From Synechococcus sp. JA-2-3B'a(2-13) (lineage in GTDB: Bacteria > Cyanobacteriota > Cyanobacteriia > Thermostichales > Thermostichaceae): a stretch of DNA of 64,000 nucleotides. The DNA lies in assembly GCF_000013225.1 (NCBI RefSeq), contig NC_007776.1, positions 1,011,277-1,075,276 on the forward strand, read 5' to 3'. Shown piece after piece: positions 1 through 64,000 of the stretch. Position 1 is the first letter of the stretch, and every line of letters starts with the position of its first letter. Below the pieces are notes generated by a model. That model worked only from the letters and a program-made list of their open reading frames with translations, was not told where the DNA came from and did not search any database. The position numbers were made by a program, and so were the translations under genes.

Positions 1-2
1 GG

Positions 3-734
3 TTGGATCGACTGCCTGCAGGGACAACCGTGTTGGATGTGGGCTGCGGCATTGGTGGGAGCTGCCGCATCTTGGCCCGCGACTACGGCTTTGTTGTAAC
101 CGGTATCACCATCAGTCCTCAGCAGGTGAAGCGGGCCCAGGAGCTCACCCCCCCTGATCTGCCTGTCCAGTTTCAGGTGGCAGATGCCCTCGACCTGCCC
201 TTCCCCGATGCCAGCTTCGATGTGGTGTGGTCCATTGAGGCAGGGCCTCACATGCCGGACAAGGCCCGCTATGCCCAAGAGATGCTGCGGGTGTTGAAGC
301 CAGGGGGAATCCTGGTGGTGGCGGACTGGAACCAGCGGGACGACCGGCAAAAGCCCCTGAACTTTTGGGAGCGGCTGGTGATGCGGCAACTGTTGGATCA
401 ATGGTCACACCCTTCCTTCTCCAGCATCGAAGGCTTTGCCGAGCAGTTGGAGGCTACTGGCCTGGTGGCAGGACGAGTGGAAACCGCCGACTGGACTCAG
501 GAGACCCTTCCCTCTTGGCTGGATTCCATCTGGCAGGGCATTGTCCGTCCCGAAGGGTTGCTGAAGTTTGGCTTGGTGGGCCTGATTAAGTCGCTACGGG
601 AGGTGCCCACTTTCTTGCTCATGCGCCTGGCCTTCGGCACTGGCCTCTGCCGCTTTGGCATGTTCCGGGCCGTGCGAGCCGCCACGTCGGCAGACTCCAC
701 CCGCACAGAAGTGGTTGCCCACAGCAGCCAATAG
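3..734 (+). CDS. SAM-dependent methyltransferase, tocopherol/plastoquinone type, 5' end outside window
   Basis: The visible 243 residues begin just before SAM motif I (VLDVGCGIGG, near residues 10-19), so the N-terminus lies left of the window and the TTG at position 3 is probably not the start. Family knowledge: class I methyltransferases with this motif, a GPHMPDK segment and a C-terminal hydrophobic tail resemble the cyanobacterial gamma-tocopherol and MPBQ/MSBQ methyltransferases, which methylate the aromatic head group of tocopherol or plastoquinone at the membrane. The C-terminal LIKSLREVPTFLLMRLAFG stretch would suit membrane attachment. The stop codon overlaps the ribosome-binding site of the next gene, another quinone-type enzyme, which suggests an operon. 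Which of the two methylation steps it performs cannot be told from the sequence. Confidence 0.8.
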   Translation: MDRLPAGTTVLDVGCGIGGSCRILARDYGFVVTGITISPQQVKRAQELTPPDLPVQFQVADALDLPFPDASFDVVWSIEAGPHMPDKARYAQEMLRVLKPGGILVVADWNQRDDRQKPLNFWERLVMRQLLDQWSHPSFSSIEGFAEQLEATGLVAGRVETADWTQETLPSWLDSIWQGIVRPEGLLKFGLVGLIKSLREVPTFLLMRLAFGTGLCRFGMFRAVRAATSADSTRTEVVAHSSQ

Positions 735-747
735 GAGAATAAGAGAG

Positions 748-1965
748 ATGACAACTCTTGCTCCCACTCCGGATACTTTGGCAGCCCTCTACGACGTGAT
801 TATCGTCGGCGGAGGCATCGCGGGCTTAACCCTAGCTTGTGCCCTGCGGGGATCCGGCCTGCGGTTGGCCCTCATTGAGGCCCAGTCGGCTGAGGCAGTC
901 AAACAGCGCCCCCTGGCCTATGCCCTTTCGCCGCTGTCAATCCGCATCTTCCGGGCCGTCGGGGTGTGGGAGGCGCTGGCTCCCCACATTACGCCCTTTG
1001 CTCAGGTGATTTTAACCGACGCCAACGCTCCCCAGCGGGTGACGTTTAGACCGGAGGATGTGGGGGAAGCGGCAGTTTTCTACTGTGGCGAGCATGCCTG
1101 GCTGCAGCAGGCGCTCCAGGAGCAGGTGGCTGCCGATCCCAAAATTAGCTGCTACTACGAAGCCAAGGTGGAGAGCGTAACCTATGGGAAGGCTGCAGCC
1201 GAGGTAGAGCTGGAAACGGCCCAGGGGCGTCGCCAACTGCGGGCCTCCCTGGTGGTCGCCGCCGACGGCCTGCGCTCCCAGGTGCGGCAGTGGGCAGGGA
1301 TCCCTAGCGACGGCTGGGACTATTGGCAGTCCTGCATCACCGCCTTGGTGGCCCCTTCCCAAGACCACCAAAACATTGCCTACGAGCGCTTCTGGCCTGC
1401 CGGCCCCTTCGCCATCTTGCCCCTGCCCGGCAACCGCTGTCAGGTGGTCTGGATCATGCCCCACGAGCAGGCCAAAGCCACCCTGGCCCTTCCTCAGGCC
1501 GACTTCTTGGCCGAGATGCAGCGCTACTACGGCGGTCAGAGCGGCCAGCTCACTTTGCTGAACCGGCCCCAGGTTTTCCCGGCTCGCCTACGGCAAAGCC
1601 GCCGCTACTATCAGCATCGTCTTGCCTTAGTGGGAGATGCCGCCCACCACTGCCATCCGGTGGCTGGCCAAGGGCTCAACCTCGGCATCCGCGACGCCGC
1701 TGCCCTGGCCCAGGTGCTCCTAGACGCCTGGAGACGGCATGAGGATCTGGGAGATGTCAAAGTCCTGCGCCGCTACGGTCGCCGTCGCCGCTGGGAAAAC
1801 TGGGTGGTGCTGCTCTTCACGGATCTGCTCACCCGCACTTTCTCCAACTCCTACTGGCCCGTAGTGGTTATGCGGCGGTGGATCCTGAGAGGGATGATGG
1901 CCTTCCCCCCCCTGCGGTGCTTGCTGCTGTGCTTGATGACGGGACTTTGGGGGAGCTCTCCCTAA
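748..1965 (+). CDS. FAD-dependent aromatic hydroxylase, UbiH/COQ6 family
   Basis: A 405-residue flavoprotein monooxygenase. The Rossmann motif GGGIAG is at residues 21-26, the DG motif is VVAADGLRSQVR in the middle, and the second FAD motif LVGDAAHHCHPVAGQG is near the C-terminus, with a hydrophobic tail. The family hydroxylates prenylated phenols in ubiquinone biosynthesis; the cyanobacterial members have no settled substrate, and a role in plastoquinone or a related quinone is inference. I chose the ATG at 748 because AGGAGAA lies at 733-739; an upstream in-frame TTG at 655 would overlap the methyltransferase. The gene follows the methyltransferase by 13 nt and its last four bases overlap the convergent ATPase gene. 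Confidence 0.85.
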   Translation: MTTLAPTPDTLAALYDVIIVGGGIAGLTLACALRGSGLRLALIEAQSAEAVKQRPLAYALSPLSIRIFRAVGVWEALAPHITPFAQVILTDANAPQRVTFRPEDVGEAAVFYCGEHAWLQQALQEQVAADPKISCYYEAKVESVTYGKAAAEVELETAQGRRQLRASLVVAADGLRSQVRQWAGIPSDGWDYWQSCITALVAPSQDHQNIAYERFWPAGPFAILPLPGNRCQVVWIMPHEQAKATLALPQADFLAEMQRYYGGQSGQLTLLNRPQVFPARLRQSRRYYQHRLALVGDAAHHCHPVAGQGLNLGIRDAAALAQVLLDAWRRHEDLGDVKVLRRYGRRRRWENWVVLLFTDLLTRTFSNSYWPVVVMRRWILRGMMAFPPLRCLLLCLMTGLWGSSP

Positions 1966-3689
1966 AGTCCCAGCTCCTCCTTGGCCTTCTGAGCGGCCAG
2001 GAGCACCTCCGCATCTTCGGCCTGCGACCAGTCGGGGTCGGCGATCTCGGCGTAGAACCTTTGGTCGTAGGAGCGGGTTTGCACCACCACCGGCATAGGC
2101 ACGGCGTGGCCGAGAAGGAGGGCCTGTTGTTTGGAATCTAGCTTGGCCAACACCGTTTTCAGGTTCTGGCTACCCGCCACCCCTGTGAACACCGCCTCGA
2201 TATCTTGGTCGTCGTTGAGGAGTGCCGTAATGCGAGTGCCCAACTGCGACATCACCTCGCTGTCGATGCGGGAAGGGCGCTGATCCACCACTAGCAGCGT
2301 GACAAAGTACTTGCGCATCTCGCGGGCAATGGTGCCGAAGATGGTCTGCTTGGCCGCCCGCGGATTCAAAAAGCGATGGGCCTCCTCAATGGTGATGCAT
2401 AGTTGACGGGGCCGGTCGAGGGGATTTTTGGATTGCAAGTACCGCTCCGTCTGATGTACGTAGGCCTGGTGAATGCGGCGGGTGATGACGTTGGCAGCCA
2501 ACATGTAGGAAAGCAAGTTGGACTGGGATCCAAACTCGATAACCACGTGAATGCCGCGGCTGAGGGCATCCAAAATCTGGCCGATGTAGTTGTGGGGCAG
2601 GGTGCTGCGGATGTACTTGAGGTTGTCAAGGCGGGTGAGCTTGCGCTGCAGGGCCATCATCGAGGCTTTGTTGCCCATTTTCTGTTCGCAAAACTCTTGA
2701 ATCTCGGTGTTGGAAAGGCTCAAGAGGCGGCCGATCCAGTCGCGGCCAAACTCGTTGCGCAGGATAATGGCGTTTTCCAGGCTGGCTTCCGATAGGTTCA
2801 GCTCCTCTGCCAACAGGGCCAGATCCTCCACCTCGATCTGGTTGTAGGCGATGAAGAGCTCCTGCGCATCCCGCACCCCTCGCCGCCGGGTGGAATCGGG
2901 ATCCAGGGTATAGATTTGTACCTGACCGGGAAAGAGCTGCCGCAAGCCTTTCACAGTAGTGGCGTGCTTGTCTTCGCTGGCCGCCTCCCAGCCGTACTCG
3001 GAGTGCATGTCAAAGATCAGGTTCACCGCCGCCCGTTTGCGGATGATACCGGCCAGGATCAGGCGGGCTAGAAAGGACTTGCCGGTGCCCGATTTGCCGA
3101 AAATGCCGTTGCTGCGCTCCACCCAGCGATCCAAGTCCAAACAGATGGGCACAGCCATGTCGAGGGGCTGGCCGATAGCAAAGTTGCGCCGCTCCGGGTC
3201 ATCTTCCCAACCGAAGACGGTGCGAAAGTCCAGTTCCCGTGCCTCATACACCTGTGAAAAATGGGCGGGCACTGTTTTCACGGGCAGCAGCTCCATGGCG
3301 CCAGCGGAAGGGGGTTCTTGGCCGAGGGGAGCTGCCAACGCTTCTGGCCGTTCGGGATTGACCAGGGGATACAGCCTTTCCCCTTCCGTTTGCCGCGGCA
3401 CCAACATCAGCATCGGGGTGAGGGCAATAATGCCATAGGTACCGGTACCGGCCAGCACCTCCTGCAGCAAGGTCTCTTCCGGGCGGGGGGGATTGACCAG
3501 AATTTGGGGGTTGCTGGTTTCTAGGGTAACGTCAGTAAGCAGGCCAAAGAAGCGGTTGCGCTGCCCCTGGATCACCACGAATTTGCCCACCCGCAAGTCT
3601 TCTACCGAGACACCGGGATTGAGGCGAGCTTCCAGCCCTCGACTCAGGGATCCCTGAATCACGGTGGCCAAAGGTTGAGGAGGGGTCAT
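1962..3689 (-). CDS. HerA-like hexameric ATPase (HAS-barrel + P-loop, DUF87)
   Basis: A 575-residue protein with an N-terminal beta-barrel-like region, then a P-loop domain with Walker A FGKSGTGKS near residue 200 and Walker B ITIEEAHRF near residue 435. Later comes LLVVDQRPSRID, typical of the VirB4/HerA translocase group, with a C-terminal arginine-containing segment. Archaeal HerA works with the NurA nuclease in DNA end resection; cyanobacterial homologues are common but functionally undefined, and no nurA-like gene is seen nearby. The start is the ATG closest to the intergenic region, giving the full HAS-barrel. The 3' end overlaps the hydroxylase by three to four bases, so the two transcripts converge. 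Copy 1 of the IS element lies just upstream of its start. Confidence 0.85.
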   Translation of the reverse strand: MTPPQPLATVIQGSLSRGLEARLNPGVSVEDLRVGKFVVIQGQRNRFFGLLTDVTLETSNPQILVNPPRPEETLLQEVLAGTGTYGIIALTPMLMLVPRQTEGERLYPLVNPERPEALAAPLGQEPPSAGAMELLPVKTVPAHFSQVYEARELDFRTVFGWEDDPERRNFAIGQPLDMAVPICLDLDRWVERSNGIFGKSGTGKSFLARLILAGIIRKRAAVNLIFDMHSEYGWEAASEDKHATTVKGLRQLFPGQVQIYTLDPDSTRRRGVRDAQELFIAYNQIEVEDLALLAEELNLSEASLENAIILRNEFGRDWIGRLLSLSNTEIQEFCEQKMGNKASMMALQRKLTRLDNLKYIRSTLPHNYIGQILDALSRGIHVVIEFGSQSNLLSYMLAANVITRRIHQAYVHQTERYLQSKNPLDRPRQLCITIEEAHRFLNPRAAKQTIFGTIAREMRKYFVTLLVVDQRPSRIDSEVMSQLGTRITALLNDDQDIEAVFTGVAGSQNLKTVLAKLDSKQQALLLGHAVPMPVVVQTRSYDQRFYAEIADPDWSQAEDAEVLLAAQKAKEELGL

Positions 3690-3741
3690 GGCAGTGGGGG
3701 TTGGGTTCCAGATGCCTTATTCAGCTAGAAATCGCAGGAGC

Positions 3742-3772
3742 CCCGCACTGTACCCGTAGGGTCAGTGTCGGG
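3742..3772 (+). repeat. Left-end subterminal hairpin of IS copy 1
   Basis: The stem is CCCG, CACTG, a bulged T, ACCC, loop GTA, then GGGT, CAGTG, T, CGGG. Copy 2 has the same sequence except C instead of T before the final CGGG. In the IS200/IS605 family such hairpins are recognised by TnpA. Confidence 0.75.
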
Positions 3773-3798
3773 AGGAATGCGGAAGTTATGATAGAACC

Positions 3799-4992
3799 AT
3801 GACCCAAGTCCTGACCGTCTCCTGCAAGCTCAAGGTGTCCCAGTCGCAGGCCGCAAAGTTGGATGCGACAATGGATGCCTTTGTGCAGGCGTTGAACTGG
3901 GTCAACCAAAACACACCAGAAAAAGTAGTCAACGCAGTCAAACTCCAGTCCCTTTGCTATTACCAGATTCGCGCTCGGTTTGGCTTGTCCAGTAACTTGG
4001 CTCAACAGGTGTGCAGACGGGTAGCGGGTTCCCGCAAAGTGGCTAAGCAGAAAAAGCGTCCCGTCAAGGAGTTTAAGAGCGGCTTTGTTACCTACGACGC
4101 CCGTATCTTTTCGTTCCGTCAAAAAGACTGGACGGTGTCGCTGACCACGGTGGAGGGTCGGGAGCGCTTTGAGCTGGCGATTGGCCGTTACCAGAGAGAA
4201 CAGTTGGCAGGCTCCAATCCCAAATCTGCCACTCTGGTCAAGCGCAAAGACGGTTTCTACTCCATTCAAATCTGTGTGGAAACGGAGCCATCCCCACCGC
4301 AAGGCACGGATAGAGTGCTGGGCGTGGATTTGGGAAGGACGGATATTGCTCATACATCGGAAGGAGATAACTGGAATGGACAGCAGTTGAACAAAGTCCG
4401 CGACCACTACTCCCGGTTGAGGGCGGTACTCCAACGCAAAGCCAGTAAGGGCACACGCAGTTCGCGGCGCAGATGCCGTCAACTGCTGCAACGGCTGTCT
4501 GGCAAGGAGAGACGCTTTCAAGCGTGGGTTAATCATCGCATCTCCAAAGCTATTGTCTCCAGGGCAAAAGCTACCAACAGTGCTATCGCTCTGGAAGACC
4601 TGACAGGGATCCGGGAAAGGGTTAATCAACAGCCACGGAGCAAGACAGAGCGTAGACGGGCCAACAACTGGGCGTTTTATCAACTCCGTCAATTTTTGGA
4701 GTACAAGGCTCTGCGTGCGGGGGTTGCTTTGATTCTGGTGCCGCCTGCCTACACGTCGCAGACCTGCCACCGGTGTTTGCACATTCATCCCGACCCTGCG
4801 CAATCCTACCGCAGTGGAAAGAAGTTTAAGTGTGGACACTGTGGATGGGAAGGGGATGCGGATTTGAATGGTGCGAATGTGATTGCGCTTTTGGGGGCTG
4901 CTGTAAACCAGCCTAGAGGTTCGTGGTTGGCTTGCCAACTGCAGGGCTACCGAAAGCCCGCCCTGTACTGCGAAGCAGTCAGGGTCGGGTAG
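3799..4992 (+). CDS. tnpB: TnpB, RNA-guided nuclease of IS200/IS605-type element (copy 1)
   Basis: A 397-residue OrfB/TnpB protein. The RuvC-like triad appears intact: D in LGVDLGRTDIAH, E in ALEDLTGIRERV, and D in GDADLNGANV. A four-cysteine zinc finger (CHRCLHIH ... CGHCGW) precedes the last motif. Family knowledge: TnpB uses an omega RNA made from the element's right end to cut DNA matching the flanking guide, which helps retain the element. The ATG at 3799 aligns with the ATG of copy 2. The last codons run through the right-end hairpin, so the tail (LYCEAVRVG) differs completely from copy 2 although the cores are almost identical. Confidence 0.9.
   Translation: MTQVLTVSCKLKVSQSQAAKLDATMDAFVQALNWVNQNTPEKVVNAVKLQSLCYYQIRARFGLSSNLAQQVCRRVAGSRKVAKQKKRPVKEFKSGFVTYDARIFSFRQKDWTVSLTTVEGRERFELAIGRYQREQLAGSNPKSATLVKRKDGFYSIQICVETEPSPPQGTDRVLGVDLGRTDIAHTSEGDNWNGQQLNKVRDHYSRLRAVLQRKASKGTRSSRRRCRQLLQRLSGKERRFQAWVNHRISKAIVSRAKATNSAIALEDLTGIRERVNQQPRSKTERRRANNWAFYQLRQFLEYKALRAGVALILVPPAYTSQTCHRCLHIHPDPAQSYRSGKKFKCGHCGWEGDADLNGANVIALLGAAVNQPRGSWLACQLQGYRKPALYCEAVRVG
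4957..4989 (+). repeat. Right-end hairpin of IS copy 1 (likely omega RNA 3' end)
   Basis: CCCG, CCCTG, bulged T, ACTGC, loop GAA, GCAGT, CAGGG, T, CGGG, followed by TAGTTTAC at the element end. The architecture matches the left-end hairpin, and matches the copy 2 right end with different but compensating stem bases. By family analogy the omega RNA scaffold would end here and the guide would be the flank from 4998 onward. Confidence 0.7.
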
Positions 4993-4993
4993 T

Positions 4994-5797
4994 TTACTTG
5001 CCCATCTGTAAGCGGGCGCTGGTGCGGGGGGCGCCATCCTGCACAATCCAGGTGCGGACGATCTCCACTTCCTCCGGCGTCCAAAAGCCCAGACGGGACA
5101 GGGGCAGCCCGCGAGCTTGAATGTAAGCAATCTCAGGGGATCCGCCGCGAGCTTGGGGGCGGTTGGGGTTAATGGCGTTGAGGATGTAGGCGTGGCGGCT
5201 CGTCCACCGGGGATTGATCAACTCGCTATTGGGATCCCCGGGCCTGACATAGGCCATCGTGGCCTCATAACTGTCCAGCAACTGGGTGCGCTGCCGTCCT
5301 GCCGGCTGATGGCAACCCACACAACTGGCTTCTAGCAGCGGTTTGACATCCCGTTCGTAGGTAAATTGCGGTTCGGTGCGAAAACTCAGCTGAATGGCCT
5401 GCTCGAGGGGCAGCCCCTCTTGGGGAGAAAGCGTGAGGGTGTAACGGGTGCTAAAGCGCAAGGGATCCCGAGGCTTAAGCAACAACTCGTCTCCCTGCAC
5501 ATCAAAAATAACCGCTGCCGGCGGATCCAACTGAACCGCCAGACGTTGTAGATTGGGATCCAGTGGCCGATTGAATTGCAGCCGAATGACTCCATCCACA
5601 AAAACATCCTGCTGTTCGGGGGTAGGCTGGGAAGACACCCACTCCAAAAATGCCTGACTTTGAGAAGCATTCGACTGAGGCCAAACTTGCCGATGAGACT
5701 CGATGACAAAGAACGCTGCTGCCAACAACAACAGCCCCGCCCAAGTTCGCCACCGCCGCCAATGGCGAAAGACATTTGGCACGGTCGGAGTGTTCAT
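4994..5797 (-). CDS. Membrane-anchored protein with Ig-like domain and cytochrome c haem motif
   Basis: A 267-residue protein with an arginine-rich N-terminus and one hydrophobic segment (residues 20-31), so it is probably anchored with the rest outside the cytoplasm. The middle (about residues 60-145) resembles the bacterial Ig-like SbsA type (VIRLQFNRPLDPN ... FSTRYTLTLSPQEGLP). A single haem-binding CVGCH is at residues 159-163, in a segment like those of Planctomycete-type cytochromes (DVKPLLEASCVGCHQPAG). The function is unknown; redox activity is inference from the motif. IS copy 1 supplies the stop codon and part of the last codon. Removing the IS would give the same ending, MGK followed by a stop. 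Confidence 0.7.
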   Translation of the reverse strand: MNTPTVPNVFRHWRRWRTWAGLLLLAAAFFVIESHRQVWPQSNASQSQAFLEWVSSQPTPEQQDVFVDGVIRLQFNRPLDPNLQRLAVQLDPPAAVIFDVQGDELLLKPRDPLRFSTRYTLTLSPQEGLPLEQAIQLSFRTEPQFTYERDVKPLLEASCVGCHQPAGRQRTQLLDSYEATMAYVRPGDPNSELINPRWTSRHAYILNAINPNRPQARGGSPEIAYIQARGLPLSRLGFWTPEEVEIVRTWIVQDGAPRTSARLQMGK

Positions 5798-6053
5798 TGC
5801 CGCAGACCCAATTCAACTGTTGTCAGAATAGCGAACTTGCCCACACTTCAGCCATTGATGAGGTACAAACTGCCAGGGATCCCCAGCGGATCATGAGGAT
5901 CCCTTGTTCTGAAAAGTAGAAAGACAATGAGCACCGGAGCGAAGGGAAGAGGTCGCTGCTCCCAAGCCCCTAGAGGCCGAAAGGAATACCAAAGGCTTTA
6001 CCCAAGCTGAGATGAACTCACCAGCAGGGAAAAGCATCCAGGGAGACAGCAAA

Positions 6054-6422
6054 TCAGTTGACCCGCTCCAGCTTGATGTTGTGGTGGCCCAGCTTGATCT
6101 CGAACTCATCTCCGGGCTTGAGGCCCATCTTCTTGGTGTAGGCAGCTCCAATCAGGAGGTTGCCATTCTTATGAACCGAAACCCGGAAGGTAGGAGCGCG
6201 GCCACGGGATCCATTTTCGTCACTAGCGCCGAGATCCACGCCAACGGCCTTCAACAGGGCGTTGTTAAACTGCATCAGATTCACTCGCTCCTGACCATTC
6301 TTGGTGTAGGTGACATAACCACAGGCGCGAGCTTTTTCCTTGCGATCCGCATTTCCCATTGAAGTTACCTTGTCGAGGAGCTCTTGGCCAGTGAGTGGTT
6401 TTGGTTTACTGGTTGTAGCCAT
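6054..6422 (-). CDS. cyAbrB-type transcriptional regulator
   Basis: A 122-residue cyanobacterial AbrB-like protein. The N-terminal part (LTGQELLDKVTSMGNADRKE) and the central CGYVT/FNNALLKAVG region are typical of the clade. The C-terminal AbrB-like swapped-hairpin DNA-binding region has VHKNGNLLIGAAYTKKMGLK followed by GDEFEIKLG. Family knowledge: cyAbrBs are abundant DNA-binding proteins that affect nitrogen, carbon and photosynthesis genes. The ATG at 6422 lies about 21 nt downstream of a predicted start site for the promoter at 6450-6479. It is a single gene, with a 256-nt gap to the next minus-strand gene. Confidence 0.9.
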   Translation of the reverse strand: MATTSKPKPLTGQELLDKVTSMGNADRKEKARACGYVTYTKNGQERVNLMQFNNALLKAVGVDLGASDENGSRGRAPTFRVSVHKNGNLLIGAAYTKKMGLKPGDEFEIKLGHHNIKLERVN

Positions 6423-6761
6423 ATCGAGATGGTTTTAGGGACAACTGTTAGTGTAGCCAGAAACAAACAGCGATTGCAATAGAGTTTGATCCAACTCTTC
6501 TTAATTAGAGGGAATGAGTGCGCGACTGCAATGGGATCTGAGGGCTGGTTGCGCAAAACAGCAGTGGGGAATTCCCTCTGAAGGCCAGAACCTATGGGGG
6601 AGACTTTGGCTGAAATGGGGAATGATAGGCTCTCAGGCCCTATTCTCGACAGGGTCATCCGTCCAAGTCAAAGTATCTTTGGGCGAGGGATCCCCGCTTT
6701 GCCGCCGGAATTGAGCAAAAGCAGGGAAACTGGAAACAAGGCTGTTTGCGTGTCACTCGAT
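6423..6761. other. Divergent intergenic region between cyAbrB and coaBC
   Basis: 339 nt. It holds the probable cyAbrB promoter near 6450-6479. Plus-strand reading is open in the coaBC frame back to 6594, but the family start argues against it being coding. No RNA gene or strong hairpin was seen. Confidence 0.5.
6450..6479 (-). promoter_or_regulatory. Probable sigma70-type promoter of cyAbrB
   Basis: On the minus strand TTGCAA (6474-6479) is followed after 18 nt by TACACT (6450-6455). This would start transcription near 6443, about 21 nt before the ATG. Confidence 0.5.
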
Positions 6762-8000
6762 ATGGATCCCTTTTGGTCGGGGCGGCGTCTCCTCATTGGG
6801 GTGAGCGGGGGGATTGCTGCTTACAAAACGGCAGCTTTGGTGTCTGCTCTGGTGCAGCAGGGAGCAGAGCTCAAGGTGGTTTTGACAAAAGCTGCGGAAC
6901 ATTTTATTTCTCCTTTGACTTTTGCCACCTTGTCCCGCCAGCCGGCTTTTACGGATGCCGCCTTTTGGCAGGCAACACGAGGACGACCGCTGCACATCGA
7001 GTTGGGGGAATGGGCGGAGGCTCTCCTCATTGCACCCTTGTCGGCCAACACCTTGGGCAAGTTGGCTCATGGGCTGGCGGATAATTTGCTCACCAATGTG
7101 GTTTTGGCTTCCCGGTGTCCGGTGGCGGTGGCACCGGCTATGAATACGCAGATGTGGAAGGCGGAGAAGGTGGCCGAGAATTGGCAGCGGCTACACCAGG
7201 ATCCCCGTTTTTGGGCCTTGCCGACGGCCAGTGGCCGCCTGGCCTGTGATGCGGTGGGGGAAGGGCGCATGTTGGAGCCGGAGGCGCTGCAGGAGTATGT
7301 GCGGGCTTTGCTCTGGACAGGGGGGAAAAAAGATTGGCAGGGCAAGCGGGTGTTGGTGACGGCGGGGGGGACACGGGAGCCCATCGACGCGGTGCGTTTT
7401 ATCGGCAACCCGGCCAGTGGTCGGATGGGCGTGGCATTGGCGGTGGCGGCGGCCTGCCGAGGAGCGACGGTGACGCTGGTTCATGGGCCGTTGGGGATCC
7501 CTTTTGAGCCGGAACCCTTTGGCATTCGGGCCATTCGAGTGGAAACGGCAGCCCAACTGGAGGCGGCTTTGCAGGCGGAATTTCCCCAGGCGGATCTCTT
7601 GTGGATGGCTGCTGCTGTGGGGGATGTGCGCCCCTCTCAGGTTTACGCGGGGAAGCTGCCCAAAGCCGATCTACCCCAGATGTTGCCGTTGGAGCCGATC
7701 CCTGACCTGCTGGCAGCTCTGGCCCGCCACAAACGCCCTGGCCAACGCCTCATCGGCTTTGCCGCCCAAAGTGGGGATCCCTTGCCGCCGGCCAGAGAGA
7801 AGCTCCGCCAGAAGGGCCTGGATGCTATTGTGGCCAACCCCATCGACCAACCGGATAGCGGCTTTGGCAGCAGCCACAACCAAGGCTATTGGATCCCCCA
7901 GCAGGGAAGTCCAGAGCGGATCCCATTGGCAACCAAGCCAACCCTGGCCCACCGGCTGCTGGATCTGGCCCGGCAATTGGAGTTGGGCTACTTTAGTTAA
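6762..8000 (+). CDS. coaBC: Bifunctional phosphopantothenoylcysteine decarboxylase / phosphopantothenate-cysteine ligase
   Basis: 412 residues from the ATG at 6762. The N-terminal CoaC half opens with LLIGVSGGIAAYK. It contains PLSANTLGKLAHGLADNLL, the APAMNTQMW substrate-recognition clamp, and SGRLACDAVGEGRM with the catalytic cysteine. The CoaB half begins near residue 193 (VLVTAGGTREPIDAVRFIGN) and contains the AVGDVRPSQ and KLPK-containing region. Together they convert 4'-phosphopantothenate to 4'-phosphopantetheine for coenzyme A. The length is normal. A GTG four codons upstream is an alternative start. The gene stands alone between cyAbrB and the convergent sppA. Confidence 0.95.
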   Translation: MDPFWSGRRLLIGVSGGIAAYKTAALVSALVQQGAELKVVLTKAAEHFISPLTFATLSRQPAFTDAAFWQATRGRPLHIELGEWAEALLIAPLSANTLGKLAHGLADNLLTNVVLASRCPVAVAPAMNTQMWKAEKVAENWQRLHQDPRFWALPTASGRLACDAVGEGRMLEPEALQEYVRALLWTGGKKDWQGKRVLVTAGGTREPIDAVRFIGNPASGRMGVALAVAAACRGATVTLVHGPLGIPFEPEPFGIRAIRVETAAQLEAALQAEFPQADLLWMAAAVGDVRPSQVYAGKLPKADLPQMLPLEPIPDLLAALARHKRPGQRLIGFAAQSGDPLPPAREKLRQKGLDAIVANPIDQPDSGFGSSHNQGYWIPQQGSPERIPLATKPTLAHRLLDLARQLELGYFS

Positions 8001-8002
8001 AC

Positions 8003-8038
8003 TCCCTCTCCCTCTGGAAGAGGGGCCGGGGGTGGGGG
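8003..8038. repeat. REP-like palindrome between convergent coaBC and sppA
   Basis: TCCCTCTCCCTCTGGAAGAG followed by GGGCCGGGGGTGGGGG contains the stem CCCTCT/AGAGGG with loop GGA. Motifs of this CCCTCTCCC...GGGGTGGGGG form are widespread in bacterial intergenic regions. It may also act as a bidirectional terminator here, though there is no T-run. Confidence 0.4.
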
Positions 8039-8089
8039 CTGTGCGGTACAGAACGCTAAACTTCCCGGAATAGCTGTTCGCGAACTGCC

Positions 8090-8896
8090 TCAAGAACCTG
8101 TGTAAAGCCACAGGGGCAAGCCCGAGGTGCTCACTTCAAACTGCAGACGGGCCAAGGCTTCTGCTGCCGGCAAAAACCGAGACCAACCTCTGCGCCGCGG
8201 GAGCAGGTCGTAGAACTTCGCATCCGTCGGCAAACCCGCCAGCTCTGCCGCCCAAAGGCGGGCATCTTCCTCTGTGCCCAAGCGATCCACCACACCCAAG
8301 TGAAGGGCCTGCTCTCCGCTGAAAATGCGGCCATCGGCAAAAGTTTTGACCACATTCAAACTCAACTTGCGGGCAGCAGCAACCGTCTGCACAAACTGGC
8401 CGTAGGTGATGTCGATCAACTCTTGCAGGATGTTTCGCTCTTCTGGGGTCAGCTCGCGATCAAACGAGAGAATATCTTTGTAGGGGCCAGACTTAATCAC
8501 CTTAAATGAAATCCCCACCTTATCCAGGAGGCGTTCGATATTGTTGCCTCGAATGATCACGCCAATGCTACCGGTGATTGTTCCTGGGTTGGCAACAATT
8601 TTTTCGGCTCCCATGGCAATATAAACCCCCCCAGAGGCAGCAATGTTGCCAAAGCTGGCGACAATACGGGTGCCCTTTTTCTCTCGCAAACGCAAGAGGG
8701 CATTGTAGATTTCTTGGGAGTCGGCCACCGTCCCGCCTGGACTGTCGATGCGCAGCACCACGGCAGGGATCTGGTTTTCTTCCACCTCTTTCAGGGCCTT
8801 GAGAACCCGCTCGCGAGTTTTGCCATCAATGGCCCCTGCCACCTCAATGCGACCGATTTGCCGGCGCAAACCACCCAAGAATAATCGCTTCAGCAT
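8090..8896 (-). CDS. sppA: Signal peptide peptidase SppA, short form
   Basis: 268 residues, the short single-domain SppA form. The nucleophile is Ser88 in NIAASGGVY, the general base Lys140 in SGPYKD, and the RIDSPGGTV motif is at residues 49-57. Family knowledge: the enzyme degrades cleaved signal peptides at the membrane. No clear N-terminal membrane helix is seen (MLKRLFLGGLRRQIGRI is short), so it may be peripheral, as some cyanobacterial SppA2 forms are. It converges with coaBC and is the only gene in its transcript as far as I can see. Confidence 0.9.
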   Translation of the reverse strand: MLKRLFLGGLRRQIGRIEVAGAIDGKTRERVLKALKEVEENQIPAVVLRIDSPGGTVADSQEIYNALLRLREKKGTRIVASFGNIAASGGVYIAMGAEKIVANPGTITGSIGVIIRGNNIERLLDKVGISFKVIKSGPYKDILSFDRELTPEERNILQELIDITYGQFVQTVAAARKLSLNVVKTFADGRIFSGEQALHLGVVDRLGTEEDARLWAAELAGLPTDAKFYDLLPRRRGWSRFLPAAEALARLQFEVSTSGLPLWLYTGS

Positions 8897-8970
8897 GGAA
8901 AAGAACTGGATAGGGATAAGTGCATATTCTGTATCATGAATGGCGGCTCATGGCTTGGTCAACCAGTTGC

Positions 8971-9675
8971 CTAGACGTTGCCATACACCGGGATCACCGC
9001 CCCTCGCAGATCCCGCGCTGCTTCTGAGACCAAAAAGGCGATCACCTGCCCGATGGACTCTGGCTTTACCCACAGCTCGGCTTGCTCGGATCCCATGGCA
9101 GCTCGGTTGGCCGGCGTGTCGATGAGGCTGGGCAGGATGACGTTGGCTGTGATGTCTGTGCCTTTGGTTTCGGCGGCAATGGTACGGGTCAGGGCCACCA
9201 CCCCCGCTTTGGAAGCGCAGTAGGCAGCCAATTGCGGGCCCGGCTCCACCGCTCCGCGGGATCCCACCGTTACAATCCGCCCATAGCCCTGTTGCCACAT
9301 TCTGCGCAGGCTGTGCTTGCAGGTCAGAAAAGTGGTGGTGAGGTTGAGGTCGAAGTCGCGATACCAGTCCGCCAAGCTGTACTCGTGGGTGGGGCCCATG
9401 GCAAAGCCCCCCACCAGGTGGATCAGCCCATCCACGCGGGGTAGGTCGGCAATGACGCGGGCAACCGCCGCCTCATCTGTTAAATCCACTTGCACAAAGC
9501 GAACCCGATCCAGAGCATTGGCCGGCAGGCGCTCCCGCAAAATGGCAAGATCTTTCTCTTGGCGATAGGTCAAGGTCAGCTCTGCTCCGCTGGCCAGCAC
9601 CACGGGAACCACCCCCAAACCCAGCCCGCCTGTGCCGCCGGTCAAGAGGATTTGCTTGCCTTGGTTGCCCTGCAT
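8971..9675 (-). CDS. Short-chain dehydrogenase/reductase
   Basis: 234 residues. The NAD(P)-binding motif TGGTGGLG is near residues 9-16, the catalytic Ser is in VTVGSRGAV, YCASK provides the Tyr and Lys, and the NAG-like segment is replaced by HLVGGFAMG. This is a classical SDR fold; the substrate is unknown. I chose the ATG at 9675 (MQGNQGKQILLTGG) because it places the Rossmann motif at the usual distance. The upstream ATG at 9711 would add 12 residues unlike the family. The neighbours, sppA and rsmA, give no pathway clue. Confidence 0.85.
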   Translation of the reverse strand: MQGNQGKQILLTGGTGGLGLGVVPVVLASGAELTLTYRQEKDLAILRERLPANALDRVRFVQVDLTDEAAVARVIADLPRVDGLIHLVGGFAMGPTHEYSLADWYRDFDLNLTTTFLTCKHSLRRMWQQGYGRIVTVGSRGAVEPGPQLAAYCASKAGVVALTRTIAAETKGTDITANVILPSLIDTPANRAAMGSEQAELWVKPESIGQVIAFLVSEAARDLRGAVIPVYGNV

Positions 9676-9780
9676 GGATGCACCTGCATTGACGAAAGGG
9701 ATCCAGAACAAGATCGGGAAGGGACTTCAAAAACCCCAGAGGATGTTTGGGTTCGCCCAACTGAGCTTCCCTCTCTTACC

Positions 9781-10677
9781 CTACCCTGGTTCCTGCTCCT
9801 CTTGAGGAACAACAGCCCTTTTGGGCGCTTTCTCCAGCAGCAGGTCGCTCAAGGCCAGCCAGTGGGGCAGATCCAGCTCTTCGGCGCGGGCATCGGGGTT
9901 GAGGCGGAGCTGAGCCAAAGCTGCTGCGACCACCTCTCGCTCCACCAAGCTTCCCAGGGCATTGACGAGCTTCTTGCGACGGGTGGAGAACCCCTGTCGA
10001 AGGAGGTGGTTAAACCAGCAGGGATCCCGGACGGGGGTGGGGGCGGGGCGGGGGGTGAGGCGAATCACAGCAGATTCCACCTTGGGGGCGGGCTTGAAAG
10101 CGGTGGGGGGCACCCTGCAGATCAGCTCGCAATCGGCCAAATACTGCGTCCGCAGGCTGAGGGCACCATAGGCTTTGCTGCCGGGGCCGGCCTGCAAGCG
10201 CTCGGCCAGCTCTTTTTGCACCAGAAGGACAATGCGCTCGAACTGCCGAACCGGCTGGGCCGGGGATCCCAGTACCTTTTCCAGGATGGATCCGGTGAGG
10301 TTGTAGGGAATGTTGGCCACCAGCAGGCGAGGCTGAGGGGGCAACGGCAGGCGAAGAAAATCCCCTTCCACCAGGTGGAAGCGGGGCTGGTCGGCGAAGC
10401 GCTTTCGCAGCAGTCGGCACAGATCCCGGTCGATCTCCACCGCCACCACCTGGACACCCTGGGCCAGCAATCGCCGCGTCAGTTGGCCGGTGCCGGGGCC
10501 GATCTCCAGCACCCAAGTGGGATCCGCCCCTCTCTCCAGATCATTCAACTGGGCAGCCCGCAAAATCGCCTCGTGAACAGCGGGATCCTTGAGCCAATGC
10601 TGACCAAACCGTTTACGAGGATAGGGCAACCGAGCGGTACCCAGAGCGGTTGAAGGAGAAATGGCCGGGTGGGTCAT
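9781..10677 (-). CDS. rsmA: 16S rRNA dimethyladenosine transferase RsmA (KsgA)
   Basis: 298 residues. It has the N-terminal [11 protein letters not shown], the SAM motif [16 protein letters not shown], the catalytic-loop motif [11 protein letters not shown], and a C-terminal helical domain ending in WLALSDLL. RsmA dimethylates two adjacent adenosines near the 3' end of 16S rRNA in late 30S assembly. The start overlaps the stop of the upstream histidine kinase gene as ATGA (10674-10677), so the two are very probably co-transcribed and translationally coupled. Confidence 0.95.
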
Positions 10678-12437
10678 CGCTGGACTGAGTTGGGAACAGA
10701 AATCAAGGTGGGATCCGCATCCTCAGGTCTATCTCGGGCGGGTTGAGCAGGGAGCGCCTCTGGGTTCGGATCCCCGCTCAGGAGCGGCTTGCGGTAGAGG
10801 GGCACCGTAAAGGTGACGGTGGATCCCAGCCCTTCGCCCAGGCTGTAGAAATTGATTTCCCCTCCCATCGCCTCCACCAGGCGTTGGCTGATGGCCAGGC
10901 CCAAGCCCGTCCCCCCATATTGGCGGGTGGTGGAACCATCCACCTGTGTGAAGGCCTGAAACAGCTTCTGCTGCTTTTCCAGCGATACCCCGATCCCGGT
11001 GTCGATGACGCGGATGCGGGCCAAACCTGGGTTGCCGGGCAGGATATCCGCCCGCACGGTTACTGAGCCTTTGGGGGTAAACTTGATGGCATTCCCCACC
11101 AAATTGAGCATCACCTGCAACAGGCGTTGGTAATCGCCCAAGAGCAAAATCTGATCCGAGGTGTTGGGCAGGTGGAAGCTCAGTTGTAGGCCCTTTTGGC
11201 TGGCCTGCAGGCTAGTCTTGGCCTCCACATCCTTAAACAAAGCTCGCAGGTCGCAGGGCTGGAACTCCAACTGCATTTTGCCCGCCTCGATCTTGGCGAT
11301 ATCCAGCACATCGTTGATTAGGGCCAGCAGGTGCAGGGCAGAGCGATAGGCCTCTTGCAAAAAGTCCAGCTCCTCTTCGCGGTTTTCGGCCATCCCGTCC
11401 AGCACCAGCTTGATAAAGCCGATGATCCCGTTGAGAGGGGTGCGCAGCTCGTGGGAGGTGTTGGCCAGGAATTGGCTTTTCAGTTGGTTGGCCGATTCCG
11501 CTTGGGCACGGGCCTGCTCCAGCTCCTTATTTTTCTGACGCAGAGTTTGGTTGGCTAACTGCAAGCGGGTTGCCAGTTGGCGACTTTGATCCAGCAAAAT
11601 GGCGTGGGCAATGGCCGCGCCCAGGTAGGTGGCAATGCTCTGGAGTACCTGAATGTGGCTTGGCTGCCAAACAGGAACCCTATTCGGATCCAGCATTTCC
11701 AGCCAGAGCAGGCTGTTGGCGTAGCCCTGGTAAGACATGGCAATGGCCAGATGTCGCCCCGCCTCCACCGGTTCTTCCTGTCTGAGGGCCTGCAACAAAT
11801 GGGGGTAATCTGCCAGCTTCAGGGTCTGGTGGAGCAGGGAGGGATCCCCAGGATGGCGGCGGTACTCGGCATTGACCGTGAGGGAGTCTTGCCCCACCTC
11901 GTAGAGGGCCATCAGGCAGCGATCTACCTCAAACAGTTGCCCCAACTGCTCCACGGTCTGCTGGCACAGTTGCCGGATATCCAGGGAATGCCGGATGTTG
12001 CGCACCAACTGCGTCGTGATCCCCTGTACCGGGTCGGCCAGGACAGGATGGGGCTGGCTGTTGGGGCTGCTGGCTCCTCCGGCCAGCGCAAAAGGCGTGG
12101 CCCCCAGCAACTTGCCCACTGCCGCAACCGCCACCACCTCCCCTTCCATGTCCCGTACAGGGTTGAGAGAAAGATGCAGATGCAACTTGTAGCGGGGCGA
12201 GAGCACCTGACATTCGTAGGAGAGGGGATCCCCGCTTGCAAAGACCTGGTTGAGCTTAGCCTCATACTCCCCGGCGTTGGTCACCTCCCAAACTTGCTGT
12301 CCGCTCACGATGTGCTGAGGGTGGATGCCGTACTTCTCGGCATCTTCCCAGTAAAAACTCCAGAAGCGCCTCTGGCGATCCTGCGTGTAGAACATCGGAG
12401 TGGGTCGGAGCACACCCATGGGGGAGGAGACCACCAT
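10674..12437 (-). CDS. Hybrid-input sensor histidine kinase (PAS + GAF + HisKA + HATPase)
   Basis: 587 residues without an obvious membrane segment, so it is likely cytoplasmic. A PAS-like N-terminus ([34 protein letters not shown]) is followed by a GAF domain (about residues 150-285, [20 protein letters not shown]). A coiled coil leads to the HisKA H-box [16 protein letters not shown] near residue 330. The HATPase domain has N-box [10 protein letters not shown]1 DTGIGV and G2 GGTGLGL. No receiver domain is fused and no partner response regulator is adjacent. It sits between the PIN/TRAM gene and rsmA, and its ligand is unknown. Confidence 0.9.
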
Positions 12438-12463
12438 TGCGTTAGGGGAACACAGGCCAAAAC

Positions 12464-13597
12464 TCAGGTTTTTCCAGAGGAAGCCGGGCTGGCCGGATCA
12501 GAGGCCGGGCGGGTTAGTGGGGCAGAGTCCTTGTTGAGGCGGGCGAAGATCATGCGGCCTGCTGAGGTTTGAATGGAGCTGGTCACAACTACAGAGCGGG
12601 TTTTGCCCACAGAGCGCTGCCCTTCTTCCACCACCACCATGGTGCCGTCTTCCAAGTAGCCCACCCCTTGACCTGGCTCTTTTCCTTCGCGGGTGATCTT
12701 GATATCAAAGCTGTCGCCGGCAACATAGATGGGCCGCAGCGCCTCGGCCAACTCATTCACATTCAGCACCTTGACCCCCTGCAGAGCCGCCACCTTCTTC
12801 AGGTTGTAATCGGTGGTAAGCAGCGTTCCCCCCACGGTTTGGGTGAGGCGCACCAGCTTTTCATCGACAGTGGTCAGATCTGGATAGTTGGCTTCGTGAA
12901 TAACGAAACGATCGGGGTAGGCCTCTCGCAAAGACTGCAGGGTATCCAAGCCTTTGCGGCCCCGCTCTCGTTTTTGGGCATCGGCTTTGTCGGCAATGGT
13001 CTGCAATTCCGTCAGCACAAAGCGAGGAACCACCAGGGTTCCTTCCAAAAAACCTGTCTCGATTAACTGAGCCACTCGGCCATCGATGATGGAGCTGGTG
13101 TCCAAAACCTTGGCCGTGGCAGCCACCACATTGCCCTCCGCCCAGAGGGCTGCCTGCAAAGCATAGTTGGGGTTAAACAGCCGCAGCAGCGAGGGGCCGT
13201 GGGTATCGGCCAGGCTGACCCCCAGATAGGCAAAGGCCAAGCTGAAAAAGACCGAAGCCAGCGGCTCGAGGAACCTATTGAGTTGGGGGGGCAGGGGCAG
13301 CAAGTAGACAGGAGCCATGGCCAGATTGGCAATCACCAAGCCGATCACCAACCCCACCGAGCGGCTGATCAACACGTCCGGCGGCAAGGAGCGCACATTG
13401 GCCTCGAAGCGACGGTAGCTCCAGCGCACCAGGGATCCCAAAGCCAGTCCTGCCAGCACGCCAAAGCCGCTGGTGACGACACGGGCTCCTTCCACATTGG
13501 CCCCCTGAATGGCGGCAGGAGGGAGCAAATCCAGGCCGTAAAACCCGAGACCAGCCCCGGCCAACATGAAGATCGCGATCAGTAAAGCGTCTAGCAT
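12464..13597 (-). CDS. PIN/TRAM-domain membrane protein (YacL-like)
   Basis: 377 residues from the ATG at 13597 ([16 protein letters not shown]). About four hydrophobic segments in the first 150 residues are followed by a PIN nuclease-like domain ([21 protein letters not shown] ... [12 protein letters not shown]) with the acidic residues expected for metal binding. A C-terminal TRAM domain follows ([24 protein letters not shown]). This family is conserved in Firmicutes and cyanobacteria and may have RNase activity; the targets are unknown. The gap to the histidine kinase is 26 nt, suggesting one operon with rsmA. A longer start at 13648 exists but is less like the family. Confidence 0.85.
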
Positions 13598-13977
13598 AAG
13601 AAATAAAGACGGCCCTGCTGAGTGGGTGATGCTGCTGGGAATAGGCAAATCTGCTTCCTACTCATTCTAGTCGTCTGGTGTTGGAGGGATCCGGACAACC
13701 AAGCCAGCCCTCCCCCAGAAGGATTCAGACTATGCTGAAATCATAGCGATCCCTTGCCAGCTTGAGGGATCTGTGGAGCATGCCTCTAACCCCCAAAACC
13801 CTGAACTTTGCTGAATTTACTGAGCTTTAGGCGGTTTGGCAAAAGTCATTGAGAGGGATATAGTAGACCAAGTTTCCCCCTGATCCTTGAGTCCACCGCA
13901 ACGGTTGCCGGGAAGTGAAGGGGGAAAGCGCTCGGGGGGTATTCCTCAGGGCTTTGCGGGATACCGCCTTCCTGCTT

Positions 13978-14000
13978 GGACTCCGTCCCGCTGACGCGAA
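13978..14000 (+). repeat. SGTES-type two-hairpin repeat, intergenic copy
   Basis: GGACTCCGTCC then CGCTGACGCG then AA: the GGAC/GTCC and CGC/GCG stems are intact. This is the reference form of the family described in the findings. Confidence 0.75.
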
Positions 14001-14030
14001 CAGAGATAGGCAGGATGCGATCGCTTCTTT

Positions 14031-14047
14031 CCTGAACCATGTTCAGG
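14031..14047. promoter_or_regulatory. Perfect palindrome upstream of nfu
   Basis: CCTGAAC CAT GTTCAGG is a 7-bp perfect inverted repeat. Its right arm runs into AGGAGAG (14045-14051), a good ribosome-binding site for the GTG at 14058. It could be an operator or could sequester that site in the mRNA. Confidence 0.45.
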
Positions 14048-14111
14048 AGAGTTCAGCGTGAATGTATCAGAAACCGCTACAATCCAAATCTCAACGAGGC
14101 TAAAAGCAACC

Positions 14112-14354
14112 ATGGCACAAGCACTGGAACTCAATACCGAGAACGTCGAGAAAGTCCTGAACGAGCTGCGTCCTTACTTGATGGCCGATGGGGGCAATGT
14201 GGAATTGGTGGAAATCGATGGCCCGGTGGTCAAGCTGCGCTTGCAGGGGGCCTGTGGAGCCTGCCCCAGCTCGACCATGACTCTAAAGATGGGCATTGAG
14301 CGCAAGTTGCGGGAGAGCATTCCCGATATTTTGGAGGTGGAGCAGGTATTCTGA
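14112..14354 (+). CDS. NifU-like iron-sulfur scaffold (Nfu)
   Basis: 80 residues, the size of cyanobacterial stand-alone Nfu. [19 protein letters not shown] is followed by the CGACPSS motif, whose two cysteines hold a transient Fe-S cluster at the dimer interface, for transfer to apoproteins such as photosystem I components. I chose the ATG at 14112 by family length. A GTG at 14058 with a stronger ribosome-binding site would add 18 residues ([18 protein letters not shown]) and may be the real start. Confidence 0.9.
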
Positions 14355-14486
14355 GGGGCCCTGTAGGTTTTTGTGAGATTCCTTTAGGGTTCTTTATCAT
14401 GTGTTGGATTATGTGCCTTGACAAATAGCCTCGGGTGGCTCTCTGCTCCCCACTTCTTTCTTCTGTGCCTTCTTCAGAGCTAGCGC

Positions 14487-15584
14487 ATGTCTGTTCTCCT
14501 CTCCATCGCCATTCTCGCCCTGCTGATCCTGGTGCATGAGGCAGGGCACTTTGCGGCAGCCAAACTCCAAGGGATCCACGTCAACCGCTTCTCGCTGGGG
14601 TTTGGCCCGGTGTTGTGGCGATACCAGGGCAAGGAGACAGAGTACGCCATTCGCGCCCTGCCGCTGGGGGGCTACGTGGGCTTTCCTGACGAGGATGAAC
14701 ATTCTCCCTACCCGCCCGACGACCCGGATCTGCTGAAAAACCGCCCCGTGTTGGATCGCCTGGTGGTGATGAGTGCAGGGGTGATGGCCAACCTGATCTT
14801 CGCCTATCTGGTGCTGGTGTTGATGTTTGCCTGGGTGGGGATCCCCTCGGTAACGCGCCTCCATCCCGGCATTCTCATCCCTCAGGTGATGCCCGATAGC
14901 CCGGCGGAGCGGGCCGGCCTGAAGGCAGGGGATGTGGTGTTGCAGGCAGCAGATCGCGATTACAGGGGGATTGCCGACGAGACGGCGGCCTTGGCAGCTC
15001 TGAACGATTTTCAGGTGCTGATCCGCAGCAGCGAGAACCGGCCCATTCCCCTGGAGGTGCAGCGTGGGGAAGGGGATCCCCTGCAATTGACGGTGATCCC
15101 AGAGGTGCGGGGAGAGACGGTGGCCATTGGAGTGACCTTGGCCCCCCACCAGGAGGTGACCTTGCGTCCCCCTCAGAGTGTGGCTGAGATCCTCACGGAG
15201 GCGGGAAATGCCTACCAGCGGGTGGTGATGCTCAATCTGAACGGCTTGCGGCAGTTGCTGCAGAATTTCCAAAGCACGGCTGCTCAGGTCTCCGGCCCGG
15301 TGGGGATCGTCAAGATTGGGGCGGATCTGGCCCGCGATGACGCCGCCAGCCTGTTTAATTTCACCGCTTTGATTAGCATTAACCTGGCCTTTCTCAACCT
15401 GTTGCCCCTGCCCGCCTTGGACGGGGGACACATTGCCTTTTTGATCCTGGAGGCGATTCGCGGCAAACGGCTGCCCAAGCATCTGGAGGAGCGGGTGATG
15501 CAGACGGGCTTGGTGTTGTTGCTGGGATTGGGGGTGGTGCTGATCTTCAAAGACACCCTCGCCATTGTCACCGGGTCGGGCTAG
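14487..15584 (+). CDS. rseP: Site-2 protease RseP, M50 family
   Basis: 365 residues. The zinc-binding HEAGH is at residues 17-21 in the first membrane helix. A PDZ domain lies about residues 125-215 (PDSPAERAGLKAGDVVLQ), and the third metal ligand is in the LPALDGGH segment near the C-terminus, between further membrane helices. Family knowledge: intramembrane cleavage of anti-sigma factors and other membrane proteins. No sigma or anti-sigma gene is adjacent, so the substrate is unknown. nth begins six bases after its stop. Confidence 0.93.
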   Translation: MSVLLSIAILALLILVHEAGHFAAAKLQGIHVNRFSLGFGPVLWRYQGKETEYAIRALPLGGYVGFPDEDEHSPYPPDDPDLLKNRPVLDRLVVMSAGVMANLIFAYLVLVLMFAWVGIPSVTRLHPGILIPQVMPDSPAERAGLKAGDVVLQAADRDYRGIADETAALAALNDFQVLIRSSENRPIPLEVQRGEGDPLQLTVIPEVRGETVAIGVTLAPHQEVTLRPPQSVAEILTEAGNAYQRVVMLNLNGLRQLLQNFQSTAAQVSGPVGIVKIGADLARDDAASLFNFTALISINLAFLNLLPLPALDGGHIAFLILEAIRGKRLPKHLEERVMQTGLVLLLGLGVVLIFKDTLAIVTGSG

Positions 15585-15590
15585 GGGAAG

Positions 15591-16295
15591 ATGGCCAGCA
15601 AACGGGCCTTGCGCCAGCGAGCTTTGGAGATCCTGCTCCGGCTGAAGCGCCACTACCCCAACTCCACCTGTGCCCTCCACTACCGGACGCCGCTGCAACT
15701 TTTGGTGGCAACCATCCTCTCGGCTCAGTGTACGGATGAGCGGGTGAATCAGGTAACGCCAGAGCTGTTTCGTCGCTTCCCGGATGCCCAGGCCCTGGCG
15801 ACAGCGCCGCGAGAGGAGATCGAGGCTCTCATCCATTCCACCGGCTTCTATCGCAACAAGGCCAAGCACATTCAGGAAGCCTGCCGCAGGATCTTAAGCC
15901 ATTTCGGTGGCCAAGTGCCCCGCACCATGCCGGAGCTGCTCACCCTACCCGGCGTAGCTCGCAAGACGGCCAATGTGGTGTTGGCTCATGCTTTTGGCAT
16001 CAATGCCGGGGTTACCGTCGATACCCATGTTAAGCGCCTCAGCCGCCGCCTCGGCCTCACTGAGCACGAGGATCCCGTGCGCATCGAAAAGGATCTGATG
16101 CAGTTGTTGCCGCAAGCGGACTGGGAGAACTGGTCTATCCGTCTGATCGACCACGGGCGGGCCATCTGCACTGCCCGCAGGCCTCTGTGCCAGCAATGTT
16201 TTTTGGCGGATCTCTGCCCCAGCGCTCCCCTCCTGAGACCGGCGGCACCGGATGAGAAAATGGATAAAAAAGCTACCAAAGCCTCGCCAACCTGA
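15591..16295 (+). CDS. nth: Endonuclease III
   Basis: 234 residues. The helix-hairpin-helix LPGVARKTANVV carries the catalytic lysine, VDTHVKRLSRRLGL carries the catalytic aspartate, and four C-terminal cysteines (CTARRPLCQQCFLADLC) bind a 4Fe-4S cluster. This DNA glycosylase/AP lyase starts base-excision repair of oxidised pyrimidines. The ribosome-binding site is GGGGAAG directly after the rseP stop, so translation is probably coupled. The C-terminal tail after the cluster is a short lysine-rich extension. Confidence 0.95.
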   Translation: MASKRALRQRALEILLRLKRHYPNSTCALHYRTPLQLLVATILSAQCTDERVNQVTPELFRRFPDAQALATAPREEIEALIHSTGFYRNKAKHIQEACRRILSHFGGQVPRTMPELLTLPGVARKTANVVLAHAFGINAGVTVDTHVKRLSRRLGLTEHEDPVRIEKDLMQLLPQADWENWSIRLIDHGRAICTARRPLCQQCFLADLCPSAPLLRPAAPDEKMDKKATKASPT

Positions 16296-16390
16296 GAGGA
16301 TGGTTTCTGGGCGCCCTGTATGGCTGAGCCGGCAGGGATCCCTCCCTTGCAGCACTTGTTTTGGCCGCCTCTCGCCCTAGAATAAGCTCC

Positions 16391-17389
16391 ATGCAGGATA
16401 AACCCATGTCAGTCGCGCCCCCCGTTCTGGTCATTGCCGGCCTGACGGGAGCCGGGAAAACTTTGGCCATCCAGCAGTTGGAACAACTGGGGTACACCAG
16501 CCTAGAAGGGATCCCGCCTGCCCAGGTGATCCCCTTGGTTGAGGCGATGCGGACCCATCACGCTGCTTTGGCCATCAGCTTGAATCTCCACGCCCAGGAG
16601 TACCGGGATCAAGTTCCCACCCTGGCTGCTTGGGTGCAATCGCAAGGGATCCCTTTCCTATTCTTGGAGGCCCGCTCCCCAGTGTTGCTCAACCGTCTCA
16701 GCGCCCACCGCCGTCCCCATCCCTACGGGGAAGCTGCGGGTTTGTGGGAGGCCATTGAGCAAGAGCGGCTGGCTCTGGCCCCGGTGCGGGAACGCTGCAC
16801 CCACTGGTTGGATACCTCCGACCTCAATGCCCAGCAACTGCGGCAGCAATTGCAAGCTTTGGTGCAAGGGATCCCCCAGCCCCTCAACCTAAGGCTGGTC
16901 AGCTTCGGTTTCAAATACGGCGTTCCCCCCGATGCCAACTTGCTGTTCGATGTGCGTTTTTTGCCCAACCCCTTCTTTCAGCCCCATCTGCGTCGCCTCA
17001 CTGGGCAGGATCCCCTGCTGCAGGAGTTCTTGTTTGCGGATCCCATCACACAATCCACCTACCAGCACATCTTGTCCCTGATCAAAGCGTTTTGGCCCCA
17101 CTACCGCGCAGAGCGTCGCCCCCACCTGACTTTGGCTATCGGCTGTACCGGCGGTCAGCACCGCTCGGTGGCCCTGGTGGAGCGCCTGGCCCAGGATTTG
17201 CAGCCTTGGACTGTCCCTGCCGGCAACCACGTTCTTCCCGACCTGAATGTTCAGGTTCAGCATCGCCATCTGCTCGACTCTCAGCGGGAGCTGGAAGCCC
17301 GCTTTGGCCCGGTGCCCGGCGAAGCCGGCGTTGCCCAGCAACAGGTTAGGATCCCTTTGGCCGGCGTTCCTGCACCTTCCCATGCCTAA
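16391..17389 (+). CDS. rapZ: RapZ/YvcJ-family nucleotide-binding protein
   Basis: 332 residues from the ATG at 16391. It has the Walker A motif GLTGAGKT, a Walker B-like region, and the conserved C-terminal domain with [22 protein letters not shown] and [15 protein letters not shown]. In Enterobacteria RapZ is the RNase E adaptor controlling GlmS; the Bacillus homologue YvcJ is a GTPase. The cyanobacterial role is not defined. It overlaps the next gene (yvcK) by eight bases, the same pairing seen in Bacillus, which supports a linked role in cell-wall precursor metabolism. A second ATG at 16406 is possible. Confidence 0.9.
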
Positions 17390-18746
17390 GCCTGTGCCCA
17401 GCAACAAGTCCGCCGCTTGGGGCATTCGCCGCCGCAAGGCTGCTTGGCCGGGAAGTGGCTGGAAATGGCTCTTTCCCGGTTTAGCCGTTAAACGCTGGCT
17501 GAGCCTGGCGGTTGGGGGCGTGCTGCTGATGGTGCTGGGCATTGCCATCTGGACGGAGTTGACCCCCATCTTTCGCCTGAAGCGGCTGATCGACATCACC
17601 CTGCGCCTGATCACCACTTGGATCCCGAACAACATCAGTGGCCCCCTGGTGACTGGGATCGGGCTGGTGATGGTGGTGCTGGGGTTTCGCAGCGCCATGC
17701 GCTCCATCGAGGATGTGCTGATCCCCGAGGGAGATGAAGCGCTGGTGGATAAGCTGTTGTCGCGGCGGCGTCTCAGCCGTGGTCCCCGCATTGTGGTACT
17801 GGGGGGCGGCACCGGCCTCTCCAACCTGCTGCGGGGTCTGAAGCGCTACAGCTCCAACATCACAGCCATTGTCACGGTGGCCGATGACGGGGGATCCTCA
17901 GGGCGTCTGCGGCGGGAGATCGGCGTTTTGCCCCCCGGCGATATCCGCAACTGCCTCACTGCTCTGGCCAACGAGGAAAAGCTGCTCACCGAGCTGTTTC
18001 AATATCGCTTCCAGTCGGGGGAAGGGTTGAGCGGCCACAGCTTCGGCAATTTGTTCATCACTGCCCTCACCGCGGTAACCGGCGGCGACTTGATTCGGGC
18101 CATCACTGCCACCTCGCAAGTCTTGGCCATTCAGGGGCGGGTGCTGCCGGCCACCCTGGCGGATGTCACCCTTTGGGCGGAGCTGAGCGATGGCCGCCGC
18201 GTGGTGGGAGAGTCCAACATTGCCAAAGCCGGAGGACGCATTTGCCGAATCGGCTGTGACCCCCCCAACCCTCCCGCCCTACCGGAAGTCATCGAGGCTA
18301 TTGAGGCGGCAGAGTTTGTGGTGCTGGGGCCGGGTAGCCTCTACACCAGCATCATCCCTAACCTGTTGGTACCGGAAATTGTGGAAGCTCTGGCCAAAAA
18401 TATGGCCCCCCACATCTACGTCTGCAACATCATGACCGAGCCGGGGGAAACCGACGGCTATACTGTTGGGGATCACGTCATGGCTCTGGATCGGGTGGCA
18501 GGAGTGCGCCTATTTGACGGCGTGCTGGTGCAGCGGGAGCCACCCTCCCCGCGCGCTTTGGAGCATTACCGCCGCAGCGGTTCTGAGTTTGTGGTGCTGG
18601 ATCCCGACAAACTGGCTTACCTGGGCTGCCGCGCCGTTTTGGCTAACGTCATGCAGGAGGATCCAGAGACCGGCTTGGTGCGCCACAACCCCGAACGCTT
18701 GGCTGCAATGCTGATGCGCTGGTTCGACAGACATCGCCCCCTCTAG
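17382..18746 (+). CDS. YvcK/CofD-like gluconeogenesis factor with membrane anchor
   Basis: 454 residues. Unlike the short Bacillus YvcK, it has an N-terminal extension with two hydrophobic segments (around residues 40-60 and 85-110). The CofD-like domain then starts at [18 protein letters not shown] and contains [14 protein letters not shown] and [17 protein letters not shown]. YvcK proteins bind UDP-sugars and steer carbon into cell-wall precursors, probably via GlmS. The ATG at 17382 lies inside the end of rapZ, indicating coupled translation. The membrane anchor would place this control at the envelope. Confidence 0.88.
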
Positions 18747-18770
18747 CTTTGCCCAGGATGTCCTCTGCTG

Positions 18771-20357
18771 TTATTGCAGGCGGGAATAAGGGCGGGGATA
18801 GGGCTTGCGCATCTGTCGAGCCAGGTACACCTGAAAGGTTTGCGCCACCGCCCCTGCCCGCACCAGGGGAACCTCGGCCACAGGCTCGATTTGGGCAAAG
18901 TAGTCGCCATAGGTGGCTGGGATCCCTGCCCTCGGCTGGAACAGCTTGGAAGTGATGAGCAGCCCATCCTGCCCCAGCCAGTCCTGCGGCTGCGACCAAA
19001 AGGCAAAGCCCCGCAAATCCGCATCCAGGCAGGTCAGAGGCTTGTCCGTCAGCGGAGCCAGGGCCATGGCGATCTGACCGCCCAAAAAATAGACATTGGT
19101 AAAAACGAACTCTGCCTCCTCAAGGGCTTGAGCCAGGTGGGGATCCGTCCGAAACCGCTGCCGCAACTGCTCAATTTCAATGAGCTGAGTAGAGGGATCC
19201 TGCTCCACGGGCCACAGGCCCAGCCCGCCAGGAGCCTGCAGCAGGCCATAGCGCACATGGGCCAGCCCCACCCCCACCACCAAGCTGACCATCACCGCCG
19301 TCCCCACTAAGGTTCGCTTCGCTCCCGGCCACCGTTCCCAGAAGGATCCCAGCAGCAGCGTCAGCACCCAAAACCCCGGCATGGGCCAGGTGGGCAAGAT
19401 GGGCCGGTAGCCTCCCATCAAGGTAAAGGCCAACACCAGCGGTAATCCACAGGCCAGGATCAAAAGGTGCTTGAGCTCTTCATCCGTCAGCCGCATCCCG
19501 CGGAGAATCTGCAGGGCCACCCGACCCGTCCCTGCCAAACTCGCCCACCCCAAAGGGATCCCCAAGCTGGGGAACAGGTAAAAGATTTCAGAAAGGATCG
19601 TCAGCCCCAGCGCTTGCAGTTGATACCCTGCCTCCGGCACCGCCCGCCCCCCCTGAAAGCGAAAGGAGACCCAATCCTGCTGGGCGTTCCAGATCAGCAC
19701 CGGGCTGAAGGCCAGCACAAAACCCAGCACCGCCAGCACCGTCCAGCCCGACCTCAAGGCACAGCGATGAACTGGGCTGAGCAGACAAAAGAGTACCAGG
19801 CCGAACCCCAAAGCCAAGCCGTGGTATTTCCCCAGACAGGCCAGCCCCACCAAGAGACCTATGAGCGCTAGCCTAGGCCCTGGCCGATAGCGAGCCGCCC
19901 CATAGACTCCCAATTTCCCCTGCCCCAAAGGCACCGGGAAAAACTCCTGGCTGGCCACCCATAGGGTTGCTGCCGTAAAAAAGACCAGCGGACTATCCGG
20001 CAGGGTCAGCACCCCAAACCCAATCCAAAGGATGGGTGCGATGCTGATGGCCGCCAAGCTGATCAGTCCTGCCCGATCAGAGAAAAGGCGTGCTCCGGTG
20101 TAGTAAAGGAGTAGGGAAGAGCCAGAATAGAGCAGCAGGGATCCCAGTCGAATAGAAAAAGCCGACACCTGGCCGGTCAAGGCAGGCCCCAAGCCTGTTG
20201 TCCAGGCCACCAGCGGCGGATGGTCAAAATAGCTCCAATCCAGATGGCGGGTGTAGAGGTAGTAGTAGGCTTCGTCAAAGCCAGGCGGCAAAAGGGCAGC
20301 CACCAGGCCCCGCATGAACAAGCCCAACCCCAGGATTAGCCAAACCGCTCTAGGCAA
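18771..20357 (-). CDS. GT39-type (ArnT/PMT-like) membrane glycosyltransferase
   Basis: 528 residues with a dozen or so hydrophobic segments. The first external loop has PPGFDEAYYYLYTRHLDWSY, the DE motif expected of GT-C enzymes, followed by FDHPPLV. These enzymes transfer sugars from polyprenyl phosphate donors to lipids or proteins outside the membrane. Acceptor and donor are unknown. The GT2-GtrA gene at 23770-24993, which could make or flip such a donor, is nearby but not in the same transcript. The product ends in a soluble C-terminal portion with ETLQ-type helices. Confidence 0.85.
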   Translation of the reverse strand: MPRAVWLILGLGLFMRGLVAALLPPGFDEAYYYLYTRHLDWSYFDHPPLVAWTTGLGPALTGQVSAFSIRLGSLLLYSGSSLLLYYTGARLFSDRAGLISLAAISIAPILWIGFGVLTLPDSPLVFFTAATLWVASQEFFPVPLGQGKLGVYGAARYRPGPRLALIGLLVGLACLGKYHGLALGFGLVLFCLLSPVHRCALRSGWTVLAVLGFVLAFSPVLIWNAQQDWVSFRFQGGRAVPEAGYQLQALGLTILSEIFYLFPSLGIPLGWASLAGTGRVALQILRGMRLTDEELKHLLILACGLPLVLAFTLMGGYRPILPTWPMPGFWVLTLLLGSFWERWPGAKRTLVGTAVMVSLVVGVGLAHVRYGLLQAPGGLGLWPVEQDPSTQLIEIEQLRQRFRTDPHLAQALEEAEFVFTNVYFLGGQIAMALAPLTDKPLTCLDADLRGFAFWSQPQDWLGQDGLLITSKLFQPRAGIPATYGDYFAQIEPVAEVPLVRAGAVAQTFQVYLARQMRKPYPRPYSRLQ

Positions 20358-20432
20358 TGGAGGGGATCCCTATGGGCAGATGGACAGATCTAACTTACCT
20401 TGAATACCTCTCGGGGCTACGTCCCTCTAGCA

Positions 20433-21257
20433 CTATGACTTTGTTTCCCGCAAAAAAATGACCGGACACCCCAAAAATTGACCCAGCTTCTCGGCCTCTG
20501 CCCGCGCCTCTGATTCACCGCCACTGGAGATGGATAGCAAAGGCTTCTGTGATTGCAATGTCACCTCTACCGAAAAGCTAGTATCGCCATCAGAATCTGT
20601 CCTGGCCTGAACCGTGACCTGCTGCACATCTCGGAAGGAATAAGTTTTCTGCCCTCGCGATCCAAAAGGAGTGAGGTACTCCTCCTGGATTTGGTACAGG
20701 GAGCTGTCCAAAGTCACGCGGCGGCGCCACAAAGCCGATATCAGCATAGAAACCCCTATCAAAAGAAATGGCAATGAGATGAGGGAAAACAAGATCACAA
20801 TCACTAAATCTCCTAAGTCGAACTTATCGCTATCTACCAAGAGCTGACTCTCTGTGCCGTTCACAAAAGACTGAATGCGCCTTGCCAGTTCCTGAGCCTC
20901 ACTCTCACTGGAAGCCGACCAGGCTTCCCTTTCTCCTGCAGGAGTTTTCAGCGTGACATAGTAGTAGGTTGTTCTGTCTCCATCTTCATCTGTCTCGATT
21001 TCGGTTTTGGTTCCAGCCCCTCTCACGTCCTTGTAGAGTTCAGTCGTACTTGGCAAAGGCAGCAACGGCTGGAAAAACACTTCGCAGTTAACCGCAGACT
21101 GGGCAACTCGAAAGCAGGTGAAGTGGCGATCGCCTTGGTGCAACCAAAGTAAAGTCGAGGCATATAGAGGAATGAAGGCAAGAAGTAGCCCAAAAGATAA
21201 ATACTTGGGAGGCTCTTGGTACACGCGCTTGTTGTGGCTCTCCTCCACGCATTTCAT
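20433..21257 (-). CDS. Hypothetical membrane protein with two hydrophobic segments
   Basis: 274 residues from the ATG at 21257 (MKCVEESHNKRVYQ), which has GGAG about 10 nt upstream. One hydrophobic segment near the N-terminus (YLSFGLLLAFIPLYASTLLW) and one in the middle (LVIVILFSLISLPFLLIGV) frame an outside domain rich in charged residues (TEIETDEDGDRTTYYYVTLK). The C-terminal domain has the look of a PH-like or DUF3592-type fold, which is a guess. The reading frame stays open for 90 codons upstream to 21527, but that part is AT-richer and probably not translated. Confidence 0.6.
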   Translation of the reverse strand: MKCVEESHNKRVYQEPPKYLSFGLLLAFIPLYASTLLWLHQGDRHFTCFRVAQSAVNCEVFFQPLLPLPSTTELYKDVRGAGTKTEIETDEDGDRTTYYYVTLKTPAGEREAWSASSESEAQELARRIQSFVNGTESQLLVDSDKFDLGDLVIVILFSLISLPFLLIGVSMLISALWRRRVTLDSSLYQIQEEYLTPFGSRGQKTYSFRDVQQVTVQARTDSDGDTSFSVEVTLQSQKPLLSISSGGESEARAEAEKLGQFLGCPVIFLRETKS

Positions 21258-21753
21258 AGACTTAACTCCGAGAAAGCTGGATTTGTTTAGATTATGGCTT
21301 GCTAGTCTGCCGGTCGTCTGTTTCCGAGAATACGAAGCGTTTAAAAAATTATGAAAAGCAGTAAGTCCTCCGGTTTTCGCTGTGCTGTATTCAACTTCCC
21401 CTCTCTCCAACCAGGAGCGGAAATTGAGTGGCTGACTGCACGAGGCGCCGGGAAGAGGTTTTAAATCAAGCAAGTTAAAGGTTTGAGCTGTTGAATTGAA
21501 TGTACGCAAGTGAGTTGGGTTTTTCATGTCCTCCCAGTTTCTTTTGAATGTGATTTAAAACTGCGGATCCAAGTGCGAAAAGTCTGAGGATTTGCCCGCA
21601 CCTAATTCATGTTCTGAGGTATTATGTTATCTCCAATACCTCTAAAATGTCCTGGCTGCTTTTCGGGATCCCAAGGTCTTTCCCAGAAGCTGTGGGGTGG
21701 CATAACAGTGGGATGAGCGCCAAACTAGCGGTGGTGCTCATGTGAGGATTGCA
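21258..21753. other. Intergenic region upstream of the ftsI-like gene
   Basis: About 496 nt, AT-richer than its surroundings. It contains the stem-loop at 21616-21642. The minus frame is open to 21527 but shows no family-like sequence. No RNA gene recognised. Confidence 0.45.
21616..21642. promoter_or_regulatory. Stem-loop / inverted repeat
   Basis: GAGGTATT, an 11-nt loop, then AATACCTC: a perfect 8-bp inverted repeat about 110 nt before the transpeptidase gene. It could be an operator or a hairpin; there is no T-run for a terminator. Confidence 0.4.
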
Positions 21754-23658
21754 ATGGAAGGCAGACCTAGGGCTAGGGTAGGGCGGCCTGTGCCGAAATC
21801 TCTGGAGACAAGGCAAAATGGCCGGCAACTTGCTCAACGGCGCCGACGCAGAGGTTCTTGGATCCCTTCACCGCGAAGCTCTAGGCAGTGGGGAACAGCG
21901 CTGGGATGGCTCTTGGGGGAGCGGATCCCGACGGCCCGCCAGCTTGACTTTCGCGCCGGCATGACCGGACTGGCTTTGATCATCGCCCTATTTGTAACAG
22001 GAGCACGTCTGGTTTATTTGCAACATCAACAGGCACCCCTATTGCAGCAGCGAGCCGAAGCCCAGCAGCGAGCCCAGCTAAGACCTTTCATTCCTCGTCG
22101 CTCAATTGTGGATCGTCACTCCATTGCCAAGCAGCAGGCAGAATTGCTGGCCGTAGATCGCCCCGTCTATACTCTCTGGGCCCATCCCCGCCTCTTTGGC
22201 AAACGCACTCCAGAGGAAATTGCCACCGCTCTTGCTCCCCTGTTGCGGCGTCCAGTAGAGCAACTGGCGCAGCGGCTATCGGCCAATCAGGCAGTGCGGG
22301 TGGAGCGCTGGGTATCCCAGGAGGTGGCAGATCAAATTCAGGCTCTGCATCTGGATGGCCTGGAGCTGGTGAGCGAGCGGCAACGCATTTACCCCCAAAA
22401 AGAGATGGCCGCCGAGGTGGTAGGCTATGTAGATCTGGATCATCAGGGCCAAGCAGGAGTCGAATATTCCCGACAAGAGCTGCTGGAGCGTACCGTTCAA
22501 CCTGTTACTATTCCTCGCGATGGCTACGGACGACTGTTGGCTGCCGAGGTGCCGGAAGGGCTGCTGCAATCCCGCGAGACGGTGCTGCAACTTACCCTAG
22601 ATATGCGCCTGCAAAGAGCTGCCCGCGCTGCCCTGAAAGTGCAACTGGAGCGGTTTCGAGCCCTGCGGGGCACGGTGATTGTCCTCCAGCCCCAGACAGG
22701 GGAAATCCTGGCGCTGGTGAGCGAGCCCACCTATGACCCCAACCGCTACTTTGAGTATGACCCCGGTCTTTTTCGCAACTGGGCCGTAACGGATTTGTAT
22801 GAGCCGGGATCCACCTTCAAGCCCATCAACATTGCCATTGGGTTGGATGCTGGAGCCTTTACAGCAGATGAACGGGTCTATGACGAGGGTCGGATTCTCA
22901 TCGGTCAGTGGCCCATTCAAAATTACGACTACCACCAGCGAGGGGCCCATGGCTGGATGAGCGTCACGGATATCCTGCGGCAATCCAGCAATGTGGGCAT
23001 GGTACATCTAATGCGCAAGCTGGATCCCCGCCAGTACTACAATGCCTTGGTGCGGCTGGGGTTCAACGAGCGCAGTGGCGTGGATTTGCCCTTTGAGCCG
23101 GCCAGCCGTTTGAAACCGCTGCGACAGTTTGTTACGGTGCCGGTGGAGCGGGCCACTGTCGCTTTCGGCCAGGGGCTGGCCCTTACCCCTCTACAGTTGG
23201 CTGCCATGCACTGCATCATTGCCAATGGCGGACTGAAAGTACAGCCCCATGTGGTGCGAGGCTTGGTGGAAAAGGATACGGATACTCTGGTTTGGGGATC
23301 CCCGCAGCCGCAGCCGGTGCGGGTACTATCCGAGCAAGCCACGCTGGCAGTGCGTATCCAAATGCGGGATGTGGTGGACTTTGGCACGGGGCAATCGGCC
23401 AAGATCGAGGGGTATGAGATCGCTGGCAAAACCGGCACTGCCCAGAAAGCCGGGCCACGGGGGGGCTATTTGCCCGGCAAGCGCATCACCAGTTTTGTGG
23501 GCTACTTCCCGGCCATTCGCCCCAATTACGTGATCTTGGCGGTGATCGACGAGCCCCAGGGGGAAGATGCCTTCGGCTCGACGACGGCTGCTCCCGTTGT
23601 TCGCTCGGTGATCCAGGAGATCATCGCCCTAGAGGGGATCCGCCCTAACTCTACTTAG
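21754..23658 (+). CDS. ftsI: Class B penicillin-binding protein, FtsI-like septal transpeptidase
   Basis: 634 residues. A basic cytoplasmic N-terminus (RRRRRG) is followed by a membrane helix (GMTGLALIIALFVTGARLVYL), a pedestal domain, and the transpeptidase domain. That domain has the active-site GSTFK, SSN and KTGT motifs in order. The family cross-links peptidoglycan at the division septum. The ATG at 21754 has GAGG 6 nt upstream; a GTG at 21742 is an alternative. It lies outside any dcw cluster, as is usual for cyanobacteria. Confidence 0.92.
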   Translation: MEGRPRARVGRPVPKSLETRQNGRQLAQRRRRRGSWIPSPRSSRQWGTALGWLLGERIPTARQLDFRAGMTGLALIIALFVTGARLVYLQHQQAPLLQQRAEAQQRAQLRPFIPRRSIVDRHSIAKQQAELLAVDRPVYTLWAHPRLFGKRTPEEIATALAPLLRRPVEQLAQRLSANQAVRVERWVSQEVADQIQALHLDGLELVSERQRIYPQKEMAAEVVGYVDLDHQGQAGVEYSRQELLERTVQPVTIPRDGYGRLLAAEVPEGLLQSRETVLQLTLDMRLQRAARAALKVQLERFRALRGTVIVLQPQTGEILALVSEPTYDPNRYFEYDPGLFRNWAVTDLYEPGSTFKPINIAIGLDAGAFTADERVYDEGRILIGQWPIQNYDYHQRGAHGWMSVTDILRQSSNVGMVHLMRKLDPRQYYNALVRLGFNERSGVDLPFEPASRLKPLRQFVTVPVERATVAFGQGLALTPLQLAAMHCIIANGGLKVQPHVVRGLVEKDTDTLVWGSPQPQPVRVLSEQATLAVRIQMRDVVDFGTGQSAKIEGYEIAGKTGTAQKAGPRGGYLPGKRITSFVGYFPAIRPNYVILAVIDEPQGEDAFGSTTAAPVVRSVIQEIIALEGIRPNST

Positions 23659-23769
23659 CGCAGCCATAGGAACAAGGGGCGAAGGTGGATGCCAAAGGGG
23701 GCCCAGACCGTGAGGAAATGAGCGAAATGCCCGTACTTTCCTATTGGCTCTTCCTGGAAAAAGCCATAC

Positions 23770-24993
23770 TCAAGACTGGCCACCCACAGAGTCCGACTTA
23801 ACCTCTGCACTCCTCCAGCTCAGCTTGGAGTTGAGGTAGAAGTTCCAGAATACAACAATACCGATGGCAATTAAGTTGGCCAACAAATAATGAATGCCCA
23901 AGCGCTCGCTCAGCAAGGTCACCAGTGAAGTGTTGAGAACCAAGCCAATTAAGCAGATAACGTTAAACTTCGCCAACCGCTTCAGGCGATTCCAGGGCCC
24001 CGGCTGCAAGCGGGTCACATGGCGAAAAGTCCACAGGTCGTTCCAGAGGAAGTTATTGAGAATGGCCACCTCCGAAGCAACCAGCTTACTGGTTATGAGA
24101 TCCCATCCCAAGTTGGTGGGATCGTGCAAAACATAGAGCAAAGCCATGTCCACCAAGGTGCCGGATAGGCCAACTGTGCTGAAGCGCAAAAAGGATCCCA
24201 CCTGCCCTAGCGAAAAGCGCAGCACCATCAGGTGGTGGAGATATTGGAGACAAGTTTGCAGTTGGATTTTGCTCTCCCCGTTTTGGCGCTCCTGAAAGAT
24301 GTAGCCGACTTCAGCAATGGTTTTCACCCGGCCCCGCGCCAGCACCTCGATCAGCAGCTTGTAACCCTTGGGGTTGAGCGGGATCCCGGCAATGGCTTGG
24401 CGTCTGACCAGGAACAGTCCGCTCAACGGATCGGAAACACGGCTGAAAACTCCCGGCAGCAGAACCAGCCCAATCCATTGGGCCCCGCGGGAGACAATGC
24501 GCCGGCCCAGGCTCCAGTGGCTCACCCCTCCCGATGGTGCATAGCGGCTGCCCACCACCAAATCTGCCCCTTTCTGGATGAGCGGCCACAATTTGAGGAC
24601 AATCTCCGGCGGATGCTGCAAATCCCCATCCATAACCCCCAACACCTCGCCGCGGGCAGCTTGCCATCCCCGCAGCACGGCAGTGGCCAGGCCTCGTTCG
24701 TGGTGGCGACAAATGACTTGCAGTTGAGGGAATTCTTTTTGCAATCCTTGGGCCACTTTGGCAGTGTAATCGGGGCTATTGTCATCCACCACAATCAACT
24801 CATAGCTTCCAGGCAGAATCGTGTCTAGGTGGGCACACAACTGCCGGATCAGGCTGCAGATACTGGAGGCTTCGTTGTAGGTGGGAATGACCAGCGACAG
24901 TTGGACAGGGCTGGACTGAGACAGAGGTGGAATCTGAAAAGGAGCTGCAGAAGCTTTGGGATCGGCAGAGGAAGTAGGAGCTTCATGAAGCAT
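23770..24993 (-). CDS. GT2 glycosyltransferase fused to a GtrA membrane domain
   Basis: 407 residues. The GT2 half (from about residue 30) has LVIPTYNEASSI, VVDDNSPD and the metal-binding VMDGDLQHPPE, like dolichol-phosphate mannosyltransferase. The C-terminal half (from about residue 265, FLRFSTVGLSGTLVDMALLY) is a four-helix GtrA domain. Such fusions make polyprenyl-phosphate sugars and are thought to help move them across the membrane for GT-C enzymes. The GT39 gene at 18771-20357 is a plausible user. The gene stands alone. Confidence 0.9.
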   Translation of the reverse strand: MLHEAPTSSADPKASAAPFQIPPLSQSSPVQLSLVIPTYNEASSICSLIRQLCAHLDTILPGSYELIVVDDNSPDYTAKVAQGLQKEFPQLQVICRHHERGLATAVLRGWQAARGEVLGVMDGDLQHPPEIVLKLWPLIQKGADLVVGSRYAPSGGVSHWSLGRRIVSRGAQWIGLVLLPGVFSRVSDPLSGLFLVRRQAIAGIPLNPKGYKLLIEVLARGRVKTIAEVGYIFQERQNGESKIQLQTCLQYLHHLMVLRFSLGQVGSFLRFSTVGLSGTLVDMALLYVLHDPTNLGWDLITSKLVASEVAILNNFLWNDLWTFRHVTRLQPGPWNRLKRLAKFNVICLIGLVLNTSLVTLLSERLGIHYLLANLIAIGIVVFWNFYLNSKLSWRSAEVKSDSVGGQS

Positions 24994-25167
24994 TCAGCAG
25001 GCCATCCAAAAACAATAAAACAAAAATCCTCCGCCTAGGGCTGCAAATCCTAGGACTGCCTTGGTTCATACTGGGTCCACAGAACGATCCCCTATCGTAC
25101 TGATCGATGAGCCGCAGGGCTAGACCTTTCTCTACCTACCCAGCTTCTTCGGGAAGAGGTTACTTGG

Positions 25168-27660
25168 CTAAGGGGATCCCGTAGAGGGGCTCATCAACAC
25201 CGGGATCTGGGCCTGAGCAGAAGGAGTCTCAGGCAGCGAGGGGGCAGGGGTGAAACTGGGGTAGGGGATGCGCTCGTGGTTGGATTCCCGCCAGACCTCC
25301 ACGAAAGCGTCTGCCACCACCTCCAAATCCTCCAGCGTCAGCCCACTATCAACCAACTGGCCATCTTGCCAACGGGCCTGGGCAATTTTGCGGACAACAG
25401 CTTTTGCCCGCTCGACCACATCGGGGCCGAAGCCATCGCTCAGAGTCATGCTGCGCAGGGCGGCTTCACAGGCATCGGCCATCATCACCACCCCCGTCTC
25501 CTTGCTCTGGGGGATCGGGCCATCGTAGCGGAACGGCTCTTCGGGTACGGGCTGACCCCCGGCTTTCATCTGGGCTTGATGGTAGAAGTAGGCAATCAGG
25601 ATCGTCCCCTGGTGCTCAGGGATAAACGCCTGGACGGCGGTAGGCAGATTATATTGCTTGGCCAGGCGCAAGCCATCGCTGACGTGGGCCTTGATAATCT
25701 GAGCACTGCGATAGGGATCGTCCAGTTGGGTGTGGGGGTTGAGGCTGCCCATCTGGTTCTCGATGAAGTAGCGGGCCTGCAGCATCTTGCCGATGTCGTG
25801 GTAAAGAGTGCCGGTGCGCACCAGCTCCACGTTGAGGTTCAGCTTCTGGGCAGCCCGTTCTGCCAAAGTGGCCACAAGCAGAGTGTGCTGGAAGGTGCCG
25901 GGGGCCTCTGCAGCCAGCCGCCGCAGCAGCGTGCGATTGGGATTGCTCAACTCGATCAGACGAATGGGGGTGGCTAAGTCAAATAGGCGCTCCAGGTAGG
26001 GGCTGGCTCCCAGGGCAACAATGCTCCATCCCAAGCTGGTTCCCCCTGCCAAAGCCATGGCCAACAGGTCGATGCCACCGGTGGTGGCCAAGCTAACCGC
26101 CCCGTAGGCCAGCATCTGCACCGCTGCCGCTCCTCCTCCCAACAAGGCCAGCTCTTCGCGGGAACGGGAACGCCCGGCCAGGGCAGAGGCCACCACGCTG
26201 CTGGAGAGCAAGGGTACAAGGGTGAGCAGGTTGACAGGGGAGACCAAGGGCAAAAACAGCGCCTGGCCTACCACCACCACCAAGCCCAGCCCTGCCCCGT
26301 AAAAACTGCCCAGCAACAGCCCCACTGCCGGCAGGGAGCTGAACTCCAGCTTGAACAAGGCCGCCAAAAGGGGAGCGGTCAGGGAAACCATGAGGATCAA
26401 CACCCGATCCCGGCGGCGCAACCCTGGCCGCAAGCGTTGCTGCAGAGGCACAAAGACAGCCAGGCCCATGCCCATCACTCCGGCCACTCCCACCAAGCCC
26501 CAGATGTTGATCCCGCGCTGGGTAAGCCCAAAGTGGTCCAAGATGAGAAAAATTTCGGGAGTGATGACCTGATCTGCTCGCACGATCACCTGGTTCTCGG
26601 CAACCGAGATCAGAACCGGCTCGACTTTTTCCAGCTCGGCGCGGATGCGCTGCTCGGTGCGCTGGGGATCCACCTCCACATTGGGAATGAGCACCTGCTG
26701 CAGCCACTGATAGACCAGCCCTTGCAACTCCTGTCGTTGGGCAGCATTGCCCGGAAACATCAAATCGTCCAGTTGGGCTTGGATCCCTTCGGCGCGAACT
26801 TCGCGGGGCAGGCCATCCACGATCCCTATCTTCTGCAGACGCTCCAAGACCCGCCGGCTCAAGGTTTGCAAATGCTGCCAATCCGCATCTGCCAAGTTGA
26901 GAACTGTGGCCGGAACAGGGGGGGTGAGCTGCTCCAGAGCCGGCAAAGCCGCTTGATAGCGCCGTTGCGCCGCTTCCACCTGGGCAATTAGCTGAGTATA
27001 GGGATCCGTCGCCGCCATCTGGGTGGCCGATCCATCCAACCAGACCCGCTGCCAAACCTCGACAAGCTCTTGCTTGGCCCGCTGCTCCGGAGGAAGCTGC
27101 TCCGGTCGCCCCGAAGAAGGCTCTTCCAAAGGAGATGGGGTGGCTCCGCGGATGGCCTCTTGTCGGGCGCGAGCCTGGAAGGGTTCCCACTCCTCCGGGG
27201 AAAGCTGGCGCAGGTAGATCTGCGTTGGCAGAGACAGCAACTGGACAGAAACATAGGGCAGAGGCCCTGCCTCTTGGCGGATGGCCTCCACCTCAGCCAG
27301 GAGAGCCTCCAGATTTTGCCGCATGCTGTCGTTGGCGGTGCTGTTGATTTTGAGGGCCTGAACCACCCGCCGCCGCGCCTCAGCTTGTCGGGCCTGGGTA
27401 GCCTCCACATCTTCAATCTCCGCCGCAGCAGGGGCAAGAAACGTCTGCGGAGAACGGCTGCCGACGGTCAGTTGTGGTTCGTTGTAGTAGCGGATCCCGT
27501 GGACGGCAGTGAGGGAGAGAAGCGCGAGGGCATAGCCGGCAATCCGCTCCGAAAGGGGGGGCCTGCTCTTTCGAGGGGAAGCTGCCTGGCGTCGCCGAGT
27601 CCAGTGTTCCGCGTTCGCGTCGGTGGCGCGAAGGGCTTTGGGCGTGAGCGGGTTTTTCAT
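25168..27660 (-). CDS. 7TM-HD family phosphohydrolase (PgpH-like)
   Basis: 830 residues. An N-terminal membrane helix is followed by a large outside 7TMR-HDED-type region (about residues 60-385), then about seven membrane segments. The cytoplasmic HD domain has FQHTLLVATLAERAA and TLYHDIGK, the HD metal ligands. In Firmicutes PgpH hydrolyses cyclic di-AMP. Cyanobacteria make c-di-AMP, so that substrate is likely but inferred. A proline-rich tail (SFTPAPSLPETPSAQAQ) ends the protein. The length fits the family. Confidence 0.88.
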   Translation of the reverse strand: MKNPLTPKALRATDANAEHWTRRRQAASPRKSRPPLSERIAGYALALLSLTAVHGIRYYNEPQLTVGSRSPQTFLAPAAAEIEDVEATQARQAEARRRVVQALKINSTANDSMRQNLEALLAEVEAIRQEAGPLPYVSVQLLSLPTQIYLRQLSPEEWEPFQARARQEAIRGATPSPLEEPSSGRPEQLPPEQRAKQELVEVWQRVWLDGSATQMAATDPYTQLIAQVEAAQRRYQAALPALEQLTPPVPATVLNLADADWQHLQTLSRRVLERLQKIGIVDGLPREVRAEGIQAQLDDLMFPGNAAQRQELQGLVYQWLQQVLIPNVEVDPQRTEQRIRAELEKVEPVLISVAENQVIVRADQVITPEIFLILDHFGLTQRGINIWGLVGVAGVMGMGLAVFVPLQQRLRPGLRRRDRVLILMVSLTAPLLAALFKLEFSSLPAVGLLLGSFYGAGLGLVVVVGQALFLPLVSPVNLLTLVPLLSSSVVASALAGRSRSREELALLGGGAAAVQMLAYGAVSLATTGGIDLLAMALAGGTSLGWSIVALGASPYLERLFDLATPIRLIELSNPNRTLLRRLAAEAPGTFQHTLLVATLAERAAQKLNLNVELVRTGTLYHDIGKMLQARYFIENQMGSLNPHTQLDDPYRSAQIIKAHVSDGLRLAKQYNLPTAVQAFIPEHQGTILIAYFYHQAQMKAGGQPVPEEPFRYDGPIPQSKETGVVMMADACEAALRSMTLSDGFGPDVVERAKAVVRKIAQARWQDGQLVDSGLTLEDLEVVADAFVEVWRESNHERIPYPSFTPAPSLPETPSAQAQIPVLMSPSTGSP

Positions 27661-27726
27661 GGATTGGCCTGGCAGCGTCTTTCTCTTTTCTATCCCCTTT
27701 TGGCCGGGTAGCCCAGGAAGAGGATC

Positions 27727-28176
27727 TCAATCGCCGATGGTAATCTGCCCCACCATACCTGCTTCTGCATGGCCGGGAATGGTGCAAACCAAAGCGTAGA
27801 CTCCAGATTTCAGGGGAATAAATTGCCACTCCACCGAAGCGCCTGGCTTCAGCTCCAGTTCTCGGATCTGGCCCTTAATTTCCACGCCGGCCACGTCCAG
27901 CTTGCGGGTCCAGACGGCATCGGCAAAATCCTTGGCGCTGAAATAGTGCTTCAGTTGGCTGGGGTTGCTCAGGCGGAGACGGTAGAGGCTGCCGTTGCGA
28001 AAAGACAGTTCCTTGGGCACAAACACCAACTGATTGTCGGCAGTACCCAACTCAATAACCTTCTCCTGCGGCGTTTGTCTGGAGAGATCCCGCGCCCATA
28101 CCGGATGCGGGATCCCAATCATGAGGGCCGATAGCCAGATTCCCAGCACCAGGAAATGACAGAACCTGTTTAACAT
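27727..28176 (-). CDS. Exported cupredoxin-like copper protein
   Basis: 149 residues with a clear signal peptide (CHFLVLGIWLSALMIG, cleavage probably after WA). The cupredoxin fold ends in VCTIPGHAEAGMVGQI, which supplies the Cys, His and Met copper ligands. The fourth ligand is probably the His in LKHYF. It is smaller than nitrite reductase and unlike plastocyanin in sequence, so it is probably a periplasmic or lumenal electron carrier or copper-handling protein of unknown partner. The sequence directly upstream is a purine/pyrimidine tandem repeat (28183-28290). Confidence 0.8.
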   Translation of the reverse strand: MLNRFCHFLVLGIWLSALMIGIPHPVWARDLSRQTPQEKVIELGTADNQLVFVPKELSFRNGSLYRLRLSNPSQLKHYFSAKDFADAVWTRKLDVAGVEIKGQIRELELKPGASVEWQFIPLKSGVYALVCTIPGHAEAGMVGQITIGD

Positions 28177-28182
28177 TGCAAC

Positions 28183-28290
28183 AACGAGGAGAGAGGAAAG
28201 AGCAAAGAGAAAAGAGCAACGAGGAGAGAGAAAAGAGCAAAGAGAAGAGATTCCTCCTTCTCACTTCTCACTCCTCCCTTCTCACTCCTC
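28183..28290. repeat. Purine-rich 35-bp tandem repeat followed by pyrimidine tract
   Basis: Two 35-bp units begin at 28183 and 28218 (AACGAGGAGAGAG then AAAGAGCAAAGAG), almost pure purine on the plus strand. From 28251 the strand switches to a pyrimidine run with repeated CTTCTCACT. It lies directly upstream of the cupredoxin start on the minus strand. Confidence 0.7.
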
Positions 28291-28357
28291 TGCGAGTAGC
28301 CTGGAAACTCAAGATAGCATCTCTAGGCGGAGAGGTTTTGATTCCCTTCTGCCCTGT

Positions 28358-29095
28358 CTAGCCATCCACATCCTCGTAGAGCCGCACGGCTGGGGCTTCC
28401 TCTCCGTCTTTCCTTATTTCAAGGGCTACCGCAGCGGCGTAGCCACCGGCAACCCGAAGGGGTAGGGTTACCCAGCAAGAGTCCCCGTCCAAAGCTCTGG
28501 AGCCGGCCAGACCCCTGCCTGTTCCCTTCAGGAGCGCCTCCTTTTGTGTCCACATTTGAAAGAAAAGGGCATCTCGCTCTGGAGCTGGACAGCTGGCCAA
28601 ACGGCCCTGCTCAGCAGCCGAAAAATAGCGTTGGGCGATGCGCTGCCAGCGGAGCACAGGTCGAACCCATTCCAGATCCACTCCAATGCGGTATTGCCAT
28701 CTCAGGCCGATCAGGACGCGCTCGTGGGAGTGGCTGAGGTTAAACTGCAGCGGCAGGGGTGGATCCCGCCAGTAGGGTTTGCCGGTAGAACTGTGGTCGA
28801 GGGGGATCCCCTGGGGCGGAATGCCGCTGTAGCGGCTAAGCAAGCTCCGCAACCCAAGACGACCGGCCAGAAAGCGGCGCCGATCTGCCGGCAGTTGTAA
28901 ACGCTCTGCCCGCCGACATTCTTCAGGGGAAAGAAGGCCGAGCTGGGGGAGCAACTTCTCCAACGGGGGGACTGTCTGCAGCCAAAGATGCACCTCTGAC
29001 TTTCCCGACAACGGCTGCAGGGATCCCCCTGTGGCGACTGCTACCTCGCTGAAGTTGGATCCAGACAACTCTGAAAACTGAGGATAGGGTAACAT
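28358..29095 (-). CDS. 4'-phosphopantetheinyl transferase, Sfp/HetI type
   Basis: 245 residues. IGVDLEWVRP holds the metal-binding Asp and Glu, and FFQMWTQKEALLKGTGRGL holds the W-KEA-K motif. The enzyme activates acyl or peptidyl carrier proteins by adding phosphopantetheine from CoA; in cyanobacteria one such enzyme often serves fatty-acid ACP and secondary metabolism. The ATG used overlaps by two bases the furthest upstream ATG of the divergent gene, so one of the two real starts is probably internal. No PKS or NRPS gene is in the window. Confidence 0.9.
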   Translation of the reverse strand: MLPYPQFSELSGSNFSEVAVATGGSLQPLSGKSEVHLWLQTVPPLEKLLPQLGLLSPEECRRAERLQLPADRRRFLAGRLGLRSLLSRYSGIPPQGIPLDHSSTGKPYWRDPPLPLQFNLSHSHERVLIGLRWQYRIGVDLEWVRPVLRWQRIAQRYFSAAEQGRLASCPAPERDALFFQMWTQKEALLKGTGRGLAGSRALDGDSCWVTLPLRVAGGYAAAVALEIRKDGEEAPAVRLYEDVDG

Positions 29096-29177
29096 GGCCT
29101 TGAATTGGTGGAGTTGGCAACACCACCCAGACAGTACACCCTTTCCTGTACGCGCTCGCGAGGCCTGGTCTGACCTG

Positions 29178-30563
29178 ATGCCCTCCTTCCACTATCCCCC
29201 CCGTCCTGACCGTGTCCGCGCAGCTCGTCAGCAGGCCATTCGTCAGGGGATCCTCTGGCTGTTGTTGGGGTTCACGGCTGTGTTGGCGGGTTCTGCCGGT
29301 GCCCTCTTGGCCGTGATGTTGCCCCGTCAGGTGATCCCAACTTCCCTCACTCCTGCAGAACAAGAAGCCTTCCGTCCCGATGCCTTACGGGCTGCGGCTC
29401 TGGATCGCTCGTTGCATATCCTCATTCTCGGCACGGACAACCCGGATCCCACCCTGCCCTTGCCCACAGAGCGAGATCGCTTCCACACCCGCAGCGACAC
29501 CATTCTCTTGGCCCGCTTTGATCCCCAGGCGCGGCGGATTACCGTTTTGTCCATCCCCCGCGATACTCGTGTGCGCTTGCCTGGCTTTGGTGTGGCCAAG
29601 ATCAATGCTGCCAACTTGGCAGGGGGCCCGGCGCTGACGGCCCAGGTGGTCAGCCACTTGATGGGTGGGATCCCGATTGACCGCTACATTCGCCTCAATA
29701 CCGACGCTCTGGAAAAGCTGATCGATGCGGTGGGCGGCGTGGAAATCTACGTGCCGGAACCGATGCAGTACGCAGATCACACCCAGCAGTTGTTCATCCA
29801 CCTGGAGCCCGGCTGGCAACGCCTCAATGGAGAACAAGCCCACCACTTTGCCCGCTTTCGCCGCGATCACCTGGGATTGGGGGATATCGGTCGGGTGCAA
29901 CGGCAACAGGAATTGCTGCGGGCCCTGAGCCGGGAACTGCTCTCCCCTGCTGTCTGGCCGCGGATCCCAAAGATTTTGCAGGTTATCCGCACCAACCTCG
30001 ATACCAACCTCACCTGGGAAGAGGTTCTGAGCTTGGCCAAGTTTGTCCTCACCTCTGGGGGCGATCGCATCGACCTGGTGCTGCTGCCGGGCCGCTTCAG
30101 TCAGCCGGGAGAATTCTCCACCAGCTACTGGCTGCCGGATCCAGCCGGGATCCGACGGGTGGCCGTCTCCCACTTTGGCCTGGAGGCAGAGGTAGCCCGC
30201 ATTCCTCCACACCGCCTGCGCATAGCCGTGCAAAACGCAACCGGAGAGCCGGGGATGGCCCGCCGTATGGTGCAAGAATTGGTGAGGCAAGGATACGCCC
30301 ATGCTTTTGCCGTGGAAGACAGCACTCAGGTGCTGCAGCAAACGGAGATCCTCGCCCAGAGCGGGGATCGGGAGGGGGCTAAACAGATCCGCGCCGCCAT
30401 TGGCCTGGGAGAAGTGCGGGTAGAATCTACTGGCGTTCTCAACTCCGATGTCACCATTCGAGTCGGCCAAGATTGGGCTCAACAGTTGGCTTTGGATGAA
30501 GCACTCCGCGCCGCTGACGCCAACGGCCAAACCCAAGCTCCGCCCGGAGCAGCTCAGCTCTAG
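29178..30563 (+). CDS. LytR-CpsA-Psr (LCP) family protein with LytR C-terminal domain
   Basis: 461 residues from the ATG at 29178 (MPSFHYPPRPDRV). An N-terminal membrane helix (GILWLLLGFTAVLAGSAGALL) is followed by the LCP domain. Conserved arginines and aspartates occur in RSDTILLARFDPQARR and VLSIPRDTRVRLPG, and later in FRRDHLGLGDIGRVQRQQELL. A LytR_C-type domain (LRIAVQNATGEPGMARRM) ends the protein. LCP enzymes attach glycopolymers to peptidoglycan or, in Gram-negatives, probably to other envelope glycans. An ATG at 29094 would overlap the phosphopantetheinyl transferase start. Confidence 0.88.
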   Translation: MPSFHYPPRPDRVRAARQQAIRQGILWLLLGFTAVLAGSAGALLAVMLPRQVIPTSLTPAEQEAFRPDALRAAALDRSLHILILGTDNPDPTLPLPTERDRFHTRSDTILLARFDPQARRITVLSIPRDTRVRLPGFGVAKINAANLAGGPALTAQVVSHLMGGIPIDRYIRLNTDALEKLIDAVGGVEIYVPEPMQYADHTQQLFIHLEPGWQRLNGEQAHHFARFRRDHLGLGDIGRVQRQQELLRALSRELLSPAVWPRIPKILQVIRTNLDTNLTWEEVLSLAKFVLTSGGDRIDLVLLPGRFSQPGEFSTSYWLPDPAGIRRVAVSHFGLEAEVARIPPHRLRIAVQNATGEPGMARRMVQELVRQGYAHAFAVEDSTQVLQQTEILAQSGDREGAKQIRAAIGLGEVRVESTGVLNSDVTIRVGQDWAQQLALDEALRAADANGQTQAPPGAAQL

Positions 30564-30670
30564 AGAGCCGGTTCGGTTGCGAGTGCGGATTTCCGAAAAA
30601 GAGCCTGCTTGTCGGGGACTTTTCGGTCTCTGTAGATTAGCACTGAGCTTGTTTGAGTGCTGAGCCACCT

Positions 30671-32530
30671 ATGACCGTGCTGGAACAGGGATCCATCACC
30701 ATCCACACCGAGAACATCTTTCCCATCATCAAGCAGTCTCTCTACTCGGATCGAGAGATCTTCTTGCGGGAGCTGATCTCCAATGCTGCTGATGCCATCA
30801 CCAAGCTGAAGATGGCCAGCCTTGCCGGCGAAGTGGCAGATCTCCCAGAGCCGGAGATTACGATTGCCCTCAACAAGGAGGCCAAGACCTTAGCGGTGGC
30901 CGATAACGGCATTGGCATGACTGCCGAGGAAGTGAAAAAATACATCAACCAGGTGGCTTTTTCCAGCGCTGAAGAGTTCATTCAAAAGTACAAGGGCAAA
31001 GACGCAGAGCAAGCAATCATTGGCCACTTTGGTCTAGGATTCTACTCCTCTTTTATGGTGTCGCAGCGGGTGGAGATCGACACCCTCTCCTATCGGCCCG
31101 GCAGCACGCCGGTGAAGTGGGCTTGTGACGGCACCACTACTTTTACCCTCTCCGATTCTGAGCGCTCCAGCATCGGCACCACCGTTACCCTTTACATCAC
31201 CCCCGAAAACGAAGAATACCTGGAGCCAAGCCGCATTCGGGAATTGGTTCGTAAATACTGCGATTTCATCCCCGTTCCCATCAAGTTAAACGGGGAAGTG
31301 ATCAACAAGCAAAAGCCCCTGTGGAGAACCTCACCTTCCGAACTCAAAGATGAGGATTACCTAGAGTTTTATCGCTACCTCTATCCCTTCCAAGAGGATC
31401 CCCATTTCTGGGTGCACATCAACACCGACTATCCCTTCATCGTGCAAGGGATCCTCTATTTCCCCAAATTGCGCCCCGATATTGATCCCACCAAGGGTCA
31501 AGTCAAGCTGTTCTGCAATCAAGTCTTTGTCCAAGATAACTGTGAGGAAGTCATCCCCAAGTTTCTCCTGCCTCTGCGGGGGGCCATCGACAGCCCGGAT
31601 ATTCCTCTCAACGTCTCCCGCAGCTTCTTACAAAATGACCGCACCGTAAGACGCATTGGGGATCACGTTGCCAAAAAGGTGGCGGATCGTCTCAATGAAC
31701 TGTACAGGGAAGATTACGAAAAATACGTCAAGGTCTGGCCCGACATCAGCCTCTTTATGAAGTTTGGGGCGATGAACAACGACAAGTTCTTTGCCCAGAT
31801 TAAGGATATTCTCATTTTCCGAGTGGCCGGATCCCCTGCTGACAAACCCGAATATGTGACCCTGAAAGCGTACCTGGAGCGCACCCGCGACAAGCAAAAC
31901 AAGCGAGTTTACTACGCCACCGATGAGGCTGCCCAGAGTGCCTACATCGATCTCCACCGCTCTCAAGGACTGGAAGTGATCATGCTGGATAGCTGGATCG
32001 ACAGCCACTTCAGCAGCTTTTTGGAGCGGGAATACAAAGAAGAAGGGATCCAATTTAAGCGGGTGGACTCTGAGCTGGATGAAACGCTGGTGGATAAAGA
32101 CAAAGCCGCCGAAATTGTTGACCCGGTCACGCAAAAAACCCGCAGCCAAAAGTTGGTCGATCTCTTCCGACAAGCCCTGGGCAAAGACAAGTTGCAGATC
32201 CAAGCAGAAGCTCTTAAATCAGAGTCGGTTCCGGCCATGATCTTGCTGCCGGAGACGCTGCGGCGCCTACAGGAGCTCAACGCCGTCATCCAGCAGAAGC
32301 CGCTGGAGTTTCTGGAAGAGCACACGCTGGTTCTGAACACGGCCCATCCCCTTATCCAAAACCTGCAGTCTCTTGCCGATCAGGGTCGGGATCCCGACTT
32401 GGTTCACCTCATCTGCAATCACATCTACGATTTGGCTTTGATTACCCAGAAAAGCTTTGACCCGGCAGCCGTGCGGGCCTTTGTGCAGCGTTCCAACGAA
32501 GTGCTGACTCGCCTCACCCGCCCTCAATAG
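30671..32530 (+). CDS. htpG: Chaperone HtpG (Hsp90)
   Basis: 619 residues from the ATG at 30671 ([18 protein letters not shown]). The ATP-binding Bergerat motifs [15 protein letters not shown] and GHFGLGFYS are present, followed by the middle domain ([14 protein letters not shown]) and the dimerisation domain. In cyanobacteria HtpG supports heat and light stress tolerance and interacts with phycobilisome linkers and HemE. An in-frame TTG at 30653 is unlikely. The 3' end overlaps the convergent ribH by seven bases. Confidence 0.96.
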
Positions 32531-33108
32531 GCAGCGCTGTCCAGGGTAGACTGCAGGGCTTCCGCTCCACCGGGCAGAGACGGACGGGATCCGGCCCCGT
32601 TGCCGCTGTGGCCGTAGCTGCCTTGGAGCACGGGGGCAACTTGGCGCATCAGAGTAGCCATCTCCAGGGCACTCATGGCGTATTCCCAACCTTTGTTGCT
32701 CTTGACCCCGGCCCGCTCCAGAGCCTGCTGCAGGGTATCGGCGGTGAGGATCCCGAAAATAACCGGCACTCCGGTACGAAATCCTGCCGCCGCAATGCCT
32801 TTGGAGACCTCCGCCGCCACATAGTCGAAGTGGGGAGTTTGCCCGCGAATCACTGCCCCCAGACAGATGATGGCATCATAACGGCGAGATTGGGCCAGTT
32901 GGTGAGCCAGCAAAGGCACCTCAAAACTGCCGGGCACCCAGTAGTAGTCCACTTGCTTGCTCTCCGGGCCGACATCCACACCATGCCGCTTCAGCGCGTC
33001 CTGGCACCCTTCTAACAATTTGCCGGTGATCAGGTCGTTAAACCGACCGATGACAATGGCTAGACGCAGATCCTCCGTCTGAACAAAATTGCCCTCGTAA
33101 ACTGCCAT
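32524..33108 (-). CDS. ribH: 6,7-dimethyl-8-ribityllumazine synthase
   Basis: 194 residues. [17 protein letters not shown] opens the domain, [11 protein letters not shown] and [23 protein letters not shown] contain the substrate loop and catalytic His, and [17 protein letters not shown] ends it. The enzyme makes the penultimate intermediate of riboflavin. The glycine/serine-rich C-terminal tail (about 35 residues after the domain) is longer than usual and probably disordered. I chose the ATG at 33108 over 33132. The gene is not clustered with other rib genes. Confidence 0.95.
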
Positions 33109-33493
33109 CTGCGCTGCTCCAGATCTACCCAAGAGAAGAACAAGCGGGCCGACACGGCAAAACCACGCTTTCCCATCCTAATTCACTTTCACTGAGGGAG
33201 CCACGGCGCAGACGCCCCGGCCTTCATGCCCAGAGGTACTGCTCGAAACGATGGCTTGCTGGCCCTCTTGGCATTCAACTTCCACCCCGCCTTGGCAACC
33301 ATCTGGGCTGACTCAAAAGCGGGAAGGAACATCAACGGGTAATTGTTGGCCAGGGGAGAATTTTCCCATTGCTGCGCAACCCTGGGCGAATACAAATGGC
33401 GGTGTTTGTCTTCCTGGCCGCTTCTTTTGATAAAGATCTATTTTTGTGCGGAAAGACACATCTCTACCTGAGGCCAAGACCTAGCTTGGGTAC
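33109..33493. other. Intergenic region between ribH and glnT-like gene
   Basis: 385 nt holding the two divergent promoters. I looked for an NtcA site (GTA-N8-TAC) before the glnT-like gene and saw none. A 68-codon minus-strand frame (33189-33395) has no recognisable features. Confidence 0.4.
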
Positions 33494-34792
33494 ATGACAC
33501 AGCCGCTTTCTGAAATTGCCCGCGCCCAAGGGATCGGCTACTTTCTGCTCTCTTTTACCGACCTGTTTGGGATCCAACGGGCCAAGCTGGTGCCTGCCTC
33601 AGCTATCGACTTCATGGCAGAGGGTCAGGCTGGATTTGCCGGGTTTGCTGCCTGGTTGGACTTGACGCCTGCAGACCCCGATGTGTTTGCCCAGCCGGAG
33701 CGCGAGCGCTTGTTTCAACTGCCCTGGCAGCCGGAAGTGGCCTGGATGCCTGCCGATCTAGTCCAGGTCAACGGGGATCCCTTGCCACAAACCCCCCGCT
33801 GGGTATTGAAGAAGGTGTTGTCCCAAGCAGAAGCTATGGGCTTTCAAGTCAAGACGGGGATCGAATGCGAGTTCATGCTTCTGTCGCCCGAAGAGTGGGC
33901 CATTTCCGATGAGCGCGACCAGCAGGCCAAGCCCTGCTATGACCAGCAAAGTTTGATGCGGCGTTTTTCGGTGATCCGGGACATCTGCGATGGCATGCAG
34001 AAGCTGGGCTGGGATCCCTATCAAAACGATCACGAAGATGCCAACGGCCAATTTGAAATGAACTGGCGGTTTGACGATGCCCTAGTTACGGCTGATCGCC
34101 ACGCCTTTTTCAAATACATGGTGAAAAGCATTGCCGAAAAGCATGGCTATCGAGCTACCTTCATGCCCAAACCCTTTGCCCATCTGACGGGCAACGGCTG
34201 CCACACCCATATTTCTCTTTGGCAGGGGGAGCAAAACCTATTCGCCGATCCCCAAGGGGAATTGGGGCTTTCTCAACTGGCCTATCACTTCATCGGCGGG
34301 GTGCTGCACCATGCGCCTGCTTTGTGTGCCCTCACCAACCCGACGGTCAATTCTTATCGCCGCCTCAATGCCCCCGTCACGCTCTCTGGGGCCACCTGGT
34401 CTCCCAACACAATCAGCTACAGCGGCAATAATCGCACCCACGCCATTCGGATCCCGGATGCCGGGCGGTTTGAATTGCGTTTGGCCGATGCTGCCGCCAA
34501 TCCCTACCTTTTGGCTGCCGGTCTCATTGCCGCCGGCCTGGACGGGATCCAACACCAACGGGATCCTGGCCCCCGCTGTGACAACAACGCCTACACCGAT
34601 CCCCTCCCCAATGCCCCAACGTTGCCCGGCTCTCTGGTCGAAGCCCTCAACCATTTAGACCAAAACACCCTGTTCCGCAGCAGGCTTGGGGATCCCTTTG
34701 TGAATGCCTACCTCAAGCTCAAACGCCAACAGTGGCAGGAATACAACCGTCAGATCACGCCCTGGGAGCGGGAAACAACCTTGGATTGCTAG
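33494..34792 (+). CDS. glnT: Type III GlnT-like glutamine synthetase family ligase
   Basis: 432 residues of the glutamine synthetase fold. The beta-Grasp N-domain (FLLSFTDLFGIQRAKLVP) is followed by the catalytic domain. That domain has ECEFMLLSPEE for metal binding, NGCHTHISLW for ATP, and NPTVNSYRRLNAP and RIPDAGRFELRLADAAANPYL. The length and motifs match the GlnT type III subfamily rather than GlnA or the long GlnN. Members range from true glutamine synthetases to gamma-glutamyl amide ligases, so its physiological substrate is open. It is a single gene with no visible NtcA site. Confidence 0.82.
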   Translation: MTQPLSEIARAQGIGYFLLSFTDLFGIQRAKLVPASAIDFMAEGQAGFAGFAAWLDLTPADPDVFAQPERERLFQLPWQPEVAWMPADLVQVNGDPLPQTPRWVLKKVLSQAEAMGFQVKTGIECEFMLLSPEEWAISDERDQQAKPCYDQQSLMRRFSVIRDICDGMQKLGWDPYQNDHEDANGQFEMNWRFDDALVTADRHAFFKYMVKSIAEKHGYRATFMPKPFAHLTGNGCHTHISLWQGEQNLFADPQGELGLSQLAYHFIGGVLHHAPALCALTNPTVNSYRRLNAPVTLSGATWSPNTISYSGNNRTHAIRIPDAGRFELRLADAAANPYLLAAGLIAAGLDGIQHQRDPGPRCDNNAYTDPLPNAPTLPGSLVEALNHLDQNTLFRSRLGDPFVNAYLKLKRQQWQEYNRQITPWERETTLDC

Positions 34793-34855
34793 CCCGGTAG
34801 TTGTTGTTATCTCATTACATCTTGAGAGAGGGCTTCCAACTGGCCTGGAGTGACC

Positions 34856-35734
34856 CTAAACCTGGGCCAACTGGTGTTGAGCTGCCTGCCGCATCACCTC
34901 CACCGGTACAGGCTTGCCTCCCAGCCAAAGCGATAGAGCCTTGGCCCCCTGGTGAACCAGCATCTCTAGTCCACTGATGGGGGTATGTCCCAACTCGGCG
35001 GCCATCCGCAGCAGAGGAGTGGGATCCGGCACATAGATCAGGTCGTACACGATGGCACCCGGAGACAGCAGGCCCAGTTGCTCTCGGCTCAGGGGGGAAA
35101 GCCCTTGACCGGCGGGGGATCCCGGCTTGTGCATGCCCACGGGGGTGGTGTTGACCAAAAGCCGCGTCTGAGACAGGTAGCAATTCAACTCCGCCCAGTT
35201 CACCGTCTCCACCTGAGGCCAGGTCTGTTGCAAGGCCAGCAATGAGTTGGGGGATCGCCCCGCCACCCGCACCGGCCCCAGCCCCAACTCCAAACAGCCT
35301 TGGATGGCCGCCCGCGCTGCCCCCCCGGATCCCAGAATGAGAGTAGGGATCCCTTTTTCCAGACCCAGCAAAGGCTGCACAAAGCCATCGATATCGGTAT
35401 TGGTGCCCGCCCACCCGCCCTCTGGCAAGGGGTAAACCGTATTCACCGCCCCCACCGCTGCTGCCCGCGATTCAATCTGATCGAGCAAAGGGAGAATGGC
35501 CTGTTTGTGAGGAATCGTCACATTAAACCCCCGCACCCCAATGGCCGCCAGCCCTGCCACCGCCGCCGCCAAGTGTTTTGGAGCCACCGGAAACGGCACA
35601 TAGCAATAGTTTTCCCCCATAGCTGCCAAAGCAGCATTGTGCATGGCTGGGGATAAGCTGTGGGCCACCGGATCCCCGATTAGACCGAGCAATTGGGTGC
35701 TTCCCGAAATCCGACCGTCCACCGGCTCAGCCAA
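34856..35734 (-). CDS. aroE: Shikimate dehydrogenase
   Basis: 292 residues. SLSPAMHNAA and NVTIPHK (with the catalytic Lys) bind shikimate, TNTDIDG carries the catalytic Asp, and LGSGGAARAAIQGC binds NADP(H). The enzyme reduces 3-dehydroshikimate in aromatic amino-acid and quinone precursor synthesis. The length is standard. Its 3' end faces the glnT-like gene with a 63-nt gap. Confidence 0.95.
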   Translation of the reverse strand: MAEPVDGRISGSTQLLGLIGDPVAHSLSPAMHNAALAAMGENYCYVPFPVAPKHLAAAVAGLAAIGVRGFNVTIPHKQAILPLLDQIESRAAAVGAVNTVYPLPEGGWAGTNTDIDGFVQPLLGLEKGIPTLILGSGGAARAAIQGCLELGLGPVRVAGRSPNSLLALQQTWPQVETVNWAELNCYLSQTRLLVNTTPVGMHKPGSPAGQGLSPLSREQLGLLSPGAIVYDLIYVPDPTPLLRMAAELGHTPISGLEMLVHQGAKALSLWLGGKPVPVEVMRQAAQHQLAQV

Positions 35735-35784
35735 CTCCTCAAGGGATCCCTTAAGCCACTCAAGATTTAAAGACGATTTAAAAA

Positions 35785-36300
35785 CTACTGAGACTCCGAC
35801 TCAACCCGCTGCAGAGTCTGCCGGTAGCGATGGCGCCAGTCGGCCAACGATTCTTCCGAAATGTGGTCGATCAAGGTGCTCATCTCCGCCAGGATCTGGT
35901 AAACGCGGTCAAAGCTTTTTCGGGTTCGCTCTTCCTGCTCCGGTTGATGGATCTGCACCATGTATAAGCTCATCTTGATGGTTTGCAGGCGGTTTTTGCC
36001 CAAATCTTCCAGCATTTCCCGAATTTGCCCGATTGCCTCCCGCCTCACCTGTCTCTGCCGCCGTCGCAACAGCCAAAAGAGGATCCCGTGGATAACCCCC
36101 ACCAAAGTGGCGCTGACCGCCGTTGCCGTTTCTAGCGAAAAAGCGCTGCGGCTGGCCACAAAACCACTTAGCAGAATCACCCCTATTCCTACCGCCGTCA
36201 AGACTAGCTCAATGTTGTTCAGGAACCATCTTCCTGCTGGTCTCCAGATCCCAGATCCGGCCACTTGACCCTGAAGAATGCCCATCATAGCCTTTTGCAC
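35785..36300 (-). CDS. Hypothetical small membrane protein with coiled-coil tail
   Basis: 171 residues. Two hydrophobic segments (about residues 28-47 and 58-77) are separated by a short SRSAFSLETATA loop. A basic RRRQRQVRR and a charged helical tail with coiled-coil character follow. I do not recognise a family. It lies 36 nt downstream of the response-regulator gene on the same strand, so the two may be co-transcribed and it could be a membrane output of that regulator; that is inference from position only. Confidence 0.6.
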   Translation of the reverse strand: MQKAMMGILQGQVAGSGIWRPAGRWFLNNIELVLTAVGIGVILLSGFVASRSAFSLETATAVSATLVGVIHGILFWLLRRRQRQVRREAIGQIREMLEDLGKNRLQTIKMSLYMVQIHQPEQEERTRKSFDRVYQILAEMSTLIDHISEESLADWRHRYRQTLQRVESESQ

Positions 36301-36335
36301 CTCCCTTCCGTCTCTCCCGTTCGCTCAGCCCATCG

Positions 36336-37646
36336 CTACCTGCTCAGCCGCCCCAAGGCCAGGCGCGGTCTTCTACGGCTCAGTTGACGCTTCAGACAAA
36401 GCTGCCGGAGTTTTCGCCGCCGCAAGCGGAAGGGTCTATGGGCCAGGGATCCCGCTGTGGACAGTTCCGGTGCAGAAGCCTGCATTTTTTGGCTGAGCTC
36501 TTGATGGTGTTGGCGGAGATCCTCAATCTGCTTGAGGCGAGTCTCCAGCTCTCGGCGCAGTTCGGCGTTTTCTTTTTCCAGACGCTGCAGGCGTTTCAGC
36601 AGCTCTGAGGACTCCGTTCCGCTGACGCGGTCGGAAACTGGGATGGGATGGGGAGCAGTCACCACCGAGCTGTGCACATTCCTGCTATCTCGCATAGCCT
36701 GGGCAGCCCGACGCAACAGAGCCACCCCCTTGGGGTCATCGCTGTCCATGAGGCTGGCCGCTCCAAACTGGAGCTGTACCGGCAGCGCCCGTCCATTCAC
36801 CACAAAGGGATCCTGAATCATTCGCTGGCAGCAGCGTTCGGCAGCAATTTGCGCAGCAGCCAAGGTGCTCCCGGAGAGCAGAATGATAAACTGCCCCTCG
36901 TCGTAGCAAAACAGGTCGTCTCCATCGCGCAGGTTATTGGCCAAACGCTCCCTAAACAGTTTGAGCAGATCAGCCCGACCGTCAGCATCCAGCCCTTGTG
37001 CCAGAGAACCGAGGTTGGCCAAGCGCAGCACAAACAAGCTGAGGGGTTCCGATTGGGCACGGGCCTGGGCCACCCGCAGCGGCAAACGAGCCACCAAATC
37101 CTGACGGTTACCCACCTCCAAACCAATCGACTTGGGGGGAGAGGGAGGAGATTTTTGCCCAGTTTTGAGCAGATATTGCTGGCGGCGACTTTCTACAATG
37201 CGCAGCCCTGCCCGCACCCGCGTCAGCAGCTCTGCAGCCTGAAAGGGTTTGGAAAGAAACTCATCGGCACCTGCCTCCAAAGCCCGCTCCATGCTATCGT
37301 TGCCCTCGCGGGCAGTCATGATGATGTAGTACACCCAGGCATATTCCGGCAATTGCCGCAGTTGGCGGCACAGGTCTAGGCCGTTCAGAGAGGGCATGAC
37401 CCAGTCGGCAATGATGAGGTCTGGGGGTTGGCGGCGAATTTGCTCCAGCGCGGAGAGGCCATCCAAAGCATAAGAAATACTGCAGCCCTGCTTGCCCAAA
37501 AAGTTGGACAGCATCTCTGCCACCATGTAGCTATCATCCACAATCAGTACACGGGCTTGCAGACTGCCGTCTTGACTTCTGCCAGAGACGAGTTTCGCCT
37601 TCTCAGGCGCAGGAGCTGCACTAGCGCTCTCCGGTCTGGGATCCAT
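36336..37646 (-). CDS. Response regulator with degenerate GGDEF domain and coiled coil
   Basis: 436 residues from the ATG at 37646. The receiver domain (about residues 33-150) has the phosphoacceptor Asp in LIIADWVMPSLNGLD, plus the conserved T (IIMTARE) and K (LSKPF). A GGDEF-like domain follows (about residues 180-330), but its signature loop reads CYDEGQFI instead of GGDEF, so no cyclase activity is expected. Then comes an RVSGTES insertion from the repeat at 36609-36632, a coiled coil (LLKRLQRLEKENAELRRELE) and a very basic tail (FRLRRRKLRQLCLKRQLSRR). The tail may bind nucleic acid or membrane; this is a guess. Confidence 0.82.
   Translation of the reverse strand: MDPRPESASAAPAPEKAKLVSGRSQDGSLQARVLIVDDSYMVAEMLSNFLGKQGCSISYALDGLSALEQIRRQPPDLIIADWVMPSLNGLDLCRQLRQLPEYAWVYYIIMTAREGNDSMERALEAGADEFLSKPFQAAELLTRVRAGLRIVESRRQQYLLKTGQKSPPSPPKSIGLEVGNRQDLVARLPLRVAQARAQSEPLSLFVLRLANLGSLAQGLDADGRADLLKLFRERLANNLRDGDDLFCYDEGQFIILLSGSTLAAAQIAAERCCQRMIQDPFVVNGRALPVQLQFGAASLMDSDDPKGVALLRRAAQAMRDSRNVHSSVVTAPHPIPVSDRVSGTESSELLKRLQRLEKENAELRRELETRLKQIEDLRQHHQELSQKMQASAPELSTAGSLAHRPFRLRRRKLRQLCLKRQLSRRRPRLALGRLSR
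36609..36632 (+). repeat. SGTES-type repeat inside the response-regulator gene
   Basis: GGACTCCGTTCC then GCTGACGCGGTCGG. On the coding minus strand it reads DRVSGTESS, in frame, between the degenerate GGDEF domain and the coiled coil. Confidence 0.8.
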
Positions 37647-37694
37647 AGATAAACCGAGGCAGGGTGGCGCGGGAAAGCAAACTACCCGCAACTT

Positions 37695-37741
37695 TCCATC
37701 GCTATTCTAATGAATGTGGTATCTCCATCGTTATTCTGATG
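37695..37741. repeat. Imperfect 18-bp direct repeat upstream of the response regulator
   Basis: TCCATCGCTATTCTAATG (37695-37712) and TCCATCGTTATTCTGATG (37724-37741), 29 bp apart start to start and differing at two positions. They lie 49-95 nt before the minus-strand start codon and may be regulator-binding sites or duplicated promoter elements. Confidence 0.5.
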
Positions 37742-37940
37742 CGGTAGCGAACAGCAGCCGCTTCCACTTTGCCGAGTTGGTTAGATGGATTGAATCACTC
37801 TTGAATCACTGAGACTTCGCTCGTCCAGAGCCGCTGTCTGTTGCTGCCCAAGGCTTGCTCTGACCAGAAGCCCTTTGGCGGGAGAGCTGAAATCTATGTG
37901 GTGAACATTTGTGAATTATTCGAGGCAACAGAGCAGAGGC

Positions 37941-38687
37941 TCAGTAACGGATCTCGAGGGTGACTTGGGCGCGCACGGTTTGCTGTCCCCCCTCCACCGG
38001 TGTGGATGCTGTTTCTAGACGGGCATAGTCGGCGCGGGCAAAGGGGATCGGCGGCGGGATCATGTAGCCATCGCTCTGAATCTGGATGCGCTCGACGGAA
38101 CGGATGCTCAGGTTCAAGGCCCCCAGCACATCCTGGGCTTGACGTTGGGCATCTTTCACGGCTTGGGTTAGGGCGCGGCTGCGCGCTTCCAACAGGGTGG
38201 CTTCATCGGCCCGGAAACTGACCGATTCCACCTGGGTGGCTCCGGCGGCCACAGCTTCGTCCAGCACTTGCCCGGCTCTGGCCACGGGCACCTCGAATTG
38301 CAGACTGTTTTGCCCCTGCACACCCGTTAGGCGAGGCTGGCCATCCCGGTAGTCGTATTGCGGGTAGAGGGAAATGCCGGTGGTTTGCAGAGCGCCTACT
38401 TGCAGCTCCTTGAGGCGATTGACCAGCCGCTCTGAGCGTTCTGCCACCTGTTGTTGTACCGATTGCGCCGTCTCCCCCTGGATCACCACCCCCAAGCGAA
38501 TGAGGGCAATGGAGTTCTCTACGGAGACCGATCCCTGTCCTGTAACCGTCAACATTCGGGATCCCTCAGCGGGACTGGCCATCGCTCCGCCTCCAGCGAT
38601 TGCGTTCCAACCCAACAGGGCCACCGCCAGTACCAGGCCCAGCCACGCTACCCCCTTCAGCCCTTTCCAACCCCTGATCCCGTTCAT
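37941..38687 (-). CDS. Exported SIMPL-domain (DUF541, YggE-like) protein
   Basis: 248 residues with a signal peptide (GVAWLGLVLAVALLGWNAIAGGGAMA). The SIMPL domain starts at LTVTGQGSVSVENSIALIRLGV and has the conserved QSVQQQVAERSERLVNRLKEL and YPQYDYRDGQPRLTGVQGQNS segments. YggE-like proteins form oligomeric rings and reduce oxidative stress in E. coli by an unknown mechanism. It is followed on the plus side by repeat-free intergenic DNA and preceded by a small membrane gene on the same strand. Confidence 0.85.
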   Translation of the reverse strand: MNGIRGWKGLKGVAWLGLVLAVALLGWNAIAGGGAMASPAEGSRMLTVTGQGSVSVENSIALIRLGVVIQGETAQSVQQQVAERSERLVNRLKELQVGALQTTGISLYPQYDYRDGQPRLTGVQGQNSLQFEVPVARAGQVLDEAVAAGATQVESVSFRADEATLLEARSRALTQAVKDAQRQAQDVLGALNLSIRSVERIQIQSDGYMIPPPIPFARADYARLETASTPVEGGQQTVRAQVTLEIRY

Positions 38688-38717
38688 TGCTTTCCCTTTC
38701 CATGGTTCAACCCCAGC

Positions 38718-39029
38718 CTACTCCCACCGCTCCTCAGCCTGATCCGACAAAAGCCCCAGCCACCAGTTCCCTAACCTCACCCAGCCGGTGCGTTCTTGCC
38801 CCCACGGATCCCGTATCCGCACACGGAATACCCGTTGATACTTGGAAGTGCTCCCGGAAAAAGGCCCCAGCCGCCAGTACCGTGCCTCCTGGCTCAACAG
38901 GGAGTAGCCCTGCTTTGCCGCCCACCGCTGCAGCAATTCTTGGCTGCGTCTTTGTTCCCAGACAAAAATTCCCATGAAAAGGGCAACAGCAACCGCTACC
39001 CATACTAGGGTCAATGCCAGCTCAGACAT
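38718..39029 (-). CDS. Small membrane protein, unknown
   Basis: 103 residues from the ATG at 39029 (MSELALTLVWVAVAVALFMG), one N-terminal membrane helix and then a basic, tryptophan-rich soluble part (WRLGPFSGSTSKYQRVFRVRI). I do not recognise the family. It ends 30 nt before the SIMPL gene on the same strand and may share its transcript. A longer start at 39098 is possible but adds a non-helical segment before the membrane helix. Confidence 0.6.
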   Translation of the reverse strand: MSELALTLVWVAVAVALFMGIFVWEQRRSQELLQRWAAKQGYSLLSQEARYWRLGPFSGSTSKYQRVFRVRIRDPWGQERTGWVRLGNWWLGLLSDQAEERWE

Positions 39030-39232
39030 GGGGGTAGACAGCAAGGCTACTGCCCATCCTATGGGAGTTGCTCCAATGCTGGGATCCCCGGCGGTCAAAG
39101 TTCACCTTCGTCGCCTCACCCGCCCTCAGACCTTGGACAAAGAGATCCCTGCTTCAACCCATCAGACCGTATGATTGAGGCAGGGTGGTCAAAACTCAAT
39201 CGGTTCTCAAGTCGTTAAGGTCTCTTTACAGA

Positions 39233-39508
39233 ATGGCCGAATCGAAACTGCGACAACTGCTGCGCGATCTGGATGTTGAGCTGCAAAAAACCCCTGGCCT
39301 GGACGAAAAGCAGCGGCAGCACATTGCCACCATTCGCCAGGAAGTGGAAGCGGTGCTGGCCGAGCTGGGATCCCGAACCGAGAGCAAACAGAGCCAAGGG
39401 CATAGAGATCGCATTGGAGAGGCGCTGGGCCTGTTCGAGACCTCCCATCCCAACCTTACCCTGATCCTGGAGCAGGTGATCGACACACTGGCAGGGATGG
39501 GTTTGTAG
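39233..39508 (+). CDS. DUF4404-like small helical protein
   Basis: 91 residues from the ATG at 39233 (MAESKLRQLLRDLDVELQK). It is entirely helical in appearance, with a charged first half and a conserved-looking C-terminal FETSHPNLTLILEQVIDTLAGMGL, which matches my memory of the DUF4404 family. The function is unknown. A GTG-type start at 39185 would add 16 residues. It precedes hemL by 81 nt on the same strand. Confidence 0.65.
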   Translation: MAESKLRQLLRDLDVELQKTPGLDEKQRQHIATIRQEVEAVLAELGSRTESKQSQGHRDRIGEALGLFETSHPNLTLILEQVIDTLAGMGL

Positions 39509-39589
39509 TTTCATGGTCGGTAAAAGGGCTCACCAGAAAGCTCCCTTGCTTGCTAGCCTTGGTAATGCGTTGAAAGCTCCTTATGCTCT

Positions 39590-40900
39590 ATGACCAGCAC
39601 TCTCCACTCCACCTCGTTTAACACCACCCGCTCCAAGCAGGTTTTTGCCCGGGCACAAAGCCTCATGCCGGGGGGGGTTAGTTCTCCGGTACGGGCCTTC
39701 AAGTCGGTGGGCGGGGATCCCGTCGTGTTCGACCGTGTCTCAGGGGCCTACGCCTGGGATGTGGACGGCAACCAATACATCGACTACATCGGCAGTTGGG
39801 GGCCGGCGATTGTTGGCCACGCTCACCCCGAGGTCATTGAGGCTCTGCGCCGAGCTTTGGAGAAAGGCACCAGCTTCGGCGCCCCTTGCGTTCTGGAAAA
39901 TGAGCTGGCGGAGCGGGTCATTGAGGCGGTGCCCAGTGTGGAGATGGTGCGCTTTGTCAATTCCGGCACCGAAGCTTGCATGGCGGTGCTGCGCTTGATG
40001 CGGGCCTATACCGGTCGGGAAAAGGTGATCAAGTTTGAGGGCTGCTACCACGGCCATGCGGACATGTTTTTGGTGAAGGCCGGTTCGGGGGTGGCCACGC
40101 TGGGCTTGCCAGACTCGCCGGGGGTGCCCAAGGCAGCTACCAGCGCTACGCTGACGGCTCCCTACAACGACCTGGAGGCAGTCAAGGCCCTGTTTGAACA
40201 GCACCCCGACTCCATTGCCGGAGTCATCCTAGAGCCGGTGGTGGGCAATGCCGGCTTTATTCCCCCCCAGCCGGGCTTCTTGGAAGGCTTGCGAGATCTC
40301 ACCCAAAAGTACGGGGCCCTGCTGGTATTTGACGAGGTGATGACCGGCTTTCGCATCAGCTATGGCGGTGTACAGGCCAAGTTTGGGGTCATCCCCGATT
40401 TAACGACCCTGGGCAAGGTCATCGGCGGCGGCCTGCCGGTGGGGGCCTACGGCGGTCGGCGAGAAATTATGGAAATGGTGGCTCCAGCGGGGCCGATGTA
40501 TCAGGCAGGGACTCTTTCCGGCAACCCCCTGGCCATGACAGCAGGGATCCAGACACTGGATATTTTGCGTCGTCCGGGCACCTACGAGTACCTGGAGCGG
40601 ATTACCGAGAAGTTGGCGACGGGGCTATTGCAGATCGCGCGGGAAACGGGGCATGAGATGTGCGGGGGCTATCTGCCCGGCATGTTTGGCTTCTTTTTTA
40701 CTGCCGGCCCAGTGCGCAACTACGAAGAGGCCAAGACTTCCGATCTGCAGAAATTTGCCCGCTTCCATCGCGGCATGTTGGAGCGGGGAGTCTATCTGGC
40801 GCCCTCGCAATTTGAGGCCGGCTTCACCTCCCTGGCCCACACAGAGGCCGATGTGGAGAAAACTCTAGCCGCCGCGCGAGAGGTGTTGAGCACCCTCTGA
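39590..40900 (+). CDS. hemL: Glutamate-1-semialdehyde 2,1-aminomutase
   Basis: 436 residues of a class III aminotransferase. [13 protein letters not shown] marks the GSA aminomutase subgroup, [13 protein letters not shown] binds [11 protein letters not shown] carries the PLP-nitrogen Asp, and [16 protein letters not shown] has the Schiff-base lysine. It makes 5-aminolevulinate, the first dedicated intermediate of haem, chlorophyll and bilins. The chlorophyll genes that use its product lie 280 nt further on, on the other strand. Confidence 0.96.
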
Positions 40901-40938
40901 GTCTGCAATTCACCCTCTTTCGAGGCGGGATCCCTGCC

Positions 40939-42587
<1,649 letters not shown>

Positions 42588-42619
42588 CTAACAACATATA
42601 AAGAGGGGAACATTTCGGG

Positions 42620-43636
<1,017 letters not shown>

Positions 43637-43755
43637 CTACAGGATCCATCTTGGGGGGGAAAGCGGATCGGACAACAAATTGATAAGGTTTGCGACAGTC
43701 TTCCGAAACAGTGGCTTCATTTTTGGACACACTGCCCCCGCTGGCAGGGGATCCG

Positions 43756-44607
43756 TCACACCAGGGCCAGTTGACGGGCCGGGGTGTTGTAAAAGTCGGA
43801 GAGCAAAGCAAACAGCTCCCGATCCTCGGCAGGTTGGGGCACGATCCCTTCCGGGCGGGCCAGCAGCTCATCGGCGATGTTCAGGTAGTACTGGCAGACG
43901 GGCTCCAGGCTGGGATCGGTTTCCGCCATCTCGAAGAGGGTTTTGCCCTTGACCCGCGAGACGCGAATATCTTCGATGAGGGGAAGCACCTCGATAACGG
44001 GCATGGGAACTGCCGAGACGTATTTGTCAATCAGATCCCGCTTACTGGTGCGATTGCCGATCAGCCCGGCCAACCGCAGCTTGCGGGTTTTGGCCTTTTC
44101 TCGCACCGAGGCAGCAATCCGATTGGCGGCAAACAGGGCATCAAAGCCGTTGTCGGTTACGATCAGGCAGTAGTCGGCGTAGTTGAGGGGAGCCGCAAAA
44201 CCGCCGCACACCACATCCCCCAGCACATCGAAGAGGATGACATCGTACTCATCGAAGGCGTTCAGCTCCTTCAGGAGTTTGACGGTTTCCCCCACCACAT
44301 AGCCGCCACAGCCGGCCCCTGCCGGGGGCCCACCCGCTTCCACACAGTCCACGCCGCCGTAGCCGCGGTAGATCACATCTTCTGGGTAGATGTCTTCGTG
44401 GTGATAGCCCTTGGCTTCCAGAGTGTCGATGATGGTGGGGATGAGAAAGCCGGTCAGGGTGAAGGTGCTGTCGTGCTTGGGATCACAGCCAATCTGCAAG
44501 ACCTTTTTGCCCCGCCTGGCCAAGGCCACCGAGATGTTGCAACTGGTGGTGGATTTGCCGATCCCACCTTTTCCGTAAACTGCCAACTTCACAGCGCGTT
44601 CCTCCAT
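43756..44607 (-). CDS. chlL: Light-independent protochlorophyllide reductase ATP-binding subunit L
   Basis: 283 residues from the ATG at 44607 ([15 protein letters not shown]). It is the NifH-like P-loop iron protein: [23 protein letters not shown], and the two cluster cysteines in [14 protein letters not shown] and [14 protein letters not shown]. It passes electrons to ChlN-ChlB with ATP hydrolysis; the shared cluster is oxygen sensitive. A start at 44625 would add six residues, and a GTG inside (VKLAVYG) is also possible. It is the first gene of the chlL-por-chlN set. Confidence 0.97.
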
Positions 44608-44963
44608 GGGGCAGACAAGGGACATTATCGGCAGCCGATCCGCCCCCTGAGAACTGTTGCGAAGGATAAAGGTGGATCCCTCAAAAAGCTAGAAGTTCCC
44701 AGATCTTGCAAATGCTCCTAAGAAAGTTCCCAGGGCTTCTCAAGTCGATTTTTGATGTTTTTCCCGATTTTAGTTTTAGATATACTTTCATCAGTGATCA
44801 AAAGAAAACAATTCTAGATGACAATTCACCCAAATCGGGAAGGATTTAGCTATGCCATGGCGCTGATCCCGTCCTCTTGGCTTGGCGCTGAGGCAGGTCT
44901 GGGCTGAGAAAGAATCAAGAATGGTCTCAATTCTGGGGGGAAGGTGGGGGGAACCCTTCGCTC
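44608..44963. promoter_or_regulatory. AT-rich regulatory region upstream of chlL
   Basis: 356 nt, clearly AT-richer than the window, between chlL and the recombinase-like gene, both on the minus strand. It holds a candidate minus-strand promoter (TTGATC at 44796-44801, 17 nt, TAAAAC at 44773-44778). It also holds a perfect 9-bp inverted repeat, TCCCGATTT (44762-44770) and AAATCGGGA (44832-44840), flanking it. No gene seen. Confidence 0.45.
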
Positions 44964-46250
44964 TCAGGGATCAAAGGCAAACGTAACTCGCACCGCTCCT
45001 GCAGAATCCACCTCGATACGGCGCAGGAATTCCCGCAGGTAGGCACGCCGTTCGGTCTCGCTGAGGTCTTGCCAGAAGGGGGGGATGGAGAGGGTTTGGA
45101 TGGTCTGGGTGAGGTTGGCGGGGGGGAGTTGCTCCAGCTTTTGGGCCAAGCGGGCCGTCTCTGCTCGCAACTGGTAGCGACGCTGGGCCAGGGAGGCCTC
45201 GTCCATCAGTCCAGATTGCTGCAGCTCTTCCAATTGCCGCAGCCGCTCGGCGTTGGCCTGGATTTGGGCTTGGAGCTCTTGGCGGGCTTGAGTGAGGGCT
45301 TGTCGATCCAGCGTCTGGGCGCGTTGGGGCAGTTGTTCGCACACCTGCCGGATCACCTCCTGCAGGACTTCGGTGTAGGGGAGGCTGTAGCGACAGGTTT
45401 GGCAGCGCAGATAGAGGTAGAGGGATCCGTTCTTTTTCGCCTTGCGAGGGGTGGTTTGCACAATGCGCAGAAGGCTGCCACAAGCGCAGCAATGAACCAG
45501 GCCGGCCAAAGCGCGGGGAGCACTGGCGCTGCGGCGAGGGATCCCTTGGTTGCGTTTGAGCCAGCGATCGATCTGGGCGGCTTCCGTGCGGCTGAGAAGG
45601 GCCGGGTGAGTGTCCCGCAGGGTGGTGCCGTCGGCATAGGCCAGATCCCCGCGGTACACCGGGTTGAGCAGCCAGTTGCGTCCGGTGGCCACAGAAATCC
45701 GCTTGTGGTGTTTTTCCTCCAAGAAGCGCACCGCCTGCCGCAGGGATCCGTAGAGGAGAAAGTGCTGGAAAAAATCCTGAACGATGCTGGCCTGCCGGCG
45801 ATCCAGCACGTAGCGTTCCCCTTCGCGGCGGTAGCCAAAGGGGGCAGGGCCAGGGGGGGGTTTGCCCGCCAGGCGGTTTTGGGCTTGGCTGCAGCAGAGG
45901 CGGCGGCTTTGCAACTGATGGGGGATCTCGGCCAGCAGGGGGATCCAATCGGCAGCCTTGGTGGGGGTTTGCAGGCCGGATTCGGTGACCAAGCTGAGGC
46001 GGATCCCGGAGTGTTGGATTTGCAGCAGCCGCTCGTGGATTTCATCCGCCCGATCCCCCAGATCCGCCAGGCGCAAGAGCAGCACTTCCTGCACCCAGCC
46101 GGCTGTGATGCGTCGGAACAGCTCCTCCAAATGAGTTCGGGATCCCCAATCGTGCAGGATGGGATCGGCCCCTCGCAACTTGAGCCAGGCCAACTCCTGT
46201 TCCGGCAAAGGGGCATGGGAAGGCGTGTAGAGGTAGCCGCAAACGCTCAT
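44964..46250 (-). CDS. Serine-recombinase-like protein with zinc ribbon, catalytic residues degenerate
   Basis: 428 residues from the ATG at 46250. The order is that of large serine recombinases: resolvase-like N-domain (residues 1-130), a Recombinase domain (PPPGPAPFGYRREGERYVLD ... NPVYRGDLAYADGTT), a zinc beta-ribbon (CCACGSLL ... CQTCRYS), then a coiled coil (LTQARQELQAQIQANAERL) and a short terminal domain. But the start reads CGYLYTPSHAPLPEQ instead of the usual Y-x-R-x-S, and the helix motif expected as RLxR reads RLADLGDR. Strand exchange is therefore doubtful. No attachment sites or phage genes are adjacent. Confidence 0.75.
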   Translation of the reverse strand: MSVCGYLYTPSHAPLPEQELAWLKLRGADPILHDWGSRTHLEELFRRITAGWVQEVLLLRLADLGDRADEIHERLLQIQHSGIRLSLVTESGLQTPTKAADWIPLLAEIPHQLQSRRLCCSQAQNRLAGKPPPGPAPFGYRREGERYVLDRRQASIVQDFFQHFLLYGSLRQAVRFLEEKHHKRISVATGRNWLLNPVYRGDLAYADGTTLRDTHPALLSRTEAAQIDRWLKRNQGIPRRSASAPRALAGLVHCCACGSLLRIVQTTPRKAKKNGSLYLYLRCQTCRYSLPYTEVLQEVIRQVCEQLPQRAQTLDRQALTQARQELQAQIQANAERLRQLEELQQSGLMDEASLAQRRYQLRAETARLAQKLEQLPPANLTQTIQTLSIPPFWQDLSETERRAYLREFLRRIEVDSAGAVRVTFAFDP

Positions 46251-46271
46251 GGACAAGCCATTCAACTATTG

Positions 46272-47201
46272 TCACCGCCGCTGCGCCAGAACGGAATCAA
46301 GCACCTGGCGAATGTTGCCCTGGGCCTGTTGCAAGTGCTGACGAGCTTCCTGAGCAGAGCACCCCATCAAGGCCACAAGGATCGCGGTTTTCACCTCTCC
46401 ATCACAAGCCTGCAGCAATTGGGCAGCCGCGGCGGGATCCAGATCGCAGGCTAGGGCCACCATTCGCTCCGCCCGCTGCTTGAGCTTGGCATTGCTGGCC
46501 TGGAGATCCACCATTAGGTTGCCATAAGTCTTGCCCAAGCGGATCATCACCCCGGTGGAGATCGTGTTCAACACCAACTTTTGGGCTGTGCCGGCTTTCA
46601 TGCGGGTGGATCCGAGGATTACCTCCGGCCCCACCAAAGGGGCAATAGCAATATCCACCTGCTCGGTTAGAGGAGAAGGGTGATTGCAGGCCAGGCCAAT
46701 CGTGAGCGCCCCAATACTTCTGGCGGCTTGGATCCCACCCAGCACATAGGGGGTACGACCGCTGGCGGCAATTCCCACAACACTATCTTGAGCTTGGAGG
46801 TGAAGACCCTCCAGCGCGCGGGCAGCCGCTTCTGCGTCGTCCTCTGCACCCTCTACCGCCTGGGTCAGGGCTTTTTCCCCCCCGGCGATCAAAGCCACCA
46901 CCTGTGCGGGGGAAGTGCCAAAAGTGGGTGGGCACTCAGCCGCATCCAGTACCCCCAGCCGACCTGAGGTTCCTGCCCCGATATAGATCAGCCGCCCGCC
47001 GTGACGCATCCGCTGGGCAATGGCATCGATGGCTTGGGCAATCGGCTCCGCCTGAGCAGCCACCGCTTCCGGCACCTGCCGATCCTCGGCGTTGATCCGT
47101 TTCACCAGTTCCCAGGTGCTGAGACGGTCGATCTCGGCTGTAGCCGGGTTGGGGCTTTCGGTCAGGGATCTGGGATCCCAAGCCAATTGTGGAGAAACCA
47201 T
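46272..47201 (-). CDS. murQ: N-acetylmuramic acid 6-phosphate etherase
   Basis: 309 residues, SIS fold. [39 protein letters not shown] and [17 protein letters not shown] are diagnostic. A UBA-like helical tail follows ([20 protein letters not shown]). MurQ removes the lactyl group from MurNAc-6-P to give GlcNAc-6-P in cell-wall recycling. Partner genes such as anmK or nagK are not nearby. Its start overlaps a possible small reading frame on the same strand (47162-47434). Confidence 0.95.
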
Positions 47202-47434
47202 GGCAGCGCTTGTCCAGGCAAGAGGGATCCGCCTTCAGGGATCCTACACTTTGTCTTCTCGGATTCTATCGGTGGCAGGGGGCTCTCCTGAGGGAGCAGT
47301 GGAGGGAAAAACTGCGCCAACAGCACCACAACAAGGGCAAGGAGCACCAAGCCGGCCCCCTTCGCCAACGTCCATTCAACCAAAACCTCTGCCAGCGGAA
47401 ACGCAGCGCGGCCATTCTCCAAAGATGCCCCCAT
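47162..47434 (-). CDS. Possible small membrane protein overlapping murQ start
   Basis: A 90-codon frame from the ATG at 47434. It encodes a hydrophobic segment ([19 protein letters not shown]) preceded by [11 protein letters not shown] and followed by a proline-rich tail. The frame is open far upstream because it runs antisense through the phosphatase gene, so openness alone is weak evidence. The clean membrane segment and the position upstream of murQ make a real gene possible. No family recognised. Confidence 0.3.
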
Positions 47435-47536
47435 CACAAGCGGCGACCAGCCCAAATACGCCTCAGTCGGCAGCCCAACCGGTGAATTGACGAAGGCGAG
47501 CGCCGCCCAGTGGCGGTACTCTAGAAGGTGTTCTAA

Positions 47537-47609
47537 GGACTCCGTCCCGCTACTGCGATGAGTAAGTCCATGCAAGCGATGGCAAGGACTCCGTCCCGCT
47601 ACCGCGACC
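47537..47609 (+). repeat. Two tandem SGTES-type repeats spanning the start of the histidine phosphatase gene
   Basis: The first copy, 47537-47559, is GGACTCCGTCC then CGCTACTGCGAT. The second, 47586-47609, is GGACTCCGTCC then CGCTACCGCGACC. The CGC/GCG stem is kept while its loop varies. The second copy encodes RTPSRYRDQ at the protein's N-terminus. Confidence 0.8.
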
Positions 47610-48970
47610 AGCCTGCCCTGCGCATCTTGATCGTGCGCCATGGTGAGAGCACCTTCAACCTGGAAAATCGCATTCAAGGCCGCTCCGATCTCTCCCGGCT
47701 CACCCCCACTGGAGAAGTGCAGGCGCAGCGTGTAGCCGAGGCCCTGGCCGGGATCCCGTTGGATTGCGCCTATTGCAGCCCCCTGTCTCGCGCCCTCGAT
47801 ACCGCTCGCGTCATTTTGAAAGACCGAGAAGGGATCCCTCTGCACGTTACCGATCAACTGCGGGAGATCGACCTGACGGCCTGGGAAGGGCTGACCTTTG
47901 CTGAGGTGAAGGAGAAATACCCCGAGGATTACCATCTGTGGCGGCACCATCCCGACAACCTGGAGCTGGAGGGCCGCTTTCCGGTGCGGGATCTCTGGCA
48001 GCAGGCGCAGGGGTTTTGGGAAATGCTGGCTTTCCATCTGCAATCGGCTTCGGGCCCCTGGAACCATGGAGCGGATCCCTCCCCAAGGCAGCCCCTCAAT
48101 ATCCTCATCGTGGGCCACAGCGGCATCAATCGCGCCCTGGTCAGCACCGCCATCGGCCTGGGGCCACACCACTATCACCGCCTTGGGCAGGATAACTGCG
48201 CCATCAGCGTTCTCAATTTTCCCGAGGGCCTGCAGGGGCCGCCACAACTGGAATCTCTGAACATCACCGCTCACCTCGGCCAAGCCCTGCCCAAGCGCAA
48301 GCAGGGGATGCGCATCTTGCTGGTGCGGCATGGGGAAACCCAATGGAACCGAGAGCGCCGTTTTCAAGGGCAGCGGGATATCCCCCTCAATGCCACCGGG
48401 GAGGAACAGGCAGCCAAGGTGGCAGAATTTTTGGCCACTCAACCTCTGCAACTGGCCTTCTCCAGCCCCCTGAAGCGCCCTTGGGCCACAGCCGATGCCA
48501 TCTGCAGCAACCACAGCAACCTCATTTTGCGCCCAATGCCCGACTTGCAAGAGATCTGCCACGGCGACTGGGAGGGCAAGCTGCAAAGCGAAGTCGAAGC
48601 CGAATACCCCGGCGAGCTGGAGCGCTGGCAACGGGATCCCGCCAGTGTGCAAATGCCCAATGGGGAAAACCTTCACCAGGTGTGGGAGCGCACTCGCTTG
48701 GCCTGGCAGGAGCTTTTGGCCATCACTGCAGCCCAGTTTCCTCAGGGCACGGCGGTTGTTGTTGCCCACGATGCCATCAACAAAGCAATCCTCTGTCAGT
48801 TATTCAACCTTTCCCCACAGGCTTTTTGGATCTTCAAGCAGGGGAATGGTGCCATTACGGTGATCGACTATCCAGAAGGCAAGGAGGGTGCCCCGGTTTT
48901 GAAGGTGTTGAACCTCACCACCCATCTGTCGGGCCAGATCTTGGACTGCACCACCGCTGGAGCTTTGTAA
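47558..48970 (+). CDS. Tandem histidine phosphatase (phosphoglycerate mutase-like) protein
   Basis: 470 residues with two complete histidine phosphatase domains. The first has VRHGESTFN near residue 26 and GHSGINRALV; the second has VRHGETQWN near residue 255 and AHDAINKAIL. Both catalytic histidines and acidic residues (LREIDLTAWEG, LQEICHGDWEG) are present, so both halves may be active. Cyanobacterial members of this family act on phospho-sugars or serve as CA1P-type phosphatases; the substrate here is unknown. The N-terminal 12 or so residues come from the repeat. The next gene starts two bases after the stop. Confidence 0.88.
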   Translation: MSKSMQAMARTPSRYRDQPALRILIVRHGESTFNLENRIQGRSDLSRLTPTGEVQAQRVAEALAGIPLDCAYCSPLSRALDTARVILKDREGIPLHVTDQLREIDLTAWEGLTFAEVKEKYPEDYHLWRHHPDNLELEGRFPVRDLWQQAQGFWEMLAFHLQSASGPWNHGADPSPRQPLNILIVGHSGINRALVSTAIGLGPHHYHRLGQDNCAISVLNFPEGLQGPPQLESLNITAHLGQALPKRKQGMRILLVRHGETQWNRERRFQGQRDIPLNATGEEQAAKVAEFLATQPLQLAFSSPLKRPWATADAICSNHSNLILRPMPDLQEICHGDWEGKLQSEVEAEYPGELERWQRDPASVQMPNGENLHQVWERTRLAWQELLAITAAQFPQGTAVVVAHDAINKAILCQLFNLSPQAFWIFKQGNGAITVIDYPEGKEGAPVLKVLNLTTHLSGQILDCTTAGAL

Positions 48971-48972
48971 AG

Positions 48973-50319
48973 ATGGGCTCATCCCCTCTCCGCGAGCTAA
49001 CAGGACGACTAACAGGACAAAATGTGCATCTCCAGGGAGTGCGCCTGTTGGATCCTTGGCGTCAGCGGGATGAAGTAACCGATGTGTGGTTGCAGGAGGG
49101 TCGTCTGCGGGCCACCGAGCCGGCAGGGATCCCTGCCGACATCCCCACCATCGATGGCTCAGGCTGGGTAGTGGGGCCGGGTTTGCTGGATCTGTATGCC
49201 CACAGCGGCGAGATGGTTGGCAGCGATCTGGCCCACAGTCGGGAAACCCTGACCTCTTTGGCTGCAGCGGCTTTGGCGGGAGGCTTTACCCAGGTGGGGC
49301 TTCTGCCCACCCCCCTTCCCGGAAGCGGCTTTTTTCCGGTGCTGGATCGCCCGGAGCACTTGAACCGCTACCCCCGCCAATTGGGGGATCCCCGCTGGCT
49401 GCCCTGGGCTGCCCTGAGCGTGGGTGGCCAAGGAGAAACTCCAACCCCCTGGGGAGAACTGGCGCAAGCGGGAGCAGTTGGCTTTGCAGAGGTTCAGCCA
49501 CTGCGCTCCTTGGCTTTGGCGCGGCGGGCTCTGGAGTATTTGCGGCTGGAGAATAAACCCCTGCTGCTCTGGGCCTGGGATCCCACCTTGGCCGGGCAAG
49601 GCAGCCTTTACGAAGGGATCTGGGCGCTGCGCCTGGGGCTGAAAGGGATCCCTGCCAGTGCTGAAACTGCCGCTCTGGCCCGCCTCTTGGAGGTGATCAG
49701 GAGCGTTCCTTCCCCCCCGCCCGTGCACATCATGCGCCTGAGCCAAGCCCGCAGCCTGGAGCTGATCCAACAGGCCCAAGCCGAAGGACTGCCGGTTACC
49801 GCCAGCACCACTTGGATGCACCTGATCTTGTCCGAAGAGGCCGTCCTTGAGCATCGCTACGATCCCCACCTTCGTCTCCTGCCCCCTCTTCCCAGCGCCG
49901 GCGACCGGGAGGCTCTGATCGCCGGGATCCGTTCCGGCAACTTGGGGATCGCTACGGATCACCACCCCTACACCTACGAAGAGAAAACCCTGCCCTTTGC
50001 CGATGCTCCGCCGGGGGCGATGGGCCTGGAGCTGGCTCTGCCGCTGCTGTGGCACCATTTGGTAGAAACGGGATCCCTGACGGCGCTGCAACTGTGGTCT
50101 GCCCTCAGCCTGTACCCGGCCCGCTGCCTAAACCTAGATCCGCCCACCCTCACCCCCCACAGCGACTGGGTGCTGTTTGATCCCACCCACCCCTGGACGG
50201 TTTCTGCGGCCACCCTCCACTCCCGATCGCCAGCGACTCCCTGGCTGGAGAAAACCCTGTGCGGCAAAGTGCTGCACACCCATGTCGAGGGGATCCCATC
50301 CCGCAGCTCTGCCCCTTGA
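48973..50319 (+). CDS. Dihydroorotase-like amidohydrolase with altered metal site
   Basis: 448 residues, amidohydrolase fold of type I dihydroorotase. The metal-binding signature D-x-H-x-H of the family reads DLYAHSGE, so the first histidine is tyrosine. Later motifs (VHIMRLSQARSLELI, ATDHHPYTYEEKTLPFADAPPGAMGLELAL) are conserved, including the substrate loop. It could be a structural or modified-activity partner of another dihydroorotase, as non-catalytic PyrC' is in Pseudomonas, or have another role. The ATG lies two bases after the phosphatase stop, so the two are co-transcribed. I chose 48973 because the longer frame reads through the upstream gene. Confidence 0.82.
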   Translation: MGSSPLRELTGRLTGQNVHLQGVRLLDPWRQRDEVTDVWLQEGRLRATEPAGIPADIPTIDGSGWVVGPGLLDLYAHSGEMVGSDLAHSRETLTSLAAAALAGGFTQVGLLPTPLPGSGFFPVLDRPEHLNRYPRQLGDPRWLPWAALSVGGQGETPTPWGELAQAGAVGFAEVQPLRSLALARRALEYLRLENKPLLLWAWDPTLAGQGSLYEGIWALRLGLKGIPASAETAALARLLEVIRSVPSPPPVHIMRLSQARSLELIQQAQAEGLPVTASTTWMHLILSEEAVLEHRYDPHLRLLPPLPSAGDREALIAGIRSGNLGIATDHHPYTYEEKTLPFADAPPGAMGLELALPLLWHHLVETGSLTALQLWSALSLYPARCLNLDPPTLTPHSDWVLFDPTHPWTVSAATLHSRSPATPWLEKTLCGKVLHTHVEGIPSRSSAP

Positions 50320-50383
50320 TCCCGAAGAAGGCCGACAAGACCTGTCCGGAGAAAGAGCCAATTCAAAGAGGGGGATCCCTTCC

Positions 50384-50402
50384 CGCCAGCGGGACGGGGT
50401 CC
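50384..50402 (-). repeat. SGTES-type repeat, minus-strand copy between dihydroorotase-like gene and ileS
   Basis: On the minus strand GGACCCCGTCC then CGCTGGCG. It lies in the short convergent intergenic gap, six bases from the ileS stop. Confidence 0.65.
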
Positions 50403-50407
50403 CGAAT

Positions 50408-53251
50408 TCAAAACTCCCCGGCCAGAGCGGCTACACAACGCTCACACAGCTCTGGATGTTCGGCAAATTCCCCCACACGGGTGGAATAGTTCCAGCAGCG
50501 CACGCACTTTTGGCCGTCAGCCGGAAAAACAGAGACCTCCAAGCCTTGACCTGAGGTTTTCTCCAGTTCCACCTGTGAGGTGATGAACAAGTAGCGCAAC
50601 TCGGCAGCCCGCTCCTGCAAAAGAGCGTATAGGCTGGGATCCGCTACCTTCAGGATTACCTTGGCCTCGGTGGAAGCGCCGATGGGCTTAAAGGACTCCG
50701 TCCCGCTAACGCGACCGGTACGGGCTTGCTCCAGAGCCTTGTTCACCTCTTGGCGCACCTCTCGCAGCTGCTCCCAAATGGCCGCCAACTGGGGATCCCG
50801 CCAGTGCTCCGGCAGCTTCATCCACCCCCCCTCAAACACCGAACGGGTGGGCTTGGGATAGGGCAGATGGCTCCAAATCTCTTCGGCCAGGTGGGAGAGA
50901 ACGGGGGCGATGGCCTTGGCCAAGTTCTCCAGCAACAGGGAGAGCACCGTTTGACATTGTCGCCGCCGCAGACTTTGGGCATGGCTGATGTAGAGGCGAT
51001 CCTTGGCAATATCCAGGTAAAAGTTGGAGAGATCCACCACACAAAAGTTCTGAATCGCCTGGAAAAATCGGTAGAACTGATAGCTGGCAAAAGATTCGCC
51101 GATCTCGGATCCCACCTCGTGCAGGCGGTGCAAAATGTAGCGGTCTAGCTCCGTCAAGGCTGCAAAAGGAACGGCATCCTGAGTTGGATTGAAGTCGTAG
51201 AGGTTGCTCAGCAAAAAGCGAGCTGTGTTGCGGATTTTGCGATATACATCCGCCATTTGCCCAAGAATGGTCTTACCCAGCGGCACATCCCCGGAGTAGT
51301 CCACACTGGAGACCCACAGGCGCAGCACATCCGCCCCGTAGGCGGGATCCGTCTGGGGATCTTTGCCGCCGTTGATTAACACCAGCGGATCGATGACATT
51401 GCCCAGGGACTTGCTCATTTTCTGGCCCTTCTCGTCCAGCACAAACCCATGGGTGAGCACCGCCTTGTAGGGGGCATGGCCGTTGACGGCCACGGAGGTG
51501 AGCAAACTGGATTGGAACCAGCCTCGGTGTTGGTCGGAGCCTTCCAAATACAGATCCACCGGGTAGCCCAACCCCTGCGCCTTGGCCACTGCCGCCCAGG
51601 AAGAGCCGGAGTCAAACCAGACATCCATAGTGTCCATCCCTTTGCGGTAGGTGCGGCCATTGTGGCGGTACTTCTCCGGCAGCAACTCCTCCACCGGGCG
51701 CTTCCACCAGGCGTCGGATCCCTCTTGGGCGAAGATGGCCTTGATGTGGTCGAGGGTCTCGGCGGTGAGCAAGGGCTCGCCGGTTTCTTCGTCGTAAAAG
51801 ACGGGGATGGGCACGCCCCAAGCCCGCTGGCGGGAAATACACCAATCCGAGCGCTCCGACACCATAGCAGTGATGCGGTTCTCCCCGATGGCCGGGATCC
51901 ATTTCACGGTTTTAATGGCCTGCAGGGCCAGCTCCCGGAAGCCAGCTACAGACGCAAACCACTGCTCGGTGGCCCGGAAAATCGTTGGCTCTTTCGTGCG
52001 CCAGTCGTAGGGATATTTGTGGTTGTAGGGCTCTTCCTTGAGCAAAGCCCCCGCAGCCTGCAGAGCCTGGATGACAGCAGCATTGCCGCTGGTCTCCGGC
52101 TTCTTGGAGAGCACATCCAACCCGACGAACTGGGATCCGGCCTCGGCGGTAAATCTCCCCTGATCGTCCACAGGGCTGAGAATGGGCAGACCATACTTTT
52201 GGCCGGTTTTGAAGTCATCTTCCCCATGCCCCGGAGCTGTGTGCACAATGCCGGTGCCGGACTCGGTGGTGACATAGTCCCCCAGCACGCAGAGGCTGGC
52301 GCGGTCAAAGAGGGGGTGCCGTCCTTGACTGTATTCCAGGGCGGATCCCGGCAGGGTGGCCTTGATCTCCAGAGGCGTCTCCAGAACCTTCTCCAGCCGC
52401 TCCCGCAGATCGGCGGCGATCAACAGCAGGCCGAAGCGGGGAGACTCCACCACTGCATAGGTGAGCTTGGGGTTAAAGCAGAGAGCCAGGTTGGCCGGGA
52501 TCGTCCAAGGGGTGGTGGTCCAGATGGCTGCCCGCAGGCCCGGCATGAAAGGCTCCAAAACCGGCTGCGCCGCCGGACTCAGGCTCTGTAGCGGAAAGGC
52601 CACGTAGATGCTGGGGGAGATGTGGTTGTCGGGGTACTCCAGCTCCGCTTCCGCCAGAGCCGTCTGGGAGCTGGGGCTCCAGTGGACGGGTTTGAGGCCG
52701 CGGTAGATGTAGCCCTTGAGGGCCATTTGTCCAAACACCTCAATCTGTGCGGCTTCGTACTCCGGCGACAGCGTCAGGTAGGGCCGATCCCAGGATCCCC
52801 ATACCCCCAGGCGCTGAAAACTGGCCCGCTGCACATCAACGTAGTGCAGGGCGTACTCCTTGGCTTTTTGTCGCAGCTGCAGAGGGGTGAGGTTTTCCCG
52901 CTCCTGCGGAGTGAGGCTTTGCAACACTTTCAGTTCGATGGGCAGGCCGTGGCAATCCCAGCCGGGCACGTAGCGCACCTTGCGCCCCTGCAGGATGTGG
53001 TACTTGTTGACGATATCCTTGAGGATCTTGTTGAGGGTGGTGCCCATGTGGATATCGCCATTGGCGTAGGGCGGTCCATCGTGCAGGACAAAGGGATCCC
53101 CAGGATTGTGGTCGGCAAGGCGCTGGTAGATTTGCTCTTCCTGCCAAAAGGCTTGAATGGCGGGTTCTCTCTTGGCGGCCTCTGCCCGCATGGGAAACTG
53201 AGTTTGGGGCAGGTTGAGGGTACTTTTGTAGTCCACGGCAACTCGAGCCAA
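50408..53251 (-). CDS. ileS: Isoleucyl-tRNA synthetase
   Basis: 947 residues. Class I signature PYANGDIHMGTTLNK (HIGH equivalent) and KMSKSLGN are present, as is the editing domain (TTPWTIPANLALCF). The C-terminal zinc-binding cysteines are in KCVRCWNYS and LCERCVAAL. The length is standard for a cyanobacterial IleRS apart from an RVSGTES insertion near residue 850 from the repeat at 50693-50716, between the tRNA-binding helices and the zinc region. The enzyme charges tRNA-Ile. It is a single-gene unit. Confidence 0.97.
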   Translation of the reverse strand: MARVAVDYKSTLNLPQTQFPMRAEAAKREPAIQAFWQEEQIYQRLADHNPGDPFVLHDGPPYANGDIHMGTTLNKILKDIVNKYHILQGRKVRYVPGWDCHGLPIELKVLQSLTPQERENLTPLQLRQKAKEYALHYVDVQRASFQRLGVWGSWDRPYLTLSPEYEAAQIEVFGQMALKGYIYRGLKPVHWSPSSQTALAEAELEYPDNHISPSIYVAFPLQSLSPAAQPVLEPFMPGLRAAIWTTTPWTIPANLALCFNPKLTYAVVESPRFGLLLIAADLRERLEKVLETPLEIKATLPGSALEYSQGRHPLFDRASLCVLGDYVTTESGTGIVHTAPGHGEDDFKTGQKYGLPILSPVDDQGRFTAEAGSQFVGLDVLSKKPETSGNAAVIQALQAAGALLKEEPYNHKYPYDWRTKEPTIFRATEQWFASVAGFRELALQAIKTVKWIPAIGENRITAMVSERSDWCISRQRAWGVPIPVFYDEETGEPLLTAETLDHIKAIFAQEGSDAWWKRPVEELLPEKYRHNGRTYRKGMDTMDVWFDSGSSWAAVAKAQGLGYPVDLYLEGSDQHRGWFQSSLLTSVAVNGHAPYKAVLTHGFVLDEKGQKMSKSLGNVIDPLVLINGGKDPQTDPAYGADVLRLWVSSVDYSGDVPLGKTILGQMADVYRKIRNTARFLLSNLYDFNPTQDAVPFAALTELDRYILHRLHEVGSEIGESFASYQFYRFFQAIQNFCVVDLSNFYLDIAKDRLYISHAQSLRRRQCQTVLSLLLENLAKAIAPVLSHLAEEIWSHLPYPKPTRSVFEGGWMKLPEHWRDPQLAAIWEQLREVRQEVNKALEQARTGRVSGTESFKPIGASTEAKVILKVADPSLYALLQERAAELRYLFITSQVELEKTSGQGLEVSVFPADGQKCVRCWNYSTRVGEFAEHPELCERCVAALAGEF
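50693..50716 (+). repeat. SGTES-type repeat inside ileS
   Basis: GGACTCCGTCC then CGCTAACGCGACC. On the coding minus strand it reads GRVSGTESF, in frame, so IleRS carries the repeat-derived peptide in a surface-exposed C-terminal region. Confidence 0.85.
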
Positions 53252-53380
53252 CTAGAGGGCGTCCTTCTATCCTACGCTGTTGCCTTATCCTCAGCAGTCC
53301 ATCCCTCACCTTGCCTCTTCATCGCTTGGGAGATAGGGGATCCGGCCAGCCACCTCGGTAAAGATTTGTGCTAGTCTCAG

Positions 53381-53560
53381 GGTGTCGTTGAGTAAGGGAG
53401 GTTCCTGCGGATGCCAGATAGTAGTAGTTGTAAGGGTCGTCAAGTTGGGTTCAGCCGGCTGTGCGCCGGGGCTGTTCTCTAACGGTCTGAACTTAGATCC
53501 TTCAGTCTGCTGAAGAGTCTTCGCGTTCTGGCTCGCTTGGAGTTCCTCCCGGCAGTCAGG
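53381..53560 (+). ncRNA. Candidate 6S RNA
   Basis: About 180 nt that can form one long rod. Closing pairs are TGTC (53383-53386) with GGCA (53551-53554), and GGGAGG (53396-53401) with CCTCCC (53545-53550). Then GCCAGA (53413-53418) pairs with TCTGGC (53527-53532). A large bubble follows, whose 3' side holds the hairpin CTTCAG-TCTG-CTGAAG (53500-53515). The terminal stem is GTTCAG (53449-53454) with CTGAAC (53487-53492), capped by CCGGC-TGTGC-GCCGG. A -10-like TAGTCT sits at 53372-53377. This layout is that of 6S RNA, which binds RNA polymerase holoenzyme. The identity is from fold, not from a sequence match. Confidence 0.6.
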
Positions 53561-53685
53561 TTCCAGTTGAAGGCCCGCTAGACCGCTCTTTCCCTGACCG
53601 CCTGTTGTTGCCTTGGGGGTGGGAGAGAGCGGATAGTTTTGCAGATAGCTGTAGCGGGGCTTGGAATGGACGGGCGTGTAAACTA

Positions 53686-53717
53686 CCCGGCTCCGACCGC
53701 TAAGCGGTACGGAGCGG
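53686..53717 (-). repeat. Right-end hairpin of IS copy 2
   Basis: On the minus strand CCCG, CTCCG, T, ACCGC, loop TTA, GCGGT, CGGAG, C, CGGG. Relative to copy 1 the stem bases changed on both sides together (CCCTG/CAGGG to CTCCG/CGGAG, ACTGC/GCAGT to ACCGC/GCGGT), so the fold is under selection. Confidence 0.75.
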
Positions 53718-54893
53718 GCTTTCAGTAGCCCTGAGCCTGCTCTGCTCTACCAGAGAACAAAACAGGCCCGAACCTCTAGGCTGGTTTACGGCAGCCCCCA
53801 AGAGCGCAATCACATTCGCACCATTCAAATCCGCATCCCCTTCCCATCCACAGTGCCCACACTTAAACTTCTTTCCACTGCGGTAGGATTGCGCAGGATC
53901 GGGATGGATGTGTAAACACTTGTGACAGGTCTGCGACGTGTAAGCAGGCGGGACCAGTACTACAGACACTCCGGCGATGGCAGCCTTGTAGGCCACAAAC
54001 ATCCTAAGCTGGTAGAACGCCCAACTGTTGGCCCTGCGCCGCTCGGCTTTGTTGCGTGGCTGTTGATTGACCCTTTCCCGGATCCCTGTCAGGTCTTCCA
54101 GGGCAATAGCGCTGTTTGTGGTCTTTGCCCTAGAGACAATAGCTTTGGAGATGCGATGATTGACCCACGCCTGAAAGCGCCTCTCCTTGCCAGACAGCCG
54201 TTGCAACAGTTCTCTGCATCTGCGCCGCGAACTGCGTGTGCCCTTACTGGCTTTGCGTTGGAGTACCGCCCTCAACCGGGAGTAGCGCTCTCGGACTCTG
54301 CTCAACTGCTGTCCATTCCAGTGATCTCCTTCCGATGTATGAGCAATATCCGTCCTGCCCAAATCCACCCCGATCACCTTGTCGGTATCTTGTTGCTTGG
54401 GTGGCTTTTTCTCTACGCAAATCTGGATGTAGTAGGAGCCATCTTTGCGCTTGACCAGGGTGGCAGCTTTTGGGTTGGAACCAGCCAGCATCCCACGCTG
54501 GTAGTTGCCAATGACCAGTTCAAAGCGTTCTCTCCCTTCCACCGTGGTCAGCGACACCGTCCAGTCTTTTTGACGGAACGAAAAGATGCGAGCGTCGTAG
54601 GTAACAAAGCCGCTCTTAAACTCCTTGACGGGACGCTTTTTCTGCTTAGCCACTTTGCGGGAACCCGCTACCCGTCTGCACACCTGTTGAGCCAAGTTAC
54701 TGGACAAGCCAAACCGGGCTCGAATCTCGTAGTAGCAAAGGGATTGGAGTTTGACTGCGTTGACTACTTTTTCTGGTGTGTTTTGGTTGACCCAGTTCAA
54801 TGCCTGTACAAAGGCATCCATCGTCGCGTCCAATTTGGCGGCTTGCGACGGGGACACCTTGAGCTTACAGGATATGGTCAGGACTTGGCTCAT
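53700..54893 (-). CDS. tnpB: TnpB, RNA-guided nuclease of IS200/IS605-type element (copy 2)
   Basis: 397 residues from the ATG at 54893, the same length as copy 1. The DED triad (IGVDLGRTDIAH, ALEDLTGIRERV, GDADLNGANV) and zinc finger (CHKCLHIH ... CGHCGW) are intact. Differences from copy 1 are scattered, with a cluster of changes around MLAGSNPKAATLVKRKDGSYY and a distinct C-terminus (SLVEQSRLRATESPLRTA) because the right-end sequence differs. The stop codon lies in the loop of the right-end hairpin. Probably active as a guided nuclease by family analogy. Confidence 0.9.
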   Translation of the reverse strand: MSQVLTISCKLKVSPSQAAKLDATMDAFVQALNWVNQNTPEKVVNAVKLQSLCYYEIRARFGLSSNLAQQVCRRVAGSRKVAKQKKRPVKEFKSGFVTYDARIFSFRQKDWTVSLTTVEGRERFELVIGNYQRGMLAGSNPKAATLVKRKDGSYYIQICVEKKPPKQQDTDKVIGVDLGRTDIAHTSEGDHWNGQQLSRVRERYSRLRAVLQRKASKGTRSSRRRCRELLQRLSGKERRFQAWVNHRISKAIVSRAKTTNSAIALEDLTGIRERVNQQPRNKAERRRANSWAFYQLRMFVAYKAAIAGVSVVLVPPAYTSQTCHKCLHIHPDPAQSYRSGKKFKCGHCGWEGDADLNGANVIALLGAAVNQPRGSGLFCSLVEQSRLRATESPLRTA

Positions 54894-54995
54894 AAGTTCA
54901 TTGTACTTCATCAAAGCGCATTCCTCCCGGCACTGACCCTACGGGTACAGTGCGGGGCTCCTGCGATTTCTAGCTGAAGATGCCAGTGTTTCTTG

Positions 54996-55030
54996 AGGTT
55001 GGGTCCTTTCAAGACACCTCGACCCAACCT
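54996..55030. terminator. Perfect 10-bp inverted repeat next to IS copy 2
   Basis: AGGTTGGGTC (54996-55005) and GACCCAACCT (55021-55030) with a 15-nt loop. A strong hairpin on either strand without a clear T-run. It may terminate the minus-strand transcript of the short lipoprotein-like frame at 55056, or may simply be structured IS-flanking DNA. Confidence 0.4.
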
Positions 55031-55055
55031 TTCGAGACCCCTCGGGATTGTTCGG

Positions 55056-55180
55056 TCAATTGCTGGCAGGAGTGGGGCGATCCACCACCGGAGCACCAAG
55101 GGAGTCGCCGCTATCGCAACCGCTCAAAAATAGGGCCAGCACCAGAAAGCAAACAAGCTGAGGGGCGCATAGTTTCCCAT
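55056..55180 (-). pseudogene. Short lipoprotein-like frame, probably frameshifted
   Basis: On the minus strand one frame reads QLVCFLVLALFLSGCDSG, a classical lipoprotein signal with lipobox LSGC, and ends after about 20 further residues (stop at 55056). There is no start codon in that frame. The nearest ATG (55180) is in another frame, so a one-base shift or a non-standard start would be needed. It could be a remnant of a lipoprotein gene. Confidence 0.25.
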
Positions 55181-55244
55181 CTTAACAAGCTCAACTGCCT
55201 GTCCAGATTACCCCAGAGCCATTCCTCATCATCCTGAAGATTTC

Positions 55245-56159
55245 CTAAGGGACGGTGGGGATGGCCAGGGATCCCTCCAGAGCCAAGCGATCGCTGACGA
55301 TAAGACGCCGACTCTCCAGCGTGATGCCGGTTTGGTTAACCAACATCACAGAAATCCACTCAGAACGGGGTTCTTGCGGAGCATCTGCCTGTAGGAAGAT
55401 CCCTCCGGCCTGTAGGGGTTCGAGAGCAAACGAAGTCACCTCTGGGTAGCCCGCCCCGGCAACGGGTTGTTCGGCAACGGCGCCCAACAGCAAAGAGTGG
55501 GTGAGAGGCTCTGCCACAATCGCCTGCAGCGAATAGGTGGATCCCGGTTTGACCACCTCCGGCAGGTTCAAGGTGACGGTGGGAGGGGCAGATCCAGAGG
55601 TGAGGGTGCTGGCCTCCCGCAGCACTTCTTGGTCAATCAACAGCAGTTGTCCGGGATTGGCTGGATCCGGGCGATAGCGATTGCGCACCAGGGCAGAGGC
55701 TTCTACCTGAAAGTCCCCCCGCACCGAGGATTGGGATCCCTCTACTTGGCTGAGAATATCGGCAACAATCTCAGGGCCCACCTGCCGCCAGGAGAGGATC
55801 TGGGCCGAATAGGTGAGTTCAGGATGAGAGCTCCACAGCTTGCGGATGGCACCTTCCACCTCTTCCCGGTCCAGCCCATCTCGGTGGCGGAAGTCGGGGC
55901 TGTAGCCGGCCATCACCCCTGGCAAATCCCGCCGGTTGGCGGCGGCCACCTGCTGGCTTAGCCACTCCACCAGGGCGGCTGGCGGTGGGCTGGAAACTTG
56001 CCGCTGGATCCCACTTTCTAGGGGCATCGGGGCAGCTTGGGCCCAAGCCGAGGACTCCGTCCGGCTGACGTGACCGGCTGTCAATCCAAGGGGGATGCTC
56101 CAGCTCACGGCCAGAGCAAGGGGCCAAAGCAGTTGCGGAAAGTTAGATCGGGATTTCAA
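55245..56159 (-). CDS. Exported protein of unknown function with NTF2-like region
   Basis: 304 residues. The signal peptide (LLWPLALAVSWSIPLGLTAG) is followed at once by HVSRTESSAWAQ, derived from the repeat at 56052-56077, and the probable cleavage site is at or just after it. A region at about residues 60-165 (WLSQQVAAANRRDLPGVMAGYSPDFRHRDGL) looks like an NTF2/SnoaL-type fold; the C-terminal part is beta-rich (GSTYSLQAIVAEPL ... GITLESRRLIVSD). No active site recognised. Probably periplasmic. Confidence 0.65.
   Translation of the reverse strand: MKSRSNFPQLLWPLALAVSWSIPLGLTAGHVSRTESSAWAQAAPMPLESGIQRQVSSPPPAALVEWLSQQVAAANRRDLPGVMAGYSPDFRHRDGLDREEVEGAIRKLWSSHPELTYSAQILSWRQVGPEIVADILSQVEGSQSSVRGDFQVEASALVRNRYRPDPANPGQLLLIDQEVLREASTLTSGSAPPTVTLNLPEVVKPGSTYSLQAIVAEPLTHSLLLGAVAEQPVAGAGYPEVTSFALEPLQAGGIFLQADAPQEPRSEWISVMLVNQTGITLESRRLIVSDRLALEGSLAIPTVP
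56052..56077 (+). repeat. SGTES-type repeat inside the exported-protein gene
   Basis: GGACTCCGTCCGG then CTGACGTGACCGG. On the coding strand it reads GHVSRTESS, in frame, directly after the signal peptide, a place that tolerates insertions. Confidence 0.8.
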
Positions 56160-56279
56160 GCCATGGGCCTCCAGCCGGCAAATCTGGATCCCAGTCTAGC
56201 CTTAGGGCAGTTGGGATCCCAAAGTCCAGACCAGATAAGATCGATTGGAATAAGCTTTGGCTCATAGCGCCTGTTCTCC

Positions 56280-56654
56280 ATGGCTCCCCAGCACTCTCCA
56301 GCTTTCTTGGCCCTGGTCAACGAGGCCAAAAGCCGCATCCAAGAACTGACAGTCGAGCAGGTCAGGCAAAAACAACTGCAAGGGGATCCCTTCTATTTTG
56401 TGGATGTGCGGGAAGAGTCGGAGTGGCAAGCCGGCCACGCTGCCGGAGCCATCCACTTGAGCAAAGGGATCATTGAGCGGGACATCGAGAGGGTGATCCC
56501 CGACAAAGAAGCGGAGATCGTCCTGTACTGCGGCGGCGGGTTTCGTTCGGCGTTGGCAGCCGATAATCTACAGAAAATGGGCTATCGTCGGGTGATCTCG
56601 ATGGATGGGGGCATGCGGGCTTGGCGGGAAGCGGGTTTTCCTGAGGAGCGCTAG
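56280..56654 (+). CDS. Single-domain rhodanese
   Basis: 124 residues. FVDVREESEWQAGHAAGAIHL and the active-site loop YCGGGFRSA, with the catalytic cysteine, define a rhodanese-like sulfurtransferase; MDGGMRAWREAGFP is the conserved end. It probably transfers sulfane sulfur; the acceptor is unknown. It stands alone in a plus-strand position between two unrelated genes. Confidence 0.9.
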   Translation: MAPQHSPAFLALVNEAKSRIQELTVEQVRQKQLQGDPFYFVDVREESEWQAGHAAGAIHLSKGIIERDIERVIPDKEAEIVLYCGGGFRSALAADNLQKMGYRRVISMDGGMRAWREAGFPEER

Positions 56655-56811
56655 AGCTGGCGGATTTCTTCCCTCACCCATAGGAAGAGGGAGGTATTGG
56701 CTGCTATCTGGCTGCTATCTGAAATGGCCGACCACTGAAGGCGGGAAGTGGGGGCGGCCCAACCTTGTTTAGAATGGCGATAGCCTGGCCGTTTAGCTTT
56801 ACCCCTCTGCC

Positions 56812-58614
56812 ATGCTCCAAACCCTGCCCCGCCTGGATGTTGCTGCCCGTTTGCAGCAGTTGCGCCAGCTTCTGCGAGAACAAGATCTGGATGGCTTTTG
56901 GGTTCCCTCTGCTGATGAGCATCTCAATGAGTATTTGCCGGAACATCGCAAGCGGCGTCAGTGGATCACAGGCTTTACCGGCTCGGTGGGGGATGCCTTG
57001 ATCACCCGGGACAGGGCTTGGCTGTGGGTAGATCCCCGCTATCACGAACAGGCGGAGCGGGAGGTGGATCCCAATCTATTGACAGTGATCAAAGGAGGTC
57101 TGCCGAATCAGCCCAGCCTGATGGAGATTGTGGAGGAGCTGGGATCCGGCTTTCGCCTGGGGGTGGATCCCTTTACGGTGGCGGTGGCCACCTATCGCCA
57201 GTTGCAGGCCCATGCCCAAGCGGGAGGGGTGCTTTTGATCCCGGTCATGGAAAACTTGGTGGATAAGCTGGCTCAGGGATCCGCTCCTGTCGCTCCCTTT
57301 GACCGGCCCATTGACTCGGTACCCACCCACCTAAGCGGGGCCACCCCTGCAGAAAAGCTGGCCCAAGTCCGGCAGGAGATGCGCCGCAAGCGGGTGGGAC
57401 TGTTGCCCCTGACCAAATTGGATCAGGTGGCCTGGCTGTTTAACCTGCGGGGATCCGACATCCCCTACAACCCAGTGTTTTGGGCCTATGCTTTGGTCAG
57501 CCTAGATAGAGCGGCTCTATTCACAGATCTGGAGCGGCTCAGTCCCCCATCTCGGCAATTTCTGGCAGAAGCCGGGGTGGAACTCTGGCCCTACGAGACC
57601 TACAGCCAACAACTGCCCCAATGGGCCAAGAGCTACGCGCCGGTGGGCTTGGATCCCAAGCAGACCACCCAGGGCACCCAGGAGCTGCTGCAGGATGCGA
57701 GCTGCCGCGAGCTGGAGCACCCAGTAGAAGCCCTCAAGGCCGTGAAAAACCCCACCGAGCTGGAGCAAATGCGCCGCGCCAACCGCAAAGCCAGCCGGGC
57801 CAAGATCCGTACCCTGGCCTGGATCGACCGGCAAATCCAACAGGGGATCCCCATCAGCGAAGCCGACGTGGCCGCCATCATGGAGGCCCACTACCGGGAG
57901 GAAGGGGAGTGGGTGGGCCTGAGCTTTAACACCATTGCCGGCGCCGGCGCCAACAGCTCCATCATCCACTACAGCACTCCGGATCCCCAAAAGCTGCTGC
58001 AGCCGGGCGAACTGTTTTTGTTGGACTCCGGATCCCACTACTTGGGGGGCACCACCGACGATACCCGCACCGTTTGGATTGGCCCGCAACCCGCGGATCC
58101 CTTGTGCAAGCGGCGCTATACCGAGGTGCTCAAGGCCCACATTCAATGCGCCCGCCAGATCTTCCCCCCCGACACCTATGGAGTCTCGTTGGATGGGATC
58201 GCCCGCTCCACCCTTTGGCAGGCCGGGCTGGACTATGGCCATGGCACCGGCCACGGTGTCGGCGCCTTTTTGAACGTCCACGAGGGGCCCAACGGGATCC
58301 ACCGCCGCGCCAGCACCCCTCTCAAAGTGGGCATGATCAACAGCATCGAGCCGGGCTACTACCAGCCGGGATGGGGTGGGATCCGCCTGGAGAACCTCTA
58401 CGAGGTGATTGCGATTCCCGAGCCGGAGGGCTGGATGGGCTTTCGCTCCCTAACTTGGATCCCTTTTGATGGGCGCTTAATCGATTGGGAACTGTTGAAC
58501 GAGGCGCAGCGAGCCTGGCTGGACGAGTATCACCGGCAGGTTTACGTCATGCACTACGCCACCTTGCCAGAACAGGATGCCGCCTGGTTACGACGCGCCT
58601 GCGGACTGAGCTGA
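56812..58614 (+). CDS. Xaa-Pro aminopeptidase, long eukaryote-like form
   Basis: 600 residues, the three-domain form. Two creatinase-like N-domains are followed by the pita-bread catalytic domain with the dinuclear metal ligands: DSGSHYLGGTTDDTRT (two Asp), HGTGHGVGAFLNVHEGP (His), SIEPGYYQPG (Glu) and RLENLYEV (Glu). It removes N-terminal residues preceding proline. It is longer than E. coli PepP (about 440 residues) and resembles eukaryotic cytosolic APP1. The start ATG at 56812 has only a weak upstream purine run. Confidence 0.92.
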   Translation: MLQTLPRLDVAARLQQLRQLLREQDLDGFWVPSADEHLNEYLPEHRKRRQWITGFTGSVGDALITRDRAWLWVDPRYHEQAEREVDPNLLTVIKGGLPNQPSLMEIVEELGSGFRLGVDPFTVAVATYRQLQAHAQAGGVLLIPVMENLVDKLAQGSAPVAPFDRPIDSVPTHLSGATPAEKLAQVRQEMRRKRVGLLPLTKLDQVAWLFNLRGSDIPYNPVFWAYALVSLDRAALFTDLERLSPPSRQFLAEAGVELWPYETYSQQLPQWAKSYAPVGLDPKQTTQGTQELLQDASCRELEHPVEALKAVKNPTELEQMRRANRKASRAKIRTLAWIDRQIQQGIPISEADVAAIMEAHYREEGEWVGLSFNTIAGAGANSSIIHYSTPDPQKLLQPGELFLLDSGSHYLGGTTDDTRTVWIGPQPADPLCKRRYTEVLKAHIQCARQIFPPDTYGVSLDGIARSTLWQAGLDYGHGTGHGVGAFLNVHEGPNGIHRRASTPLKVGMINSIEPGYYQPGWGGIRLENLYEVIAIPEPEGWMGFRSLTWIPFDGRLIDWELLNEAQRAWLDEYHRQVYVMHYATLPEQDAAWLRRACGLS

Positions 58615-58641
58615 TGTACTCGCGCAAGCGTTGCGCGGCGA

Positions 58642-59700
58642 TTACAGATCCCCTGGCAAAGAACGCAGGAAGGATCCCCGCAGTTGACCACATGCGGCAT
58701 TGCCATCCAAGCCACGGGTTTGGCGCACAGTGGCCCGCACTTGGTGCTGTTCGAGCTGGCGGACGAACTCTCTGACCCGTGTCGGGTGGGGGCGTTGATA
58801 GTCAGCTTCAGAGATGGGGTTGTAAGGGATCAGGTTCACGTGCAGTTGTACCCCTGACCGGCTGGCCTGCTGCAGCAATTGCGCCAGTTGGCGGGCATGA
58901 ATGGGCAGGTCGTTGACCCCCGATAGCAGGGTATATTCAAAACTGACTCGCCGCCCGGTGCGCAGCATGTAGTCGCGGCAATCCTGGATCAGAGTGTCCA
59001 GAGGGTAGTGGGATGCCGAAGGGATCAACCGTTGCCGCAGGTCTTGATTGGGGGCATGCAAGCTGACGGCCAGGGTAACTTGCAGATCCTGCTGCGCCAG
59101 CCAGGCAATTTGCCGGGGTACCCCCACCGTCGAGAGGGTGATATGCCGTTGGCCGATGCCGATATCTTGATTCAGGCTGCGGATGGCTTGTACTACCGTA
59201 TCGCGGTTGAGCAGGGGTTCCCCCATGCCCATAAAGACCACATGGCTGACGCGACGGCCAAAATCTTCCTGCACCGTCAACACCTGATCCAGAATCTCGT
59301 GCAGCTCTAGGTTGCGCCGGTAGCCCATCTTGCCGGTGGCACAGAAATCGCAGGCCATCGGGCAGCCCACCTGAGAAGAGACGCAGACCGTCAGACGCTT
59401 GGCCGTTGGGATCCCTACCGTTTCGATCAACTGCCCATCCGCCAACCCCAGCAGAAACTTCACAGTACCATCGCGGGCCTCTGTCCGCTGCACAATGCGC
59501 GAGCGTCCCACTGGGTAGCTTTGCACCGCCTCTCGCCAAGCCCTAGGAAACACCGTCACCTGTTCCAGGGAGCGGATCCCTTTTTGGTAGATCCAAGCAT
59601 GCAGTTGTTGCCCGCGATAGGCCGGCTGTCCTTGGGCAACCGCCCAGTCTTTCAGAGCAGACAAGGATTGCCCCAGCAGCGGAATGGGTAGGGCCGACAT
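58642..59700 (-). CDS. rlmN: Dual-specificity rRNA/tRNA methyltransferase RlmN
   Basis: 352 residues from the ATG at 59700. The radical-SAM cluster motif CPMACDFC is present, along with [24 protein letters not shown] and the C-terminal [15 protein letters not shown] with the second catalytic cysteine. It methylates C2 of adenosine 2503 of 23S rRNA and A37 of some tRNAs. The longer start at 59733 lies upstream of the usual RlmN N-terminus. It converges with the aminopeptidase gene. Confidence 0.95.
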
Positions 59701-60116
59701 CAATACCATCTTAGACGAGATCTCAAGAGGCACAGGAGTCCGGCTCCTCTACTCTAGCCTGTCCCTGCAACCCAATCCCCTTCAAGAACTCCGTCCGAGT
59801 GGCGCGAACGGCCTCGTCGCCACAGGGTTGCGGTTCCCCTGCCCATGGCAACAACTCCGCCAGAGACAGGGCGGGTGACGGTAAGCAACAATGCTCTCTT
59901 AAATCCCTTAAATTCCCTTAAATCAAGTTGCCCAAGGGCTTTTCCACCCCGCACTCAAGTACAGGGCTACCAAGCTATTCCCTGGTGTAGTTTTGTAGAG
60001 TGTGTTATGGAGTGCGCCATCGGGACGGAGTCCCTGACAGTTGGACAAAGTCTGCAGGATCAGGAGCGCTCGATCTGAATCTTCTCGATTTCAATCCATT
60101 GAATCCATCTGAACCT
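59701..60116. other. Repeat-containing intergenic region upstream of cpcT
   Basis: 416 nt without a gene. It holds a diverged SGTES-type copy on the plus strand (59786-59811, GAACTCCGTCC then GAGTGGCGCGAAC). A minus-strand copy is at 60012-60033 (GGACTCCGTCC then CGATGGCGCAC). Three CTTAAAT motifs start at 59898, 59907 and 59917. Confidence 0.6.
59898..59923 (+). promoter_or_regulatory. Triple CTTAAAT direct repeat upstream of cpcT
   Basis: CTTAAAT at 59898, 59907 and 59917, spaced 9 and 10 bp, close to one helix turn. Tandem heptamers of this type often bind OmpR/PhoB-family regulators, but the sequence and spacing do not match the cyanobacterial Pho box exactly. Confidence 0.4.
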
Positions 60117-60773
60117 ATGTCTGTTTCCCCACAACTGGCTCAACTGGCCACCTGGATGGCAGGGCACTTCAACAACCTACAACAGGCGATTGCAGAGCCC
60201 GTCTGGTTTGCCAACATTCATGTGTACCAATGCCCCTTGCCTTGGTCGGTGTTGCAGGGGGTGGGGTTTTACGTGGAGCAACTGTACGACATTTATCCTG
60301 AGCAGCCTTACCGACAGCGGGTGATCCACCTCTTCGATACTCCAGATGGGATCCGGATTCAAAACTATGCTCTGACAGCTCCTGACTCCTACAGGTGCGC
60401 CGGTCGGGAGTTGTTGCTAAGCAACGCTTACGCGAAGGGGAAATTGGCCGGTCTGACAGCAGCGGAGTTGGAACTCTTGCCCGGCTGTGTCACCCAGGTG
60501 GAATGGACGGGATCCTGCTATCGGGGCCGCAGCCTGCCCGGCAAAGGCTGTATTGTTGAACGCAAAGGCAGAACCACCTATTTGTACAGCGAGTTTGAGA
60601 TCGGAGCCGACTACTTTCACAGCTTGGATCAAGGTCGGGATCCGGAGACCGATCAAGTGATCTGGGGATCCCTATCCGGGCCTTTTCGGTTTGTCAAAAA
60701 ACAGGATTTTTCCCAGTACCTACCGCAGTGGGCTGAAGTGCTGAACCATGAGGCTGTTGGAGCAACTGGTTGA
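60117..60773 (+). CDS. cpcT: Phycobiliprotein lyase, CpcT/CpeT family
   Basis: 218 residues from the ATG at 60117 (MSVSPQLAQLATWMAGHFNN). The family motifs are present: HFNNLQQAIAEPVWFANIHV, YDIYPEQPYRQRVIHL, and SCYRGRSLPGKGC near the C-terminal half. CpcT attaches phycocyanobilin to Cys-155 of the phycocyanin beta subunit. An upstream in-frame extension to 60000 would include repeat DNA and is rejected. Its last 26 bases overlap the next gene. Confidence 0.93.
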   Translation: MSVSPQLAQLATWMAGHFNNLQQAIAEPVWFANIHVYQCPLPWSVLQGVGFYVEQLYDIYPEQPYRQRVIHLFDTPDGIRIQNYALTAPDSYRCAGRELLLSNAYAKGKLAGLTAAELELLPGCVTQVEWTGSCYRGRSLPGKGCIVERKGRTTYLYSEFEIGADYFHSLDQGRDPETDQVIWGSLSGPFRFVKKQDFSQYLPQWAEVLNHEAVGATG

Positions 60774-61722
60774 GCAGCTGCGGGCGCTGGGGATCCCGTT
60801 CGCGTCGTCAGGACGGACTTCCCGGCGAGAGTTGGTCTGGCTAACCCTGCGGTTGGCCTGGGAAAACGCGATGCGCTACCGGCTGTTTGGCCTGGCCTCT
60901 GAAATGGCCTATAGCTCGATGTTGGCGCTGTTCCCCTTCATCCTCACGCTCCTGACCGGGGTTGGGCTGTTTGTCGGCTCCTCTGAGCAAGCCTTCGAGC
61001 GCTTGATGGAGCAGTTGAGCCAAATTGCTCCCCAAGAGGCCCTGACGCTTTTGGATCGGTATGTGCGCGAGCTCCGCTTCGGGCAGAATCGGGGGTTGTT
61101 GTCGCTCGGCTTCTTGGGCACCCTGTGGGCTGCTTCTGGAGCCATGGGGGCGGTGATGACAGCTTTGGATCTCAGCCATGAGATCCCTCAAGATAGGCGC
61201 CGTCCCTTCTGGAGACGCAAGCTGATCTCGCTGGTTTGGATGCTCGCCACCTTGGGGTTGACCGGACTGGCCAGCTTGATCTTTTTGTTCAGTGCCAGCT
61301 TTTTGCGCTTCTTGTACAGGAAAGCGGGATTCTTAGCGCAGGAAGTTGGCGGGCCGACTCAGTTGGATCCCCTGCGAGAGCTGGGGTTGAACTTGTGGGG
61401 GATCCTCACTTGGCCAATTTCCTTGGGGTTGGTCGTCTTCTCCTGCTGGGTGCTGTATCGATTTGGCCCCAGCTTGCGCCGACCCCAAATCCCGATTTGG
61501 CCGGGGGCCATCGTGGCCAGCCTACTGTGGGTTGGGGTGTCGTGGGGGTTGCGGATTTACGTGGAGCACTTTGGGCAGTTCAACCAAGTCTACGGGGCGG
61601 TGGGGGCGGTTATTGTTCTGCTGCTCTGGGTTTGGCTCACTTCCTTGGCGCTGCTGTTTGGGGATCAAATCAACATCGCCCTCTACCAGGCGCAAAAATG
61701 GATTGAAGAACGGGATCCCTAG
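60748..61722 (+). CDS. YihY/BrkB-family membrane protein
   Basis: 324 residues with about six hydrophobic segments (LALFPFILTLLTGVGLFVG, LGFLGTLWAASGAMGAVMTAL, LVWMLATLGLTGLASLIFLF and others). The family signature SEMAYSSMLALFPFILTL is near residue 55. The family was once annotated as RNase BN; its true role is unknown, possibly membrane transport or lipid handling. The N-terminus contains a repeat-like SSGRTSRREL (60799-60823). It overlaps cpcT by 26 nt, so translation is probably coupled. Confidence 0.85.
   Translation: MRLLEQLVEQLRALGIPFASSGRTSRRELVWLTLRLAWENAMRYRLFGLASEMAYSSMLALFPFILTLLTGVGLFVGSSEQAFERLMEQLSQIAPQEALTLLDRYVRELRFGQNRGLLSLGFLGTLWAASGAMGAVMTALDLSHEIPQDRRRPFWRRKLISLVWMLATLGLTGLASLIFLFSASFLRFLYRKAGFLAQEVGGPTQLDPLRELGLNLWGILTWPISLGLVVFSCWVLYRFGPSLRRPQIPIWPGAIVASLLWVGVSWGLRIYVEHFGQFNQVYGAVGAVIVLLLWVWLTSLALLFGDQINIALYQAQKWIEERDP
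60799..60823 (-). repeat. Diverged SGTES-type repeat in the yihY-like gene
   Basis: On the minus strand GGAAGTCCGTCC then TGACGACGCGAAC. Related to the consensus by several substitutions and a small rearrangement; assignment is tentative. Confidence 0.4.
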
Positions 61723-61747
61723 CCCTTACTCCAAATCCGAGTCATGG

Positions 61748-62839
61748 ATGCAGACGGAAATTCTCTCACCCACTCCTGAGCACATTGCCGTAGCGGCGGC
61801 AGCCTTGCTGCGGGGCCAGTTGGTGGCCATCCCCACGGAGACGGTTTACGGCCTGGCGGGCAATGGCTTGGATGAGCAGGCAGTGGCAAACATTTTTGCC
61901 GCCAAGGAGCGCCCCCGCTTCGATCCCCTGATCCTGCATCTGCCGGCTGGGGTGACCCTAGAGCAATTGCAGGGGTGGCTGGTGGACGTGTCGGCTTTTA
62001 CTCCCGCCGCTCGCGCTCTGCTGGGATCCCTGATCGACACCTTCTGGCCGGGGCCCCTAACCTTGGTGCTGCCCAAGTGCCCCACCGTGCCGGATCTGGT
62101 AAGCAGCGGGTTGCCTACTGTTGCCCTGCGGGTGCCTGCTCACCCGGTGGCTCAAGCTTTGTTGCAGGCGGTGCAAACCCCTCTGGCTGCCCCCAGTGCC
62201 AATCGCTTTGGCCGCATCAGCCCCACCTCAGCCCAGGCCGTCTATGCAGAGTTGGGAGGGCGGATCCCTTACATCTTGGATGGGGGAGAGTGTGCTGTGG
62301 GCCTGGAGTCCACCGTGCTAAAGCTCAGCCCCGAGGGGATCCCAACGCTGCTGCGCCCAGGAGGGATCCCACTGGAAGCCCTGGAGGCCCACCTGGGGTT
62401 GCCCATCCGGTTGCCCCCAGAACAGGCCCCCAAGGATGGCACAACGGGCCCGCCAGAAGCGCCGGGACGACTGAGCAGCCACTATGCCCCCAGTAAGCCC
62501 CTCCGGCTTTTGCCCACCCCTTTTGCCCAGCTTCAGCCCGGCGATTGGCAACAGGTGCAGCACCTGACAACCGGTCATTCCCACCTGGGCATCCTCAGCT
62601 TTGCCACGGATCCGCAGGCTCTGCTGAACACCCTCTCCCGCCATTGGCCGGGGATCACTTTCAGTTTGGAGTGTTTGGGTTCGGATCCCAAGGCAGCCGC
62701 CCGCGCCCTCTTTGCCAGCCTGCGCCGACTGGATGAGGGAGATGCTACGCTCCTGCTGGCAGAGCCCCCACCCATCTCGACGGGGTTGGGCTATGCGATG
62801 ATGGATCGGCTACGCCGGGCCAGCAGCCTTTCGCGTTAG
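61748..62839 (+). CDS. tsaC: Threonylcarbamoyl-AMP synthase, long Sua5/YwlC form
   Basis: 363 residues from the ATG at 61748. The YrdC domain has AIPTETVYGLAGNGLD, KERPRFDPLILH, FWPGPLTLVLPK and APSANRFGRISPTSA, then GLESTVLKLS and LLRPGGIPLEAL. After a linker with HYAPSKPLRLL comes the C-terminal Sua5 domain (LGILSFAT ... ALFASLRRLDEG). It makes threonylcarbamoyl-AMP for the t6A37 modification of ANN-decoding tRNAs. It follows the yihY-like gene by 25 nt and precedes purE by 14 nt. Confidence 0.93.
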   Translation: MQTEILSPTPEHIAVAAAALLRGQLVAIPTETVYGLAGNGLDEQAVANIFAAKERPRFDPLILHLPAGVTLEQLQGWLVDVSAFTPAARALLGSLIDTFWPGPLTLVLPKCPTVPDLVSSGLPTVALRVPAHPVAQALLQAVQTPLAAPSANRFGRISPTSAQAVYAELGGRIPYILDGGECAVGLESTVLKLSPEGIPTLLRPGGIPLEALEAHLGLPIRLPPEQAPKDGTTGPPEAPGRLSSHYAPSKPLRLLPTPFAQLQPGDWQQVQHLTTGHSHLGILSFATDPQALLNTLSRHWPGITFSLECLGSDPKAAARALFASLRRLDEGDATLLLAEPPPISTGLGYAMMDRLRRASSLSR

Positions 62840-62853
62840 CGTCGCTTAGCGAT

Positions 62854-63393
62854 ATGGAACTCTCCCCCCTCGTTGCCATCGTAATGGGTAGCGATTCCGA
62901 TTTGCCCACCCTTGCACCTGCCGCCCAGGTGTGTGAGGAGTTTGGGATCCCTTACCAATTGCAGATCCTCAGCGCCCATCGCACTCCCGAGGCGATGGTA
63001 GAGTTTGCCCGCCGCGCCCATACCCAAGGGATCCGCGTCATCATTGCCGGGGCAGGGGGAGCAGCCCATTTGCCGGGGATGGTGGCGTCCCTCACCCCTC
63101 TGCCGGTGATCGGGGTGCCGGTGCTCAGCCCATCCCTGCAGGGGATCGACTCCTTATACTCGATTGTGCAAATGCCCAAAGGGATCCCGGTGGCCACGGT
63201 GGCCATTGGCAACGGCTACAACGCGGGTCTGTTGGCGGTGCAGATCCTAGCCAGTGGGGATCCCGATCTGCTCCGGCGGGTGATCGCCTATCGGGAAAGC
63301 CTAAAACAGGCGGTGCAGGAGAAAAACGACCAGTTGCAAACCCAAGGGTGGAAAGCCTACCTCGACTCTATAAAGCATAAGAGCATAATTTAA
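62854..63393 (+). CDS. purE: N5-carboxyaminoimidazole ribonucleotide mutase
   Basis: 179 residues. VMGSDSDLPT binds the substrate phosphate, SAHRTPEAM carries the catalytic His, and GAGGAAHLPGMVAS and GVPVLSPSLQGIDSL are class I PurE motifs. It converts N5-CAIR to CAIR in purine synthesis. purK is not adjacent. It is closely spaced after tsaC, so it is probably in the same transcript. The C-terminal tail ends in a basic KHKSII. Confidence 0.96.
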   Translation: MELSPLVAIVMGSDSDLPTLAPAAQVCEEFGIPYQLQILSAHRTPEAMVEFARRAHTQGIRVIIAGAGGAAHLPGMVASLTPLPVIGVPVLSPSLQGIDSLYSIVQMPKGIPVATVAIGNGYNAGLLAVQILASGDPDLLRRVIAYRESLKQAVQEKNDQLQTQGWKAYLDSIKHKSII

Positions 63394-63459
63394 GGAGCGT
63401 TGATCTATCTTGCCGCTTGCAAAGGGCCAGATAGGGCCGAGTTTTGGGAGTTGCCATCG

Positions 63460-64000
63460 GTGAAGCATCAATCGGGTCGCCCTTCTTCCGGCCAGGGATC
63501 CTGGCCAGAATATCTGCAGCGGGTGGGGCGTGGGGCAGTGGAGACGGGATCCCAAGTTGCTCTGTGGATCCTATCGGGGCCGCAGTGGCGGGTTTTGGCT
63601 CTGTCGGCCTTGGCGTTGGCAGGGCTGGCCTTCTGGAATGGGCGGCTGGCGCTCTCTCTGGGGGTGGGCACCTTGGTGATGTTGGGGCTACAGGGGGTGC
63701 GCAGCCCTGAGTTCAACCGCCGCTGGCAGGAGTGGCAAGCTTGGTTTCGGCAGGCGGATCGCTGGCTTTTGCTGGCAATTGGTTCGGGAGCAGCCGCCAC
63801 CTTGGGCACCTACACCCTCATCTCCATCTGGGCAGAATCCACCCAACGCTGGCTGGCCACCGGTGCCATTCTACAGGGATTGGCCACTCTAGCCTTGTTG
63901 TCGCTGCTGTTTGGGGAGTGGCTCAGGGGCCGACAAGAGCGGCAACGGTCTCAATTGGAGCGCGACCTCAGCGACATTGCTTCTCCCGATCCCTTCCGAC
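63460..64000 (+). CDS. Membrane protein, unknown, 3' end outside window
   Basis: A frame from the GTG at 63460 (MKHQSGRPSSGQGSWPEYLQ), with GGGAG at 63446-63450 as ribosome-binding site, runs open for 180 codons to the window edge. It has at least three hydrophobic segments (VLALSALALAGLAFW, LSLGVGTLVMLGLQGV, LLLAIGSGAAATLGTYTLI), a WQEWQAWFRQADRW segment and then a charged RGRQERQRSQLERDL. I do not recognise it with confidence. It follows purE by 66 nt. Confidence 0.7.
   Translation, partial: MKHQSGRPSSGQGSWPEYLQRVGRGAVETGSQVALWILSGPQWRVLALSALALAGLAFWNGRLALSLGVGTLVMLGLQGVRSPEFNRRWQEWQAWFRQADRWLLLAIGSGAAATLGTYTLISIWAESTQRWLATGAILQGLATLALLSLLFGEWLRGRQERQRSQLERDLSDIASPDPFR

Follow-up and report, generated by a model that had tools for sequence, protein, structure and literature searches.

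The isoleucyl-tRNA synthetase (IleRS) of Synechococcus sp. JA-2-3B'a(2-13) carries near residue 850 a peptide, RVSGTES, whose coding DNA is a short repeat with further copies inside and outside genes. This raises the question of whether the peptide is an old part of the enzyme or an insertion, and, in the latter case, how a repeat of this size enters an essential gene in frame and by which route it may move.

The RVSGTES peptide of isoleucyl-tRNA synthetase

In the window, i.e. the whole stretch of 64,000 nucleotides that was analysed, the ORF at 50408-53251 on the minus strand is ileS, as identified by PDB matches, which encodes an IleRS of 947 aa and is the sole gene for this enzyme in the genome. 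The sequence-only reading had placed a full repeat in frame near residue 850 and this is borne out, RVSGTES being residues 847-853 (codons 50713-50693) in the context ...EQART-G-RVSGTES-F-KPIGAS..., where G-RVSGTES-F covers residues 846-854. It had also located the repeat at 50693-50716; a repeat does lie there on the plus strand, but the mobile unit proper is the 24-nt sequence AAGGACTCCGTCCCGCTAACGCGA at 50691-50714 (+), two bases off, the complement of which encodes G/RVSGTES/F in ileS and within which the core GACTCCGTCCCGCTAACGCG is matched exactly at 50694-50713.

Each of the 107 other cyanobacterial IleRS loci that span the site (two overlapping collections, in which a few species are counted twice) has exactly 8 residues fewer, within the 7-9 residue gap that had been predicted for an insertion, and none has alignable residues in place of RVSGTES. 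In pairwise alignments, the proteins of congeners run ...EQART-DKL/DKV-IGASTEAK... across a gap of exactly 8 residues; the segment is also missing from the IleRS structures solved for other bacteria. At the DNA level, a clean 24-bp gap is present in all five congeners, the empty site reading CTTA^TCGG in the closest relative, G004, whose IleRS is 96% identical, and CTTG^TCGG, CTTC^TCGG, CTTG^TCAG and TTTG^TTGG in the other four. The target tetranucleotide, at 50715-50718 (+), is CCGG here and TCGG at the empty site of G004 according to the DNA alignment. Because the G004 site is empty, the insertion took place in this genome's line of descent once it had separated from G004. An ancestral stretch of IleRS lost in the relatives would also be read in frame, which is the one point in its favour, but its absence from 107 of 107 other cyanobacterial loci and from the solved enzymes of other bacteria, together with a coding DNA that is a repeat with about 300 copies in the genome, leaves this reading a negligible probability; the empty sites rule it out. 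It is thus highly probable that RVSGTES is a recent insertion, in this lineage, of a dispersed mobile 24-nt repeat, an explanation taken here as a whole and including the single-stranded DNA route considered below.

Since the gene is the only one for IleRS, its frame is open and the flanking residues align, the enzyme has presumably kept its function, in agreement with what the sequence-only reading had proposed. In the predicted structure, the insert lies in a loop (845-862) that joins helix 820-844 to strand 863-869, with pLDDT <50 at 848-853 and a well-predicted helix and strand on either side; on this model, the eight added residues are a flexible connector or loop, and the element would have persisted in ileS by sitting there.

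The 24-nt repeat family

Core copies with at most 3 mismatches number 6 in the window, against 0.01 expected from shuffling, and 264 in the genome, a single contig of 3,046,682 bp, where the control gives 0. A pattern scan, for which the reversed-pattern control returned 0-1, found about 301 copies in this genome and 278, 76, 29, 49 and 94 in five congeners, 0 and 6 in the remaining family members and 0-2 beyond the family; as judged from these counts, the 24-nt family is a genus-restricted dispersed repeat. One exact copy is also found at G023 904113-904136, in a genome from another family of the class, possibly by transfer between lineages. The 264 cores are divided 139/125 between the strands, and both orientations occur throughout the sampled chromosome, without any switch along it (about 2.3 to 3.0 Mb lies outside the sample); a replication-linked orientation bias was rejected on these grounds. 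No match to the 24-nt element was returned by an Rfam search or by a sequence-based literature search of limited coverage.

The related peptides that had been pointed out in two other proteins of the window are each confirmed and derive from a copy of the element: RVSGTES in the response-regulator ORF 36336-37691 (-) from the copy at 36607-36630 (+), and HVSRTES in the exported-protein ORF 55245-56159 (-) from that at 56050-56073 (+). Both sites are filled in G004 as well, in diverged form, and both peptides are therefore older than the ileS insert. Further core matches lie beside the start of a phosphatase-like ORF, 47558-48970 (copy at 47535-47558, +), immediately downstream of ileS (a diverged copy at 50381-50404, -, genome 1061658) and at 60012-60035 (again diverged, on the opposite strand, -, genome 1071289). 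In ORF 47558-48970, the copy at 47584-47607 (+) is part of the reading frame, close to the N terminus (..ARTPSRYRD..), its loop being TAC and not a stop, and the one at 13976-13999 (+) is part of a larger repeated sequence, with the same flanks elsewhere in the genome (L022, L024, L026). Among other repeats, the window holds two inverted copies of about 1.1 kb with 87% complementarity, at 3713-5006 and 53669-54985, which together span most of its length, as well as a purine-rich short tandem repeat (CAACGAGGAGAGAG...) at 28182-28250.

The limits of the unit were taken from 20 stretches of this genome compared with the matching places in G004 and G001. Exactly 24 nt are absent from the relative in 25 copy/relative comparisons, 12 with G004 and 13 with G001, some of which concern one copy compared in both; for tandem copies, the relative is without 48 bp. 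With free gap placement, the left end of the unit falls before AAGG in most cases, and the empty sites read H^TCGG, with the variants TCAG, TCGA, TTGG and TGGG. No target duplication is seen in the empty/filled pairs compared. Of 11 such pairs, 5 show a change in the base that follows the insert on the right, whereas nearby positions change in about 1; these numbers are small. Such variability is not expected under simple cut-and-join at a fixed target.

The consensus is AAGGACTCCGTCCCGCTRRCGCGA followed by WCGG, and the family pattern is AAGGnnCTMCGnnCCGCTNNCGCGA, with two mini-hairpins per unit, GGAC-TCC-GTCC and CGC-TNNC-GCG. When the inner stem positions were left free in the scan, the inner pairs of the first stem were GA/TC (126), TG/CA (28), CG/CG (17) and GC/GC (9), all complementary, and this stem is fully paired in 163 of 193 copies, the shuffles giving a mean of 87 and a maximum of 100. 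The compensatory changes among these four stem types thereby show a constraint on the fold of the first stem; the second one hardly varies and so brings little covariation evidence. The AAGG strand is predicted to fold as two hairpins in all four stem types and, as folding energies are no better than those of shuffles, the two-hairpin structure rests on the compensatory changes. The GC/GC subfamily, AAGGCCTCCGGCCCGCTGCCGCGA, also forms tandem arrays of 2 to 4 units, at G000 261088, 533022, 842758 and 3023396.

Regarding turnover, copies common to G004 differ by 11.6% in the element and by 6.9% in the flanks (14 pairs), and at some shared sites the two genomes hold different subfamilies at the same position, as at window 36607-36630 compared with L081 of G004 (CCGCTGACGCGG here, CCGAGTAGCGCGA there), which suggests conversion or replacement in place, or else reinsertion. 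For about 46 of the 150 copies examined, the surrounding sequence is repeated as well, and larger repeats that carry the element thus account for part of its copy number. Among these carriers is the IS605-type element of this genome, made up of a Y1 TnpA and a divergent TnpB-like ORF; it has copies of the 24-mer near both ends (L132 1428-1475 and 3166-3190), one of which lies within the hairpin loop of the right end, where the TnpB-like ORF reads through it.

Copies within genes and candidate routes of movement

Genes were predicted by a simple hexamer-based caller, and 105 of 193 copies (54%) lie inside them, against 86% of HTCGG targets (p about 1e-25, a value that is too small, since copy-rich regions are over-represented in the sample and since copies on larger repeats or in tandem are not independent); such depletion would follow if insertion into genes is often harmful. 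Persistence within genes would be favoured by the length of the unit, 24 being a multiple of three, and by the four of six frames that are stop-free regardless of the loop sequence; the 17 copies read in the stop-prone forward frame all have loops free of stops, which is partly built into ORF-based calling. Could RVSGTES then be kept by selection in several proteins, as a functional tag or linker? The frame concerned is used by 43 of the 105 in-gene copies (41%), as such selection might require, but the phase of HTCGG sites in genes already predicts 41%, copies are depleted in genes, and those shared with G004 diverge faster than their flanks (11.6% vs 6.9%). Peptide selection is accordingly very improbable, being ruled out by the match to target phase and by the depletion, and since the frame follows the codon phase of the target, the recurrence of RVSGTES needs no special explanation.

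As for the movement itself, a copy would be made as a single DNA strand folding into two mini-hairpins, and this folded strand would be inserted at TCGG with the help of an enzyme acting in trans. The leading candidates are a Y1/HUH-type transposase and, alternatively, annealing of strands at the replication fork. Spread by reverse transcription of an RNA copy, the route reportedly proposed for cyanobacterial SDRs, would fit the two conserved hairpins on one strand and the insertion without target duplication; it is weakened, and rated unlikely, because no RVT_1 match is found in the six genus genomes while the same search is positive in three control genomes and in two of the three less closely related genomes. 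In a more specific form of the folded-strand explanation, a Y1 transposase of IS200/IS605 type would carry the element along as a minimal passenger and insert it immediately 3' of CCGA, as read on the complementary strand. The target and junction format, the lack of duplication and the subterminal hairpins speak for it, as do the missing RVT_1 genes of the genus and, in this genome, an intact Y1 TnpA that has a TnpB-like ORF next to it; Y1_Tnp genes occur in all six genus genomes. Against this, the strand that has CCGA 5' of the element is not the one that folds best, the better-folding strand having the tetranucleotide on the other side, the copies in IS ends are inserts rather than the ends themselves, and copy number does not follow Y1 number. 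In G004, Y1 matches are interrupted or fragments, with no uninterrupted full-length one, yet there are 278 copies, and an order-level relative has Y1 genes and zero copies of the element. A passenger of this kind is thus conceivable but tentative, and strand annealing or another DNA route carries about equal weight. IS605 ends are also improbable as the parent of the element, copies of which lie inside the right-end hairpin of the IS rather than forming its ends. No mobilising enzyme is tied to the element, and a strong lagging-strand bias gets no support from the orientation data.

In broader terms, the ileS locus offers a clean before/after view of an essential gene that has taken up a mobile DNA unit, among the smallest of its kind, and the length of the unit, its target and its frame rules can be read from sequence. 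Besides, clean empty sites and a genus free of RVT_1 genes make the movement of tiny repeats testable in a group with cultured members. The fuller proposal, namely that the element is mobile without an RVT_1-type reverse transcriptase, perhaps as folded single-stranded DNA joined at TCGG, and that other subfamilies come to overwrite its copies at the sites they occupy, is a doubtful one at this stage. To our knowledge, such a combination of reverse transcriptase-free mobilisation and in-place overwriting is undescribed for elements so small.

Relation to known small repeats

By analogy, the tolerated insertion within a gene would be of a kind already known from other bacteria. Rickettsia palindromic elements are selfish repeats found in frame in unrelated housekeeping genes (PMC10969869), to which the insertion in IleRS is alike, but they are about 150 bp long against 24 nt here. 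REP/REPIN sequences are short hairpin repeats possibly moved in trans by RAYT (Y1) transposases (PMC3116915); REPs are extragenic and their tagged super-families carry GTAG or CGTC (PMC3733652), whereas the 24-nt element has no GTAG/CGTC terminal tag and 105 of 193 copies within predicted genes. Miniature transposable elements were described from thermophilic Synechococcus by Nelson et al. 2012 (cited in PMC10969869). Although from the same organism group, the present element is of 24 nt, with no target duplication seen. Those of Nelson et al. are reportedly larger MITEs. Insertion beside a fixed tetranucleotide without duplication (H^TCGG), with a variable adjoining base, is a junction format like that of IS200/IS605 insertion, as generally known for that family.

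The closest likeness in description is to the SDRs of cyanobacteria, which, following Elhai et al. 2008 (Genome Res. 18:1484), are said to be 21-27 nt long, with a shared fold, compensatory changes and copies inside minitransposons, and for which a reverse-transcriptase-copied RNA intermediate was reportedly proposed by the same authors. Repeats with a CGCTACGCGAACG tail and an upstream hairpin are known from Nostoc-type genomes; one with this tail and an upstream TCTC/GAGA hairpin was found in 19 of the 116 genomes searched and is absent from this genus. The SDRs of Nostoc and relatives (Elhai et al. 2008, cited in PMC4390886 and PMC3116915) are likewise tiny, many-copy, cyanobacterial and precisely placed, SDR5 for instance being inserted between nucleotides 3 and 4 of HIP1 (PMC4390886). 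Compared with these examples, the 24-nt element has a different sequence and target (H^TCGG), is confined to one genus and is found in genus genomes from which RVT_1 is absent. Considering its 24-nt unit, its 301 copies, its four compensated stem types and the recent mobility seen from empty sites, and being set beside SDRs by description rather than by sequence match, it is best called a well-resolved member of the SDR-type small mobile repeats.
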